Below are positions 1 to 49,272 of a stretch of 49,272 nucleotides of DNA, piece by piece (within the stretch, counting starts at the first letter, position 1; every line of letters begins with the position of its first letter). The position numbers were made by a program, and so were the translations under genes. Location of the stretch: NCBI GenBank assembly GCA_018660225.1, contig JABJKT010000186.1, positions 1 to 49,272 on the forward strand. The letters run 5' to 3'. Below the pieces are notes generated by a model that made no database searches, was not told the DNA's origin, and worked only from the letters and a program-made list of their open reading frames with translations. This DNA comes from Kordiimonadaceae bacterium. Its GTDB lineage: Bacteria > Pseudomonadota > Alphaproteobacteria > Sphingomonadales > Emcibacteraceae.

Positions 1-75
1 GGCTTATCGTTCGACTTGCATGTGTTAGGCATGCCGCCAGCGTTCGTTCTGAGCCAGGATCAAACTCTCAAGTTG
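1..75 (-). rRNA. rrs: 16S ribosomal RNA, 5' end (partial)
   Basis: The reverse complement of the first 75 bases reads as the start of a bacterial 16S rRNA. It includes the universal 27F primer site (AGAGTTTGATCCTGGCTCAG) followed by the usual AACGAACGCTGGCGGCATGC and ACACATGCAAGTCGAACG blocks. Aligning the 27F region with E. coli 16S places the mature 5' end near base 75. The gene runs off the left edge, so only its first 75 nucleotides are present. Transcription runs leftward, away from the putative origin near 42.4 kb, which is the usual co-directional arrangement for rRNA operons. Confidence 0.98.
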
Positions 76-342
76 ATCTGACTTAAAGTCACGCATTGCG
101 TATATGTTCTAAATCAAAGGTCTCTTTAATGAACTCAACACTGCAAAGTGCCAAGCTCAGAGCCCTGAAATATAAACAACGTAATGCTCAAAATAAACAT
201 CCGCTGCCTACATTTCTCTTTCTATCCAACAATGTCAAAGATCAATAAAAAACCAACACAATCTTCGCATCAAAAAAGGCATTTCCAACCCGTAAGCCGG
301 AAAAACCTTTAAGACACTAGATTATCGTGTCGGTGAAAGCGG
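76..342 (-). other. rRNA operon leader (untranslated)
   Basis: About 265 nucleotides lie between the proposed rrn promoter and the mature 16S 5' end. No coding sequence is seen. On the minus strand it includes a block at about 205-240 reading CTTTGACATTG then GATAGAAAGAGAAATG, similar from memory to alphaproteobacterial pre-rRNA leader and spacer segments that take part in processing stems or antitermination. I did not find a clear match to the E. coli boxA. The leader assignment follows from position; the subelements are inference. Confidence 0.6.
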
Positions 343-371
343 GTTATAAGGGGGTGAGGTAATGTTGTAAA
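343..371 (-). promoter_or_regulatory. Probable sigma-70 type promoter of the rRNA operon
   Basis: On the minus strand a -35 element TTTACA (371-366, five of six consensus bases) is separated by exactly 17 bp from a -10 element TATAAC (348-343, five of six). AT-rich sequence with A and T tracts lies just upstream (about 372-405), as expected for an UP element at a strong stable-RNA promoter. It is the best-scoring promoter I see upstream of 16S and would give a leader of about 260 nt. Confidence 0.6.
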
Positions 372-499
372 CACTTATTTTCACCCGGAGAGCATTTTTT
401 TCAAAAAAGCGCGGATCTGTGCGTTTTTTTATTTAAATTGCCCCCCTAAATTACCGACAATAAACCACTGCCAAAAGGGCACCCATACTATCATAAATG

Positions 500-531
500 A
501 AAAGGATGTTTCAATTTAACTTAAAACACCC
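500..531 (-). terminator. Probable intrinsic terminator between the CBS gene and the rRNA promoter
   Basis: Read on the minus strand, GGGTGTTT (531-524) pairs with AAACATCC (511-504) through eight base pairs including one G-T wobble, with a 12-nt loop, and is followed by TTTT (503-500). On the plus strand the same stem has one mismatch but is followed by six T (532-537), so it may act in both directions. With the hairpin at 591-614 it would isolate the rRNA promoter from upstream transcription. Confidence 0.45.
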
Positions 532-590
532 TTTTTTATAACTAATTTTATAGTTTAATTTCAGCGCCTTACGCTATGTTTTTCATATAT

Positions 591-614
591 AAAAAACGGC
601 TCTGTATATAGAGC
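591..614 (-). terminator. Probable intrinsic terminator of the CBS-domain gene
   Basis: About 40 nt downstream of the CBS gene stop codon, the minus strand reads GCTCT-ATATAC-AGAGC (614-599), then CG and a run of six T (596-591). The stem is only five base pairs, so efficiency may be modest, but position and T-run fit an intrinsic terminator. Confidence 0.5.
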
Positions 615-655
615 ATGTCAGCTAATTTAAAAGCGACTCATAAATAGCTTTAATT

Positions 656-1087
656 TTAAGTGGCAATATAGGCCTTTAGCGCCTCTGCTTCGGCCTCTGT
701 TTCAGACATACGTTCCTTGACCACATCACCAATAGAAATCATCCCAACAATGTTACCATCATCCCCAACAACGGGAAGATGGCGAATCCGCCGTGAGGTC
801 ATCACTTCCATAACCTGCTTAATGCTGTCTTCGGCTGTGCAGGTGTAAACGCCCGTGGTCATAAAATCCCCAACCTTTTTATCAAGCACATCACCGCCGA
901 GCTTAGCAATAGCAATAACAATGTCCCGCTCCGAAATAACCCCACACATTTTTCCACCCTCATCACAGGCCAGAATAGCACCAATTTTATTTTCCCGAAG
1001 TACCTTGGCCGTTTCGAGCATCGTACTATCAGGAGAAATAGAAATCACATCATGACCCTTACGGGCTAATATATTTTTTACATACAC
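656..1087 (-). CDS. CBS-domain pair protein
   Basis: A 143-residue soluble protein made almost entirely of two CBS domains in tandem (about residues 8-62 and 72-132). The second domain carries the typical TSRRIRHLPVV and GMISIGDVV segments, the first GVISERDIVIA. CBS pairs bind adenosine nucleotides such as AMP, ATP or SAM and act as energy or ligand sensors. No other domain is fused here, so the partner is unknown. The start is GTG at 1087, supported by an AAGGAG ribosome site seven bases upstream. The gene stands alone between a repeat-rich gap and the rRNA operon, with a terminator-like hairpin behind it. Stand-alone CBS-pair proteins of this size are common in alphaproteobacteria. The family call is firm; the function is not defined. 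Confidence 0.9.
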   Translation of the reverse strand: MYVKNILARKGHDVISISPDSTMLETAKVLRENKIGAILACDEGGKMCGVISERDIVIAIAKLGGDVLDKKVGDFMTTGVYTCTAEDSIKQVMEVMTSRRIRHLPVVGDDGNIVGMISIGDVVKERMSETEAEAEALKAYIAT

Positions 1088-1125
1088 TGGTGGGCTCCTT
1101 TTTATTGTTCGTTTTATAGGTATGG

Positions 1126-1339
1126 ATGAAGGTTAGCATATTTGGGGCCGCTGGAGGAAATAGTTTTTTTGAAGAGGCGCCCAAGACCACACAAAACTTC
1201 CCCCCATTTATGATCCCCGAGGGGGGGGGGGACCGCGAGGCCGGGGGAAGCTCAAGTAGTGAGCGCGGCGCAGCGAGCGATAGTTCCCCCCCCCTAAATA
1301 AAAGAGCAAAGCCACAAAAGAGCTATTGCCATTTATGAT
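1126..1339. repeat. GC-rich low-complexity intergenic block
   Basis: This stretch has C runs near 1200 and 1285, a run of about a dozen G near 1220 and a GC-rich core. GGGGGAA near 1244-1250 can pair with TTCCCCC near 1282-1288, which would form a large stem-loop enclosing a GAGCGCGGCGC-type core. Reading frames across it are repetitive and resemble no protein, so I do not annotate a gene. Composition differs sharply from the AT-rich sequence around it, and it abuts the palindromic repeat copy at 1340-1447. It is probably part of the same intergenic repeat family. Confidence 0.5.
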
Positions 1340-1447
1340 CCAATCCGAAGCCCGCCTAAAGGGCTGAGGCAAGGGCGACCGCCCGCCCGAGCTAATGCGA
1401 GGTGGGGGGGCGCGCGAGCGCGGGGGGCGAGCCCCCCATTGAATAAA
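1340..1447 (+). repeat. GC-rich palindromic repeat, copy A
   Basis: About 108 bp that recur in inverted orientation at 2568-2670 with roughly 90 percent identity by eye, one short gap and a few substitutions. Shared landmarks are CCAATCCGA at one end, GGCTGAGGCAAGGGCGACC in the middle, ATGCGAGGTGGGGGG, and a terminal hairpin GGGGGG-CGAG-CCCCCC (1422-1437) followed by ATT and an AT-rich flank. Several short palindromes are nested inside (GCCC..GGGC, GCGCGAGCGC). No open reading frame is convincing. The structure resembles dispersed intergenic palindromic elements rather than an insertion sequence, since no transposase is present. Confidence 0.8.
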
Positions 1448-1553
1448 TAACCTTAATTTTCAGGATGACTATTTCCGCAGAGGGGGGAATAATTAAGTAA
1501 ACTGTCACCGTAATTTAACTTAAACAATCAAATTGGTCAAAACGGGTATCAGC

Positions 1554-1585
1554 GAGAGTCTGCTTTCGGCCAAAAGCGGACTCTC
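1554..1585. repeat. Strong 13-bp hairpin downstream of the DUF6090-like gene
   Basis: GAGAGTCTGCTTT (1554-1566) and AAAGCGGACTCTC (1573-1585) form a 13-bp stem with a single G-T wobble around the loop CGGCCA. It lies 17 nt beyond the stop codon of the minus-strand gene at 1603. There is no T-run directly after the stem on either strand, so a classic intrinsic terminator is not supported; a 3'-end stabilising hairpin is possible. From memory, hairpins with this CTGCTTTCGGCC-AAAAGCGGAC core occur as dispersed intergenic repeats in many proteobacteria; I could not check this. Confidence 0.6.
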
Positions 1586-1602
1586 AATAAAGCAACGAAG
1601 TA

Positions 1603-2328
1603 TCATTCAAATGATACCTCCTCGATTTCTTTTCCGGCTTGGTAATCCTTCAAGATGGGTAATAATCGACTGTTGTGCTCAATTACCCTGTCATTTCTAT
1701 TTCTATAACCCAAGAGGGCGCGAATACCATTGGCTACGGCAGCGCGAAAAAACTCATCTGTCTTTAATTTTTCAAAATCATAATGGATCAAGCCATCATT
1801 ATCATTAATTCGTCCAACAGACATTCTCAGTTTCATATAATCATTGGAAGCGCGTACGCCGTCCTCATTATGTTGCCTCACCGATTTACTGCTATTAAGG
1901 ACCGCCAGGAAGTTTTCAATTGTCCTGCGCAAACTTGCTCCCAACACCTGATCAAGATTACCGTTTAAAAAAGAGCCCAGATAATTATCTAAGCCATTAA
2001 ACTGATTTATTTCTCTAATAGCTTGCTCAAATGCTTCGCGCTGTTCTGGATGTAAAGTATCCTGATCAAGCATTTTTAACGCATCCCTGGCTCGAATAAT
2101 CCGAATATTATAAAAATCATCCATGCGCTCAAGATAGGCGAGATTATTTTCCACGTCAGTGATCAAATAACCGACAAAACGTTGCTCAGTTTCTTCCGCC
2201 CGTTTCCCGTCATACCAAGACTGCACCTGAAGACCGAGGAAGATACCAATTACAACAATCAGTATTTCAGTAACGATCTGAGACCAGTTCTGATGGCGAA
2301 TGGCTGATGCTATACGTTGAAGTATCAT
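1603..2328 (-). CDS. DUF6090-like membrane-anchored protein of unknown function
   Basis: A 241-residue protein with a short basic N-terminus carrying RHQNWSQ, then one hydrophobic segment (about residues 20-36, ILIVVIGIFLGLQVQSW) and a long, charged, probably helical remainder. This matches the layout I recall for DUF6090-type proteins, which are uncharacterised single-span proteins often found as tandem paralogues. The segment after the anchor (WYDGKRAEETEQRFV) begins a predicted coiled-coil-like region. A truncated second copy of the first 55 codons lies immediately upstream (2354-2536), and GC-rich inverted repeats bracket both. The start ATG at 2328 is aligned with the conserved N-terminus. 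A strong hairpin lies behind the stop. The family assignment is from memory; function is unknown. Confidence 0.7.
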   Translation of the reverse strand: MILQRIASAIRHQNWSQIVTEILIVVIGIFLGLQVQSWYDGKRAEETEQRFVGYLITDVENNLAYLERMDDFYNIRIIRARDALKMLDQDTLHPEQREAFEQAIREINQFNGLDNYLGSFLNGNLDQVLGASLRRTIENFLAVLNSSKSVRQHNEDGVRASNDYMKLRMSVGRINDNDGLIHYDFEKLKTDEFFRAAVANGIRALLGYRNRNDRVIEHNSRLLPILKDYQAGKEIEEVSFE

Positions 2329-2353
2329 TCGTTTATCCCTTTTATTGGAGAGC

Positions 2354-2536
2354 CTACCTTATAGTGATAACCTCGTCATGAAGCTGATTGAGATAAGTTT
2401 CTTCTAATGCTCGCTCAGATCGAGCCTCATACCAAGCTTGCACTTGTAAACCAAGAAATATACCAACAATCACAATTAGTATTTCAGCAATGATCTGAGA
2501 CCACTTCTGATGGCGGATGGCGTTTAGGAGTAACGT
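2354..2536 (-). pseudogene. Truncated 5' copy of the DUF6090-like gene
   Basis: Minus-strand translation from about 2536 down to the stop TAG at 2354-2356 gives a peptide closely matching the first part of the neighbouring intact protein: it contains AIRHQKWSQI, then EILIVIVGIFLGLQVQAWY, against AIRHQNWSQI and EILIVVIGIFLGLQVQSWY. It then diverges (EARSERALEETYLNQLHDEV) and stops after about 60 codons. No ATG or GTG start remains: the frame runs upstream into a stop at about 2550, next to repeat copy B. This looks like a decayed tandem paralogue that lost its start and most of its 3' portion. Expression as a short membrane peptide cannot be excluded but has no start-site support. Confidence 0.7.
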
Positions 2537-2567
2537 TGGGAAGGCTTGTTATGTAGCTTTGCTTTTT

Positions 2568-2670
2568 TATTTAATGGGGGGCTCGCCCCCCGCGCTCGCG
2601 CGCTTCCCCCCACCTCGCATGTGCTCGGGCGGGTGGTCGCCCTTGCCTCAGCCTTGCGGCCTCGGATTGG
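2568..2670 (-). repeat. GC-rich palindromic repeat, copy B (inverted relative to A)
   Basis: The reverse complement of this segment aligns with 1340-1447 at about 90 percent identity, including the terminal GGGGGG-CGAG-CCCCCC hairpin (2576-2591 here) and the CCAATCCGA end. Copies A and B face each other across about 1.1 kb that holds the DUF6090-like gene and its truncated paralogue. The sequence continues beyond 2670 into GGGCATGATTGGGTAGTTGGTGAGG, which is shared with copy C at 3671-3715 but not with A. The plus-strand open frame through here is a by-product of the repeat and is not annotated. Confidence 0.8.
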
Positions 2671-2756
2671 GGCATGATTGGGTAGTTGGTGAGGGGGCAG
2701 GAAATCACGTACTTTTGATCACGTGTACCCCACCCCTTGAGCCTATCTGTCTAAGC

Positions 2757-3143
2757 TCACATAGGTGGTGCAATAAGCATACCGAGTGGGGCCATTGGGG
2801 ACAGTGGGATATATTCATCTATAATTAAATCTCTACTTGCAAAGGGAAGCGTATGGATCGCTGTTTTTGCTTCTTCTACGCTTTTGGCATTTAAAACAAA
2901 CACTACGCCGCCGCCATCGCCACGAAAACACCACTGCGAGATCATGCCGGCGAGGTATAACTTAACAGTGTCACGAACTTCATTTTGCATCATTTCCCCG
3001 AAATTCTCTAATTCACGCGCCTCTGGTTTAAACATTACGGTAACGAGGATGTTGGTGGTTGGTAATTCCTGTGACGGGGCTTGCGCAAAAACCTGTGTTG
3101 TAGCGAAAGCGAACAGGAGGGTCGTTAAGAGTAATTTTTTCAT
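2757..3143 (-). CDS. Exported YciI-like (dimeric alpha/beta barrel) protein
   Basis: A 128-residue protein with a clear Sec signal peptide: MKK, a hydrophobic core LLLTTLLFAFATT and an AxA-type site (VFAQA, cleavage about residue 21). The mature part of about 108 residues, with ILVTVMFKPEA..., a central helix and VVFVLNAKSVEEAKTAIHTLPFAS, resembles YciI / muconolactone-isomerase-like ferredoxin folds, where the segment before EEA is the second strand. Those families are usually cytoplasmic, so export is unusual. The gene is divergent from an HxlR regulator at 3214 with 70 bp between starts, suggesting that the regulator controls it. The catalytic role and substrate are not evident, and the family call rests on pattern rather than a specific motif. 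Confidence 0.6.
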   Translation of the reverse strand: MKKLLLTTLLFAFATTQVFAQAPSQELPTTNILVTVMFKPEARELENFGEMMQNEVRDTVKLYLAGMISQWCFRGDGGGVVFVLNAKSVEEAKTAIHTLPFASRDLIIDEYIPLSPMAPLGMLIAPPM

Positions 3144-3213
3144 TATTGGATACCTTTATTATAAGATTTCATGTTTACTTGCTTTTTGCAAGGAAAATAT
3201 TTAAGTTGGTTTT

Positions 3214-3627
3214 ATGACTAAAAAAACACATTCAAATTGTCCGGTTTATTACGCACTAGATTTCATTGGCGACAAATGGAGTTTGATAATACTCAGGGAT
3301 ATAATGTTAGAAGAAAAAAAATTCTTCCTCGATTTTATTGGCTCTCACGAAGGGATCGCAACGAACATACTGACCAATAGATTGGCTAACCTCGAAAGCG
3401 ATGGCTTCATTAATAAAATAAGAGACACGGCCGATAAAAAAAGGTTTGTTTATAGCCCAACTAAAAAGGGACTTGATATATTGCCGGTGATTATTGCAAT
3501 GATTACGTGGAGTTCAAAATATATTGCCAAAGGCTCCCCGGCGTCAAATTTTATGGCTATGGTAAATGATGATCCTGTGAAATTCGAAAAAGATATCTGC
3601 GCTAAATTTTCCAATCAAACCGAATAA
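3214..3627 (+). CDS. HxlR-family winged-helix transcriptional regulator
   Basis: A 137-residue protein with the HxlR signature: an N-terminal cysteine (NCPV, residue 9), then DFIGDKWSLIILRDIML, the recognition-helix region GIATNILTNRLANLESDGFI and the wing RFVYSPTKKGLDILPVI. HxlR proteins are small dimeric DNA-binding regulators, often sensing redox or electrophiles through the N-terminal cysteine. It is divergently transcribed from the exported YciI-like gene, the typical arrangement for a regulator and its target, so autoregulation and control of that neighbour are inferred. The C-terminal 35 residues are less typical. Length is normal for the family. Confidence 0.9.
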   Translation: MTKKTHSNCPVYYALDFIGDKWSLIILRDIMLEEKKFFLDFIGSHEGIATNILTNRLANLESDGFINKIRDTADKKRFVYSPTKKGLDILPVIIAMITWSSKYIAKGSPASNFMAMVNDDPVKFEKDICAKFSNQTE

Positions 3628-3670
3628 CATCTTGAATAACGATCAAAAAGGCTTAGCGCGGTCCCAATAT

Positions 3671-3715
3671 GGGCTCCGGATTGGGAGGATTATTGGGTAG
3701 GGTTTGTTGGTGAGG
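3671..3715 (+). repeat. Partial, diverged repeat copy C
   Basis: This segment, downstream of the HxlR gene, shares with the outer part of copy B (2658-2697, same orientation) the blocks CGGATTGGG, ATTGGGTAG and TTGGTGAGG, with small insertions between them. The GC-rich hairpin half of the element is missing. It indicates a third, decayed member of the same intergenic repeat family within 2.4 kb. Confidence 0.5.
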
Positions 3716-3728
3716 TTTAGTCTGCCCC

Positions 3729-6308
3729 TTACACACTCATCTCTATATCGCTCACTCCAGCCGTTACCTTGACCGTGTCGCCGTCCTTGACTTCCCCGCC
3801 TAGGATCATGTTGGCTAGGCCGTTTTGGATTTTTTGTTGGATGATGCGTTTTAGGGGTCTTGCGCCGTAGACCGGATCATAACCAGCATGGGATAGCCAG
3901 TCTTTGGCGCTCTGGTCCAGATCAAGAGTGATTTTTCTGTCGGACAGGCGTTTTTCCAAGCCGGAGAGTTGAATATCGACAATTGCATGCATATGTTTTT
4001 CGGCCAGGCGGTGAAACAGGGTTATTTCATCGAGGCGGTTGATAAATTCTGGTCTAAACGACGCGCGAACCACATCCATTACGTCGCCCCGGACACTATC
4101 CACATCATCATCCGCACCAAGAGCGGCGAGGATATCGCTGCCGAGGTTACTGGTAAGAATGATAAGGGTGTTGCTGAAATCGACTGTACGGCCCTGACCG
4201 TCGGTTAAGCGGCCATCATCAAGAACCTGAAGCAGGACATTAAACACATCATTATGGGCTTTTTCCACTTCATCAAACAGCACGACCTGATAAGGGCGTC
4301 TGCGTACGGCTTCGGTTAAGACGCCGCCTTCTTCGTAGCCGACATAGCCGGGAGGGGCGCCGATCAAACGAGCCACCGCATGTTTTTCCATAAATTCCGA
4401 CATATCAATGCGGACCATGGCGCTTTCATCATCAAACAGATATTCGGCGAGGGCTTTGGTCAGTTCGGTTTTACCGACACCGGTCGGGCCGAGAAACAAG
4501 AACGAGCCAATGGGGCGGTTTTCTTCAGAAAGACCGGCGCGAGCACGGCGCACGGCGGCGGCAACTGCACCGACCGCTTCATCCTGACCGATCACACGCC
4601 TGGCAATATTTTCTTCCATGGAGAGCAGCTTTTCACGCTCCCCTTCAAGCATTTTATCGATCGGGATGCCGGTCCAGCGGCTAATGACTGAGGCGATATC
4701 ATCATCGCTTACTTCTTCTTTCAGTAGGTGATTTTCACCGTCGTCTTTATTTTTGGCTTGCTCGAGCTTTTCTTCCAGCACAGGAATCTCCCCGTAAGTG
4801 AGCTCCCCAGCGCGGGCAAGGTCGCCGCGGCGCTGGGCCTGTTCTAACTCCACACGAGCGGCTTCAAGAAGCTCTTTAATTTTCTGGTCGCCAGAAATTC
4901 TGTCTTTTTCCATTTGCCACTGGGCGGTTAAGGTGGACGAGCTTTGCTCAAGTTCGCTCAGTTCTTTTTCAAGATTTTTAAGACGGTCTTTTGACGCGTC
5001 GTCTTTTTCTTTCTTAAGCGCTTCACGTTCAATTTTAAGCTGGATGATGCGGCGGTCAAGCTCATCAAGCTCACTTGGTTTACTGTCCACTTCCATTTTA
5101 ATTTTGGCCGCCGCCTCGTCCATTAAATCAATGGCTTTATCGGGCAGGAAGCGATCATTGATATAACGGTTGGACAGGGTCGCCGCGGCGACGAGGGCGC
5201 TATCCTTGATCCTTATGCCGTGGTGAAGTTCATATTTTTCCTTTAGGCCGCGAAGGATAGAGATGGTGTCGGCGACGGTGGGCTCGCCGATCAGAACCGG
5301 CTGAAAACGCCGCTCTAATGCTGCGTCCTTTTCAATATATTTTCTATATTCGTTAAGCGTGGTGGCGCCGATACAGTGAAGGTCGCCGCGGGCTAAGGCC
5401 GGCTTCAGTAAGTTTGACGCGTCCATTGATCCTTCGGAAGCGCCCGCGCCAACAATTGTATGAAGCTCATCGATGAAAAGGACCACTTCGCCCTCTGCAG
5501 CGGAAACTTCCTGCAGCACTGCTTTAAGACGTTCTTCAAATTCACCGCGGTATTTAGCGCCAGCAACAAGCGCGCCCATATCAAGGGACATGATGCGTTT
5601 TTGACTAAGGCTATCGGGGACATCGCCATTTGTTATGCGAAGTGCGAGGCCTTCGGCGATGGCGGTTTTACCAACGCCGGGTTCACCGATTAACACCGGG
5701 TTATTTTTCGTGCGACGCGAGAGAACCTGAATGGTGCGGCGAATTTCTTCGTCGCGGCCAATGACGGGGTCAAGTTTTCCGTCTCTAGCGGCCTGTGTCA
5801 GGTCACGGGAATATTTCTTTAGCGCGTCGTAGCTGTCTTCGGCGGAAGGGGAGTTTGCCGCGCGGCCTTTACGGATTTCATTAATGGCCGCGTTTAGGTT
5901 TTGTGCCGTAAGACCAGCTTTTTTAAGGATGCTGGCTGATTTACTGCCCGTGAGTAGCGTTAAGGCTAGAAGTAACCGCTCTGCGGTGACATATTCATCA
6001 CTAGCTTTTTTAGCGAGCGCCTCAGCGCTTTCAAAGAGCTTGGCGGTGCTTGTGTCCATATAAAGCTGGCCAGCGCCGCTGCCTTCTACTTTGGGATAGC
6101 CCGCTATTTCTTTTTCAACATTGATCAGTGCCGTTCCCGCGTCAGCACCGGCTGCTTTCATCAAATTGGCACACAGGCCCTCAACGTCATCAAGGAGAAT
6201 TTTTAGGATATGCTCAGGAGTGAACCTCTGATGGTTCTCACGTATGGCAAGGCCTTGGGCCGATTGGATGAAGCCCTTTGTTCTGTCGGTAAATTTCTCA
6301 AAATCCAT
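3729..6308 (-). CDS. clpB: ClpB disaggregase (Hsp100 AAA+ chaperone)
   Basis: Hexameric ATP-driven disaggregase that works with DnaK/DnaJ/GrpE to pull proteins out of aggregates in the cytosol. From the chosen start the protein has 859 residues, a normal ClpB length. Order: Clp N-domain (about 1-145), first AAA+ module with Walker A GEPGVGKT (about 208-215) and Walker B LFIDELH, a coiled-coil middle domain (about 400-525, rich in K, E and L), a second AAA+ module with GPTGVGKT and [11 protein letters not shown], and the C-terminal domain with YGARPLKR. The open frame extends six codons further to a TTG at 6326, but the ATG at 6308 gives the family N-terminus ([18 protein letters not shown]) and follows a CGGAG. 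A hairpin with a possible heat-shock promoter precedes it. Confidence 0.97.
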
Positions 6309-6348
6309 GGGATTAAAACTCCGCAAAAAATACTAAAATCATTTAATT

Positions 6349-6386
6349 ATAAACAACATATAGTGTGGCATTTTCGCCACACAAGG
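6349..6386 (-). promoter_or_regulatory. Hairpin and possible heat-shock promoter upstream of clpB
   Basis: GTGTGGC (6363-6369) and GCCACAC (6376-6382) form a perfect 7-bp stem with a 6-nt loop between the DUF4167 gene and clpB. On the minus strand the same sequence reads CTTGTGT, 13 bp, CACTATAT, resembling a sigma-32 promoter (CTTG -35 and CCCCATnT-like -10). ClpB genes are commonly sigma-32 controlled. The hairpin could instead attenuate or end the DUF4167 transcript, although no strong T-run follows it. Both readings are inference from a weak match. Confidence 0.35.
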
Positions 6387-6428
6387 GGTGCGGCTGAATT
6401 ATAATTCAACGAAGAATATAAAGAAATG

Positions 6429-7043
6429 TTATTCGGCGACGTCTTCTTTAACTTTTCTGGGTTTTCTTGTTCTTTTAGGCTTTGGTGTTTCCGCCGCAGC
6501 CTCTAACGGTAATTCAGGGGACTGCTCAGCAGGCTTCTTTTTGGCCCTTGGTGATTTTTTAGGTTTTTCTTCCGCTTGTTCTTGCTTATCTTCACCTTCA
6601 TCTTTTTCTTCAGCGGTCGCGCTGCCCTCTTCAACTATTGCAACAATATTTGACTGGTTTTCAGCGTTTTCCTGCCTTTTGCGTTCTTGTTCATTTTCGC
6701 GCTCCGCGGCTTGCGCGGCTTCTGCGGCAGCAAATTCGGCATAAAGGGTATAAAAGTGATGGGCATACTGGCCGTAGGCTTCGGACAGCGTGCGGTCCTT
6801 GGTTCGGCAGTCAACGGCAAGGGACTTATATTGATCATAAAGCTGCTTCACATTACCGCGCAGCTTGCCGGCTGGACCATGACTGTCCACCTGACGCGTC
6901 GCGGTGAGCGGCTGCTGGGGCTGCTTACGTGAAGGACCTTTACGGCCGGTATTACGACCGCCCTGATTCCTGTTGCGGTTATTTTGTTTATTGCTATGTC
7001 GGCCCGGACGGTTATTTTGCCGGGAATTTTGATTTGAGCTCAT
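6429..7043 (-). CDS. DUF4167 domain-containing protein
   Basis: A 204-residue alphaproteobacterial protein with an N-terminal, very basic, Asn/Arg/Gly/Gln-rich disordered part (about 1-50: RQNNRPGRHSNKQNNRNRN and similar), a conserved core (about 50-115) with GPAGKLRGNVKQLYDQYKSLA and AYGQYAHHFYTLYAEF, and a long acidic-then-basic low-complexity tail ending in KPKRTRKPRKVK. That core is the DUF4167 signature. The family is usually found, as here, between prmC/prfA and clpB. The composition suggests an RNA-binding or ribosome-associated role, but that is inference; no function is established that I know of. Confidence 0.88.
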   Translation of the reverse strand: MSSNQNSRQNNRPGRHSNKQNNRNRNQGGRNTGRKGPSRKQPQQPLTATRQVDSHGPAGKLRGNVKQLYDQYKSLAVDCRTKDRTLSEAYGQYAHHFYTLYAEFAAAEAAQAAERENEQERKRQENAENQSNIVAIVEEGSATAEEKDEGEDKQEQAEEKPKKSPRAKKKPAEQSPELPLEAAAETPKPKRTRKPRKVKEDVAE

Positions 7044-7250
7044 TAAATATCTTATACATTAGTGGGGCTATCAGTCAGCAGAAGACCATAAGATCATATC
7101 TGCGCGAAGCACGGTTATATTTTATGAATTTTGGAGTTTATTACTGAATTTTTCATCCAGTACCCACGCAATCTTTTTGCGTAAGCTGACTTTACCCTGC
7201 AAAATCTTAAATGCCAAGGGACTTTTTCTTTTTTATCACCAAAATTTTCA

Positions 7251-8099
7251 CTACTTGATTATCAGGCACCTGTTTCTGGCCGCCAAGTCTTTATGTAGCG
7301 AGATGTTATTAAACCCTGCAGATGTGAATATTTCCTTAACATTTGCGGCTTGTGTATAACCAATTTCAACAATGAATATGCCGCCCTGCTTTAAATGATC
7401 GTTCAATTGCTGTGAAATTTTTTGATAATCGTCCAGTCCGTCCGGCCCGGAAAAGAGTGCCTCCGCAGGTTCATGATCCTTTACTTCGGGGGAGAGGCCC
7501 GGTTTTTCCTTAAGGCCGATATAGGGAGGGTTGGAGATAATAACATCAAACTTTTCCGCCTCGCGTAGATTATCCCACCAGTTACTTATGCGAAATTCAG
7601 CTCTCGAGGCTAGGTTTAAGCTCTGCGCGTTTTCTATCGCAACCTTTAAAGCTTTATCCGAGATGTCGGTGCCTAGGCCCGTGGCCTTTGGCAGTTCACT
7701 AAGCAGGGTAAGAAGCAAGCATCCGGTTCCGGTGCCCATATCTAAGATACGCAACTCTTTATTGCGTTCTGGGATTTCCTTTAAGGCGGCCTCGATAAGG
7801 GTTTCGCTGTCCGGGCGGGGAGTGAGGGTATCGCTGGTTACTTTAAAATTTAACGACCAGAATTCCTCTTCGCCGAAAATTTGCGACATGGGTATTCGCG
7901 AGCAGCGCTGATCACGAAGTGTGATGATTTTATTATAATCGCTGTCCTTAACCAAGCGGTCCCCATCAATGGCGTAATCTATGGCCGTTAGGTTTAACGC
8001 ATGAGAAATGAGCAACCGGGTATCGATCTCTGCCTCTTCTATAGACGCATTCTTAAGAGCGGTTTCGATTTCTTTTCGCAGAGCGAGAAGCGTTTTCAC
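7251..8099 (-). CDS. prmC: Release factor glutamine methyltransferase PrmC (HemK)
   Basis: SAM-dependent N5-methyltransferase that modifies the glutamine of the GGQ motif in release factors RF1 and RF2. The 282 residues contain an N-terminal helical domain, the SAM-binding motif RILDMGTGTGCLLLTLL (about 118-134) and the diagnostic catalytic NPPY (IISNPPYIG, about 188-196). The start is GTG at 8099, directly after the stop codon of prfA (TAA then GTG), with an AAGG a few bases upstream inside prfA, so translation is likely coupled. The enzyme is encoded next to its substrate, RF1, a conserved arrangement. Confidence 0.96.
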   Translation of the reverse strand: MKTLLALRKEIETALKNASIEEAEIDTRLLISHALNLTAIDYAIDGDRLVKDSDYNKIITLRDQRCSRIPMSQIFGEEEFWSLNFKVTSDTLTPRPDSETLIEAALKEIPERNKELRILDMGTGTGCLLLTLLSELPKATGLGTDISDKALKVAIENAQSLNLASRAEFRISNWWDNLREAEKFDVIISNPPYIGLKEKPGLSPEVKDHEPAEALFSGPDGLDDYQKISQQLNDHLKQGGIFIVEIGYTQAANVKEIFTSAGFNNISLHKDLAARNRCLIIK

Positions 8100-9179
8100 T
8101 TAACCTTCCATGGCGGCGAGCTGGGCGGCCTGGTTTTCTGTAATGAGCGAAGTAATAACCTCTTCAAGTCCTTCGCCGGCGAGAATCTGATCAAGTTTAT
8201 AAAGGGTAAGATTAATGCGGTGATCCGTCATGCGCCCTTGGGGGAAATTATAGGTTCTGATACGGGCAGAGCGGTCACCGGAGCCGATCTGGTCTTTACG
8301 GTCAGCGGAACGTTCGGCGTCGCGCGCTTCTTTTTCAGCGGCATAAACACGCGACATAAGAACCTTCATGGCCTTGGCTTTATTTTTATGTTGGGATTTT
8401 TCGTCCTGTTGCTGAACGGTTATGCCGGTCGGAATATGAACGATGCGCACCGCACTATCGGTGGTGTTGACCGACTGGCCGCCGGGGCCGCTGGCGCGAA
8501 ATATATCAATGCGAAGATCTTTATCTTCAAGCTTAATATCAATTTCTTCCACTTCGGGCATCACGGCAACGGTGGCGGCAGACGTATGAATACGTCCCTG
8601 GGTTTCCGTATCAGGGACACGCTGGACACGGTGGCCGCCAGCTTCATATTTAAGCTTGGCAAATACGCCGGGACCGCTAACAGAAACAACCGCTTCTTTA
8701 AAGCCGCCGGCATCAGATGAAGAACTACTAACCGTTTCAAAGCGCCATCCTTGAAGTGCGGCATATTTTTGATACATGCGAAATAAATCGCCTGCAAAAA
8801 GAGCCGCTTCATCGCCGCCGGTTCCGGCGCGGATTTCAAGCATGGCATTTTTATCGTCATCAACATCTTTAGGAAGCAGCATCAGCTGCACCTGATGTTC
8901 CATTTCAGGGATTTTTTCACGCAGTTCCTGCATTTCCGTTTCGGCCAGTTCGCGCATTTCGGCGTCTGTGTCCGGTGATGCTATCATTTCAGCGAGATCC
9001 TGAATTTCAGAAACGGCATCAAGATATTTTTTTGCCTTTTTCACTACGGGCGTCAGATCGCTATATTCACGGGAAATTTTAACGAACTCATCGGATGATA
9101 AAGCTTCGCCGCCGGACATGAGGTGTTCTAGTTCTTCGTGGCGAACAATAAACTGGTCTAATCTTTCGCTTGGAATCAT
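8100..9179 (-). CDS. prfA: Peptide chain release factor 1 (RF1)
   Basis: Recognises UAA and UAG stop codons and triggers peptide release on the ribosome. The 359 residues match the family length. The GGQ peptidyl-hydrolysis motif is in [17 protein letters not shown] (about 228-244), and the codon-recognition domain follows the [18 protein letters not shown] region. The serine-rich [34 protein letters not shown] block is typical. Its start ATG overlaps the hisS stop codon as TAATG, so it is probably coupled to hisS. Operon order ispG-hisS-prfA-prmC. Confidence 0.97.
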
Positions 9180-10429
9180 TAAAGGCTTCCCAATATATAA
9201 GTGCTGAGTTCGCTGAGTGATATTTCCTGCTGGCTGCCCTGATCAAGATTTTTTACCATCGCCACCCCGCGACCCATTTCATCTTCACCGATAAGCACGG
9301 CAAAAAGGGCATTCTGTTTGTTAGCCCGTTTCATGCGCTTGCCAACATTACCTTTATAGGCCATGTCAACGGTTAGGCCCGCCGCCCGAAGATCATGGGC
9401 GATTTTCATAGCGGGTACCTGCGCATCTGCACCAACAGGAGCGACAATAACCGGACGTTTAGGTTTTGATATTAAATCTTCAGAAACAAGTTCGGCCAGA
9501 CGTTCCATTCCGGCGGCCCAACCAACACCAGCGGTTTTTGGCCCGCCCATCATTTCCATCAGACCGTCATAACGACCGCCAGCAAGCACTGTTCCCTGTG
9601 CACCAAGCTGATCAGTGGTAAATTCAAAGGCTGTGTGGCAGTAATAATCAAGGCCACGCACCAGACGGTCATTGATTTGATACTCAATGCCGATGGCTTC
9701 GATACCGTCGATTACCTTCGCGAAGAAATCTTTAGTGTCCTGATTATAATATTCAGCAATGCGCGGCGCGTCTGCAATTAAAAGCCGGTCGCCTTCGTCT
9801 TTACTATCCAAAATTCGCATAGGATTTTTTTCAAGGCGCTTCAGACTGTCTTCGCTGAGCTTGTTTTTATAACCGCCAAAATATTTCACCAGAGCATCGC
9901 GGTAGCCAGCGCGGCTCTGCGGATCACCAAGGCTGTTAAGTTCTAAGGTAATATGCTGGCCTATTCCCAGCGCATCAAGGAGATCAGAGGCGATGGCCAA
10001 TACTTCAATATCAGCCTGTGCTTCCGGTACACCAATAATTTCAACGTCCATCTGGTGAAACTGGCGCATGCGACCTTTTTGCGGGCGTTCATAGCGAAAA
10101 ATAGGGCCGAAGCTGTAAAATTTGCACGGCATTGATTGCTGTAAGCCGTTTGACATAAAGGCGCGCGCTATACCGGCCGTGTATTCGGGTCGCAATGTTA
10201 CCTGTTCGCCGCCACGGTCTTCAAAGGTGTACATTTCCTTATTCACAACGTCGGAGGTTTCGCCGAGTGTTCTTTTGAAGGTTTCGGTAAATTCAAAAAT
10301 CGGCGTATCAATTTCCTGATGGCTATAACGCTCCGCTACAGATTTGAAAATTTCAAATATGGTGCGAAACCTTAATGACTTATCGCCTAAAATATCGTGT
10401 GTTCCACGTACCGGTTGGAGCCGTGCCAC
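9179..10429 (-). CDS. hisS: Histidyl-tRNA synthetase
   Basis: Class II aminoacyl-tRNA synthetase that charges tRNA-His. The 416 residues show the N-terminal PVRGTHDI, motif 2 ([16 protein letters not shown]), the histidine-specific [23 protein letters not shown] before motif 3 and a C-terminal anticodon-binding domain (from about 325, [11 protein letters not shown]). The start is GTG at 10429 with a GGAGAAGGAAA purine-rich site just upstream, matching the conserved [12 protein letters not shown] beginning. It lies 20 bp downstream of ispG and overlaps prfA by TAATG. Confidence 0.97.
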
Positions 10430-10449
10430 TTTCCTTCTCCCAAACTTCG

Positions 10450-11568
10450 CTATGAGGTTTTTTTATTTGTATTATTTTCTTCAAGTTCGGCAGCTTTTGC
10501 CTCAACAAGTTCAACAATATGATCAATTATACCGTCGTCGTCAATCTTATGATCAGTAACACCCTTTAAATATATCATATGATTGCCGTTTCCTCCTCCG
10601 GTTAGGCCGATATCGGTTTCCCTTGCTTCGCCCGGACCATTTACCACGCAGCCAATGATACTTAGTGAAAGGGGTGTTGATATATGATCAAGTCGCTTTT
10701 CCAGCGCTTCAACGGTTTTAATCACCGGGTAAGCTTGTCTGGCACAGGACGGACAGGAAACGATACGCACGCCGCGGTGGCGAAGATCAAGGCTTTTAAG
10801 CATATCAAAGCCGACTTTAATTTCTTCGACAGGGTCAGCAGAAAGAGAAACCCGAATGCTATCGCCGATCCCAGACCAAAGAAGCATGCCCATACCGATC
10901 GATGATTTTACCGTACCGGCGCGAAGGCCGCCTGCTTCGGTTATGCCCACATGAAGCGGGTAGTCACAAGCGTCCGCGAGGCCCTGATAAGCGGCAACAG
11001 CTAGAAACACATCGGATGCTTTTACGCTTATTTTAAATTCATGAAAATCATTGTCTTCTAATATACGTGCGTGTTCCAAGGCGCTTTCGACCATGGCGTC
11101 GGGGCAGGGTTCACCGTATTTTTCAAGCAGGTGTTTTTCCAGCGACCCGGCATTAACGCCGATGCGCATAGAGCAGCCATGGTCCTTTGCGGCGCTGACC
11201 ACTTCTCTTACCCGCTGCGCATTTCCGATATTTCCGGGATTAATCCGCAAGCAGGCTGCCCCCGCTTCGGCGGCTTCAACGGCGCGCATATAATGAAAGT
11301 GAATATCAGCTATGATCGGCACGGAAACATTATCAATTATTTCCTTGAGCGCTTTTGTCGAGCCTTCATCGGGGCAAGATACCCTGACGATATCGGCGCC
11401 AGCATTTTCAAGGGCGTGAATTTGCGCAACCGTTCCTGCCACGTCCGTGGTCAATGTATTGGTCATAGACTGGACACTGATCGGCGCATCGCCACCAACA
11501 GGTATATCGCCAACCATGATCTGGCGGCATTTGCGACGGATGATATCGCGGTAGGGGCGAAGGCTCAT
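10450..11568 (-). CDS. ispG: (E)-4-hydroxy-3-methylbut-2-enyl-diphosphate synthase IspG (GcpE)
   Basis: Iron-sulfur enzyme of the MEP (non-mevalonate) isoprenoid pathway that reductively converts methylerythritol cyclodiphosphate to HMBPP. The 372 residues carry the TIM-barrel start [20 protein letters not shown] and the 4Fe-4S ligand cysteines in [12 protein letters not shown] and [13 protein letters not shown] near the C-terminus. Length fits the bacterial two-domain form. It is the first gene of the minus-strand ispG-hisS-prfA-prmC run, 127 bp downstream of the RodZ/DUF4115-like gene. The start ATG at 11568 gives the usual [12 protein letters not shown] beginning. Confidence 0.96.
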
Positions 11569-11695
11569 TTTTTCACTCTTTTTTATTATTGTGAATAAAT
11601 TATGTTTAAACGTGCTTAATTATCCCCTTAATAACAAGGAGAGAGTGTTTTTGAAAATGGTTTATTGAATTATATTAAATTAACGGGCCTAGGTC

Positions 11696-12481
11696 CTAGT
11701 CAAGCATTGAAAATTCGAGCAGCTTTTCCTGCTCTAAAGAAATATTTTCAATGATTTCGCCCTTGCCGCCAAGCGCCGTTACAGCCGAGCCATCAACATA
11801 GACAGACAGTGCCGCAGCATTATTTGTCATAAGGCTTATGCCTTGATCTTTAGGCGCGATCAAATCTTCGCCTCTGGCCAATACCTTTTCCATGCGGACC
11901 GTGCCGTCACTATCAGAAAGGCGTATCCAAACATCCTGATTTGCTTTGAGGTGCACATCATCTGTAATAAGAACTGCCGGTTGTTTGGCTTCTACGATTG
12001 GCGCTTCTGTTTCAGCGGATACGGGGGTGCTGAGAATTGCCGGCGCCGCGGTATCAATTGCTTCTTCAGCGTCTAGGTTATTATAACTACTCCATACGCC
12101 AACAAAGATGACAGCGCATAAAGACGCTATGCCAGCCACGCTCTTAATAGCGAGCCCTCTGCTTTTCTCTACTCCTGGAAAGTCGAGAACAACACATTCT
12201 TTCAAACCTGCATATTCGGCTTCATATCTCGCGACAACATCTTTGGTATCAAGACCAAGAAAGTTTGAATAATTTTTTATAAATCCTATGGCATAGCAAG
12301 AAGACGGGAAGGATCCAAAATCATCCTGCTCCAGTGCTTCTAGTAAATAAGGCTTAATGCAAAGTTCACGAGCAATAACATTCAAATCCCTAATGACATG
12401 TTTTTGTCGCGCCTGCTTCAAAATCTTACCGACACTCTTTTGTGCCTTGTCAGATTTTATGTCTGTACAAATCGAGTTCAC
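11696..12481 (-). CDS. RodZ-like protein (HTH_25, membrane anchor, DUF4115)
   Basis: A 261-residue bitopic protein: N-terminal RodZ-type helix-turn-helix (about 18-85, with GKILKQARQKHVIRDLNVIAREL and YLLEALEQDDFGSFPSSCYAIGFIKNYSNFLGL), one transmembrane segment (about 110-128, SVAGIASLCAVIFVGVW) and a periplasmic C-terminal DUF4115 beta domain (about 175-258). In E. coli RodZ this architecture links MreB filaments to the envelope. Alphaproteobacterial homologues at this locus, between ptsP and ispG, are generally called helix-turn-helix or DUF4115 proteins. A cell-shape role is inferred from architecture. The gene is preceded by a 289-bp AT-rich gap in which I see no gene. Confidence 0.85.
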   Translation of the reverse strand: MNSICTDIKSDKAQKSVGKILKQARQKHVIRDLNVIARELCIKPYLLEALEQDDFGSFPSSCYAIGFIKNYSNFLGLDTKDVVARYEAEYAGLKECVVLDFPGVEKSRGLAIKSVAGIASLCAVIFVGVWSSYNNLDAEEAIDTAAPAILSTPVSAETEAPIVEAKQPAVLITDDVHLKANQDVWIRLSDSDGTVRMEKVLARGEDLIAPKDQGISLMTNNAAALSVYVDGSAVTALGGKGEIIENISLEQEKLLEFSMLD

Positions 12482-12770
12482 TTTTTTATTCCCAGCTCTA
12501 TATCACATCTACGATTTTATTATATATTTTCATTTTGTAGATGTTGTCTGCCTTGTTTCGTTTTAAAATTAATCATTCATTTTGCTAAGTCAGTATTGTC
12601 ACACAATATGATTATTATTTCGTAAACGAGCTTAGTTTTTTATAACCCCTTAATTAGACAGACAAAATTGTATTTTTCCCCTAGGGAGCCAAAGTCAACA
12701 TTATATTAATGCTGTGAGTCAACAAAAAACTGCAACTATCCGTAATAATAGGGAAAATTAGCTTGAATCG

Positions 12771-15035
12771 TTATATTTTAACGTTGTTCTCTTGGGCGAA
12801 GCGCTTGAGTTCGTCCCTGATGCTGTGATCAGAACGACTCAGCAATTGGTCAATAAATTGTTCTGCCCGTTTCAAATCAAGGCTTCTGATCATCATTTTA
12901 ACCGGCCCGACGGCTGCAGGCGCTATGGACAAACGGCGGTAGCCAATGGCGAGCAAAGCAAGGGCGCCGACAGCCTTCCCGCCGACCTCACCGCAAAGTG
13001 TTAGTGGCACATTATTTTTATCACATTTTTCAACAATGAACCGGAGCATGCTTAATGAAGGCGGTGACAAGATATCATAGCGATTGCTTATTCGCGGGTT
13101 TTCACGGTCACTGGCATAAAAGAACTGCATCAAGTCATTACTTCCAACAGAAACAAAATCAACATGTGAAAGCAAATCATCAAGCTGCCAGACCAAGCTG
13201 GGCACTTCAAGCATAGTCCCTACTTTTACATCATCCGGCATTGGTCGGCCATTTTTACGGTGACGGGCAAGCTCTTTTTCTAATATAGATTTGGCAAGCT
13301 TAAACTCACCTACATTGGTAATCATCGGGAACATCACATTAAGGGTGGTTCCGGCCGCTGCGGTAATAAGGGCCCGAAGCTGGTACCTGAGTAATGCAGG
13401 ACGGTCTAGGGCTATTCTGATGGCACGCCAGCCTAGAGCCGGGTTTTCCTCTTTGTCGCGCTTTAAAAAGGACACTTCCTTATCGCCGCCAATATCGAGG
13501 GTGCGAAATGTCACCGACTTACCCTTGGCGGCATCAAGGATCGATTTATAAAATTCCGCCTGCTGATGAATGCGCGGCAGTGTTTTACTGATCATAAACT
13601 GAAATTCTGTACGGAACAGGCCAACGCCTTTGGCACCGGTTCTGTGCATTCCTTCAATATCCATCGTCAGGCCGCCATTGACGACGAGCTCTATTTCTAC
13701 CCCGTCTTTAGTGACCACGGGCTTATCACGCATATCATCATAGCGGGCAAGAAGTTTGGCACGAGCCGCAATGGTGTCGCGGTAACTTTCCAGAATTTCA
13801 GGTGGAGGCGAGATATAAACCTCGCCATCAAGACCGTGGACAATAATCTGAACGCCCTCTTCAATATCGAGCAGGCCTTCATCGAGCTGACCCAGCATTG
13901 GTATGCCAAGGGCGCGCGCCACAATAGCCACATGGGATGTTGACGATCCTTCTTGTAGAATTACCGCTTTTAATTTATCACGGTCATAGTCGAGCAGTTC
14001 TGCTGGTCCCATATTTTGCGCGATCACAACCGCATTTTTAGGCAGTGTTTTGGTAGCCGCCGTTCCGGCCTTACCCATTAGATGACGAATGAGCCGGTTG
14101 GCTAGGTCATCAAGATCACTGAGGCGCTCCCTTAAGTAGGGGTCTTGCGTCTTCATCATTTTCGAACGGTTTTCAACTTGTATTTTTTCAACGGCCGCTT
14201 CCGCCGTTAGGCCGCTTTCAATGGCACTTTCAATTTTTACCCGCCACCCTTTATCGCTGGCAAAGAGTTTATACACATCAAGAATTTCACGGTGCTCACC
14301 GTGGTGAATAATGTCTTCAGCGGACATAATCTCATCAATTTGAGAGAGCAGGCTATCAAAGCCGGCATCAAGGCTCTTTTTCTGCTGGTTATAATCTTCT
14401 GATAAATGTTGCAGAATTTCAACCCGGGGCTCGTGCATCACGGCGACCCCTTCGGCAAGTCCTTCGGCAAATACGGTGCCTTCAAAGTGGGAAATTGAAC
14501 CACGGTCCAAATTACCGCCATTATTTTCCTGCGCCGTTATAAGATCACCGCTTACAACAAGCTCTGCAAGCACCATCGCTACGGTTTGCAGGGCTTCTTC
14601 TTCCTCTTCTGAATAGTGACGGCTGGCTTTATTTTGTACGGCCAAGACACCAACGACTTTTCCGGTGCGTAAAATAGGAACGGCCATCATTGATTTAAAG
14701 ATATCTTCGCCTGTTTCAGGGCGATACGCAAATTTTGGATGATCCTGAGCATTGCTTAAATTAAGCGAAGAGCCTGTGGACGCGACAAGCCCAACCAATC
14801 CTTCACCGACCCTGAGCCTAGTAATATGTACGGCTTCGGATTTTAGGCCTTCGGTAGCAAAAAGCTCTAACGTTTCCCCGCCCCTGATGAAATAAGCAGA
14901 ACACACTTCAGCAACCATATTGCTTGCAACAAGATGTACGACATTATTGAGACGAACTTCCGCTTCGTCTGCACTTGCCATAATTTCATGTAGCTGCCTC
15001 ATCAATAGTCGAGGCGCATTGTTACTGGGGGTCAA
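12771..15035 (-). CDS. ptsP: Phosphoenolpyruvate-protein phosphotransferase PtsP (EI-Ntr)
   Basis: First enzyme of the nitrogen-related PTS: it takes phosphate from phosphoenolpyruvate and passes it to NPr and then EIIA-Ntr, controlling potassium, nitrogen and carbon physiology. The 754 residues begin with a GAF sensor domain (about 25-160, with GEGLVGLVASTG), followed by the PEP-utiliser N domain, the phosphohistidine in EGSSTSHVAIVARALGIPML (about 360-380) and the TIM-barrel PEP-binding domain ending in the catalytic LCGEVGG. The start is TTG at 15035, preceded at five bases by a full AAGGAGG site; the next in-frame ATG (codon 12) lacks such a site, so the TTG is preferred. The gene order next to lysC is usual in alphaproteobacteria. 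Confidence 0.95.
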   Translation of the reverse strand: MTPSNNAPRLLMRQLHEIMASADEAEVRLNNVVHLVASNMVAEVCSAYFIRGGETLELFATEGLKSEAVHITRLRVGEGLVGLVASTGSSLNLSNAQDHPKFAYRPETGEDIFKSMMAVPILRTGKVVGVLAVQNKASRHYSEEEEEALQTVAMVLAELVVSGDLITAQENNGGNLDRGSISHFEGTVFAEGLAEGVAVMHEPRVEILQHLSEDYNQQKKSLDAGFDSLLSQIDEIMSAEDIIHHGEHREILDVYKLFASDKGWRVKIESAIESGLTAEAAVEKIQVENRSKMMKTQDPYLRERLSDLDDLANRLIRHLMGKAGTAATKTLPKNAVVIAQNMGPAELLDYDRDKLKAVILQEGSSTSHVAIVARALGIPMLGQLDEGLLDIEEGVQIIVHGLDGEVYISPPPEILESYRDTIAARAKLLARYDDMRDKPVVTKDGVEIELVVNGGLTMDIEGMHRTGAKGVGLFRTEFQFMISKTLPRIHQQAEFYKSILDAAKGKSVTFRTLDIGGDKEVSFLKRDKEENPALGWRAIRIALDRPALLRYQLRALITAAAGTTLNVMFPMITNVGEFKLAKSILEKELARHRKNGRPMPDDVKVGTMLEVPSLVWQLDDLLSHVDFVSVGSNDLMQFFYASDRENPRISNRYDILSPPSLSMLRFIVEKCDKNNVPLTLCGEVGGKAVGALALLAIGYRRLSIAPAAVGPVKMMIRSLDLKRAEQFIDQLLSRSDHSIRDELKRFAQENNVKI

Positions 15036-15060
15036 ATGGCCCTCCTTATGCGGCTATTCT

Positions 15061-16068
15061 CTATGCCAATTGTTCTGCTGCTTGCTCAACAAGGTTATCC
15101 ATAATTTCTGATATAGGTTGTATTTTTTTAACCATTCCAACACTTTGCCCCGCCATTACCGAGCCATTTTCCACATCACCATCAATAACGGCACGCTTTA
15201 AAGCGCCGGCCCAATAATGCTCAATTTCAAGCTGGGCAGCGAGCATTTCCAGCTCGCCAGACTGATATTTATTAATCACTTCACGCTGAACATCCATAAA
15301 TTCTATTGATGCTGCATTTTTAAGAGCGCGCACCGGAATGACCGGAAAGCGTTTATCAATTTGTACTGACGTCACGGCGTCACGTGCATTACCGCGCATA
15401 AACATCTTTTTAAAATTTTCATGGGCTATGCTTTCTTCGGCGCAGACAAACATGGTGCCAAGCTGAGCGCCGGAAGCGCCCATTTTCATATAGGATGCCA
15501 TTACTTCACCGCGGCCAATACCGCCCGCAACAAATACAGGCACATCCGTGATATGCGGCAAAATTTCCTGCGCAAGGACCGATGTGGAAACGGGGCCAAT
15601 ATGGCCGCCGGCTTCAGATCCTTCAACCACAAGGGCATCGGCGCCGCTTCTGATTAGTTTCTTGGCAAGAATGAGCGCTGGTGAGAAACATATTACCTTA
15701 GCGCCGCCCTCTTTAATGCGTTTTATAGAATCTCCCGTCGGGATGCCGCCCGCCAGAACTACAAATTTAACGTTATGTTCAAGCGTCTTATCGATAAGAG
15801 CGTCAATATCCGGATGCATGGTGATCAAATTGACGCCAAATGGTTTTTTCGTCTTTGCCTGGGTCTCGACAATGACCTTTGATAAAAGATCCGGTGTCAT
15901 GCTACCGCAGGCAATAACACCAAATCCGCCAGCATTTGATATAGCGCTTACCAAATTGCTTTCTGAGAGCCAGCTCATAGCGCCGCCCATGATGGCATAT
16001 TTTGTGCCGAGGAAATCTGTCCCTGATTTCCATAGTTCATTTAAGTTTTTAAGACCTTGTTCGTTCAT
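15061..16068 (-). CDS. Nitronate monooxygenase / 2-nitropropane dioxygenase family flavoprotein
   Basis: FMN-dependent TIM-barrel enzyme of the NMO/NPD family, 335 residues from the chosen start. Family marks are MGGAMSWLSESNLVSAISNAGGFGVIA near the N-terminus, SGADALVVEGSEAGGHIGP (about 150-168) and VFVAGGIGRGEVMASYMKMGASGAQLGTMF, the phosphate-binding part. Members oxidise alkyl nitronates or act as enoyl-ACP-reductase-like FMN proteins, and the exact substrate cannot be set from sequence. The open frame reaches a TTG at 16080, but the ATG at 16068 is the more likely start. It lies 32 bp downstream of lysC and 25 bp upstream of ptsP, so it is probably cotranscribed with one or both. Confidence 0.88.
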   Translation of the reverse strand: MNEQGLKNLNELWKSGTDFLGTKYAIMGGAMSWLSESNLVSAISNAGGFGVIACGSMTPDLLSKVIVETQAKTKKPFGVNLITMHPDIDALIDKTLEHNVKFVVLAGGIPTGDSIKRIKEGGAKVICFSPALILAKKLIRSGADALVVEGSEAGGHIGPVSTSVLAQEILPHITDVPVFVAGGIGRGEVMASYMKMGASGAQLGTMFVCAEESIAHENFKKMFMRGNARDAVTSVQIDKRFPVIPVRALKNAASIEFMDVQREVINKYQSGELEMLAAQLEIEHYWAGALKRAVIDGDVENGSVMAGQSVGMVKKIQPISEIMDNLVEQAAEQLA

Positions 16069-16100
16069 GTGATCGCCCAATTAGATTGTTATTATTATGA

Positions 16101-17318
16101 TTATGCGGCGTCCAAGCCGTAAGCAGTGTGAAGCGCGCGAACGGCTAGTTCCGTATATTCGGCTTCTATAAGTACGCTGATTTTAATTTCCGATGTTGAA
16201 ATGACCTGAATATTAATGCCTTTATCAGCAAGTGTTTTAAACATGGTTGCCGCAACACCGGCGTGAGAGCGCATGCCAACACCGATCACAGAAATTTTCA
16301 CCACATTAATATCCGTTAGCACGGTATCAAAATCAATGTTTTGCGCCCCTGCAAGAATATCCTTTGCTTTATCAATATCGTTTGCGACCACGGTAAATGT
16401 AAGATCGGTTTTTCTGCCGTCTTCAGTTTCATTTTGAATGATCATATCAACATTGATATTGCCGTCTGCCAGCAACAAGAAAATATCGCTTGCTATGCCA
16501 GGTGTATTTTTAACACCGACCAGTGTTACCTTTGCCTCGTTTTTGGCGTAGGCAATGCCGCTTACAACTTGTTTTTCCACAATTTCATCCTCATCAACAA
16601 CCATTGTTCCAGGTTTGTTTGTAAAACTTGATAATACTTGCACACGAACTTTGTGGTTCATGGCCATGGCTACGGAACGGGTTTGCAAAACCTTGGCGCC
16701 AAGCGATGCCATTTCAAGCATTTCTTCATAAGTCACTTTTTCGAGCTTACGGGCCCCAGGCACAATGCGCGGATCGGCCGTGTAAACCCCTTCAACGTCA
16801 GTATATATATCACAGCGGTCTGCGCCAAGTGCCGCAGCAAGCGCCACTGCGGACGTATCCGTTCCCCCGCGCCCGAGAGTGGTTATTCTGTTATCTTCAG
16901 ATATTCCCTGAAAGCCGGCCATAATGCAGACGACGCCGTCTTCCATTCTCTTCACCACTTCTTCGGTGCCAATTTCTTCAATTCTTGCGGCACTATGAAC
17001 CTGATTGGTCCTCACCGGAATTTGCCAGCCAAGCCATGAGCGGGCCGGCACGCCTAAATCCTGTAGCGTTAAAGCAAGCAGGCCTGCCGTTATCTGTTCA
17101 CCGGCCGAGACAACAGTATCATATTCACGTGCATCATGAAGCGGGGAGATTTCCTCAACCCAGCCAACAAGCTGATCGGTGGTGCCGGCCATAGCAGACA
17201 CAAATACAGAAACCTGATTACCAGCATCTGCTTCCTGCTTTACGCGCTTCGCTACATTTCTGATTTTACTTAAATCAGCAACAGACGTTCCGCCAAATTT
17301 CATTACGATGCGAGACAT
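16101..17318 (-). CDS. lysC: Aspartate kinase
   Basis: Catalyses the first step of the aspartate pathway (lysine, threonine, methionine, diaminopimelate) by phosphorylating L-aspartate. The 405 residues show the kinase start IVMKFGGTSVADL, LGRGGTDTSAVALAAALGADRCDIYTDVEGVYTADPRIV (about 147-186) and two C-terminal ACT domains (about 265-400, including VTLVGVKNTPGIASDIF and SVIGVGMRSHAGVAATMF). The ACT domains are expected to give feedback inhibition by lysine and/or threonine. It is divergent from ubiG across 136 bp, a common alphaproteobacterial arrangement. Confidence 0.97.
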   Translation of the reverse strand: MSRIVMKFGGTSVADLSKIRNVAKRVKQEADAGNQVSVFVSAMAGTTDQLVGWVEEISPLHDAREYDTVVSAGEQITAGLLALTLQDLGVPARSWLGWQIPVRTNQVHSAARIEEIGTEEVVKRMEDGVVCIMAGFQGISEDNRITTLGRGGTDTSAVALAAALGADRCDIYTDVEGVYTADPRIVPGARKLEKVTYEEMLEMASLGAKVLQTRSVAMAMNHKVRVQVLSSFTNKPGTMVVDEDEIVEKQVVSGIAYAKNEAKVTLVGVKNTPGIASDIFLLLADGNINVDMIIQNETEDGRKTDLTFTVVANDIDKAKDILAGAQNIDFDTVLTDINVVKISVIGVGMRSHAGVAATMFKTLADKGINIQVISTSEIKISVLIEAEYTELAVRALHTAYGLDAA

Positions 17319-17390
17319 TAATTCTTTTCATAACCCGATTGAATATTATAATTAACCTACTTAACGCTTTACATATATCCTTATAGGTGC

Positions 17391-17418
17391 TTGAAGCAAG
17401 GGTGGACTTGTATATATT
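17391..17418 (+). promoter_or_regulatory. Candidate promoter of ubiG-fdhD
   Basis: TTGAAG (17391-17396) and TATATT (17413-17418) are separated by 16 bp in the lysC-ubiG divergent gap, 37 bp before the ubiG start. Each hexamer matches four or five of six consensus positions. This is a plausible but unproven sigma-70 promoter. Confidence 0.35.
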
Positions 17419-17454
17419 ATGCGAATATTAGAAATTTAATGAGTTAAGAAAGTT

Positions 17455-18222
17455 ATGGAAGGCAATAAAAGCACGGCATCGGCTAAATCCGTTAACCCCG
17501 ATGAAATTGAGCATTTTTCATCAATGGCGGAAACATGGTGGGACCCAAATGGGCCGTTTAAGCCGCTTCATCAGCTTAATCCAACGCGAATCGGCTTTGT
17601 TAAGAGCCAGATTTGTGAGCATTTTGGCCGTGATGAGAATAGCGAAAAGCCGCTTGAAGGCCTAAGAATTCTCGATATCGGTTGTGGCGGGGGGCTTCTG
17701 TGCGAGCCAGTGGCGCGCCTTGGTGCAACCATAGTCGGGGCAGATGCGGCAGAAAAAAACATAAAAACGGCCCGCGTCCATGCTGAAAAAATGGGCCTTC
17801 CGATTGACTATAGACATATTTCAGCGGAAGTGCTTGCCGAGCAGGGCGAAAAGTTTGATGTTATTTTAAATATGGAAGTCATTGAGCATGTGGCTGATAT
17901 TTCTTCCTTTTTAGACGCCTGTTATCTTCTTCTGAAGGATGATGGCATGATGACATTATCAACGTTAAACCGGACCGTAAAATCATGGGCGATGGCGATT
18001 GCGGGGGCTGAGTATATTTTACGCTGGCTTCCTATTGGCACCCATAACTGGCAGAAATTTCTTAAGCCATCAGAAGTCTGTTCGCTGGCGCAGGATAGTG
18101 GCTTTAGCGTCAATGTCATTAAGGGCATGGTTTATAATCCGCTTAAATCAAGCTGGGCGCTGGACGATCATGATTTTTCTGTTAATTACGTGGCCCGGGC
18201 CGTAAAATCAAATCATGGATAA
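17455..18222 (+). CDS. ubiG: Ubiquinone biosynthesis O-methyltransferase UbiG
   Basis: SAM-dependent enzyme that performs both O-methylations in ubiquinone synthesis. The 255 residues have the typical N-terminal segment HFSSMAETWWDPNGPFKPLHQLNPTRI (about 20-46), SAM motif I in LRILDIGCGGGLLCEPVARLGA, GADAAEKNI as the acidic motif, and NMEVIEHVADISSFLDAC. The C-terminal GTHNWQKFLKPSEV is also diagnostic. It overlaps the downstream fdhD start by eight bases, so the two are probably cotranscribed, while lysC lies divergently upstream. The gene implies a ubiquinone-based respiratory chain. Confidence 0.97.
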   Translation: MEGNKSTASAKSVNPDEIEHFSSMAETWWDPNGPFKPLHQLNPTRIGFVKSQICEHFGRDENSEKPLEGLRILDIGCGGGLLCEPVARLGATIVGADAAEKNIKTARVHAEKMGLPIDYRHISAEVLAEQGEKFDVILNMEVIEHVADISSFLDACYLLLKDDGMMTLSTLNRTVKSWAMAIAGAEYILRWLPIGTHNWQKFLKPSEVCSLAQDSGFSVNVIKGMVYNPLKSSWALDDHDFSVNYVARAVKSNHG

Positions 18223-19012
18223 ACCACTTTCACATAAATCAATGCGTATCTGGACGTCAGACAGCGACGTGCGCGAAGAGCGTGCCATTACTAGTGAAGT
18301 GCCGGTGGTGCTTGAATATAATTGCGTAACATTTGCCGTCATGATGGCATCACCGTCTGATCTTATAGATTTTTCTTATGGCTTTAGCCTTACCGAAGGG
18401 ATCATTGAAAAAACAGGCGATATTATTTACGCGCAAATCAAAGATGCGCCCAAGGGCAAAGTAGCGGCGATTGAAATAAATGCCCGCGCATTTCACAAGT
18501 TGGAAAAATATAACAGAACCCTTACCGGGCGCACTGGCTGCGGGCTGTGCGGTGTTGATAAGCTGGAGCAGGCCATTAAGCCGCTTGAAAAAGTTGTCTC
18601 AGACTTAAAAATCAAACCGGAAACGGTCCATAAATCAATGCAGGACATAAAATCCCATCAGCTGCTCAACAAGGAAACCGGCGCGATGCATGCGGCGGCC
18701 TTTGTTGATGGGGACGGCGAAATAATTGCGGTTCGTGAAGATGTCGGGCGTCATAATGCGCTTGATAAACTTATCGGTCATTTGATGCGTGAGAAAATTG
18801 ATGCGGCGAGCGGATATGTGCTTATTACCAGCCGCTGTAGTTTTGAAATGGTGCAAAAATGCGCCATTGCCGGCATTTCCCTTATTGCCGCGGTTTCAGC
18901 GACAACCGATATGGCGATAAAACTTGCCGAGGAAGCCGGCGTGACCGTGGTCGCCTTTGCGCGGCGCGGTGGGCTTAATGTGGTGGTTGATCCTGAAAGT
19001 CGTCTTACTTAA
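18215..19012 (+). CDS. fdhD: Formate dehydrogenase sulfur carrier FdhD
   Basis: Transfers sulfur from a cysteine desulfurase to the molybdenum (bis-MGD) cofactor, which is needed for formate dehydrogenase activity. The 265 residues include the SYGFSLTEGII region, the sulfur-carrying double-cysteine motif in TGRTGCGLCGVDKL (about 109-122) and VREDVGRHNALDKLIGH, then SRCSFEMVQKCAIAGI. Starting ATG overlaps the end of ubiG. The convergent neighbour mobA makes the dinucleotide form of the same cofactor, so the pair supports a molybdoenzyme encoded elsewhere; none is in this window. The 3' end overlaps the end of mobA by eight bases. Confidence 0.95.
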   Translation: MDKPLSHKSMRIWTSDSDVREERAITSEVPVVLEYNCVTFAVMMASPSDLIDFSYGFSLTEGIIEKTGDIIYAQIKDAPKGKVAAIEINARAFHKLEKYNRTLTGRTGCGLCGVDKLEQAIKPLEKVVSDLKIKPETVHKSMQDIKSHQLLNKETGAMHAAAFVDGDGEIIAVREDVGRHNALDKLIGHLMREKIDAASGYVLITSRCSFEMVQKCAIAGISLIAAVSATTDMAIKLAEEAGVTVVAFARRGGLNVVVDPESRLT

Positions 19013-19595
19013 CTAACTTTTCAGCCGCGGCCAAATCATCTGCAGTATTGATGTTAAAAAAAGGATCTGCGGCTGTGTCCCAGCAGACTTCTGAAACAGG
19101 ATACCCCGCAATAAAATCCATCATTTTACGTTGATTATATTGCAGAGCCTGCTTTAATTCATCAAGCAAGGATATATGCCAGAGGGCGAGAACCGGATGA
19201 ATGCGCCCTGCGGATTTTGCCGCCACGATGGGATTTTCACTATGCTCAAGCAACCTCAAAACAAAATCATCCGGAATAAACGGGGTATCGCACGGCACAG
19301 TAACAATGTGCGAAAAGTCGTTTTCCTTAGCATAATTCAGCGCGGTATAAAGTCCGGCCATTGGCCCGGCTGACTGTTCCAGATCCGGGACAACTTCTAA
19401 TGCTGTATCAATTTGACGGTTCGCGTTTAATATAAGTTTGTCTACCTGTGGGCTGAGCCGTTCAGTGATATGATCAAGAATGGTTTTGCCGCCGAGGGTG
19501 AGCAAAAACTTATCGCGTCCCCCCATCCGGCTTGAGCGGCCACCAGCAAGAATAACGCCTAAAACGGGGGCGTTATGGATCGCTTGATTGATCAT
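19005..19595 (-). CDS. mobA: Molybdenum cofactor guanylyltransferase MobA
   Basis: Joins GMP to molybdopterin to make the MGD form of the molybdenum cofactor. The 196 residues start with the nucleotidyltransferase signature GVILAGGRSSRMGGRDKFLLTLGGKTILDHI (about 13-43), then VVPDLEQSAGPMAGLYTAL, the metal-binding VTVPCDTPFIPDDF, and a C-terminal FFNINTADDL typical of MobA. Length fits the family. It is convergent with fdhD and lies 6 bp downstream of the DUF1178 gene on the same strand, so it is probably cotranscribed with that gene. Confidence 0.94.
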   Translation of the reverse strand: MINQAIHNAPVLGVILAGGRSSRMGGRDKFLLTLGGKTILDHITERLSPQVDKLILNANRQIDTALEVVPDLEQSAGPMAGLYTALNYAKENDFSHIVTVPCDTPFIPDDFVLRLLEHSENPIVAAKSAGRIHPVLALWHISLLDELKQALQYNQRKMMDFIAGYPVSEVCWDTAADPFFNINTADDLAAAEKLVK

Positions 19596-19601
19596 AATAA
19601 A

Positions 19602-20108
19602 TTAACTGTCTAGTTTATCAGTGCCCGGCACCGGCAGAAGATCAATGCCTTCTTTGATAAGTTCTTCGGTTTCACGGACGGTTGTTTCGCCATAAATGCC
19701 GCGCTTCTCACCTTCGCCATAATGAATTTTGCGCGCTTCTTCGGCAAAATCATCGCCAACATATTCGCACGACTTTTCAACCTGACGGCGGAATTTAGAC
19801 ATCGTGTTATGCATATGTTCGATGGCACGCTTAACGTCTTCGGAGCTGACATCATTGGTCGATGTTGAATGAGCACTGACCATAACCGTATGGTTTTCAT
19901 GTTCGCCCGGCTTATGGTCGGCGACAAAGTTGTCTGGATTATTTTTAGCAGAAATGTTTGGTGACATCAAAGATTTAGAAACCTTTGTACAGCCACAGAG
20001 CGGGCATTCAACAAGATCGCTCTGCGCCAGATTTTCAAAGGCTTCATTATTTTGAAACCATGCTTCAAAAACGTGGCCGTCATTACATTTAATATCAAAT
20101 AATATCAT
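19602..20108 (-). CDS. DUF1178 family protein
   Basis: A 168-residue alpha/betaproteobacterial protein of unknown function. The N-terminus MILFDIKCNDGHVFEAWF followed by VECPLCGCTKVSKSLMSPNI (about 34-53) resembles a small zinc ribbon with cysteines at about 8, 36 and 39. The C-terminal half has the conserved FAEEARKIHYGEGEKRGIYGETT block that defines DUF1178. It commonly sits, as here, next to the carbon-nitrogen hydrolase and grxC genes. Molecular role is not established. Confidence 0.92.
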   Translation of the reverse strand: MILFDIKCNDGHVFEAWFQNNEAFENLAQSDLVECPLCGCTKVSKSLMSPNISAKNNPDNFVADHKPGEHENHTVMVSAHSTSTNDVSSEDVKRAIEHMHNTMSKFRRQVEKSCEYVGDDFAEEARKIHYGEGEKRGIYGETTVRETEELIKEGIDLLPVPGTDKLDS

Positions 20109-20186
20109 AATATTTTCTAACTCTGCTTAAGCTCAAACGCCTTTTGGCCAACTTTCCCTCAACGGGACAACTAATTGGCTATCTGT

Positions 20187-21014
20187 TTATATAGCAACAT
20201 TTTTGTCGTGGGTCAAAGACGCAATGCGATTTCTTGCTTCAAGCACCTTTTTTGTATCTATTTCCGCTAAAGTAACGCCCGGTTTTTCACCGCCGTCACC
20301 AAGCACATTGCCCCATGGATCAATGATAAGTGAATGACCATAAGTTTTTCGGCCATTAGCATGATCGCCGCCCTGAGCGGGGGCAAAAACATAGGCACCA
20401 TTTTCAATAGCCCGCGCCTTAAGTAGAGTATGCCAGTGGGCCTTACCGGTCACATATGTAAAGGCCGCAGGTACGGTTAGCATAATAGCGCCGGCCTGCG
20501 ACAACATGCGGTAAAGATAGGGGAAACGTAAATCATAACATATAGATAAGCCAACTTTGCCCCACGGCAAATCGGCGATTACCGCCTTATCACCCGCTTG
20601 ATACGCGTTTGATTCCCGGTAGGGTTTCTCGCCGGGGAGATCCACATCAAACATGTGAATTTTATCATAGGAGACAACTTTTTCGCCCTCAGGTGAAAAA
20701 AGGAAACTGCGATTGGCTGCTTTGTCGCCTTCTTTAATGGCGATTGAGCCAAGAAGAAGCCAAATGTTCAGCTCGCCCGCCAGTGCTGCAAAATGACGCC
20801 ATGACGTATCGTCCGCCTCAGAGCAGATCATATCCGTCACGCTTTTGCTATCCGCATCAAACAGGGTGGTCATTTCGGGGGTTAGCACAAAATTGGCACC
20901 GCGCGCCGCGGCCTCACGAATTAACGCCTCGGCACTTTTAATATTATCCTCAATAACATCACTTGATGTCATTTGAATCAGGCCAACTTTGAAAATATCA
21001 TTCTGGTTATTCAT
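20187..21014 (-). CDS. Carbon-nitrogen hydrolase (Nit2-like omega-amidase / nitrilase superfamily)
   Basis: Cysteine hydrolase of 275 residues. The catalytic triad can be placed as Glu in LTPEMTTLFD (about 43-52), Lys in YDKIHMFDVDLPG and Cys in GLSICYDLRFPYLYR (about 150-164). The family, including mammalian Nit2 and NIT1, hydrolyses deaminated glutathione or omega-amides such as alpha-ketoglutaramate. Its location directly downstream of glutaredoxin grxC (about 20 bp) is conserved in alphaproteobacteria and favours a glutathione-repair role, which is inference. The start ATG at 21014 precedes FKVGLIQMTSS normally. Confidence 0.9.
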   Translation of the reverse strand: MNNQNDIFKVGLIQMTSSDVIEDNIKSAEALIREAAARGANFVLTPEMTTLFDADSKSVTDMICSEADDTSWRHFAALAGELNIWLLLGSIAIKEGDKAANRSFLFSPEGEKVVSYDKIHMFDVDLPGEKPYRESNAYQAGDKAVIADLPWGKVGLSICYDLRFPYLYRMLSQAGAIMLTVPAAFTYVTGKAHWHTLLKARAIENGAYVFAPAQGGDHANGRKTYGHSLIIDPWGNVLGDGGEKPGVTLAEIDTKKVLEARNRIASLTHDKNVAI

Positions 21015-21034
21015 GACTTAAACTACCATATAAG

Positions 21035-21292
21035 CTATCTGCCTAACAAGGCATCAAGATGTCCGGCACGGTCAAGGGCATAAAGTTCGTCACTACCGCC
21101 AATATGATCGCCGTCAATAAAGACCTGCGGCACAGTGCTTGCGCCTCCACTGCGTTTAAGCATTTCCGCTTTATATTCGTCTTTTGCCCAAATATTATAT
21201 TCTTTGAAATCATCCGTTTTGCTAGCGAGCAGGTTTTTTGCCAGCGAACAATAGCCGCATCCCGGCCTCGTATAAATTACTACTTCAGTCAT
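21035..21292 (-). CDS. grxC: Glutaredoxin 3
   Basis: Small thiol-disulfide oxidoreductase of 85 residues that uses glutathione to reduce disulfides. The dithiol active site is CGYC in YTRPGCGYCSLAKNLL, the cis-proline loop is STVPQVFIDGDHIGGSDEL. Length and motifs match class I dithiol glutaredoxins (GrxC). It is located between the frameshifted comF and the Nit2-like hydrolase, in a set repeated in many alphaproteobacteria (comF-grxC-nit-DUF1178). Confidence 0.96.
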   Translation of the reverse strand: MTEVVIYTRPGCGYCSLAKNLLASKTDDFKEYNIWAKDEYKAEMLKRSGGASTVPQVFIDGDHIGGSDELYALDRAGHLDALLGR

Positions 21293-21366
21293 ATTCTGGG
21301 TCCAATTAATATTAAACGATGTCTGATATATAGTTTTTTAAAAGTCGATTGCAATATTCAAATCGA

Positions 21367-22184
21367 TTATTTTATATTTTGCGGTGAAACCACGCGAAAT
21401 ATTGTCAGGACATTAACTTTCCCGGCCCCTGCTTTTTTTAACGCCTTGGCGCAATTTTCCGCCGTTGCGCCCGTGGTATAAACATCATCGATCAGAAGAA
21501 TGTTTTTATTTTTAAGTTCAATATTTTGGTCTGGACCAACTTTAAAGGCCCCTTTAACATTTTTAGACCGCTTGTTTATATTGCCCTGCTGAGGGGCGTG
21601 TTTTTAGTGCGTATCAACAGTTCCGGTGCATGATCAATATATAAATCACGGGCGAGAATTGCTGATAAAAGCGCCGATTGGTTATAGCGCCTTTTTAAAA
21701 GTCGCCTTTTATGAAGTGGCACAGGAATGATCAGATCTGTTTGCTTAAAAATATCGCTGCCCGCCTGTTTTAACAGCTTGGCAAAATAGCGAGCATATTC
21801 AAGTTTATCCTGATGCTTAAAACCAATGATCATGGCACGACTATCATCATCATAACGCAGTGCCGATACCGCCTTATCAAATGAACGGTCCCTGTTTTGA
21901 CAAGCGCCGCAACGGTTTTCACCAATTGCATTATAATCGATACCCATTTCAAAACCGAACGGATAACCGCAGCAGCTGCATTTGGGATCCGATATAAAAT
22001 GAAGCTCTTTCCAGCAGTCCGGACATATATTATGAGCCTGATCGACGCGGGCCGCACATTTGAGACATTTTGGTGGCAGGGCAATATCAAGGGCCTTATG
22101 GCTGAGATTTTTTATTGCGAGAATTGTGTTATTAATTCCCCGCTTTATAAATTGCCGCTTTTCGTTCTCTCTCAAAAATGCCAT
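21367..22184 (-). pseudogene. ComF family phosphoribosyltransferase-like protein, frameshifted
   Basis: Frame one encodes 202 residues: an N-terminal double zinc ribbon (CLKCAARV...CPDCW, CSCCGYPFG...CGACQ) and VSALRYDDDSRAMIIGFKHQDK, DLIIPVPLHKRRLLKRRYNQSA. It stops at 21576 just after RTKNTPLS. In the next frame the rest of the family continues immediately as PQQGN, then RSKNVKGAFKVGP, and the PRPP-binding motif ILLIDDVYTTGAT, ending at the TAA at 21367-21369. Adding one base in the C run (four G at 21593-21596 on the plus strand) restores a protein of about 272 residues. It is either a real frameshift mutation or a homopolymer sequencing error. ComF-type proteins relate to DNA uptake in competent bacteria, but the role here is unknown. 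Its start is only 9 bp from the divergent methyltransferase gene. Confidence 0.85.
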
Positions 22185-22193
22185 ATAGTCACT

Positions 22194-23099
22194 ATGACAC
22201 AGAAAAAGCCAACATTTAAAGCATCATTAAAAGAAACTGATATTTTTAATCGGACGCTGCTTCAGCTTAGGCGTGAAAATTGTGCTGAAAATTTTGAAAA
22301 ACATGCTTTTTTAAATCACGAAATCAGCCAGCAGCTTATTGATAATCTTCAGGACATAAAAAGAGATTTTAAAACCGTCCTTAATATGAACGTTCGCGGA
22401 GAGGCCCTCAGAACCCATTTGCAAGATAGCTTTATCTTTAATCAGGATATTTCCTTTAATATGGTGAGGCAGAGTAAGACCTGTTCCATTCAGGGCGATG
22501 AAGAGTTTTTACCCGTAAAACATCAAAGCCTTGATCTAGCGTTAAGTTGTCTAAACCTACATTGGGTTAATGATCTGCCGGGAGCATTGCTGCAAATTTT
22601 TAGAAGCCTGAAGCCTGATGGTTTGTTTCTTGGCGCTATGTTTGGTGGTGGGAGCCTAAACGAACTGCGCTCTTCAATGCTAAAAGCCGATATTGACCAC
22701 AGAGGGGGAAGTAGCCCGCATATTTCACCCTTTATGGATATCCGCGATGCTGGCTCGCTTTTGCAAAGGGCAGGGTTTTCGCTTCCTGTGGCCAGCACGG
22801 AACAGATCACCGTAACCTATAGTGATGCCTTCTCACTGATGAAGGACCTTAAGGGTATGGGCGAAAACAATGCGCTTATCAAAGGCTTTAAAGGCCTATC
22901 GTCACGCGGCCTTATGATGAAGGTGGCAGAATATTATCAAGACGCCTTTGCTAATGCCGACGGGCGAATTCCCGCCACTTTTGATATCATCTATCTGCAG
23001 GGATGGGCGCCCCACGAAAGCCAGCAACAACCGCTAAAACCGGGCAGCGCTAAAATGGCTCTTAAAGATGCTCTTGGGTTTGAGCCGCCAAGCTCATAA
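22194..23099 (+). CDS. Methyltransferase-domain protein (BioC / NDUFAF5-like)
   Basis: A 301-residue protein with a class I methyltransferase-like fold. Visible parts are the middle motif LDLALSCLNLHWVNDLPGALLQIFRSLKPDGLFLGAMFGG, typical of the BioC/NDUFAF5 group, and a C-terminal substrate domain with HISPFMDIRDAGSLLQRAGF. In this group NDUFAF5 hydroxylates an arginine of a complex I subunit, and BioC methylates malonyl-ACP. The glycine-rich SAM motif I, expected around residues 60-75, reads KTVLNMNVRGEALRTHL and lacks GxGxG, so SAM binding may be weakened. The open frame extends far upstream over comF, but the ATG at 22194 matches the family start. The stop overlaps that of mutT (6 bp, convergent). 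Confidence 0.75.
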   Translation: MTQKKPTFKASLKETDIFNRTLLQLRRENCAENFEKHAFLNHEISQQLIDNLQDIKRDFKTVLNMNVRGEALRTHLQDSFIFNQDISFNMVRQSKTCSIQGDEEFLPVKHQSLDLALSCLNLHWVNDLPGALLQIFRSLKPDGLFLGAMFGGGSLNELRSSMLKADIDHRGGSSPHISPFMDIRDAGSLLQRAGFSLPVASTEQITVTYSDAFSLMKDLKGMGENNALIKGFKGLSSRGLMMKVAEYYQDAFANADGRIPATFDIIYLQGWAPHESQQQPLKPGSAKMALKDALGFEPPSS

Positions 23100-23540
23100 A
23101 AAATCGCGGATCATGGCGATGAGGGGTATATCTGCTAGGGGCATGGGGTAATTTTTTAGATCGGCGATTTTAACCCATTTTAAATTCTGGCCTTCCTGTG
23201 GCTGGATGATGCCGTCCCATTTGCGGCAAACATATACCGGCATAAGAAGATGAAAATCATCATAGCTATGCGACGCAAAGGTAAAGGCGGCAAGACAGGA
23301 TTCTGTTGTATCGATGTCGAGCTCTTCTTTTAGTTCACGGATCAGCGCGCGTTCAGGCGTTTCGCCCGGCTCTACTTTACCGCCAGGAAATTCCCAAAGT
23401 CCGGCCATGCTTTTACCTTCCGGGCGCTGGGCAATTAGAACGCGGCCATCAATATCAATCATCACCACCGCCGACACGGTAATCATATTAACGGGCCCGG
23501 TCGGCCTACCGCCGGGTGGTTCAGGACAAAATTCGCTCAT
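23094..23540 (-). CDS. mutT: MutT-type Nudix hydrolase (8-oxo-dGTP diphosphatase)
   Basis: Removes oxidised guanine nucleotides from the pool by hydrolysing 8-oxo-dGTP to the monophosphate. The 148 residues contain the Nudix box GGKVEPGETPERALIRELKEEL (about 53-74, split here as GGKVEPGETPERA and LIRELKEELDI), preceded by RPEGKSMAGLWEFP, a MutT signature, and followed by the C-terminal WVKIADLKNYPMPLAD. The start ATG at 23540 follows the argJ stop with 3 bp between and has a GGAG inside the argJ end at 7 bp; a later ATG at codon 19 also exists but is less well placed. argJ-mutT is a usual alphaproteobacterial pair. Confidence 0.94.
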   Translation of the reverse strand: MSEFCPEPPGGRPTGPVNMITVSAVVMIDIDGRVLIAQRPEGKSMAGLWEFPGGKVEPGETPERALIRELKEELDIDTTESCLAAFTFASHSYDDFHLLMPVYVCRKWDGIIQPQEGQNLKWVKIADLKNYPMPLADIPLIAMIRDFL

Positions 23541-23543
23541 TCA

Positions 23544-24770
23544 TCAGCTCCGGTAGTCAGCATTTATGGTGATATAATCATGGGTAAGGTCGCAGGTCCA
23601 GACGGTAGCGCTACCGTCGGCAATGCCCACATCAATTTTGATGTCAATTTCCGCACCCTTAAGATGTTCGGTGCAAATTGTTTCATCATAACCCGCCACG
23701 CCCATGCCGTGCTCGGTCACTTTTTGTCCACCAATTTCAATTTTTAAGGCGTCCCGGTCCGCTTTTTCACCGGCCTTACCCACCGCCATGACAATGCGGC
23801 CCCAATTGGCATCTTCGCCAGCGATGGCTGTCTTTACCAATGGTGAATTGGCGACGCACATGGCAATGCGCTTGGCGGCACCGTTATTTTCAGCACCTGT
23901 GACAGAAATAGTGATAAATTTGCTAGCCCCTTCGCCGTCCCTCACCACTTGATGGGCAAGATCAAGCATCAGATCAGCCAACTTTTCCTTAAAGTCGTCT
24001 AACACAGGATCTGTCGGATCATCAACTGGCGCGCCTTTACCCGTTGCAAAGGCGAGAACGGTATCTGAGGTGGAGGTATCACTATCAACGGTGATTGAGT
24101 TAAAGGATTTGTCGCAGGTTTGCTTTAATAGTGCCTGCAGTACATTTTGTGAAAGGGATGCGTCGGTAAAAATGAAGCCGAGCATGGTTGCCATATCAGG
24201 TGCAATCATGCCGGATCCTTTGGCAAAGCCGTTTATGGTAACTTCCTGATCACCAATTTTGGCTGATCTGGTCGCCCCTTTAGCAAATGTATCGGTAGTC
24301 AGGATCGCTTTTGCAGCACTTTCCCACTTATCGCTGTTTAGATTTTTTGCGGCGGCTGTTACATGGGTATTAATAAGTTCTGCTTCAAGCACTTCGCCGA
24401 TCACCCCAGTGGAGGCCACATAAACCTGATCCATATCGCATGATAGGCTATCTGAAACGGCCTTTATAGTTGACGTCATGGCGTCATCGCCGGATTTGCC
24501 GGTAAAGGCATTGGCATTTCCCGCGTTTACCAATACCGCCCGGGCCAGTTTATGTGTCAGAAGTATATCACGGCACCATCCAACAGGAGCAGAGAAGCAT
24601 TTTGACGTGGTAAAAACACCGGCAGCCACCGCGCCTTCATCAAAAGTGACCAAGAGTAAATCGTCGCGATCTTTATATTTCATTGCCGTCGCTGCCGAGG
24701 CAAGCTTTACGCCCTCAAGAGCGTTTAGTTTTGGAAACTTTGTTGGTGCCAGAGGCGATACATTGGTCAT
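23544..24770 (-). CDS. argJ: Bifunctional ornithine acetyltransferase / N-acetylglutamate synthase
   Basis: Arginine biosynthesis enzyme that transfers the acetyl group from N-acetylornithine to glutamate, and in bifunctional members also acetylates glutamate from acetyl-CoA. The 408 residues show the autocleavage site in GFAKGSGMIAPDMATMLGF (about 178-196), where the cut falls between Ala and Thr of ATML, giving alpha and beta chains with the new N-terminal Thr as nucleophile. NAGNANAFTGKSGDDAM and GEDANWGRIVMAVGKAG are also diagnostic. Whether it is mono- or bifunctional cannot be told from sequence alone. It is divergent from secA across 253 bp and followed by mutT. Confidence 0.96.
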   Translation of the reverse strand: MTNVSPLAPTKFPKLNALEGVKLASAATAMKYKDRDDLLLVTFDEGAVAAGVFTTSKCFSAPVGWCRDILLTHKLARAVLVNAGNANAFTGKSGDDAMTSTIKAVSDSLSCDMDQVYVASTGVIGEVLEAELINTHVTAAAKNLNSDKWESAAKAILTTDTFAKGATRSAKIGDQEVTINGFAKGSGMIAPDMATMLGFIFTDASLSQNVLQALLKQTCDKSFNSITVDSDTSTSDTVLAFATGKGAPVDDPTDPVLDDFKEKLADLMLDLAHQVVRDGEGASKFITISVTGAENNGAAKRIAMCVANSPLVKTAIAGEDANWGRIVMAVGKAGEKADRDALKIEIGGQKVTEHGMGVAGYDETICTEHLKGAEIDIKIDVGIADGSATVWTCDLTHDYITINADYRS

Positions 24771-25023
24771 GATTTTATCGTTTTAATCTTCTTTGGTTGC
24801 CGTATATGCCATCTTATAGGCCGCAAAAAGAAGGATTGTCTATATTTTCTCTTAAAAATTTGAGTAATATGGCCATCAAACATTGACTTAAGGGCCGTAC
24901 ACTCTTATTTGTGCTACTCATATATATGTGTAAATTTTTGAATTTTAGCTTAAAATTATAACAGGCTTTATATTCAATAAAAAAAGGGTGCGGTAAAACC
25001 AGCGCCCTCGTAGGAAAAAAACA
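24771..25023. promoter_or_regulatory. argJ-secA divergent intergenic region with a hairpin next to the secA ribosome site
   Basis: The gap is AT-rich and has no gene. A stem-loop at 24986-25007 (GGGTGC with GCGCCC, extended by GGT with ACC across a bulged A, loop AAA) ends 4 nt before the AGGA ribosome site (25012-25015) of secA. A possible promoter is TTGACT (24883-24888), 17 bp, TATTTG (24906-24911); its -35 is good and its -10 weak. The hairpin could modulate secA translation, but no known secA riboregulator of this form is recalled. Confidence 0.4.
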
Positions 25024-27771
25024 ATGCTGGGAATGGGCAAACTTGCCAAAAAAATATTTGGTACAGCAAATGAACGTTACTTAAAAAGCCTGGAGCCTCG
25101 CATCACGGCCATCAACGCGCTTGAGCCGGAAATATCCGCTCTTTCGGACGATGCCTTAAAAGACAAAACGGCCGAGTTTAGAACCCGTTTGGAAAATGGC
25201 GAAACGCTAGACAGTATATTGGTAGAAGCTTTTGCCGTTGTCCGTGAGGCCGCGGTCCGTACCCTTGGCCAGCGTCATTATGACGTTCAGCTTATTGGCG
25301 GAATTGTTCTTCACGAGGGTCAAATTTCTGAAATGAAAACCGGTGAAGGTAAAACGCTTGTTTCCACACTGGCCGGATATTTAAATGCGCTTCCTGCGAA
25401 AGGCGTTCATGTTGTAACCGTCAATGATTATCTTGCCTCCCGCGATTCTGAGTGGATGGGGCAGATATATCGTTTTCTTGGCATGTCTGTTGGCTGTATC
25501 ATTCCCAATATTCCTGATCAAAACAGAAAAGCCGCTTATGCCTGTGATGTGACATATGCCACCAATAATGAGCTGGGCTTTGATTATCTAAGAGATAATA
25601 TGAAGTTTCACCCGGATGCCATGGCCCAGCGCGGTCAGCCTTTTGCCATTGTGGACGAAGTGGACAGTATTTTAATTGATGAGGCCCGTACGCCGCTTAT
25701 TATTTCCGGCCCTACAGAAGATAAATCGGATCTTTATGTATCGGTCGATAAAATTATTCCCCTGCTTAATGATGAAGATTATGAAGTTGATGAAAAAAGC
25801 CGCAATATTACGCTGACCGAAGACGGTATGGAGCATTTGGAGCAGGTCTTAAAAGACGCCGGGCTTATTGAAAGTGAAAATCTGTATGATTATGGCAATG
25901 TCGCCGTTGTCCATCATGTTAATCAGGCCCTAAAGGCCCATAAATTATTCTATCCCGAAAAAGAATATATCGTCAAAGACGGCGAGATCATGCTTATTGA
26001 TGAATTTACCGGTCGCATGATGGACGGAAGACGACTTTCCGAAGGTCTTCACCAAGCGATTGAAGCTAAAGAAGGTGTTGATATTAAAACGGAAAATCAA
26101 ACGCTAGCGTCTGTGACCTTCCAGAATTACTTCCGTCTTTATGAAAAATTATCCGGCATGACCGGAACGGCGGCAACAGAAGCATCAGAGTTTGCCGATA
26201 TTTATGGTTTGGGTGTTATTGAAATTCCAACCAATGTAGATGTCGCCAGAGAAGATGATCATGATGAGATTTACCGTACTTCGGTGGAAAAATACGATGC
26301 CATCGTCGACCGGATTGAAGAATGCTATGAAACCAAACAACCTATTTTGGTCGGTACTGTTAGCATTGAGAAATCAGAATATCTTTCCGACAAGCTTAAA
26401 AAGCGCAAAGTGAAGCATAACGTGCTTAATGCCAAATTCCATGAAGAAGAAGCCTTTATCGTTAGTCAGGCCGGACGTTACGGTGCAGTGACCATTGCCA
26501 CCAACATGGCGGGCCGTGGTACTGATATTCAGCTTGGCGGTAATCTTGAAATGCGAATTGAGCGTGAAGCGGGCGAAGCGGATGATAAAAAATACGCTGC
26601 GAAAGTTGAGAAAATCACAGAGGAAGTAGCCGAAGAAAAAAGACAGGTTATTGAGCGTGGTGGACTTTTCGTGCTCGGCACAGAGCGCCATGAAAGCAGG
26701 CGCATTGATAATCAGCTGCGTGGGCGTTCCGGACGCCAGGGTGACCCTGGTTATTCCAAGTTTTTCTTAAGCATGGAAGATGACCTGATGCGCATTTTTG
26801 GCGGGGAGCGCATGGACAGCTGGATGCAGAAGCTTGGTTTTGAAGAAGGCGAATCGCTTACTCATCCATGGCTGAACAGAGCGGTTGAGAAATCACAGGA
26901 AAAAGTTGAAACCAGAAACTATGATATCCGTAAGAACCTGCTCAAATTTGATAATGTGATGAATGACCAACGTAAAGCGATTTACGAACAGCGCCTTGAT
27001 GTGATGACGGAAGAAAATCTTGACGAGATTATTACCGATATGCGTGAACATTTGGTTGAAGATTTAATATCTCGTTATATTCCGCCAAAAAGCTATCCGG
27101 AAGATTGGGACACCGACGGACTTTCTACTGAAACGAAAAGACTTTTCACACAAGATTTCGGCCTTAATCAGTGGGCAGAAGAAGAAGGTATTGATAGCGA
27201 AACGTTCGAAGACCGGGTCGTGGAAGCGGCCGATAATTTCATGGCCAAAAGAAGTGCCGATATCGGCCCTGAGATTATGCGTCAATTAGAGCGGACCGTT
27301 TTACTCCAGTCCATCGATAGTCACTGGAAAGAACATTTAGCACAGCTTGATCATTTACGTCAGGTTATTCAGCTTAGGGCCTACGGCCAGCGTAATCCGC
27401 TTGATGAATATAAAATGGAAGCCTTTTCAATGTTTGAAAACATGCTCTCAAACACGCGCGACAATGTGGCGCTTCTGCTGGCACATGTGGAGATCAGACG
27501 CGAAGAGCCGCTTCCCGAGCTATCAGAACCCGACCGGGGACGGATGAGCGAAAGCCATCCCGGCGGTAGCGGACCTATGGCTCAAGGAAACCCGGGAGCT
27601 CAAGGAAATCCTAACGGCTGGAAAAATACTCCGCGTAATGCTGATTGCCCGTGCGGAAGTGGTAAAAAGTATAAACATTGTCACGGTCTGGTGATGCCAA
27701 AAGTTGGCCGCAATGATCAATGCCCGTGCGGCAGCGGCAAAAAATACAAGCATTGCCACGGTGCTATTTAA
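25024..27771 (+). CDS. secA: Preprotein translocase ATPase SecA
   Basis: ATP-driven motor that pushes preproteins through SecYEG. The 915 residues show Walker A in [13 protein letters not shown] (about 102-114), the DEAD-like [41 protein letters not shown] and the helical scaffold with [30 protein letters not shown]. The C-terminal tail contains two tandem SEC-C zinc motifs: C875-C877-C886-H887 and C900-C902-C911-H912, each [14 protein letters not shown], where one copy is the norm. This motif binds SecB, which is also encoded in this window (38733). The start ATG at 25024 follows AGGA; an ATG three codons on is an alternative. Confidence 0.97.
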
Positions 27772-27797
27772 TTCGGGGCTTTATAAGCAACGTTACC

Positions 27798-28751
27798 TTA
27801 AAGGCTTATATTACCCATATTTAGGAATTTTTCGCTTCGAAGCTGTTTGATCTTATCGGCGCTGATGGCTGAAAATTCCATTAATGCATTATCAATGGCT
27901 TTGCTGACGGCTTTCATGGTTTTTTCGTGGTCACGGTGAGCGCCGCCGATAGGTTCGGGGATCACTTCATCAACCACTTGTAATTTCAGCAGATCCTGAG
28001 CGGTAATTTTAAGAGCATTAGCCGCATCTTCAGCCTTATCATTTGTGCGCCACAAAATCGATGCACATCCTTCCGGTGAGATAACACTATAAACCGCATG
28101 CTCCATCATCAGAACTTTATTACCTGCCGCTAGTGCAACCGCGCCGCCGGAACCGCCTTCGCCAACGATTATGCTGATTAACGGCACTTTTACCTCTAAA
28201 CAGGCTTCGGTGGAACGGGCGATCGCTTCGGCCTGACCGCGTTCTTCGGCGCCAACACCCGGATAAGCACCCGCGGTATCAACAAACGTAATTATGGGAA
28301 TATTAAACTGGTCAGCCAGATGAAAAAGCCTAATCGCTTTGCGGAACCCTTCTGGGCGGGCCATGCCGAAATTATGCTTGATACGGCTTTCGGTATCATT
28401 TCCTTTTTCATGGCCGACAATCATTACTGACTGTCCATTAAAACGGCCGATGCCGCCAATAATGGCATGATCATCGGCAAAGCCACGATCACCGGACAGC
28501 GGCATAAAGTCTGTAATAAGATTTTCAATATAATCAGAAAGATGTGGCCGGTCAGGATGGCGCGCGACTTTAGTTTTCTCCCATGATGACAATTTTGCAT
28601 ATGTGGAGCGTAATAAATTATCGAGCTTTACTTCAAGACGACTTACTTCTTCTGCGATGTTAATTTCATCGCCACTTTCCAAACTTTTTATATCGCGTAT
28701 GCGACTTTCAAGTTCGGCAATAGATTTCTCAAAATCCAAATAGGTTTGCAT
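27798..28751 (-). CDS. accA: Acetyl-CoA carboxylase carboxyltransferase subunit alpha
   Basis: Forms, with AccD, the carboxyltransferase that moves carboxyl from biotin to acetyl-CoA in the first committed step of fatty-acid synthesis. The 317 residues start with the family's MQTYLDFEKSIAELESRI, and contain RHPDRPHLSDYIENLITDFMPLSGDRGFADDHAI, GHEKGNDTESRIKHNFGMARPEGFRKAIRL and the crotonase-fold oxyanion region GEGGSGGAVALAAGNKVLMMEHAVYSVISPEGCASILWR. It is convergent with secA (26 bp) and lies 78 bp downstream of xerD on the same strand. Confidence 0.97.
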   Translation of the reverse strand: MQTYLDFEKSIAELESRIRDIKSLESGDEINIAEEVSRLEVKLDNLLRSTYAKLSSWEKTKVARHPDRPHLSDYIENLITDFMPLSGDRGFADDHAIIGGIGRFNGQSVMIVGHEKGNDTESRIKHNFGMARPEGFRKAIRLFHLADQFNIPIITFVDTAGAYPGVGAEERGQAEAIARSTEACLEVKVPLISIIVGEGGSGGAVALAAGNKVLMMEHAVYSVISPEGCASILWRTNDKAEDAANALKITAQDLLKLQVVDEVIPEPIGGAHRDHEKTMKAVSKAIDNALMEFSAISADKIKQLRSEKFLNMGNISL

Positions 28752-28829
28752 ATAATATACTTCACTATTATTGTTCGCAAAAAAGCACTTATACCCCCTG
28801 ACGCGTTAAAAGGCGACTAAAAAAAGAGC

Positions 28830-29777
28830 TTATTTTACAAGTGGGTGTTTATGAAGAACCAGTGACTTAAGCCGTTCTTCAAGCACATGGGTATAAATTT
28901 GCGTCGTGCTGATATCCGCATGACCGAGCATTTTCTGTACGGCGCGTAAATCAGCCCCATTAGAGAGCAGGTGGGTGGCAAAGGCATGTCGCAGCACATG
29001 GGGCGATATTCCGGAAGGAGCAATGCCTGCATTTACGGCCGCCGCCTTTAAAAGTTGTGCGAAGCGGTGCCGGGTCAGATGACCCCGTTTGCCCCGCGAA
29101 GAAAAGAGCCATTTTTGCCCGGATGCGGGATATTTTTGTCGACCTTTGACATCTTTAGCAGACGTCATGACGTCAATATAATCATTAACACTGGCAAGGG
29201 CGCGCTTACTTAACGGTACCAGTCTTTCTTTGTCCCCTTTGCCGCGCACATAAATATAAGGCTCGCCGCTACGAAAGGTATTTCGCGGCAGGCTGACAAG
29301 TTCTGAAACCCGAAGGCCTGTTGCATAAAGAAGTTCAAGAAGAGCCCGAAAGCGCAGATCATTAACATGGCCAGATTTTTTTGCTCTTTGCTCTGCTTGA
29401 TCAAGTAATGTTGAAACCTCATCCTCGCTAAGCAATTTGGGGAGCGACCTACCAATATGCGGACTTTCCAGATCCAAGGCGGGATTATCGCTGCGGATCC
29501 CTTCGGCGTAAAGAAATTTGAAAAATTGTCTTAGACAAGAAAGCTTTCTCGCGGCTGTGCTCGGCGCAAATCCTGCTTTTTCAATCAGAGAAAGGTATTT
29601 GCGAAGATCATCGCGGCCCGCATTAAGCAAAATATCATCTGTTACCTGCGGTACGGAGGCAATAAATTGTTCAAGATCGCGGGTATATGACTGAATGGTG
29701 TTTAAAGAGGCCGCCCGCTCGGTCAAAATCATTTCAAGATATAACTCGATAAGATTTTGATCAGAAGCCATTGGCAA
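28830..29777 (-). CDS. xerD: Tyrosine recombinase XerD
   Basis: Site-specific recombinase that, with XerC, resolves chromosome dimers at dif. The 315 residues have the SAM-like core-binding domain (about 8-95, with ERAASLNTIQSYTRDLEQF) and the catalytic domain with Arg in LLYATGLRVSELVSLP, HVLRHAFATHLLSNGADLRAVQKMLGH and the nucleophile Tyr in ADISTTQIYTHV. XerD rather than XerC is inferred from context (next to accA and aroK) and overall resemblance, since the two are close paralogues. Its start overlaps the end of the large exported-protein gene by 17 bp, so it is probably translationally coupled to it. Confidence 0.92.
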   Translation of the reverse strand: MPMASDQNLIELYLEMILTERAASLNTIQSYTRDLEQFIASVPQVTDDILLNAGRDDLRKYLSLIEKAGFAPSTAARKLSCLRQFFKFLYAEGIRSDNPALDLESPHIGRSLPKLLSEDEVSTLLDQAEQRAKKSGHVNDLRFRALLELLYATGLRVSELVSLPRNTFRSGEPYIYVRGKGDKERLVPLSKRALASVNDYIDVMTSAKDVKGRQKYPASGQKWLFSSRGKRGHLTRHRFAQLLKAAAVNAGIAPSGISPHVLRHAFATHLLSNGADLRAVQKMLGHADISTTQIYTHVLEERLKSLVLHKHPLVK

Positions 29778-31788
29778 CCAGCGCCTCTATTGCGACCTTT
29801 CTCGCTTCTGCTTCGAGGCCGAAACTTCTTAGGACACGAACAACTGTGCTAATGCCTGATGCGTCAAGGCTGCCGGGACCTTCTTGTCCCATGGCGTTAA
29901 GGCTTAGAAGAATAGATTGGGCAGGTTTGTTTTCACCAACAGATTTAATAAGCTCACGCCAAACACCAAGAGAAATAGCCTTGGCATCACCTGCTTTGTT
30001 TTCCGTTATCAGCTCCGCCCATTTATCCTCTGCTACTTCATGTCCAAAGGCCTCAGCCAAGGCATAAAAAAGCGCGGCTTTACTGTCGCGGTTTTCCGGC
30101 GAAAGAACCATTTGGCCATTCCACCAAAGTTCCAATATGTCATTTGACCAAGGAATTTCGTCCCGGTCGCTGGCAATGATTGCCAAAGGCCATATATTTA
30201 TCAGCGCCCTGGTCGCTTCGCCGTTACCACCCGACGCATTGCGGCGGGCGAAATCATACCACTGGATGGCTCTTTCAATTTCGCCGCCCAAAAGAATGCC
30301 CCTTGTTATCTGATGAGTGTGGTTCATCAGGCGTGAGCTGGGATTTATGTTCAAAAGTGTTTCAATATTCAGCTCCGCTTTACGGGGCAGATCATTATTT
30401 TCTAACGCTCGCTTCCAGATAACATCAAGAATTTCAGCTTTCTCAAAATCGCTTGATTGCTTGGCGGCTTGATAGAGCAACACATCAGCTATCGGTCGGT
30501 CGTCAAATTCCGCCATACGCACCGCATTATTATATTCCATTACGGTAAATTCCTGAAGGTCATAGATATTTCTAAGAACTTCTGCCGAAACGCCGCCGGA
30601 AAGGTAACTTTTTACCGCTGCCTGAAATCTGTTCTCCGGCGTCATATTAGGATTAATGACCAGCGCGCTTACAATAAGGGCAGGACTGTTTTCAATGAGG
30701 TTTGCCTCTATTGGCTGATCGAGCAGTGACAGAATTGTGTAATTTAACGGATCAAGTCTATTCAGACCGCTTGATATAATTCTGCTTCTTGTCTCTGGCT
30801 GCTCCATCAGCTTGCTGACAAGGTCATAAAAAAGAAAATCTATGTTTCCCTGCTCATTAAGCAGATCGAGAGCGATCTCGGCACCGGCATTATTTTCTTC
30901 AAGCACTCTACAAAAGGCTATCATTTTCAGCCAGAAAATATCCTCTAAGGATGTTTCCTGTTCTTCTTCGGGTGCGGCGCTAAAGGACGTCCGACTATTA
31001 TCCCGGCCCATAGAAGTTGATCTTGCTGAGCGGGCCATTTGACAGGCTCCAACCAAATCACCGCCAAGCATTAATATTTCTGTGTTTTGCTGACTTTCTT
31101 CTAGTGTGGCCTCAGGCAGGTTTTGAATAAAAAATACCAGATCCGTAAGGTTGCCCCGCTCTATCAGTTCATTAATACGCAGATTTATAAACGTTCGCAG
31201 CAGCACCTGATCAACTTCCGGCCTCTCGGCTATTTCGCCTTCCGTCGTTTCAAGAGGGGTGATCTCAAGAGCTTCGCCAGTTGGAGCCGATGCGATGGAA
31301 AGAAGCAGTTTCTGTGATATTTGGTCCATAATCGGCGATTTGGAAGGAAGATTAAGAGCCACCAGCAATTTTTCTATAGTATCAAGGCTGGACGGCTGCC
31401 AGATATTTTTTGATAACCCGCCGTCATTTTCACTTAGCGTGCCGTAAACGGAATTATCGTCTTCGATCATTTCCGCTAAATCTACCACATCATCCAGCAC
31501 GGTCGGGTTTTCGGCATTATTTTCGGTTTGCGTCGGCGTTAGGCTTAACCGCTCCTGCGCAAGGCGGCCAATTTCATCGTCGGTCGGAAAATACGGGCCG
31601 GGAATGCCCGATGGGAAAAGGATAGCTTTTGGCTCTGTTTGCGCCTGGGTGGCGGGCGGAATTTCTTCTTGTTGTTGGGCTGGGCTATAGTTTGTGGTTA
31701 GCGCAACAAAGAAAATTGCGCCTATCGACGATAAAAAATATCGGCTAGGACGTGTCCCGGGGCAAGTTGAATGTGCGGTGTTTTTCAT
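29761..31788 (-). CDS. Large exported protein of unknown function
   Basis: I do not recognise this protein beyond its position. From the ATG at 31788 it has 675 residues: a signal peptide (RPSRYFLSSIGAIFFVALTTN, with a likely cleavage near SPAQ, about residue 34), then a Gln/Pro/Glu-rich linker (about 35-60) and a long helical body of loosely repeated, TPR- or alpha-solenoid-like segments (for example RKAELNIETLLNINPSSR and AIQWYDFARRNASG). No catalytic motif is seen. The open frame runs 13 codons further upstream to 31827 and overlaps the small-protein gene, but the ATG at 31788 has a GGA six bases before it and exposes a normal signal peptide. The stop overlaps xerD. Genes of this type lie between aroK and xerD in some alphaproteobacteria. 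Confidence 0.75.
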   Translation of the reverse strand: MKNTAHSTCPGTRPSRYFLSSIGAIFFVALTTNYSPAQQQEEIPPATQAQTEPKAILFPSGIPGPYFPTDDEIGRLAQERLSLTPTQTENNAENPTVLDDVVDLAEMIEDDNSVYGTLSENDGGLSKNIWQPSSLDTIEKLLVALNLPSKSPIMDQISQKLLLSIASAPTGEALEITPLETTEGEIAERPEVDQVLLRTFINLRINELIERGNLTDLVFFIQNLPEATLEESQQNTEILMLGGDLVGACQMARSARSTSMGRDNSRTSFSAAPEEEQETSLEDIFWLKMIAFCRVLEENNAGAEIALDLLNEQGNIDFLFYDLVSKLMEQPETRSRIISSGLNRLDPLNYTILSLLDQPIEANLIENSPALIVSALVINPNMTPENRFQAAVKSYLSGGVSAEVLRNIYDLQEFTVMEYNNAVRMAEFDDRPIADVLLYQAAKQSSDFEKAEILDVIWKRALENNDLPRKAELNIETLLNINPSSRLMNHTHQITRGILLGGEIERAIQWYDFARRNASGGNGEATRALINIWPLAIIASDRDEIPWSNDILELWWNGQMVLSPENRDSKAALFYALAEAFGHEVAEDKWAELITENKAGDAKAISLGVWRELIKSVGENKPAQSILLSLNAMGQEGPGSLDASGISTVVRVLRSFGLEAEARKVAIEALVANGF

Positions 31789-31810
31789 AATAATTCCGAT
31801 TACCGCGGGA

Positions 31811-31951
31811 CTAATTAGGGAACGCATCGTCGGGAAGGGTTTTTTCCACCCGCTCTGATGGTGCCGGAATATCGGCCGTCATAAGATAAATACCGGCTCC
31901 AACAATAGAGATCAGAATTAAAATAATTAGGGAAAGCCATAATTTTGCCAT
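31811..31951 (-). CDS. Small single-span membrane protein (46 residues)
   Basis: A 46-codon open frame: MAKLWLSLIILILISIVGAG and IYLMTADIPAPSERVEKTLP are its first 40 residues, so residues 5-24 form one hydrophobic transmembrane helix followed by a short proline-containing acidic/basic tail. ATG at 31951 is preceded by GAGG 11 bases upstream; the stop TAG is at 31811-31813. It lies 22 bp upstream of the exported-protein gene on the same strand and is divergent from aroK, so it may be the first gene of the small-protein / exported-protein / xerD operon. A short signal-anchor protein at this locus is known to me only from memory of alphaproteobacterial genomes; function unknown. Confidence 0.65.
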   Translation of the reverse strand: MAKLWLSLIILILISIVGAGIYLMTADIPAPSERVEKTLPDDAFPN

Positions 31952-32121
31952 TGGTATATTTGCCTCAGTAATATTATAAAAAGAAATTAAAAAAATTAAC
32001 CACCATACTAGCCGTGTCTAAGCACAAGGTAAAGCTCGCTATAAGCTACAAGGGGAGAGTCTAGCAAAAATATGTTTATTTCGTGGCTAAACCGACTAAA
32101 GACATGTAAATAGTAGATATA

Positions 32122-32787
32122 ATGAATAATTTAAAAAGAAAAAGAAAAAAGAGTGCTGCGCCCAGATTAAGATACCCTCTTAGAAAGAGTATTGCGCTAG
32201 TTGGGCTTATGGGGTGCGGAAAATCGACCATTGGTATCCGACTGGCGCGCCAGCTTAATGTCAAATTTTTGGATAGCGATACTGAAATTGAAGCCGCTGC
32301 TGGTCATACGGTCAGTGAAATATTTGAAAAATACGGCGAGGAAGATTTTAGAACAGGCGAACGGCGCGTCATTAACCGGCTGATAACACAAGATAAAAAG
32401 ATAGTGCTTGGAACCGGCGGCGGAGCCTTTATGGACCCGAAAACCCGCGGGCGGCTTAGCAAAAAAACCATCGTTATCTGGCTTAAGGTTGATGTTGATT
32501 TGCTGGTCGAAAGAACATCAAAAAGAAATACCCGCCCGCTTCTTAAAACCGGAAACCCAAGAAAAATACTACAAAAACTGGTAGAAGAGCGTTATCCCAT
32601 ATATAAAAAAGCTCATATAACCGTTGAAAGTGGGCAGGGGCCCCATGATAAAGTGGTTAGCGATATTATTTGGAAACTTAATAAATATCTCGCCATAGAG
32701 AAAAAGAAATATCAAAAACGAATGGCTCGAAAAAAGATCGCCCTTAAACAGTCAAAACCCCCTACGGCAGAAGAAAATGACACATAA
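32122..32787 (+). CDS. aroK: Shikimate kinase
   Basis: Phosphorylates shikimate at the 3-hydroxyl in chorismate synthesis. The 221 residues contain the P-loop GLMGCGKSTIGIRLA (about 29-43), the shikimate-binding FLDSDTEIEAAAGHTVSEIFEKYGEEDFR (about 51-79) and GTGGGAFMDPKTR, and RNTRPLL in the lid. A basic N-terminal extension of about 20 residues and a lysine-rich C-terminal tail of about 35 residues go beyond the usual 170-residue core. The 3' end overlaps the aroB start by 11 bp, as in many bacteria, so the pair is cotranscribed. Confidence 0.96.
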   Translation: MNNLKRKRKKSAAPRLRYPLRKSIALVGLMGCGKSTIGIRLARQLNVKFLDSDTEIEAAAGHTVSEIFEKYGEEDFRTGERRVINRLITQDKKIVLGTGGGAFMDPKTRGRLSKKTIVIWLKVDVDLLVERTSKRNTRPLLKTGNPRKILQKLVEERYPIYKKAHITVESGQGPHDKVVSDIIWKLNKYLAIEKKKYQKRMARKKIALKQSKPPTAEENDT

Positions 32788-33886
32788 GATAACAGTTGAG
32801 CTAGGCGCTCGGTCCTATGACATTCTGATAGGCGAGAATATTCTGGAGAGCGCCGCTGATTATATTGGTCCGCTGTTAAATAGGCCCAAAACGGTCATTA
32901 TCACAGATGTAAATGTTGCTGCGCACCAGCTTTCCCGTCTCGAAACGAGCCTTGCTGGAGCAAATATTGCGTTCGAATCAATTATTCTTGGCACGGGGGA
33001 GCAAACAAAATCATTTGAGCATTTGCAAAATCTTCTTAATCGTCTTTTGGAACTCCGGCTGGAACGTAGTGACACAATCATTGCTATGGGCGGCGGCGTA
33101 ATAGGCGATTTAGTTGGCTTTGGCGCTAGTATTTATCTGCGCGGTATAAATTTTATACAAATTCCAACGACCCTGCTAGCACAGGTCGATAGTTCCGTTG
33201 GTGGCAAAACCGGCATTAACACTGATCATGGTAAAAATCTGATCGGCGCATTCCATCAGCCCAACTTGGTACTGATTGATGTGACGACGCTTGAAACGCT
33301 TGAAATGCGCCATATCGTCTCTGGTTACGGCGAAGTTGTGAAATATGGCCTGATCAATGATGAACCTTTCTTTAGCTGGCTTGAACAAAATGGAAAATTG
33401 CTGCTTTCTGGAACTACTGAAGAAAAAAGATCGGCCAGAACCGAGGCCATATTGAGAAGCTGTCAGGCAAAAGCCGCCGTTGTCGCCGACGATGAACACG
33501 AGTCGGGCGCAAGAGCATTGCTAAATTTAGGTCACACCTTCGGTCATGCCCTTGAAGCGGAAGTTGGTTATAATGACAAACTTTATCACGGTGAAGCGGT
33601 GGCCATGGGTATTATTCTCGCGTTTAAGCTTTCTGAAAAATCCGGGTTATGTCCGCCCGAAGATGTTCTAAGGGTAGAGCGTCACTTTGAAAATATTTCT
33701 GCCAAAAATATCAATCCGTTTAATTTTGATGTTGATCATTTGCTGCATCATATGCGGGGGGATAAAAAAATGTCCAGTGGCAAGCTCACCTTTGTCGTTT
33801 GTAGGGGCATCGCAAAAGCGTGTCTTTCAAATGATGTTAATATGGACGATGTACGCTCCGTACTAGAAGAAGCCGTTAGAGGATAA
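32777..33886 (+). CDS. aroB: 3-dehydroquinate synthase
   Basis: NAD- and metal-dependent cyclase that makes 3-dehydroquinate from DAHP, the second shikimate-pathway step. The 369 residues have MGGGVIGDLVGFGASIYLRGINFIQIPTTLLAQVDSSVGGKTGIN (about 97-141), the GYGEVVKYGLI segment, LNLGHTFGHALE with metal ligands, and LYHGEAVAMGI. It overlaps aroK by 11 bp and is 11 bp upstream of the CNNM-like gene, so all three may share a transcript. Confidence 0.97.
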   Translation: MTHKITVELGARSYDILIGENILESAADYIGPLLNRPKTVIITDVNVAAHQLSRLETSLAGANIAFESIILGTGEQTKSFEHLQNLLNRLLELRLERSDTIIAMGGGVIGDLVGFGASIYLRGINFIQIPTTLLAQVDSSVGGKTGINTDHGKNLIGAFHQPNLVLIDVTTLETLEMRHIVSGYGEVVKYGLINDEPFFSWLEQNGKLLLSGTTEEKRSARTEAILRSCQAKAAVVADDEHESGARALLNLGHTFGHALEAEVGYNDKLYHGEAVAMGIILAFKLSEKSGLCPPEDVLRVERHFENISAKNINPFNFDVDHLLHHMRGDKKMSSGKLTFVVCRGIAKACLSNDVNMDDVRSVLEEAVRG

Positions 33887-33897
33887 AATAGAAGCTC

Positions 33898-35175
33898 ATG
33901 GAAGCTGAACTTATTACCGTATTAATCGTTATTATTCTGCTTATTGTCTTTTCTGGCTTTTTTTCCGGCTCGGAAACATCGCTAACGGCTACATCGGCAT
34001 CAAACATGCACAGGCTTTCCAAAGAAGGTGATAAAAAAGCAGAGCTGGTAGAGAAGCTTATTGCCGATCCTGAAAGCCTGATCGGCGCAATACTCCTAGG
34101 CAATAATTTGGTTAATATTTTAGCTTCGGCGCTGGCGACATATTTTTTCATTGGGTTTTTTGGTGAAATTGGTGTCGTATACGCGACCATCGCCATGACT
34201 TTAATAGTGCTTATCTTTGCAGAAGTGATGCCAAAAACTTACGCCATTTCAAATCCTGAGCGGGTCGCTCTTCGGGTTGCTCCTTTAATTAATATTTTTG
34301 TTATTCTATTTTCGCCAATAGTGCGTCTGATACAAATTATCGCCCGCCAAACACTACGGTTGCTTGGCATAAGAACCGAAGACAATCAAAAAGTACTAAG
34401 CCCGCAAGATGAAATTCGCGGCGCGATTGACCTTCAAGAACATGAGGGCGGTATCGTTAAAGAACATAAGGACATGCTGGCCGGCATACTTGATCTTGAT
34501 GAAATTAGCCTTGAAGATGTAATGGTCCACCGCAAAAATGTTGAAACCATCAATGTGGATGATAACATTAACGATATTTTCCAGCAGATTGTTGCCAGCC
34601 CCTATACCAGACTTTCCATGTGGGAAGAAAAACAGGATAATATAATCGGCGTGGTTCACGCTAAAGACGTTCTTCGCATTACCAGAAAAAGCAACGATAA
34701 CCTTAATCACCGCACTTTGCGCGATATTGCCGTATCACCGTGGTTTGTGCCCGAAACAACCAGCCTTCGCGAGCAGCTGAAAATGTTTCTGGCCAGAAAA
34801 GCTCATTTTGCGCTGGTGGTTGATGAATATGGTGCTTTGATGGGCGTCATTACACTTGAAGATATATTAGAGGAAATTGTCGGGGAAATAACCGATGAGC
34901 ATGACACGCAAAATAGTGACATCAAGCTTCAAAAAAACGGTTCTGTTATTGCGGGCGGAACAACGCCGCTGCGTGACCTTAACCGGCAGTTTAACTGGAA
35001 TTTAAGCGATGATGAAGCGATTACCATTGCCGGATATATTATCGATCAGGCTGAAGTTATTCCGCTTCCGGGTCAACGTTTTATGATAAACGGTTTTAAA
35101 CTTGAGATTTTAAAAAGGAAAAAGAACCAGCTTACGCTAGTCCAAATTCACCCGCCTACAAAGAAAGAGAGCTAA
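33898..35175 (+). CDS. CNNM / CorC-HlyC family membrane protein (HlyC/CorC transporter)
   Basis: A 425-residue protein with the CNNM layout: an N-terminal DUF21 membrane domain (about 1-190, with four hydrophobic segments including VLIVIILLIVFSGFFSG, GAILLGNNLVNILASALATYFFI and FAEVMPKTYAI), a CBS-domain pair (about 205-335, with HRKNVETINVDDNINDIF and HFALVVDEYGALMGVITLEDILEEIVGEI) and a C-terminal CorC/HlyC domain (about 340-420). Members are thought to act in magnesium or other divalent-ion homeostasis; the hemolysin label is historical. It is encoded just after aroKB in many alphaproteobacteria, and its stop nearly meets that of the convergent HTH gene. Confidence 0.92.
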   Translation: MEAELITVLIVIILLIVFSGFFSGSETSLTATSASNMHRLSKEGDKKAELVEKLIADPESLIGAILLGNNLVNILASALATYFFIGFFGEIGVVYATIAMTLIVLIFAEVMPKTYAISNPERVALRVAPLINIFVILFSPIVRLIQIIARQTLRLLGIRTEDNQKVLSPQDEIRGAIDLQEHEGGIVKEHKDMLAGILDLDEISLEDVMVHRKNVETINVDDNINDIFQQIVASPYTRLSMWEEKQDNIIGVVHAKDVLRITRKSNDNLNHRTLRDIAVSPWFVPETTSLREQLKMFLARKAHFALVVDEYGALMGVITLEDILEEIVGEITDEHDTQNSDIKLQKNGSVIAGGTTPLRDLNRQFNWNLSDDEAITIAGYIIDQAEVIPLPGQRFMINGFKLEILKRKKNQLTLVQIHPPTKKES

Positions 35176-35528
35176 TTTTTCTTTTTCACAATTTCAAGCA
35201 TTTCATTAATTTGTCCATCGTCGAGATTTTTTATATCCCGGTTCAGAAGATTGATAAGTTCTGTTGCGCCCGCACTTAAGCCGGACGTATCCACCACCAT
35301 TTTCGGATGAGAGAGGCGGGCTAAATTTTCAAGCTCCTCCGCTTCGTCCCAGATAATATTGAAGAAGCTGATAATTTGTTGAATGAGCGGCCATGACGGT
35401 CGGCCACGGTGACCATGTTCAAGAGCGGAAAGATATGCAGGACTGATGGCAAGTTTTTTGGCCATTTGTTTCTGGCTTATGCCACGCTTTTTTCTAAGTT
35501 CTCGTACTTTCTCACCAAAAGGGGTCAT
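35172..35528 (-). CDS. XRE-family helix-turn-helix protein
   Basis: A 118-residue putative transcription regulator. The N-terminal Cro/C1-type HTH is seen in LRKKRGISQKQMAKKLAISPAYLSALEHG (about 10-38); the rest is helical with no ligand domain recognised. It ends a minus-strand set (tim44-mltA-smr-HTH): its start ATG overlaps the smr stop codon as TAATG, so coupled translation is likely. Its stop overlaps that of the CNNM-like gene by 4 bp in convergent orientation. It is the typical small regulator found downstream of smr in alphaproteobacteria; its targets are unknown. Confidence 0.9.
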   Translation of the reverse strand: MTPFGEKVRELRKKRGISQKQMAKKLAISPAYLSALEHGHRGRPSWPLIQQIISFFNIIWDEAEELENLARLSHPKMVVDTSGLSAGATELINLLNRDIKNLDDGQINEMLEIVKKKN

Positions 35529-36091
35529 TATATTCTCTTTAAAATTACATAAAGGGCGCCGGTGCCGCCGTCGCTTGGCGATGCATCTTCAAAAGATACG
35601 ATCATATGGCGCATTGCCCCGCCCGAAAGCCAAAGCGGTACTTCGCGCCGCAGTACGCCGCGCGAATTTTCAAAGTCCCGGTAACGTAAATCAGCATAGC
35701 CATCCTTTTGATTTGACTTAGGACCGCCTTTTCCTGTCACTACGAGAATAACTCTCCTGGCTTTTTTCTGTGACCGTTCAAGATATTGGAAAAGCTCTTC
35801 ATGAGCCTGCACACAGGTCATGCCGTGTAGATCAATTTTTCCTTCGGCCTTTGCTTTGCCGCGTTTTAATTTTTTGGACCAATTATTATCTTTATTTTTA
35901 AGACTTTCATAATTTGAAACCGTTGGCTTCGGGCTTTGTTTAAATGGCTTTTTTTGAGGAATTTTTATATCAAACCTTGCGGTTTGGCTTTGTAGCTCAG
36001 CAAACTCTACGACGTCCGATGTTTGGTCAACATCATTGGTATATAACCGCCAAAGTATCTGTTCGTCCCTGGTCAGGGTTCGCTTTGCCAT
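35528..36091 (-). CDS. Smr/MutS2-type nuclease-domain protein
   Basis: A 187-residue protein (from the ATG at 36091) with an N-terminal linker and a C-terminal Smr domain (about 100-185): KIDLHGMTCVQAHEELFQYL, VTGKGG and a terminal GAMRHMIVSFEDASPSDGGTGALYVILKR. Smr domains nick or bind branched DNA or cut mRNA on stalled ribosomes. The open frame extends 41 codons further into mltA, but MAKRTLTRDEQ is the family start; ATG overlaps the mltA stop codon as TAATG. The stop codon overlaps the HTH start in the same TAATG form, so three genes are tightly coupled. Confidence 0.92.
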   Translation of the reverse strand: MAKRTLTRDEQILWRLYTNDVDQTSDVVEFAELQSQTARFDIKIPQKKPFKQSPKPTVSNYESLKNKDNNWSKKLKRGKAKAEGKIDLHGMTCVQAHEELFQYLERSQKKARRVILVVTGKGGPKSNQKDGYADLRYRDFENSRGVLRREVPLWLSGGAMRHMIVSFEDASPSDGGTGALYVILKRI

Positions 36092-37290
36092 TAAGATGCG
36101 CTTTCGGTCAAAGGGGCAAGCTTCGCGAAAAGCGGGGCGGGAATAAGCAAATAATAGCCGCCGCGGTCTTTCATGGGGCCCGCTTTTATTTCCGCTTCTG
36201 CACCAATACCCCAATAGACATCGCCGCGAATTTTTCCTTTAATTGCACCGCCGGTATCCTGAGCGACAACCAGCCTACTGAGATGTGGCTGTTTTAATAT
36301 TTCACCGCTTAAGGGGTTTGTTGTTTCGGTGTGGGTTTCAAGCCAAAGCGGCATGCCGAGCGGAATATGTTCCCGGTCAACGGCAAGCGAGCGGCCCGGC
36401 GTCAGCCCTATGCCCAGACTGCCGACAGGTTTGTCGCTATTTCGCTGCTGAAAAAATACATAAGAAGGGTTTTTCCACATCAATTCATCGGATTTTTCCG
36501 GGTTATCTTCCATCCAGCTATAAATTGCCTGCAGTGACATATCTTCGCGCGCCACATCGCCGCTTTCGATCAAAAACTGGCCAATAGCCCTATAGGGCCG
36601 GCCGTTTTTCTGGGCATAGCCAAGGTGCATTATTTCGCCATTATCAAGTTCAATAAATCCTGAACCCTGAATTTGCATAAAAAAACTTTCCGCCTTTTTT
36701 TCAAGCCATACCAGCTCAAGCGACTGGCCAACAAGCGCCCCCTGATCTATTAGTTTGCGGTCTTTATAAGGAACAAATTTGTTGTCTATAACCTCGCCAA
36801 CGATAGAGCGGCCCTTAAGAGATAGATCAAAATCGCCCAGACTTAGAGCCTGTAAATCATCTGGCACCGTATAAAGTGGCACATTATAATGCTCACTTTC
36901 CTCGCGGGAGCCTTTATAAAGCGGTGCATAATAGCCGGTGAATAATCCGGACTCACTGCGCGCAAATGACAAGGGGACAAAATTCGTTTCAAAAAACTTT
37001 TTCGCTGCAATAGGGTCAATGTCCTGTGCGGCAATGCAGACGGGTTTCCAGTCAATGGCTATACCAAAATCACCAAAGTTTCGGTCGTCCGGATAAGACA
37101 TTAATCTTTTGCAGGAAATTTGAAAGGCTTCAAGGGCCTGATCATGATTGTCGCTCTGCCAGCCTTCAAGATCTGAAAAATTTAGTCGCGTATAGAGCGG
37201 CTCTACCGTTTTTACGGACGGAATAAAAAGCACATATAAAGCAGAAACAAACAACAGAAACAGAAAAGCTAATGCTGATATTCTTTTCAT
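36091..37290 (-). CDS. mltA: Murein transglycosylase MltA
   Basis: Lytic transglycosylase that cleaves peptidoglycan glycan strands to 1,6-anhydromuropeptides. The 399 residues begin with a hydrophobic signal or anchor (ISALAFLFLLFVSALYVLF), followed by the MltA domain (about 110-280; FTGYYAPLYKGSR, FMQIQGSGFIELDNG) and the 3D domain (about 295-380) with the catalytic Asp in VVAQDTGGAIKGKIRGDVYWG. No lipobox is clear. It lies 31 bp downstream of the tim44-like gene, which is commonly its partner in alphaproteobacteria. Confidence 0.93.
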   Translation of the reverse strand: MKRISALAFLFLLFVSALYVLFIPSVKTVEPLYTRLNFSDLEGWQSDNHDQALEAFQISCKRLMSYPDDRNFGDFGIAIDWKPVCIAAQDIDPIAAKKFFETNFVPLSFARSESGLFTGYYAPLYKGSREESEHYNVPLYTVPDDLQALSLGDFDLSLKGRSIVGEVIDNKFVPYKDRKLIDQGALVGQSLELVWLEKKAESFFMQIQGSGFIELDNGEIMHLGYAQKNGRPYRAIGQFLIESGDVAREDMSLQAIYSWMEDNPEKSDELMWKNPSYVFFQQRNSDKPVGSLGIGLTPGRSLAVDREHIPLGMPLWLETHTETTNPLSGEILKQPHLSRLVVAQDTGGAIKGKIRGDVYWGIGAEAEIKAGPMKDRGGYYLLIPAPLFAKLAPLTESAS

Positions 37291-37321
37291 AATGACTTAA
37301 TTCCTAATCCGGCACCTGAAA

Positions 37322-38038
37322 TTATGCGTTCCTCGTTGATACCAGCGTCCAGTTGGGGTCGCCCCTTTTTACGTCGCGACAAAAGGTCCAGATATCAATG
37401 ACCGGCACTATTTTTTCTGGGTCGCCGTCGATAATCTTTCCATCATCATCTTTTATGGCGATGGTCATATGACTTTTAAAACGTAGCGTCAATTCGGCCA
37501 TGGTGCCGTCAATACTGGCGTCTTCCAGATCAATTTTTTCAATATCATTTAAGATATTTTGAAATTCCTGGCCTTGATCTTTCATATCTTTAATGGCCGT
37601 TTCAAACTGACCAAAGACATCGCGACTTAAAAATGTTCTTAAGGTTTTGGTGTCGCCGGACCAGAAGGCCGTTAAGATCATGCCGTAAGCATATTCGGCA
37701 CCATCAATAAAAATTGGTAAGGTAAAACTATGATCAAAGCTTCTTATTTTATCAAGTGCCGCATAAAAAGGAGATGATTTAGCAACGCCAATATCTTTTC
37801 CTTCGTCAACATATTCCGGTTCTTCATTTTGTGGCGATTGTCCCCCGCGAAGTGGAACAACATTGTCGTCGGCCGCTTTTGTTTCAGGTTTTTGACCATT
37901 ATATGGATTGTCTTGTGACTTTTCATCTTTGCCATCATAACCATCTTTACGGCCAAGGGTTCTGCGAAGTTGCAAAATGATAAACCCGGCAACAAAGGCC
38001 ATGATAATTAAAAAAAGATTGTCAGAATCGTTATTCAT
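37322..38038 (-). CDS. Tim44/TimA domain protein
   Basis: A 238-residue protein with an N-terminal transmembrane segment (LFLIIMAFVAGFIILQLRRTLGRK, split at about residues 8-25 and the basic stop-transfer after it), a charged Pro/Asp/Glu linker (about 35-80) and a C-terminal Tim44-like domain (about 90-235, with DNRMTL-type segments such as FLSRDVFGQFETAIKDM and LVSTRNA). In mitochondria the related Tim44 anchors Hsp70 to the import channel; in bacteria the homologue (TimA) is a membrane protein of unclear role. It is divergent from fxsA (119 bp) and heads the tim44-mltA-smr-HTH set. Confidence 0.88.
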   Translation of the reverse strand: MNNDSDNLFLIIMAFVAGFIILQLRRTLGRKDGYDGKDEKSQDNPYNGQKPETKAADDNVVPLRGGQSPQNEEPEYVDEGKDIGVAKSSPFYAALDKIRSFDHSFTLPIFIDGAEYAYGMILTAFWSGDTKTLRTFLSRDVFGQFETAIKDMKDQGQEFQNILNDIEKIDLEDASIDGTMAELTLRFKSHMTIAIKDDDGKIIDGDPEKIVPVIDIWTFCRDVKRGDPNWTLVSTRNA

Positions 38039-38157
38039 TTATTTTCCTGCTTACGCTTTATTACTGCTCTTCACTTGGCGAATTAATAATTAATACTATA
38101 TTAGATTAAACATGATGTATATATTATGAAACTATATTTCAACAAGTTGGACATTTA

Positions 38158-38640
38158 ATGCCCTTAATATTTTTAGCTGTCATTATAACGGTACCTTATC
38201 TGGAATTCCTAGTCTTTATGAAGGTAGGAGATGAAATAGGTGGTTTTTCAGCATTAATGCTGACCATTTTAACGGCCTTTTTGGGAATTTATATCATTCG
38301 TCAGGAAGGGCTACAAGTTCTTAGCAACCTTAAAAATACCGTTGATCGCGGCGAAAGTCCGGTATCTGGGCTTATCCACGGTTTTTTTCTGGCCGTTGCC
38401 GGCTTTTTCTTTTTATTACCAGGCTTTATAACAGATAGCATCGCTATACTGCTGGCCATTGCCCCTATTCGTGCCGTACTCGGAAAAATGATTGTAGATT
38501 CGGGCCGACACAATTTTACAAATAAGCCGAAATCCACATTTTCCAGCGGCATTATCATTGACGGTGAATTTGAAGAAAGCGATGAGGGCCAAGAAAAAAA
38601 TGAGCCGGGCGCCATTGATCAAGATAAAAAGGATATTTAA
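38158..38640 (+). CDS. fxsA: FxsA family membrane protein
   Basis: A 160-residue inner-membrane protein with the FxsA pattern: two or three hydrophobic segments in the first 100 residues (LIFLAVIITVPYLEFLVFM, FSALMLTILTAFLGIYII, HGFFLAVAGFFFLLPGFITD) separated by KVGDEIGG and GLQVLSNLKNTVDRGE. E. coli FxsA affects F exclusion of phage T7; its normal role is not known. A charged C-terminal tail (from about 125) is variable. It is divergent from the tim44-like gene and upstream of secB, the usual alphaproteobacterial order. Confidence 0.9.
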   Translation: MPLIFLAVIITVPYLEFLVFMKVGDEIGGFSALMLTILTAFLGIYIIRQEGLQVLSNLKNTVDRGESPVSGLIHGFFLAVAGFFFLLPGFITDSIAILLAIAPIRAVLGKMIVDSGRHNFTNKPKSTFSSGIIIDGEFEESDEGQEKNEPGAIDQDKKDI

Positions 38641-38732
38641 CGCTACTTTTGCGCTACAATTGCTTGTGTATATGATAAAAGCATGATAGCAGACATATAA
38701 AATTTGCGTATATAATTTTAGGAATAGACGAG

Positions 38733-39239
38733 ATGTCAGACAATACAGATCAAAACGAAGTTTCAAATGAAGAGAATGAAATTCAAATCACAATCCTCGG
38801 TCAATATATCAAGGACCTTTCATTTGAAAACCCAACGCCAGCCCAAACAATTCAAAAGCTAGCAACAGAAAAGCCAACCATGAGCATTAATGTTAATTTA
38901 AATGCCCAACAAGCGGGTGAAGACATTTATGAGGTTGATCTTAAAATAACCGCCACTGCAAAATCCAATGAAGATACGGCCTTTGTTGCCGAACTACTTT
39001 ATTCTGGACTATTTGGCATTAAAAATCTTCCGGAAGATCAATTACAGCCATTTTTGATGGTTGAAGCCCCTCGTCAAACATTCCCGTTTGCGCGCAGAAT
39101 TCTTTCTGATGTTACACGTGACGGCGGTTTCCCACCATTAATGCTTGAGCCAATTGACTTTGCTAGCCTTTATCATTCTCAACTTCAACAGTCCGCCCAA
39201 GAAGGCGCTGCTTCAGAAGATGATGTTGTGGTAAATTAA
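38733..39239 (+). CDS. secB: Protein-export chaperone SecB
   Basis: Tetrameric chaperone that keeps preproteins unfolded and hands them to SecA. The 168 residues show the SecB core: ILGQYIKDLSFENPTPAQ (about 24-41), VDLKITATAKSNEDTAFVAELLYSGLFGI and APRQTFPFARRILSDVTRDGGFPPLMLEPIDF (about 111-142), plus a short acidic/Gln-rich tail. Its binding site is the SEC-C zinc motif at the C-terminus of SecA, which is duplicated in this genome. A good intrinsic terminator follows at 39266-39292. Confidence 0.97.
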   Translation: MSDNTDQNEVSNEENEIQITILGQYIKDLSFENPTPAQTIQKLATEKPTMSINVNLNAQQAGEDIYEVDLKITATAKSNEDTAFVAELLYSGLFGIKNLPEDQLQPFLMVEAPRQTFPFARRILSDVTRDGGFPPLMLEPIDFASLYHSQLQQSAQEGAASEDDVVVN

Positions 39240-39265
39240 GTTAAAAAATTACTTCAATTTAAATT

Positions 39266-39292
39266 AGGCTCCCAGTTTTGGGGGCCTTTTTT
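39266..39292 (+). terminator. Intrinsic terminator of secB
   Basis: AGGCTCCCA (39266-39274) pairs with TGGGGGCCT (39279-39287) with one G-T wobble around a 4-nt loop and is followed by six T (39287-39292). It lies between the convergent secB and dnaQ genes. The minus strand lacks an equally good T-run after the stem, so it acts mainly on secB. Confidence 0.9.
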
Positions 39293-39301
39293 CATCTAGC
39301 G

Positions 39302-39976
39302 CTACCAAAGTGACTTTTCGATTTTTTTTATAAATTCCTCATGTCTTCCAAGCTCTTCTTCGCTCGGGCTATGGGGGCGGGGTTCCCTGAATGTTTTTTC
39401 AGCGCTCGTTATGGTTTTTATTATTTTGGCCTTATCCTGCTGCGCATCAAGTCCAAGTCCGGTTTGTCTTCCCCCCATCAGCTCGAGATATACCTCCGCG
39501 AGGAGTTCTGCATCAAGCAAAGCACCATGTTTTACACGGTTTGAGTTATCAACAGAAAACCTTTTACAAAGCGCATCAAGAGTATTATTGGCACCGGGAA
39601 ATTTGCGCCTTGCTATTGCGAGGGTGTCAACGGCACGCGTGCCGGGGTAAGGGGAAAACCCAAGATTTTCCATTTCCCAGTTTATAAACTTCATATCAAA
39701 TTCTGCGTTATGAGCGACTAAATTCATATCACCACAAAAATCACGAAACTCACTCACTACTTCACTAAAAACAGGATGATCTTTAAGAAATTCTGCGCTC
39801 AGGCCATGGATGTTTTCGGCAGATTGAGGCATATTCCGCTCTGGATTTACATAACGGTGGAAGCTTTCTCCGGTCGGGATATAATCCTCAACCACAACAC
39901 AGCCTATTTCAACAACACGGTCGCCATTAAAAGGATCAAATCCAGTTGTTTCCGTATCAAAGACCACTTCACGCAT
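39302..39976 (-). CDS. dnaQ: DNA polymerase III epsilon subunit (proofreading exonuclease)
   Basis: 3'-5' exonuclease that proofreads for DNA polymerase III. The 224 residues show Exo I VFDTETTGFDP (about 5-15), Exo II VAHNAEFDMKFINWEM (about 92-107) and Exo III with RVKHGALLDAELLAEVYLELM (about 147-167), the DnaQ-type HxAxxD arrangement. The C-terminal part (from about 180) provides the polymerase-binding tail. It is the last gene of ppsR-aroE-coaE-dnaQ on the minus strand, 1 bp after coaE, near the putative origin. Confidence 0.95.
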   Translation of the reverse strand: MREVVFDTETTGFDPFNGDRVVEIGCVVVEDYIPTGESFHRYVNPERNMPQSAENIHGLSAEFLKDHPVFSEVVSEFRDFCGDMNLVAHNAEFDMKFINWEMENLGFSPYPGTRAVDTLAIARRKFPGANNTLDALCKRFSVDNSNRVKHGALLDAELLAEVYLELMGGRQTGLGLDAQQDKAKIIKTITSAEKTFREPRPHSPSEEELGRHEEFIKKIEKSLW

Positions 39977-39977
39977 A

Positions 39978-40574
39978 TTAATTTTTCCTGAGTTTCTTTA
40001 AAATGTCGTCTACCTGTTTTTCAGCATATTGCAATCCTTCGCCGGTCTCTATAATAAAATCAGCGCGGCCTCTTTTTTCTTCGTCCAGCATTTGCTTTTT
40101 GAGAATTTCCTTAAAACGGTCTTCGGTCATGGCGGGTCGCTCTAACACCCGTTCTTTCTGTATTTCATATGGGGCGCTTACAACAATGCTATAGTCGAGA
40201 TCCGCTTCATATCCTTTTTCAAAAAGAAGCGGGATATCAAATAACACTAGATCGCACTCTGTGTTTCTGGAAAAATCATCCCTTAAGGTTTGGATCATCG
40301 GGTGCAAAATATTTTCAAGTCGCGACAGAGCTTCACTATCATTAAACACTCTTTGCCCTAGAAGTTTCCGGTCGATCTGTTGGTCAATTTTGACGCCGGG
40401 GAAGGTTTTTTCTACCATTTCCACAGCGGCCCCGCTTGGGCCAAGCAATGTATGAGCCGCAGCGTCACTATCAAAAACCGGAATGCCGCGGGCGGCAAAC
40501 ATTTTTGCCGTTTCCGTTTTTCCCATGCCGATAGAACCTGTCAGGCCTATTGTTCTCATTTTGGGAGTTTTCAT
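39978..40574 (-). CDS. coaE: Dephospho-CoA kinase
   Basis: Last step of coenzyme A synthesis: phosphorylates the 3'-hydroxyl of dephospho-CoA. The 198 residues carry the P-loop GLTGSIGMGKTETAKMF (about 9-25), the PVFDSDAAAHTLLGP substrate region, and VLFDIPLLFEKGYEADLDYSIVVSAP. It overlaps aroE by 4 bp upstream and is 1 bp from dnaQ downstream, so all are in one operon. The family length is normal. Confidence 0.96.
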   Translation of the reverse strand: MKTPKMRTIGLTGSIGMGKTETAKMFAARGIPVFDSDAAAHTLLGPSGAAVEMVEKTFPGVKIDQQIDRKLLGQRVFNDSEALSRLENILHPMIQTLRDDFSRNTECDLVLFDIPLLFEKGYEADLDYSIVVSAPYEIQKERVLERPAMTEDRFKEILKKQMLDEEKRGRADFIIETGEGLQYAEKQVDDILKKLRKN

Positions 40575-41416
40575 TTCAGCGCCTCAATTAAATGATTGCG
40601 CAAGGCTTCGTCGACCTCAGGCTCAACACCAAACCAGGCCTTAAAACCAGGCGCCGCCTGATGAAGCAACATGCCAAGGCCGTCAACGGTGGCATTTCCC
40701 CTCGCAGAAGCCTGTTTAAGTAGTTCCGTATCAAGCGGATTATAGACAATGTCATAAACAACCGCATTTTTAGGCAGATTATCCAAATTAAGCTCAAGTT
40801 CTGGCTGCCCTGTCATGCCGAGTGTAGTGACATTTACAAGCAAGGCAGTGTTTTTTAAGGCTTCTTCTCTTTTTGCCCAGGGCACCACTTTTATCCGGCT
40901 GTCGTTCATATCCCCGGCTAGCTTTTCTGCCCGTGATAATGTTCGATTACTTAGTATTATTTCAGGAATGTTTTCCGCCAGAAGGCTGGAGATCGCTGCA
41001 CGTGCAGCACCGCCCGCGCCAATGATCAGGGCCGGGCCATTTTTCGCTGACCAGTTTGGTGCTGCGGATTTTAAATGTTTTAAAAATCCGTATCCATCCG
41101 TATTTGTGCCGATTAATTTTCCGCGCCCATCAAAATAAAGCGTATTTATAGCGCCTATTTTTTTAGCCTGCTCATCCACCTCATCAACTAAAGACATCGC
41201 ATGTTCTTTGTGGGGAACGGTTAAATTTATGCCTTCTATTTTATTGGTCTTTAGGCGCGCAATGAAATCGGGCAGCTCGTTTGTTGCCACATGAAAGGCG
41301 GCATAGTCCCCTTTTATGCCGTATTTCTTAAGCCAATATCCATGTAGCCTGGGTGACAGACTATGAGAAATGGGATTTCCTGCAACCCCGGCTATTTTTA
41401 TTCGACTTTCGCTCAT
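40571..41416 (-). CDS. aroE: Shikimate dehydrogenase
   Basis: NADPH-dependent enzyme that reduces 3-dehydroshikimate to shikimate, the fourth step of the shikimate pathway. The 281 residues show the substrate-binding NPISHSLSPRLHGYWLKKYGI (about 15-35), NLTVPHKE with the catalytic Lys (about 64-71), the Rossmann GAGGAARA and STPLG-like VNVTTLGMTGQPEL segment, and GLGMLLHQAAPGFKAWFG. It overlaps ppsR (4 bp) and coaE (4 bp). In many alphaproteobacteria a maf gene lies between ppsR and aroE; none is present here. Confidence 0.96.
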   Translation of the reverse strand: MSESRIKIAGVAGNPISHSLSPRLHGYWLKKYGIKGDYAAFHVATNELPDFIARLKTNKIEGINLTVPHKEHAMSLVDEVDEQAKKIGAINTLYFDGRGKLIGTNTDGYGFLKHLKSAAPNWSAKNGPALIIGAGGAARAAISSLLAENIPEIILSNRTLSRAEKLAGDMNDSRIKVVPWAKREEALKNTALLVNVTTLGMTGQPELELNLDNLPKNAVVYDIVYNPLDTELLKQASARGNATVDGLGMLLHQAAPGFKAWFGVEPEVDEALRNHLIEALK

Positions 41417-42234
41417 GATGTTTTTTCTTCATGATATTTATTTTTCAAATTTATAATGGCGACCGATGTTTCTTCGATAGAGCGGCGCGTTACATCAACG
41501 GTTGGCCAGCCCATTTTGCTAAATAGTCTTCTTGCTTCTTTTACTTCTTCTTTAACCAGCTCTTCGTCAATATAATCGGTGGTTTTGCTTTCTTTTAAAG
41601 ACAGTAACCGGTTACGGCGAATTTGCACCAGCCGATCGACACTATTGACTAGTCCGACAACAAATTTATCCTTACATTGGTCAAGTTCTGCCGGAATTGG
41701 ACAGCCAGGTACAATGGGAATATTCGCCGCCTTATAACCACGGTTTGCCAGATATATACAGGTCGGTGTTTTTGATGTTCTTGATACACCAACGAGAATA
41801 ATATCCGCATCTGCTAAATTTTCAGCAATTTGCCCATCATCATGAGCCAAGGTATATTGCATAGCATCAATGCGCTCAAAATATTCATCGTCCATCTGAT
41901 GCTGAAGACCAGGCCGTTCTGTCGGTTTTTCATTCAAATGCCTGCCAAGCTCACGGATAATGCCGTGCAATACTGAAATATAAGGCCATTTATGCTTTTT
42001 ACAAGCGTCTATAAGGACCTTTTCAATATCAAGATTAACGAGCGTAAACATGACAATACCAGGGTTTTCTTCCATTTCAGCGATCAGGCGTTCCATATGG
42101 CGAGCCGTTCTGATCATGGGCCAGTAATGTTTGGTCGGGCTGATACCAGGAAACTGTACAAGGGACGCTTTGGCCACTTGTTCGAGGGTATCGCCGGTCG
42201 AATCCGATACGAGATGAAGGTGAATATTTTTCAT
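41413..42234 (-). CDS. ppsR: Pyruvate, phosphate dikinase / PEP synthase regulatory protein (DUF299)
   Basis: Bifunctional kinase/phosphorylase that inactivates and reactivates pyruvate phosphate dikinase or PEP synthase by ADP-dependent phosphorylation of a threonine. The 273 residues show the N-terminal LHLVSDSTGDTLEQVAKASLVQFP (about 5-28) and the diagnostic P-loop-like GVSRTSKTPTCIYLANRGYKAANIP (about 148-172). The target enzyme is not in this window. The gene is the first of the leftward ppsR-aroE-coaE-dnaQ set and borders the putative replication origin, as its homologue does beside Caulobacter and Rickettsia origins (from memory). Confidence 0.94.
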   Translation of the reverse strand: MKNIHLHLVSDSTGDTLEQVAKASLVQFPGISPTKHYWPMIRTARHMERLIAEMEENPGIVMFTLVNLDIEKVLIDACKKHKWPYISVLHGIIRELGRHLNEKPTERPGLQHQMDDEYFERIDAMQYTLAHDDGQIAENLADADIILVGVSRTSKTPTCIYLANRGYKAANIPIVPGCPIPAELDQCKDKFVVGLVNSVDRLVQIRRNRLLSLKESKTTDYIDEELVKEEVKEARRLFSKMGWPTVDVTRRSIEETSVAIINLKNKYHEEKTS

Positions 42235-42324
42235 TTATGCCTTTTTCCATTTTGCATTTTTAAATTGTCTTAATAATGAGGATAAGTCGTTCTTTTTTGC
42301 AATTGCTTTTTTTTAATCCCCGTA

Positions 42325-42371
42325 ATTCATTTTTTATCCATACGTTTTAAACATGTGGATAAAAAATGAAT
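42325..42371. repeat. Perfect 16-nt inverted repeat carrying two DnaA boxes
   Basis: Arm ATTCATTTTTTATCCA (42325-42340) and its exact reverse complement TGGATAAAAAATGAAT (42356-42371) are separated by 15 nt. The repeat contains the DnaA box TTATCCATA on the plus strand (42334-42342, eight of nine) and TGTGGATAA (42354-42362), which is the exact consensus TTATCCACA on the minus strand. The T and A tracts might also let the transcripts terminate, but neither arm is GC-rich. Most likely a paired DnaA-binding site. Confidence 0.75.
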
Positions 42372-42418
42372 AGCAGATTTATAATTTTCATTTCCTAACT
42401 TTAATTCTATCATTTTTG

Positions 42419-42517
42419 TTTTTCACAATATATGTATATGTTTAAATTAATTGTATTTTTTACATGTTAATAACAATTGCAAAACCTGTTAATAAGTTTT
42501 AATCCGCAATATTCACA
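42419..42517. promoter_or_regulatory. Cluster of four additional DnaA-box-like sites
   Basis: TTTTTCACA (42419-42427, plus), ATATTCACA (42509-42517, plus), and TGTTAATAA twice (42465-42473 and 42487-42495, minus, reading TTATTAACA) each match eight of nine positions of TTATNCACA. The two TGTTAATAA copies are exactly repeated and spaced 22 bp centre to centre, two helical turns. In AT-rich DNA such matches arise by chance more often, so they support but do not prove DnaA binding. Confidence 0.5.
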
Positions 42518-42600
42518 GGACCTACTAACCACTACTATATTTATATATAAATATAATATAAGTAAGTATAACGGTGCATAACTTTTAAGAGCTATAAAAA

Positions 42601-43638
42601 ATGGCAAGTGACAAACTATTTATCCAAACATTAAAAGGCAATCAAAAAGACCGTGTCCCTTTCTGGTTCATGAGACAGGCAGGACGGTATCTGCCTGAAT
42701 ATATGGCGCTTAGAAAAGAAGCAGGTTCTTTTTTAGATCTTTGTTACAATTCAGATTTTGCAACTGAAGTAACATTACAGCCAATAAGACGTTTTAACAT
42801 GGATGCGGCGATATTATTTTCAGATATCCTTGTTATTCCGCACGCGCTTGGACAGGATTTGGCTTTCCAAGTAGGTGAAGGGCCTGTTCTGACGCCGGTT
42901 AATAATATAGAAAAGCTTGAAGCCCTTAGTAAAGATAATTTTCATGATCATTTAAATCCTGTTTATCAAACGGTCTCTAATCTTTCTAAAAAATTACCAG
43001 ATCATGTTGCCCTTATTGGCTTTGCTGGCGCACCGTGGACAGTAGCCACTTATATGGTTGGTGGCCGCGGATCAAAAGATCAGGCAGAAACCAGAATAAT
43101 GGCTTATCAGGATAGGGAAACGTTTGAGCAGCTGATAAATTTGTTGGTCGATGTTACATCTGAATATCTAATTCGTCAGGTTGATCACGGTGCAGAAGTG
43201 CTGCAGATTTTTGATAGTTGGTCAGGAAGTCTTCCGGCGGATGAATTTATTAAATGGTGTGTTGAGCCAATGGTAAAAATTGTTCAGAATATCAGGGCCG
43301 TTCATCCGGATGTTCCCATTATCGGTTTTCCAAAAGGCGCCGGGGCAAAAATTAAAAATTATATCAAGAAAACCCGCGTTAATGCCGTTAGTATTGATAC
43401 GTCAACGTCTACATCATGGGTTAGGGATGCGGTCCAGCCACTTTGCACCGTACAGGGTAACCTAGACCCTATTATGTTGGTTCGTGGTGGTGCACCACTC
43501 GAGCGGGCCGTTCATCACATTCTTGACCATTTAAAAGACGGGTCACACATATTTAATTTGGGACATGGTATTATTCCGCAGACCCCGCCGGAAAATGTCA
43601 AAATGGTTTCTGATATTTTATTGTCTTATAGAAGATAA
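42601..43638 (+). CDS. hemE: Uroporphyrinogen decarboxylase
   Basis: Haem-pathway enzyme that converts uroporphyrinogen III to coproporphyrinogen III. The 345 residues show the N-terminal WFMRQAGRYLPEYMALR (about 22-38), ILFSDILVIPHALGQDL, and GFAGAPWTVATYMVGGRGSK (about 139-158), FDSWSGSLP and the C-terminal NLGHGIIPQTPPENV, all family-typical. It starts the hemE-hemH-hemJ set (2 bp before hemH) and lies right beside the putative origin, as in Caulobacter. Confidence 0.97.
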   Translation: MASDKLFIQTLKGNQKDRVPFWFMRQAGRYLPEYMALRKEAGSFLDLCYNSDFATEVTLQPIRRFNMDAAILFSDILVIPHALGQDLAFQVGEGPVLTPVNNIEKLEALSKDNFHDHLNPVYQTVSNLSKKLPDHVALIGFAGAPWTVATYMVGGRGSKDQAETRIMAYQDRETFEQLINLLVDVTSEYLIRQVDHGAEVLQIFDSWSGSLPADEFIKWCVEPMVKIVQNIRAVHPDVPIIGFPKGAGAKIKNYIKKTRVNAVSIDTSTSTSWVRDAVQPLCTVQGNLDPIMLVRGGAPLERAVHHILDHLKDGSHIFNLGHGIIPQTPPENVKMVSDILLSYRR

Positions 43639-43640
43639 AA

Positions 43641-44600
43641 ATGAGCAAAAAAATTGCGGTTGTTATGTTTAATCTTGGCGGTCCGGATTGTCTGGACGCG
43701 GTAAAGCCGTTTTTGTTTAATTTATTTTATGATCCAGCAATTATTACCGTGCCTAACCCTCTGCGTTGGATAATAGCCAAAAGCATTTCAAGCAAAAGAG
43801 CGCCGATAGCACGTGATATTTATCGGGAAATTGGTGGAAAATCACCAATATTGGAACAAACCGAAAAACAGCGTTTAAAACTTGAGAATACTTTAAAGGA
43901 TCTTTCTGATGATGAGTATAAATGCTTTGTTTTTATGCGTTATTGGCACCCTTTTGCAAAAGAAGTAGTTCATGATGTAAAGGATTATGAGCCTGATGAA
44001 ATTATTTTACTGCCGCTTTATCCGCAATATAGTGTGACCACCACGGGAACAGGACTTATTGAATGGAATAAATGGGCTGATAAATTGGCGCTAGTCGCGC
44101 CTTACAGGGTTATTAAAGATTATCCGGACCATGATTTTTTTGTGGGAACCATTGCCGAGCTGATCAGAAAAAAAATTGCTGGATTGAAAGATAAAGCAGA
44201 TTATAGGCTCTTATTATCGGCTCATGGGCTTCCTAAAAAAATCATTGAGGCGGGTGATCCGTATCAAAAACAGGTGGAAATTACCTGCGCGGCATTGACG
44301 AAAGAACTATCAGGTGAAAATCTTGATCACGTGGTTTGCTATCAAAGCCGGGTTGGACCACTCGAATGGATCGGCCCGTCGACGGATGATGAAATTGAAC
44401 GGGCGGCCAAGGACGGCAAAAATATTATCATGGTCCCGGTTGCTTTTGTATCGGAGCATTCAGAAACACTGGTCGAGCTTGATATCGAATATAAAAAGCT
44501 TGCGCAGGACGCTGGGATTGATGATTATATCAGAATTGAAACGGTTTCGAGCCGGCAAAAATTTATCGAAGGACTGGCTAGTCTGGTTTTGAATGTTTAA
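43641..44600 (+). CDS. hemH: Ferrochelatase
   Basis: Inserts ferrous iron into protoporphyrin IX to make protohaem. The 319 residues include VVMFNLGGPDCLDAVKPFLFNLFYDPAII (about 7-35), MRYWHPFAKEVV, LLPLYPQYSVTTTGT, the catalytic-His LLSAHGLPKKIIEAGDPY (about 191-208), and CYQSRVGPLEWIGPSTDDEI; a C-terminal VPVAFVSEHSETLVELDIEY holds the conserved HSET region. It is 2 bp downstream of hemE and 16 bp upstream of hemJ, so one transcript likely encodes three haem steps. Confidence 0.97.
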   Translation: MSKKIAVVMFNLGGPDCLDAVKPFLFNLFYDPAIITVPNPLRWIIAKSISSKRAPIARDIYREIGGKSPILEQTEKQRLKLENTLKDLSDDEYKCFVFMRYWHPFAKEVVHDVKDYEPDEIILLPLYPQYSVTTTGTGLIEWNKWADKLALVAPYRVIKDYPDHDFFVGTIAELIRKKIAGLKDKADYRLLLSAHGLPKKIIEAGDPYQKQVEITCAALTKELSGENLDHVVCYQSRVGPLEWIGPSTDDEIERAAKDGKNIIMVPVAFVSEHSETLVELDIEYKKLAQDAGIDDYIRIETVSSRQKFIEGLASLVLNV

Positions 44601-44616
44601 TAAATTAGGTGATTAA

Positions 44617-45078
44617 GTGTTTGATATATTAGTAGAATTTTTTCAGGAATATTATTACTGGATTTTATCACTTCATATTATTTCAGTGATAAGCTGGATG
44701 GCTGGTATGTTTTATCTACCGCGGCTTTTTGTATATCATACCCGTCTTGACGTTGGTTCAAAAGCTTCTGAGATGTTCAAGGAAATGGAAAGAAAACTGC
44801 TGCGTATGATAATAAATCCTGCAATGTGCGCGACGTGGATTTTTGGTCTTGCTTTATCCTTTGGTCAGGATAGTTGGCATGCGGGTGGTTGGTTTTATAT
44901 TAAATTTTCTGCAGTAATTATTTTATCTGGATTTCACGGATATTTATCAAAATGGCGAAAGGCCTTTGAACGTGATGAAAATCCCCATAATGAAAAATAT
45001 TTTCGCATGATGAATGAAGTTCCGACCGTATTAATGATGATTATTGTCTTTATGGTTTTTCTAAAGCCGTTTTCTTAA
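44617..45078 (+). CDS. hemJ: Protoporphyrinogen oxidase HemJ
   Basis: Membrane-bound enzyme that oxidises protoporphyrinogen IX and replaces HemG/HemY in most alphaproteobacteria. The 153 residues form four or five transmembrane helices; WILSLHIISVISWMAGMFYLPRLFVYH (about 13-39) holds the conserved histidine that ligates haem b, and WFYIKFSAVIILSGFHGYLSKWRKAF (about 90-115) is the other signature. The start is GTG at 44617 with AGGTG just upstream. It acts between hemE and hemH in the pathway but is encoded after both here. Confidence 0.92.
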   Translation: MFDILVEFFQEYYYWILSLHIISVISWMAGMFYLPRLFVYHTRLDVGSKASEMFKEMERKLLRMIINPAMCATWIFGLALSFGQDSWHAGGWFYIKFSAVIILSGFHGYLSKWRKAFERDENPHNEKYFRMMNEVPTVLMMIIVFMVFLKPFS

Positions 45079-45092
45079 TTTAAAAATCCTGA

Positions 45093-45251
45093 TTGCTAAT
45101 TTGATAAACTAGAGTATAATCATCCCACTGTCGTTCATCTGTAACGATAATAATTCCTTTTTATAATCAATTTCTTGAAATTTTATTTTAAATATCACCT
45201 ATTTTTCAATTACTTATCAAAACACCTACTTAAACCACTTGGACATCTCCT
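45093..45251 (+). promoter_or_regulatory. rho promoter and G-poor, rut-like leader
   Basis: TTGCTA (45093-45098), 16 bp, and a perfect TATAAT (45115-45120) make a good promoter ahead of rho, implying a leader of about 125 nt. From 45121 to 45251 the sense strand has 30 C and only 7 G, and 45178-45240 contains no G in 63 nt. Such C-over-G, unstructured RNA is the classical profile of a Rho-utilisation site, and E. coli rho is autoregulated by Rho-dependent attenuation in its leader. Similar control is inferred. Confidence 0.5.
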
Positions 45252-46508
45252 ATGAATTTATTGGATCTTAAAAAGAAAGCTCCCGCAGAGCTTTTAGATT
45301 TAGCCGAAGAAAATAACGTCGAGAATGCAAGCAACATGCGCAAACAAGATATGATGTTTGCTATTTTAAAAGCCTTTGCTGCGCGAATTGAAGAAATATC
45401 AGGAGGCGGGGTTGTTGAAGTTCTGCAGGACGGTTTTGGCTTTCTAAGATCGCCCGAATCAAATTATCTTCCAGGTCCTGATGATATTTATGTCAGTCCA
45501 AGCCAGATTAAGCGTTTTGGGCTTCGCACCGGGGATACGGTTGAAGGACTAATTAGATCACCAAAAGACGGTGAGCGGTATTTTGCCCTTCTAAAGGTTT
45601 CACAGGTAAATTACAAAGATCCAGACGTGAGTAAACATAAGGTTCATTTTGATAGTTTGACGCCGCTTCATCCGGACCGGAAATTTACCCTTGATCGCAA
45701 GGACCCAGATAATAAAGATAATTCGACACGGGTCATTGATTTGGTAGCGCCGATTGGTTTTGGTCAGCGCGGTGTAATTGTAGCACCGCCAAGAACTGGT
45801 AAAACGGTTCTAATGCAAAATGTTGCCCACGCCATTAAAGAAAATCATCCGGATGTATTTTTAATCGTGTTGCTTATTGATGAGCGACCGGAAGAGGTGA
45901 CGGATATGCGCCGTTCTGTTCATGGTGAAGTTGTAAGTTCTACGTTTGATGAGCCGGCAACGCGTCACGTACAAGTGTCAGAAATGGTTATTGAAAAAGC
46001 AAAAAGGCTAGTCGAAAATAAATATGACGTTGTCATTCTTCTTGATAGTATTACCCGTCTTGCGCGTGCTTATAATACGGTAATTCCAAGCTCTGGTAAG
46101 GTGCTTACCGGCGGTGTTGACGCTAATGCACTTCAGCGACCTAAACGCTTTTTCGGTGCGGCGCGTAATATTGAAGAAGGTGGCTCGCTGACCATTATAG
46201 CAACCGCCCTTATTGATACGGGTAGCCGGATGGATGAGGTTATTTTTGAAGAATTTAAAGGCACGGGTAACTCTGAAATTGTTCTTGACCGTAAGGTAAG
46301 TGATAAACGGATATTCCCGGCTATTGATATTACTAAATCAGGGACACGTAAAGAAGAGCTGCTACTTGATCCGGGTACGTTAGCGAAAATGTATGTACTA
46401 AGGCGTATATTAATGCCGATGGGATCGGTTGATGCGATTGAGTTCTTGCTCAATAAGCTCAAAGAAACAGAAGATAATGTAGAATTTTATAATTCTATGA
46501 ATAACTAA
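45252..46508 (+). CDS. rho: Transcription termination factor Rho
   Basis: Hexameric RNA-dependent ATPase that ends untranslated transcripts. The 418 residues show the N-terminal helical region, the OSB-fold RNA-binding domain (about 48-120, [35 protein letters not shown]), the Walker A in [20 protein letters not shown] (about 175-194) and Walker [17 protein letters not shown]. The Q-loop and R-loop regions are intact ([40 protein letters not shown]). Length matches family. Upstream is a C-rich leader; a strong intrinsic terminator follows. Confidence 0.98.
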
Positions 46509-46521
46509 AAAAATCGACTGT

Positions 46522-46553
46522 AAAAAGGCTCTCATTTCTGAGGGCCTTTTTTT
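46522..46553 (+). terminator. Intrinsic terminator of rho
   Basis: AAGGCTCTCA (46525-46534) pairs with TGAGGGCCTT (46539-46548) through ten pairs including one G-T wobble, loop TTTC, extended by A-T pairs and followed by a run of seven T to 46553. It starts 14 nt after the rho stop codon. The A-tract ahead of the stem would also give T residues on the other strand. Confidence 0.92.
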
Positions 46554-46617
46554 ATTTCTCGCATTTTAGGTTTTTCTCTGCTTTAATTAAAAAAACAAAA
46601 TATAGGAATTTTCATTT

Positions 46618-48081
46618 ATGTCAGATAAAACCGTGCGCGAACCGAGCCTGATTGACGCCCTTATCCCCGTAATAGCATTGGTTAGTATGTTATCACTATC
46701 CGTTTATTTATATGGTGATGGTTCATCAAGCGGCGCTAACCAGATCGCGCTGATTTTGGCGAGCTGTGTGGCACTGATTATTGGCGTAAAAAATGGCTAT
46801 AATTGGCGTGAAATTGAAAAGGCTGTATCGCAGGGAATTGCCAACACCTTTGGCGCTATACTTATCTTAATGGTTGTGGGGATGTTGATCGGTTCATGGA
46901 TACTTTCCGGTACGGTTCCGGCGATGATTTACTATGGACTTCAAATTATTAATCCGACTATTTTCTATTTTACGGCTTGTATATTAAGTGCCATTGCCGC
47001 GATCAGTATTGGTAGCAGCTGGACGGTTGCAAGTACGATTGGTATTGGTCTTATGGGAATTGCAGCGGGGCTCGGTTTAGAGCCTGAAATTACTGCTGGT
47101 GCTATTATTTCAGGGGCTTATTTTGGTGATAAGATGTCGCCGCTTTCAGACACTACTAATCTTGCGCCAGCGGTGGCGGGGACTGATTTATTTACTCATA
47201 TCAGCCATATGACCTGGACGACTATTCCGTCTATATCAATTGCCGTTATTCTTTATCTTATTATCGGGTTGACCAGTGATATCAACACGGATAATATTGA
47301 TATTAGTGATCAACTTTTATTAATAGAAAGCAATTTTAATATTGGTGTTTATCTGCTGCTTCCGCTTGTGATTGTATTTATATTGGCTGTTAAAAAGAAT
47401 CCGGCATTTCCGACGCTTGTTATTGGCACGATGGTTGGTGTTGTTATGGCTGTTACTTTTCAACAGGATGTTATTTTTAAATTTGCCGGTGCAAATGACA
47501 GAATGGACGTGATTATTTTATTAGATGGCATCTGGCAGTCGCTTTTTGCCGGTTATACAGCAAATACGGGTGATGCCAGTATGGATGAGCTTCTTAGCCA
47601 GGGCGGGATGGCCGGTATGCTTGATACGATCTGGCTGGTTATGTGTGCGATTACCTTTGGTTCAATTCTGGAGAAACTGGGTCTTTTAAAGCGGCTGGTT
47701 ATGGGAATGATTGAAATGGCCCAAACCACAGGCTCACTTATTCTGGTTACAGCCCTGACGTGTATTGGGGTTAATATATTAGCGGCTGACCAATATATCG
47801 CTATTGTGCTTCCGGGCCGTATGTACCGGTTAGAATTTAAAAGACGTAAACTGGCGGCAAAGAACTTGTCACGGGTGCTTGAGGATACGGGGACGGTGAC
47901 GTCGGTGCTTGTGCCGTGGAATACGTGCGGTGCATTTTTCTCAAGTACGCTCGGGATTGCGACTTTTGCTTATGCGCCCTATTGCTTCTTTAATATTATC
48001 AGCCCGTTCATTTCAGTTTTTTATGGAATGTATAATATTAAGATCGCGCCTATTAATCCTGATGAGGTTCTTGCGGAGTAA
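46618..48081 (+). CDS. nhaC: NhaC-type sodium/proton antiporter
   Basis: A 487-residue integral membrane protein with about eleven hydrophobic segments. Family marks are SAIAAISIGSSWTVASTIGIGLMGIAAGLGL (about 121-151), AGAIISGAYFGDKMSPLSDTTNLAPAVAGTDLFTHI (about 160-195) and the C-terminal WNTCGAFFSSTLGIATFAYAPYCFFNIISP, all NhaC signatures. NhaC exchanges sodium for protons and supports pH and salt tolerance. It is inserted between rho and mnmE, which are usually adjacent in alphaproteobacteria, and stands alone with a short AT-rich upstream gap. Sodium dependence suggests a marine or saline habitat, but that is a weak inference. Confidence 0.93.
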   Translation: MSDKTVREPSLIDALIPVIALVSMLSLSVYLYGDGSSSGANQIALILASCVALIIGVKNGYNWREIEKAVSQGIANTFGAILILMVVGMLIGSWILSGTVPAMIYYGLQIINPTIFYFTACILSAIAAISIGSSWTVASTIGIGLMGIAAGLGLEPEITAGAIISGAYFGDKMSPLSDTTNLAPAVAGTDLFTHISHMTWTTIPSISIAVILYLIIGLTSDINTDNIDISDQLLLIESNFNIGVYLLLPLVIVFILAVKKNPAFPTLVIGTMVGVVMAVTFQQDVIFKFAGANDRMDVIILLDGIWQSLFAGYTANTGDASMDELLSQGGMAGMLDTIWLVMCAITFGSILEKLGLLKRLVMGMIEMAQTTGSLILVTALTCIGVNILAADQYIAIVLPGRMYRLEFKRRKLAAKNLSRVLEDTGTVTSVLVPWNTCGAFFSSTLGIATFAYAPYCFFNIISPFISVFYGMYNIKIAPINPDEVLAE

Positions 48082-48093
48082 TTCGCCTTCACG

Positions 48094-48561
48094 TTAAAAA
48101 GGAAGCTTTAGATTATCATCGGTTTCTTCGAGATCGAGCAGATATCTTTTTGTCTCTATTCCTTCGCCGCCGGAAAATCCGGTCAGCTTGCCATCTTTGC
48201 CGAGTACCCGGTGGCATGGAATGATGATCGGGATTGGATTTTGTCCGCAGGCCATGCCGACGGCACGGGCATGAGAATTTAACCGGTTAGAAATTTCACC
48301 GTATGTTAAAAATTTGCCGTAAGGAATATCGAGCATGATGTTCCAGACATTTTTTTGAAATTTTGTTCCATGTGGATTTAGCGGCAAATCAAAAGTTGGG
48401 TTTTCACCGTCGAAATATTGGTCGAGCAAATTTTTTGCGCGCCGTAAAATTTCATTTTCTGCGCTGAGGGGTGACCATCCCCAATCGAGAGAAACGATTT
48501 TTCCATCCTCTTCACTGATGGTGAGGTCGCCGATTGGGCTGTGAACCGATAGTTGTGACAT
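48094..48561 (-). CDS. ogt: Methylated-DNA-protein-cysteine S-methyltransferase
   Basis: Suicidal DNA-repair protein that removes alkyl groups from O6-alkylguanine. The 155 residues end with the active-site motif IIIPCHRVLGKDGKLTGFSGGEGIETKRYLL, with the acceptor Cys in PCHR (about 119), preceded by the HTH FQKNVWNIMLDIPYGKFLTYGEISNRL. This is the small Ogt/MGMT form without an Ada regulatory domain. It is convergent with nhaC (12 bp) and has 286 bp before mnmE. Confidence 0.95.
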   Translation of the reverse strand: MSQLSVHSPIGDLTISEEDGKIVSLDWGWSPLSAENEILRRAKNLLDQYFDGENPTFDLPLNPHGTKFQKNVWNIMLDIPYGKFLTYGEISNRLNSHARAVGMACGQNPIPIIIPCHRVLGKDGKLTGFSGGEGIETKRYLLDLEETDDNLKLPF

Positions 48562-48847
48562 GGAATTTACACTCTTTTAAATAGAAAAAACGACCTTTAA
48601 ATTTGTTGTCTAAAACGACTAATAAAAAACTAAATATGTCTTTATTATCAACGAGTTAACAAAAGACAACTTTCATAATTCAAAAGTTTTTGGGCGCTAC
48701 AGGGGCCTGGAGATTGTTTAAGTCTTGCCATGGGACCCTGTGTGCGATTGAGCGCGCTTGTTTTTTTAATGGTTTTATGATCTTGGGTGAGTTATAGCAT
48801 AGGGCAAGTTGGATATCTAATTTTTAAAATTTTGGTGAAACTTTCGA
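48562..48847. other. Intergenic region between ogt and mnmE
   Basis: The 286 bp contain no convincing gene. The centre (about 48690-48755) is more GC-rich than its AT-rich flanks and holds CAGGGGCCTGG and GGGACCCTG, short palindromic cores. I see no strong promoter. Divergent promoters for ogt and mnmE are expected here. Confidence 0.4.
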
Positions 48848-49272
48848 ATGACAATTTTTGCATTATCAAGTGGTAAGGGTCGGGCCGGCGTGAGCGTGAT
48901 CAGAATTTCTGGTCCCGAGACCTTTTCTGCTATTTTGACATTGACCAAAAATGCAAAAAAACCTGATCCTCGCTGTGCCGTTCTTAGCTGGTTTTATGAC
49001 CCGCTGACAAATGAAAAACTTGACCAAGGATTGGTGATTTTTTTCCCCGGACCGAATAGTTTTACCGGTGAAGATGTGGCCGAATTTCATATTCATGGTG
49101 GCTATGCCGTGGTCGCTGGTTTTTTGGAAGCGCTGTCAAAATTACCAAATTTACGATCTGCAGAAGCGGGTGAATTTACCCGCCGCGCATTTGATAATGG
49201 TAAAATGGATCTGACATCTGCCGAGGGGCTAGCAGATTTAATCAATGCGGAGACGGCGGGTCAAAAAAGACA
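48848..49272 (+). CDS. mnmE: tRNA modification GTPase MnmE (N-terminal part, incomplete)
   Basis: Forms, with MnmG, the enzyme that makes 5-carboxymethylaminomethyl-uridine at the wobble base of certain tRNAs. The first 141 residues from ATG at 48848 show the TrmE N-domain: [20 protein letters not shown] (about 4-23), [25 protein letters not shown] (about 72-96), [27 protein letters not shown]. The GTPase domain lies beyond the right edge. It commonly follows rho in alphaproteobacteria, and continues to gidA/mnmG, rsmG and parAB in that order. Confidence 0.96.

Follow-up and report, generated by a model that had tools for sequence, protein, structure and literature searches.

A Probable Replication Origin of the hemE/COG1806 Type with Candidate Variant DnaA-Trios in a Kordiimonadaceae Bacterium

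Results

We analyzed a stretch of 49,272 nucleotides (hereafter the window) from the draft genome of a Kordiimonadaceae bacterium, in which a gap of 366 bp (positions 42235-42600; 77% A+T) separates the genes ppsR and hemE. The left boundary gene (41413-42234, minus strand) encodes a kinase-pyrophosphorylase of COG1806 (PF03618; E = 1.7e-93), and we use the name ppsR in what we take to be its PEP synthase regulator sense, as distinct from the photosynthesis repressor of the same name. The right boundary gene, hemE (42601-43638, plus strand), was identified from its open reading frame and its URO-D domain (PF01208; E = 9.9e-115). A preliminary description of this DNA had proposed the gap as a chromosomal replication origin with genes diverging on both sides, and the domain assignments agree with this layout: divergent hemE and COG1806 genes flanking the gap, as in origins of the hemE/COG1806 type. 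PpsR-like residues were found within the 40 residues shown upstream of hemE in 27 of 30 loci of the order, and two of the three other loci lie near contig ends. By a strict motif, ppsR was found beside hemE in only 54 of 80 named alphaproteobacterial loci. Farther to the right, between rho and mnmE, positions 46618-48561 hold by eye an NhaC-type antiporter-like open reading frame and, on the opposite strand, an Ogt-type methyltransferase-like one; mnmE itself (TrmE N-terminal domain; 48848-49272) runs off the end of the contig.

The genome of the window is a draft of 219 contigs, and we therefore relied on closed relatives for GC skew and for distances to parS. One of them (G012) belongs to the same genus and consists of one contig of 3,369,470 bp, with a HemE that is 85% identical, a hemE start at 3289207 and dnaA at position 67. 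We sampled 51 stretches of this genome (997 kb in total) and observed that GC skew was positive in all 23 stretches from 0 to 1.616 Mb, negative in 22 of 23 stretches from 1.68 to 3.28 Mb and positive again in all five stretches from 3.28 Mb to the end. The minimum of the cumulative skew fell at position 3288717, within 257 kb read unbroken around the end of the record. This position is 141 bp outside the ppsR-hemE gap (3288858-3289206), 490 bp before the start of hemE and 80 kb from dnaA. The same pattern was observed in a closed genome from another genus of the family (G014; 20 stretches, 400 kb), where the minimum (4099335, within 180 kb read unbroken) lies 240 bp inside hemE (start at 4099095). 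The preliminary description had named a skew minimum near the gap as the first thing to look for: the closed genome of the same genus places it within 0.5 kb of the junction, and the second closed genome of the family agrees. The GC-skew switch of hemE/COG1806-type origins is thus present in both sampled relatives and also locally in the window, whose own cumulative minimum is at 42663. The strand counts of GGGNAGGG, which we take to be a KOPS-like motif, are in agreement with an origin at hemE, with plus-to-minus ratios of 31:2, 6:19 and 4:0 in the sampled stretches of the three successive segments of G012. As a separate observation, one stretch of this genome located 37-57 kb to the left of the origin (G012:C1:3232001-3252000; L163) presents a G+C content of 33%, against 42-44% in its neighbors, and a partly flat cumulative skew; it is perhaps an island.

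With a consensus that we presume to be that of parS, we found parS 5.9-10.0 kb from the start of hemE, on the downstream side, in all five single-contig genomes (G012, G014, G015, G021 and G022). If these contigs are circular, the distance from dnaA to hemE in the five genomes is about 80, 90, 330, 438 and 1170 kb. The contig of the window stops a few kb before the place where relatives carry parS, and the single parS found in its genome (G000) is on another contig (C39:1310). In G022, parS is 5.9 kb from hemE and dnaA about 1.17 Mb away, which indicates that numbering this chromosome from dnaA probably does not mark its origin.

These distances weigh on the reading of the gap as only a two-way promoter for ppsR and hemE, with transcription under DnaA control and the origin at dnaA or elsewhere. 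The two genes do diverge from the gap, four of the relatives (G012, G014, G021 and G022) are numbered from dnaA, and a promoter-like TTCACA-18-TATATT at 42512-42541 overlaps one of the DnaA boxes described below (direct box 2), although such matches are not above shuffles (4 against a mean of 2.9). However, the skew minimum and parS of the closed genomes are found at hemE and not at dnaA, as G022 illustrates for parS, and a promoter leaves unexplained a three-base period of C that we describe below in loci of seven of eight families. We regard this reading as highly improbable. Three independent markers, namely GC skew, parS and the profile of a conserved core (see below), point to an origin at the hemE junction, and the origin proposed in the preliminary description is supported by the skew minimum of the relatives and by the position of parS. 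The gap 42235-42600 is very probably the chromosomal replication origin (oriC).

We then examined the DnaA boxes of the gap. Allowing one mismatch, we counted three boxes, and allowing two, nine, and none of 2,000 dinucleotide shuffles of the gap reached either count; such a cluster of DnaA boxes in AT-rich DNA is a mark of the hemE/COG1806 type. When frames of 366 nt were moved along the window in steps of 25 nt, the frame starting at 42276 was the richest in boxes with no or one mismatch: it contains four, including one at the very beginning of hemE. The gene junction, the skew and the boxes together identify this as a hemE/COG1806 origin. On the ppsR side, the box TTATCCTCA (42277-42285, minus strand) corresponds to a site G[AG]GGATAA present in all 12 same-genus loci that reach it. 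Two further boxes, TTATCCATA with one mismatch (42334-42342, plus strand) and an exact TTATCCACA (42354-42362, minus strand), are located in a perfect 16-nt inverted repeat (arms 42325-42340 and 42356-42371), the second of them in the right arm. A weak box, TTATTAACA, follows at 42465-42473 (minus strand). Besides the two boxes of the repeat, the preliminary description had counted four more box-like sites, which is too low since seven further sites have at most two mismatches. The exact TTATCCACA occurs 26 times on the forward and 11 times on the reverse strand of the genome of the window, and the reversed motif 8 and 8 times; contig orientation is arbitrary, so the 26:11 ratio may mean nothing.

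The inverted repeat, with its exact and one-mismatch boxes, is real: no repeat of 16 nt with a loop of at most 20 was reached in 500 dinucleotide shuffles of the gap. It could be seen as the working center of the origin, as a hairpin or a paired DnaA site, and as single-stranded DNA it folds far better than shuffled sequences (-14.3 kcal/mol; z = -8.1). However, it is missing from the 12 other same-genus loci, in which perfect inverted repeats with loops of up to 20 nt do not exceed 9 nt over the 420 nt preceding hemE (one locus, L007, comprises only 181 nt). This role is therefore very unlikely, and we rejected the repeat as the center of the origin. By our reading of the alignment, 8 of the 12 same-genus loci that can be aligned at the right-arm box (42354-42362), counting the window, carry this box with no more than one mismatch. 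The preliminary description was thus upheld in its call of an origin while resting it on the wrong landmark. A second mark that it had named, an A/T run of 26 nt (42536-42561), is present in the gap but is within chance when taken alone, as 330 of 2,000 shuffles reach it. A hairpin formed by this AT-rich element was also considered and rejected, its folding being no better than that of shuffles (z = 0.16). Positions 38000-46000 gave no Rfam match at the gathering score that would indicate a structured RNA.

The alignment of 13 same-genus loci revealed that conservation is found above all in the 110 bp next to hemE. Aligning the gap across related genomes had been suggested in the preliminary description, which did not single out this segment; the segment is kept among relatives, in contrast to the 16-nt repeat, which is not shared. 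In the window, the conserved core (42486-42595, plus strand, as matched by the profile R1 described below) starts with an inverted box, here again TTATTAACA (42487-42495, minus strand). Direct box 1, TAATCCGCA (42500-42508), and direct box 2, ATATTCACA (42509-42517), are both on the plus strand with two mismatches; they abut each other and are followed by GG. Next come the C-anchored trinucleotides CTA CTA A CCA CTA CTA (42522-42537, plus strand), which we interpret as variant DnaA-trios whose bound strand would be the minus strand, and the 26-nt A/T element (42536-42561), which we propose as the unwinding element. On the minus strand, the four trios TTA CTT ATA TTA (42554-42565) and, beyond the AT element, an inward-facing DnaA box, TTATGCACC (42573-42581), complete the core. 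Across 30 loci of the family, the leftmost part of the core is an inverted box that resembles TGTGGATAA or TGGGGATAA; after a short interval (4 nt in the window) come a direct box TAATCC-CA and, immediately next to it, a second direct box similar to TTATTCACA. These are followed by GG, a spacer, the C-anchored trinucleotides and the AT-rich element, after which AGTA or TAGTAG leads to a last inverted box, GTGNATAAC. The arrangement of three boxes was found in 26 of the 30 family loci and in 25 of 51 other loci of the order, against 4 matches at about 23,000 other positions, with anchors picked by a score that rewards both boxes and the period of C.

A profile (R1) was built from the sequences of the 30 family loci alone and searched against 15 whole genomes. 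Its best match was located directly upstream of hemE in 13 of them (E = 4e-22 to 3e-5), and matches elsewhere in the genomes had E values of 0.04 or weaker; at most 150 candidates were scored per genome, so that weak copies may have escaped. Five of the 15 genomes had contributed to the profile; among the other ten, eight were matched, and G022 and G023 gave no match. We further searched R1 in 78 named alphaproteobacterial loci. At E values of 0.01 or better, 23 of these were matched on the plus strand, all with a start 78-270 nt upstream of hemE, including records titled Sneathiella, Parvibaculaceae, Rhodospirillaceae and Rhodobacteraceae. The remaining 55 gave no match at this threshold, and no record titled Mesorhizobium or Bradyrhizobium among the 78 was matched up to E = 10. 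The strand-composition switch, the closeness of parS, the clustering of DnaA boxes and the uniqueness and conservation of the core can all be read from the sequences themselves.

We analyzed the trinucleotides with an anchor, [TCA]CA[CT]A[GC][GC], that is blind to the downstream sequence, since a score based on boxes and the period of C would be circular. On the plus strand, counting from the box, C occupies positions +10, +13 and +16 in all 13 same-genus loci and in all 16 anchored loci of the other members of the family (one of 17 was not anchored). Positions +12, +15 and +18 are A in 69-100% of these loci, and the middle bases vary (at +11 in the genus: A 0.62, C 0.31 and T 0.08). In the rest of the order, where 39 of 51 loci were anchored, C peaks at +10, +13, +16 and +19 with frequencies of 0.56, 0.59, 0.69 and 0.54. 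A box followed by at least three C-anchored trinucleotides was found in 27 of the 30 family loci and in 41 of the 51 other loci of the order (10% and 12% in shuffles), compared to 0 and 7 on the other strand. A box followed by at least four CNN without G was found in 19/30 loci of the family, 28/51 of the order and 18/78 of the other named loci (1-2% in shuffles), compared to 0, 2 and 2 on the other strand. The run of the window itself consists of three (CCA CTA CTA). Family by family, runs of at least three were observed in 27/30 (f1), 5/5 (f2), 0/1 (f3), 2/4 (f4), 19/21 (f5), 10/14 (f6), 3/4 (f7) and 2/2 loci (f8), so that a run of three was absent from only one of the eight families, which is represented by a single locus.

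When weighted by genus and counted with C first and no G, the most frequent trinucleotides are CAA (34%), CTA (23%), CCA (15%) and CAT (10%), from the 24 of 34 genera having a run. The strand that DnaA would bind reads mostly 3'-GNT-5': the guanine is kept, the third base is mostly T, and A, T or G stands in the middle. The published rule to search for the basal unwinding system (BUS) of bacterial origins asks for three consecutive trios 3'-NAN-5' (PMC8287927). On the plus strand of the window, only two such trios were found; with our own version of the rule, three were reached in 16 of the 30 family loci, 24 of the 51 other loci of the order and 19 of the 78 named loci. The left-hand module presents the other element of a BUS, a DnaA box that deviates at two positions or fewer and is located no more than 16 nt from the trinucleotides, here in tandem (42500-42508 and 42509-42517). 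The left-hand module is probably a variant that keeps the layout of a BUS, deviates from the published trio rule and works like a BUS.

Opening of the origin by such G-anchored trios appears likely from the sequence. Deviant trios, for instance without the middle adenine, are suspected by the authors of the published survey (PMC8287927). In the structure from Bacillus subtilis, the first two bases of the trio, G and A, are captured, and origins whose trios carry G or T instead of the middle A open less well in vitro and initiate less well in vivo (PMC10721633), so that opening through trios with a middle T or G is something that we infer. According to the same source, Asn187 and Glu183 contact the A of the trio and Arg202 contacts the G. 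The DnaA of the genome of the window keeps Glu183, Asn187, Ile190, Lys222 and Glu228 of the trio-binding residues of B. subtilis, and it carries four substitutions: Arg202 to Lys, Ile193 to Met, Asn196 to Arg and Glu223 to Asn. A broader possibility underlies the two-sided reading of the core described below: in many alphaproteobacteria, origins may rely on trios that are anchored on G and have no fixed adenine in the middle, the deviant kind suspected by Pelliciari et al. The titles and abstracts returned by our literature search mention no DnaA-trios in alphaproteobacterial origins, which says little because the search misses most subscription journals and because the survey of 2070 species (PMC8287927), whose tree marks the five classes of Proteobacteria, must include alphaproteobacteria.

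The far side of the core raises the possibility that origins of this family are two-sided. The inward-facing box (42573-42581) would read the trios of the other strand (42554-42565) into the same AT-rich element that the G-anchored module enters from the left, and DnaA entering from both sides would mark one strand each for the helicase. In the window, four trios of the published kind are read on the minus strand from TTATGCACC, after a spacer of 7 nt. A reverse-strand box with at most two mismatches was found on this side in 27 of the 30 family loci (1 on the forward strand; 2.0 in shuffles), GTGNATAA was found in 25 of the 30, and at least four far-side trios were present in 25 of the 30, where shuffling of the AT element alone gives an expectation of 11.2. 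In addition, R1 also finds the reverse strand of the same site in 7 of the 13 matched genomes, mostly as a weak match (E = 5.5e-4 to 0.5), and in two of the named loci (L033 and L034; E = 0.0009 and 0.0019). However, 51 of 500 shuffles of the gap of the window reach four trios on the minus strand, so that the far-side trios are weak in the window alone. The AT palindrome by itself also gives some opposite-strand score, and the far-side box could belong to hemE transcription. Elsewhere in the order, we saw no clear enrichment of the box (7 of 49 loci; 4.8 expected) or of runs of at least three trios (6 of 51; 3.1 expected). The TAGT/GTAG edge is found above its reverse complement but not above genus-weighted dinucleotide shuffles (17.27 against a mean of 14.70 and a largest value of 19.47), and we do not claim it outside the family for this reason. 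We consider two-sided origins, with a G-anchored-trio module and an inward box with canonical trios sharing one AT-rich element, as a tentative possibility that we keep for this family only.

A strict application of the published trio rule would assign the unwinding module to the right of the element, the only side on which the window has three or more such trios in a row. The module would then be made of the far-side box and its four canonical trios, and the C-anchored repeat on the left would be used otherwise. This appears quite unlikely: the right-side trios of the window are at the chance level given above, and the left-hand boxes and repeat reach beyond the family while the right-hand box does not.

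Discussion

Taken as a whole, the locus is best explained, with a probability that we estimate at about 0.85, as an oriC of the hemE/COG1806 type that DnaA would open through C-anchored trinucleotides. The place of this candidate origin, the uniqueness and conservation of its core and the order of its elements are observed, and DnaA binding, opening and helicase loading are what this order of elements leads us to propose. The outer boxes (42277, 42354 and 42465) would gather DnaA, which would bind the three-box unit (42487-42517). Extending from direct box 2 and past GG, DnaA would reach the minus strand at the C-anchored trinucleotides (42522-42537), and it would stretch and capture this strand. 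The AT-rich element (42536-42561) would thereby open, and the helicase would be loaded there. The conserved core suggests a variant of the known mode by which DnaA opens origins.

The existence of trios without the middle adenine is left open by the authors of the survey (PMC8287927). A core of 110 bp with G-anchored trios in many alphaproteobacteria would make this question testable with purified DnaA and short scaffolds. Similarly, the loading of two helicases, one per strand, at one bacterial origin has been called unclear (PMC10201434), and the inward second box found in one family would make it testable likewise. If the two-sided core is true, the marking of both strands for the helicase would fall to DnaA itself. 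Finally, the core profile may serve as a simple origin finder for draft genomes in which dnaA is far away.

The gap contains no perfect CtrA site (TTAA-N7-TTAA), no GANTC and no match to the IHF consensus, for which we used a motif that we take to be the correct one. A CtrA-like site with one mismatch lies at 42259; the window has 68 sites of this kind, compared to 52 expected. These results bear on the similarity between this locus and the best known origins of the type. By their published description (PMC1914354), Cori of Caulobacter crescentus (404 bp) and oriC of Rickettsia prowazekii (384 bp) are gaps with the same boundary genes, DnaA boxes and a raised A+T content. The window resembles both in boundary genes, gap size, DnaA boxes and A+T content, and the gene junction (PF03618 and URO-D) is indeed the one that the preliminary description had named for these two species, Caulobacter having a proven origin there. 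An origin like Cori in the strict sense, gated by CtrA, shares the junction, AT-richness and DnaA boxes with the window (PMC1914354) but is unlikely in view of the sites counted above, and control through CtrA, IHF or GANTC was rejected for want of perfect sites in the gap. The same source describes CtrA and IHF sites as not present in all members of the hemE/COG1806 type.

The closest mechanistic parallel that we draw is with the BUS of B. subtilis, which the core resembles by its tandem DnaA boxes, short spacer and run of trinucleotides next to AT-rich DNA; of the trio-binding residues, the DnaA keeps several and replaces others. The core differs from the BUS by an inverted box ahead of the tandem pair and, on the side of the conserved boxes, by trios in which G and, for the most part, T are retained (3'-GNT-5') and the middle base is free. 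The far side recalls the DnaD recognition element located opposite the trios of B. subtilis, an element proposed for the second strand (PMC10201434); unlike that element, the candidate described here is another DnaA box, situated beyond the AT element and found in one family.
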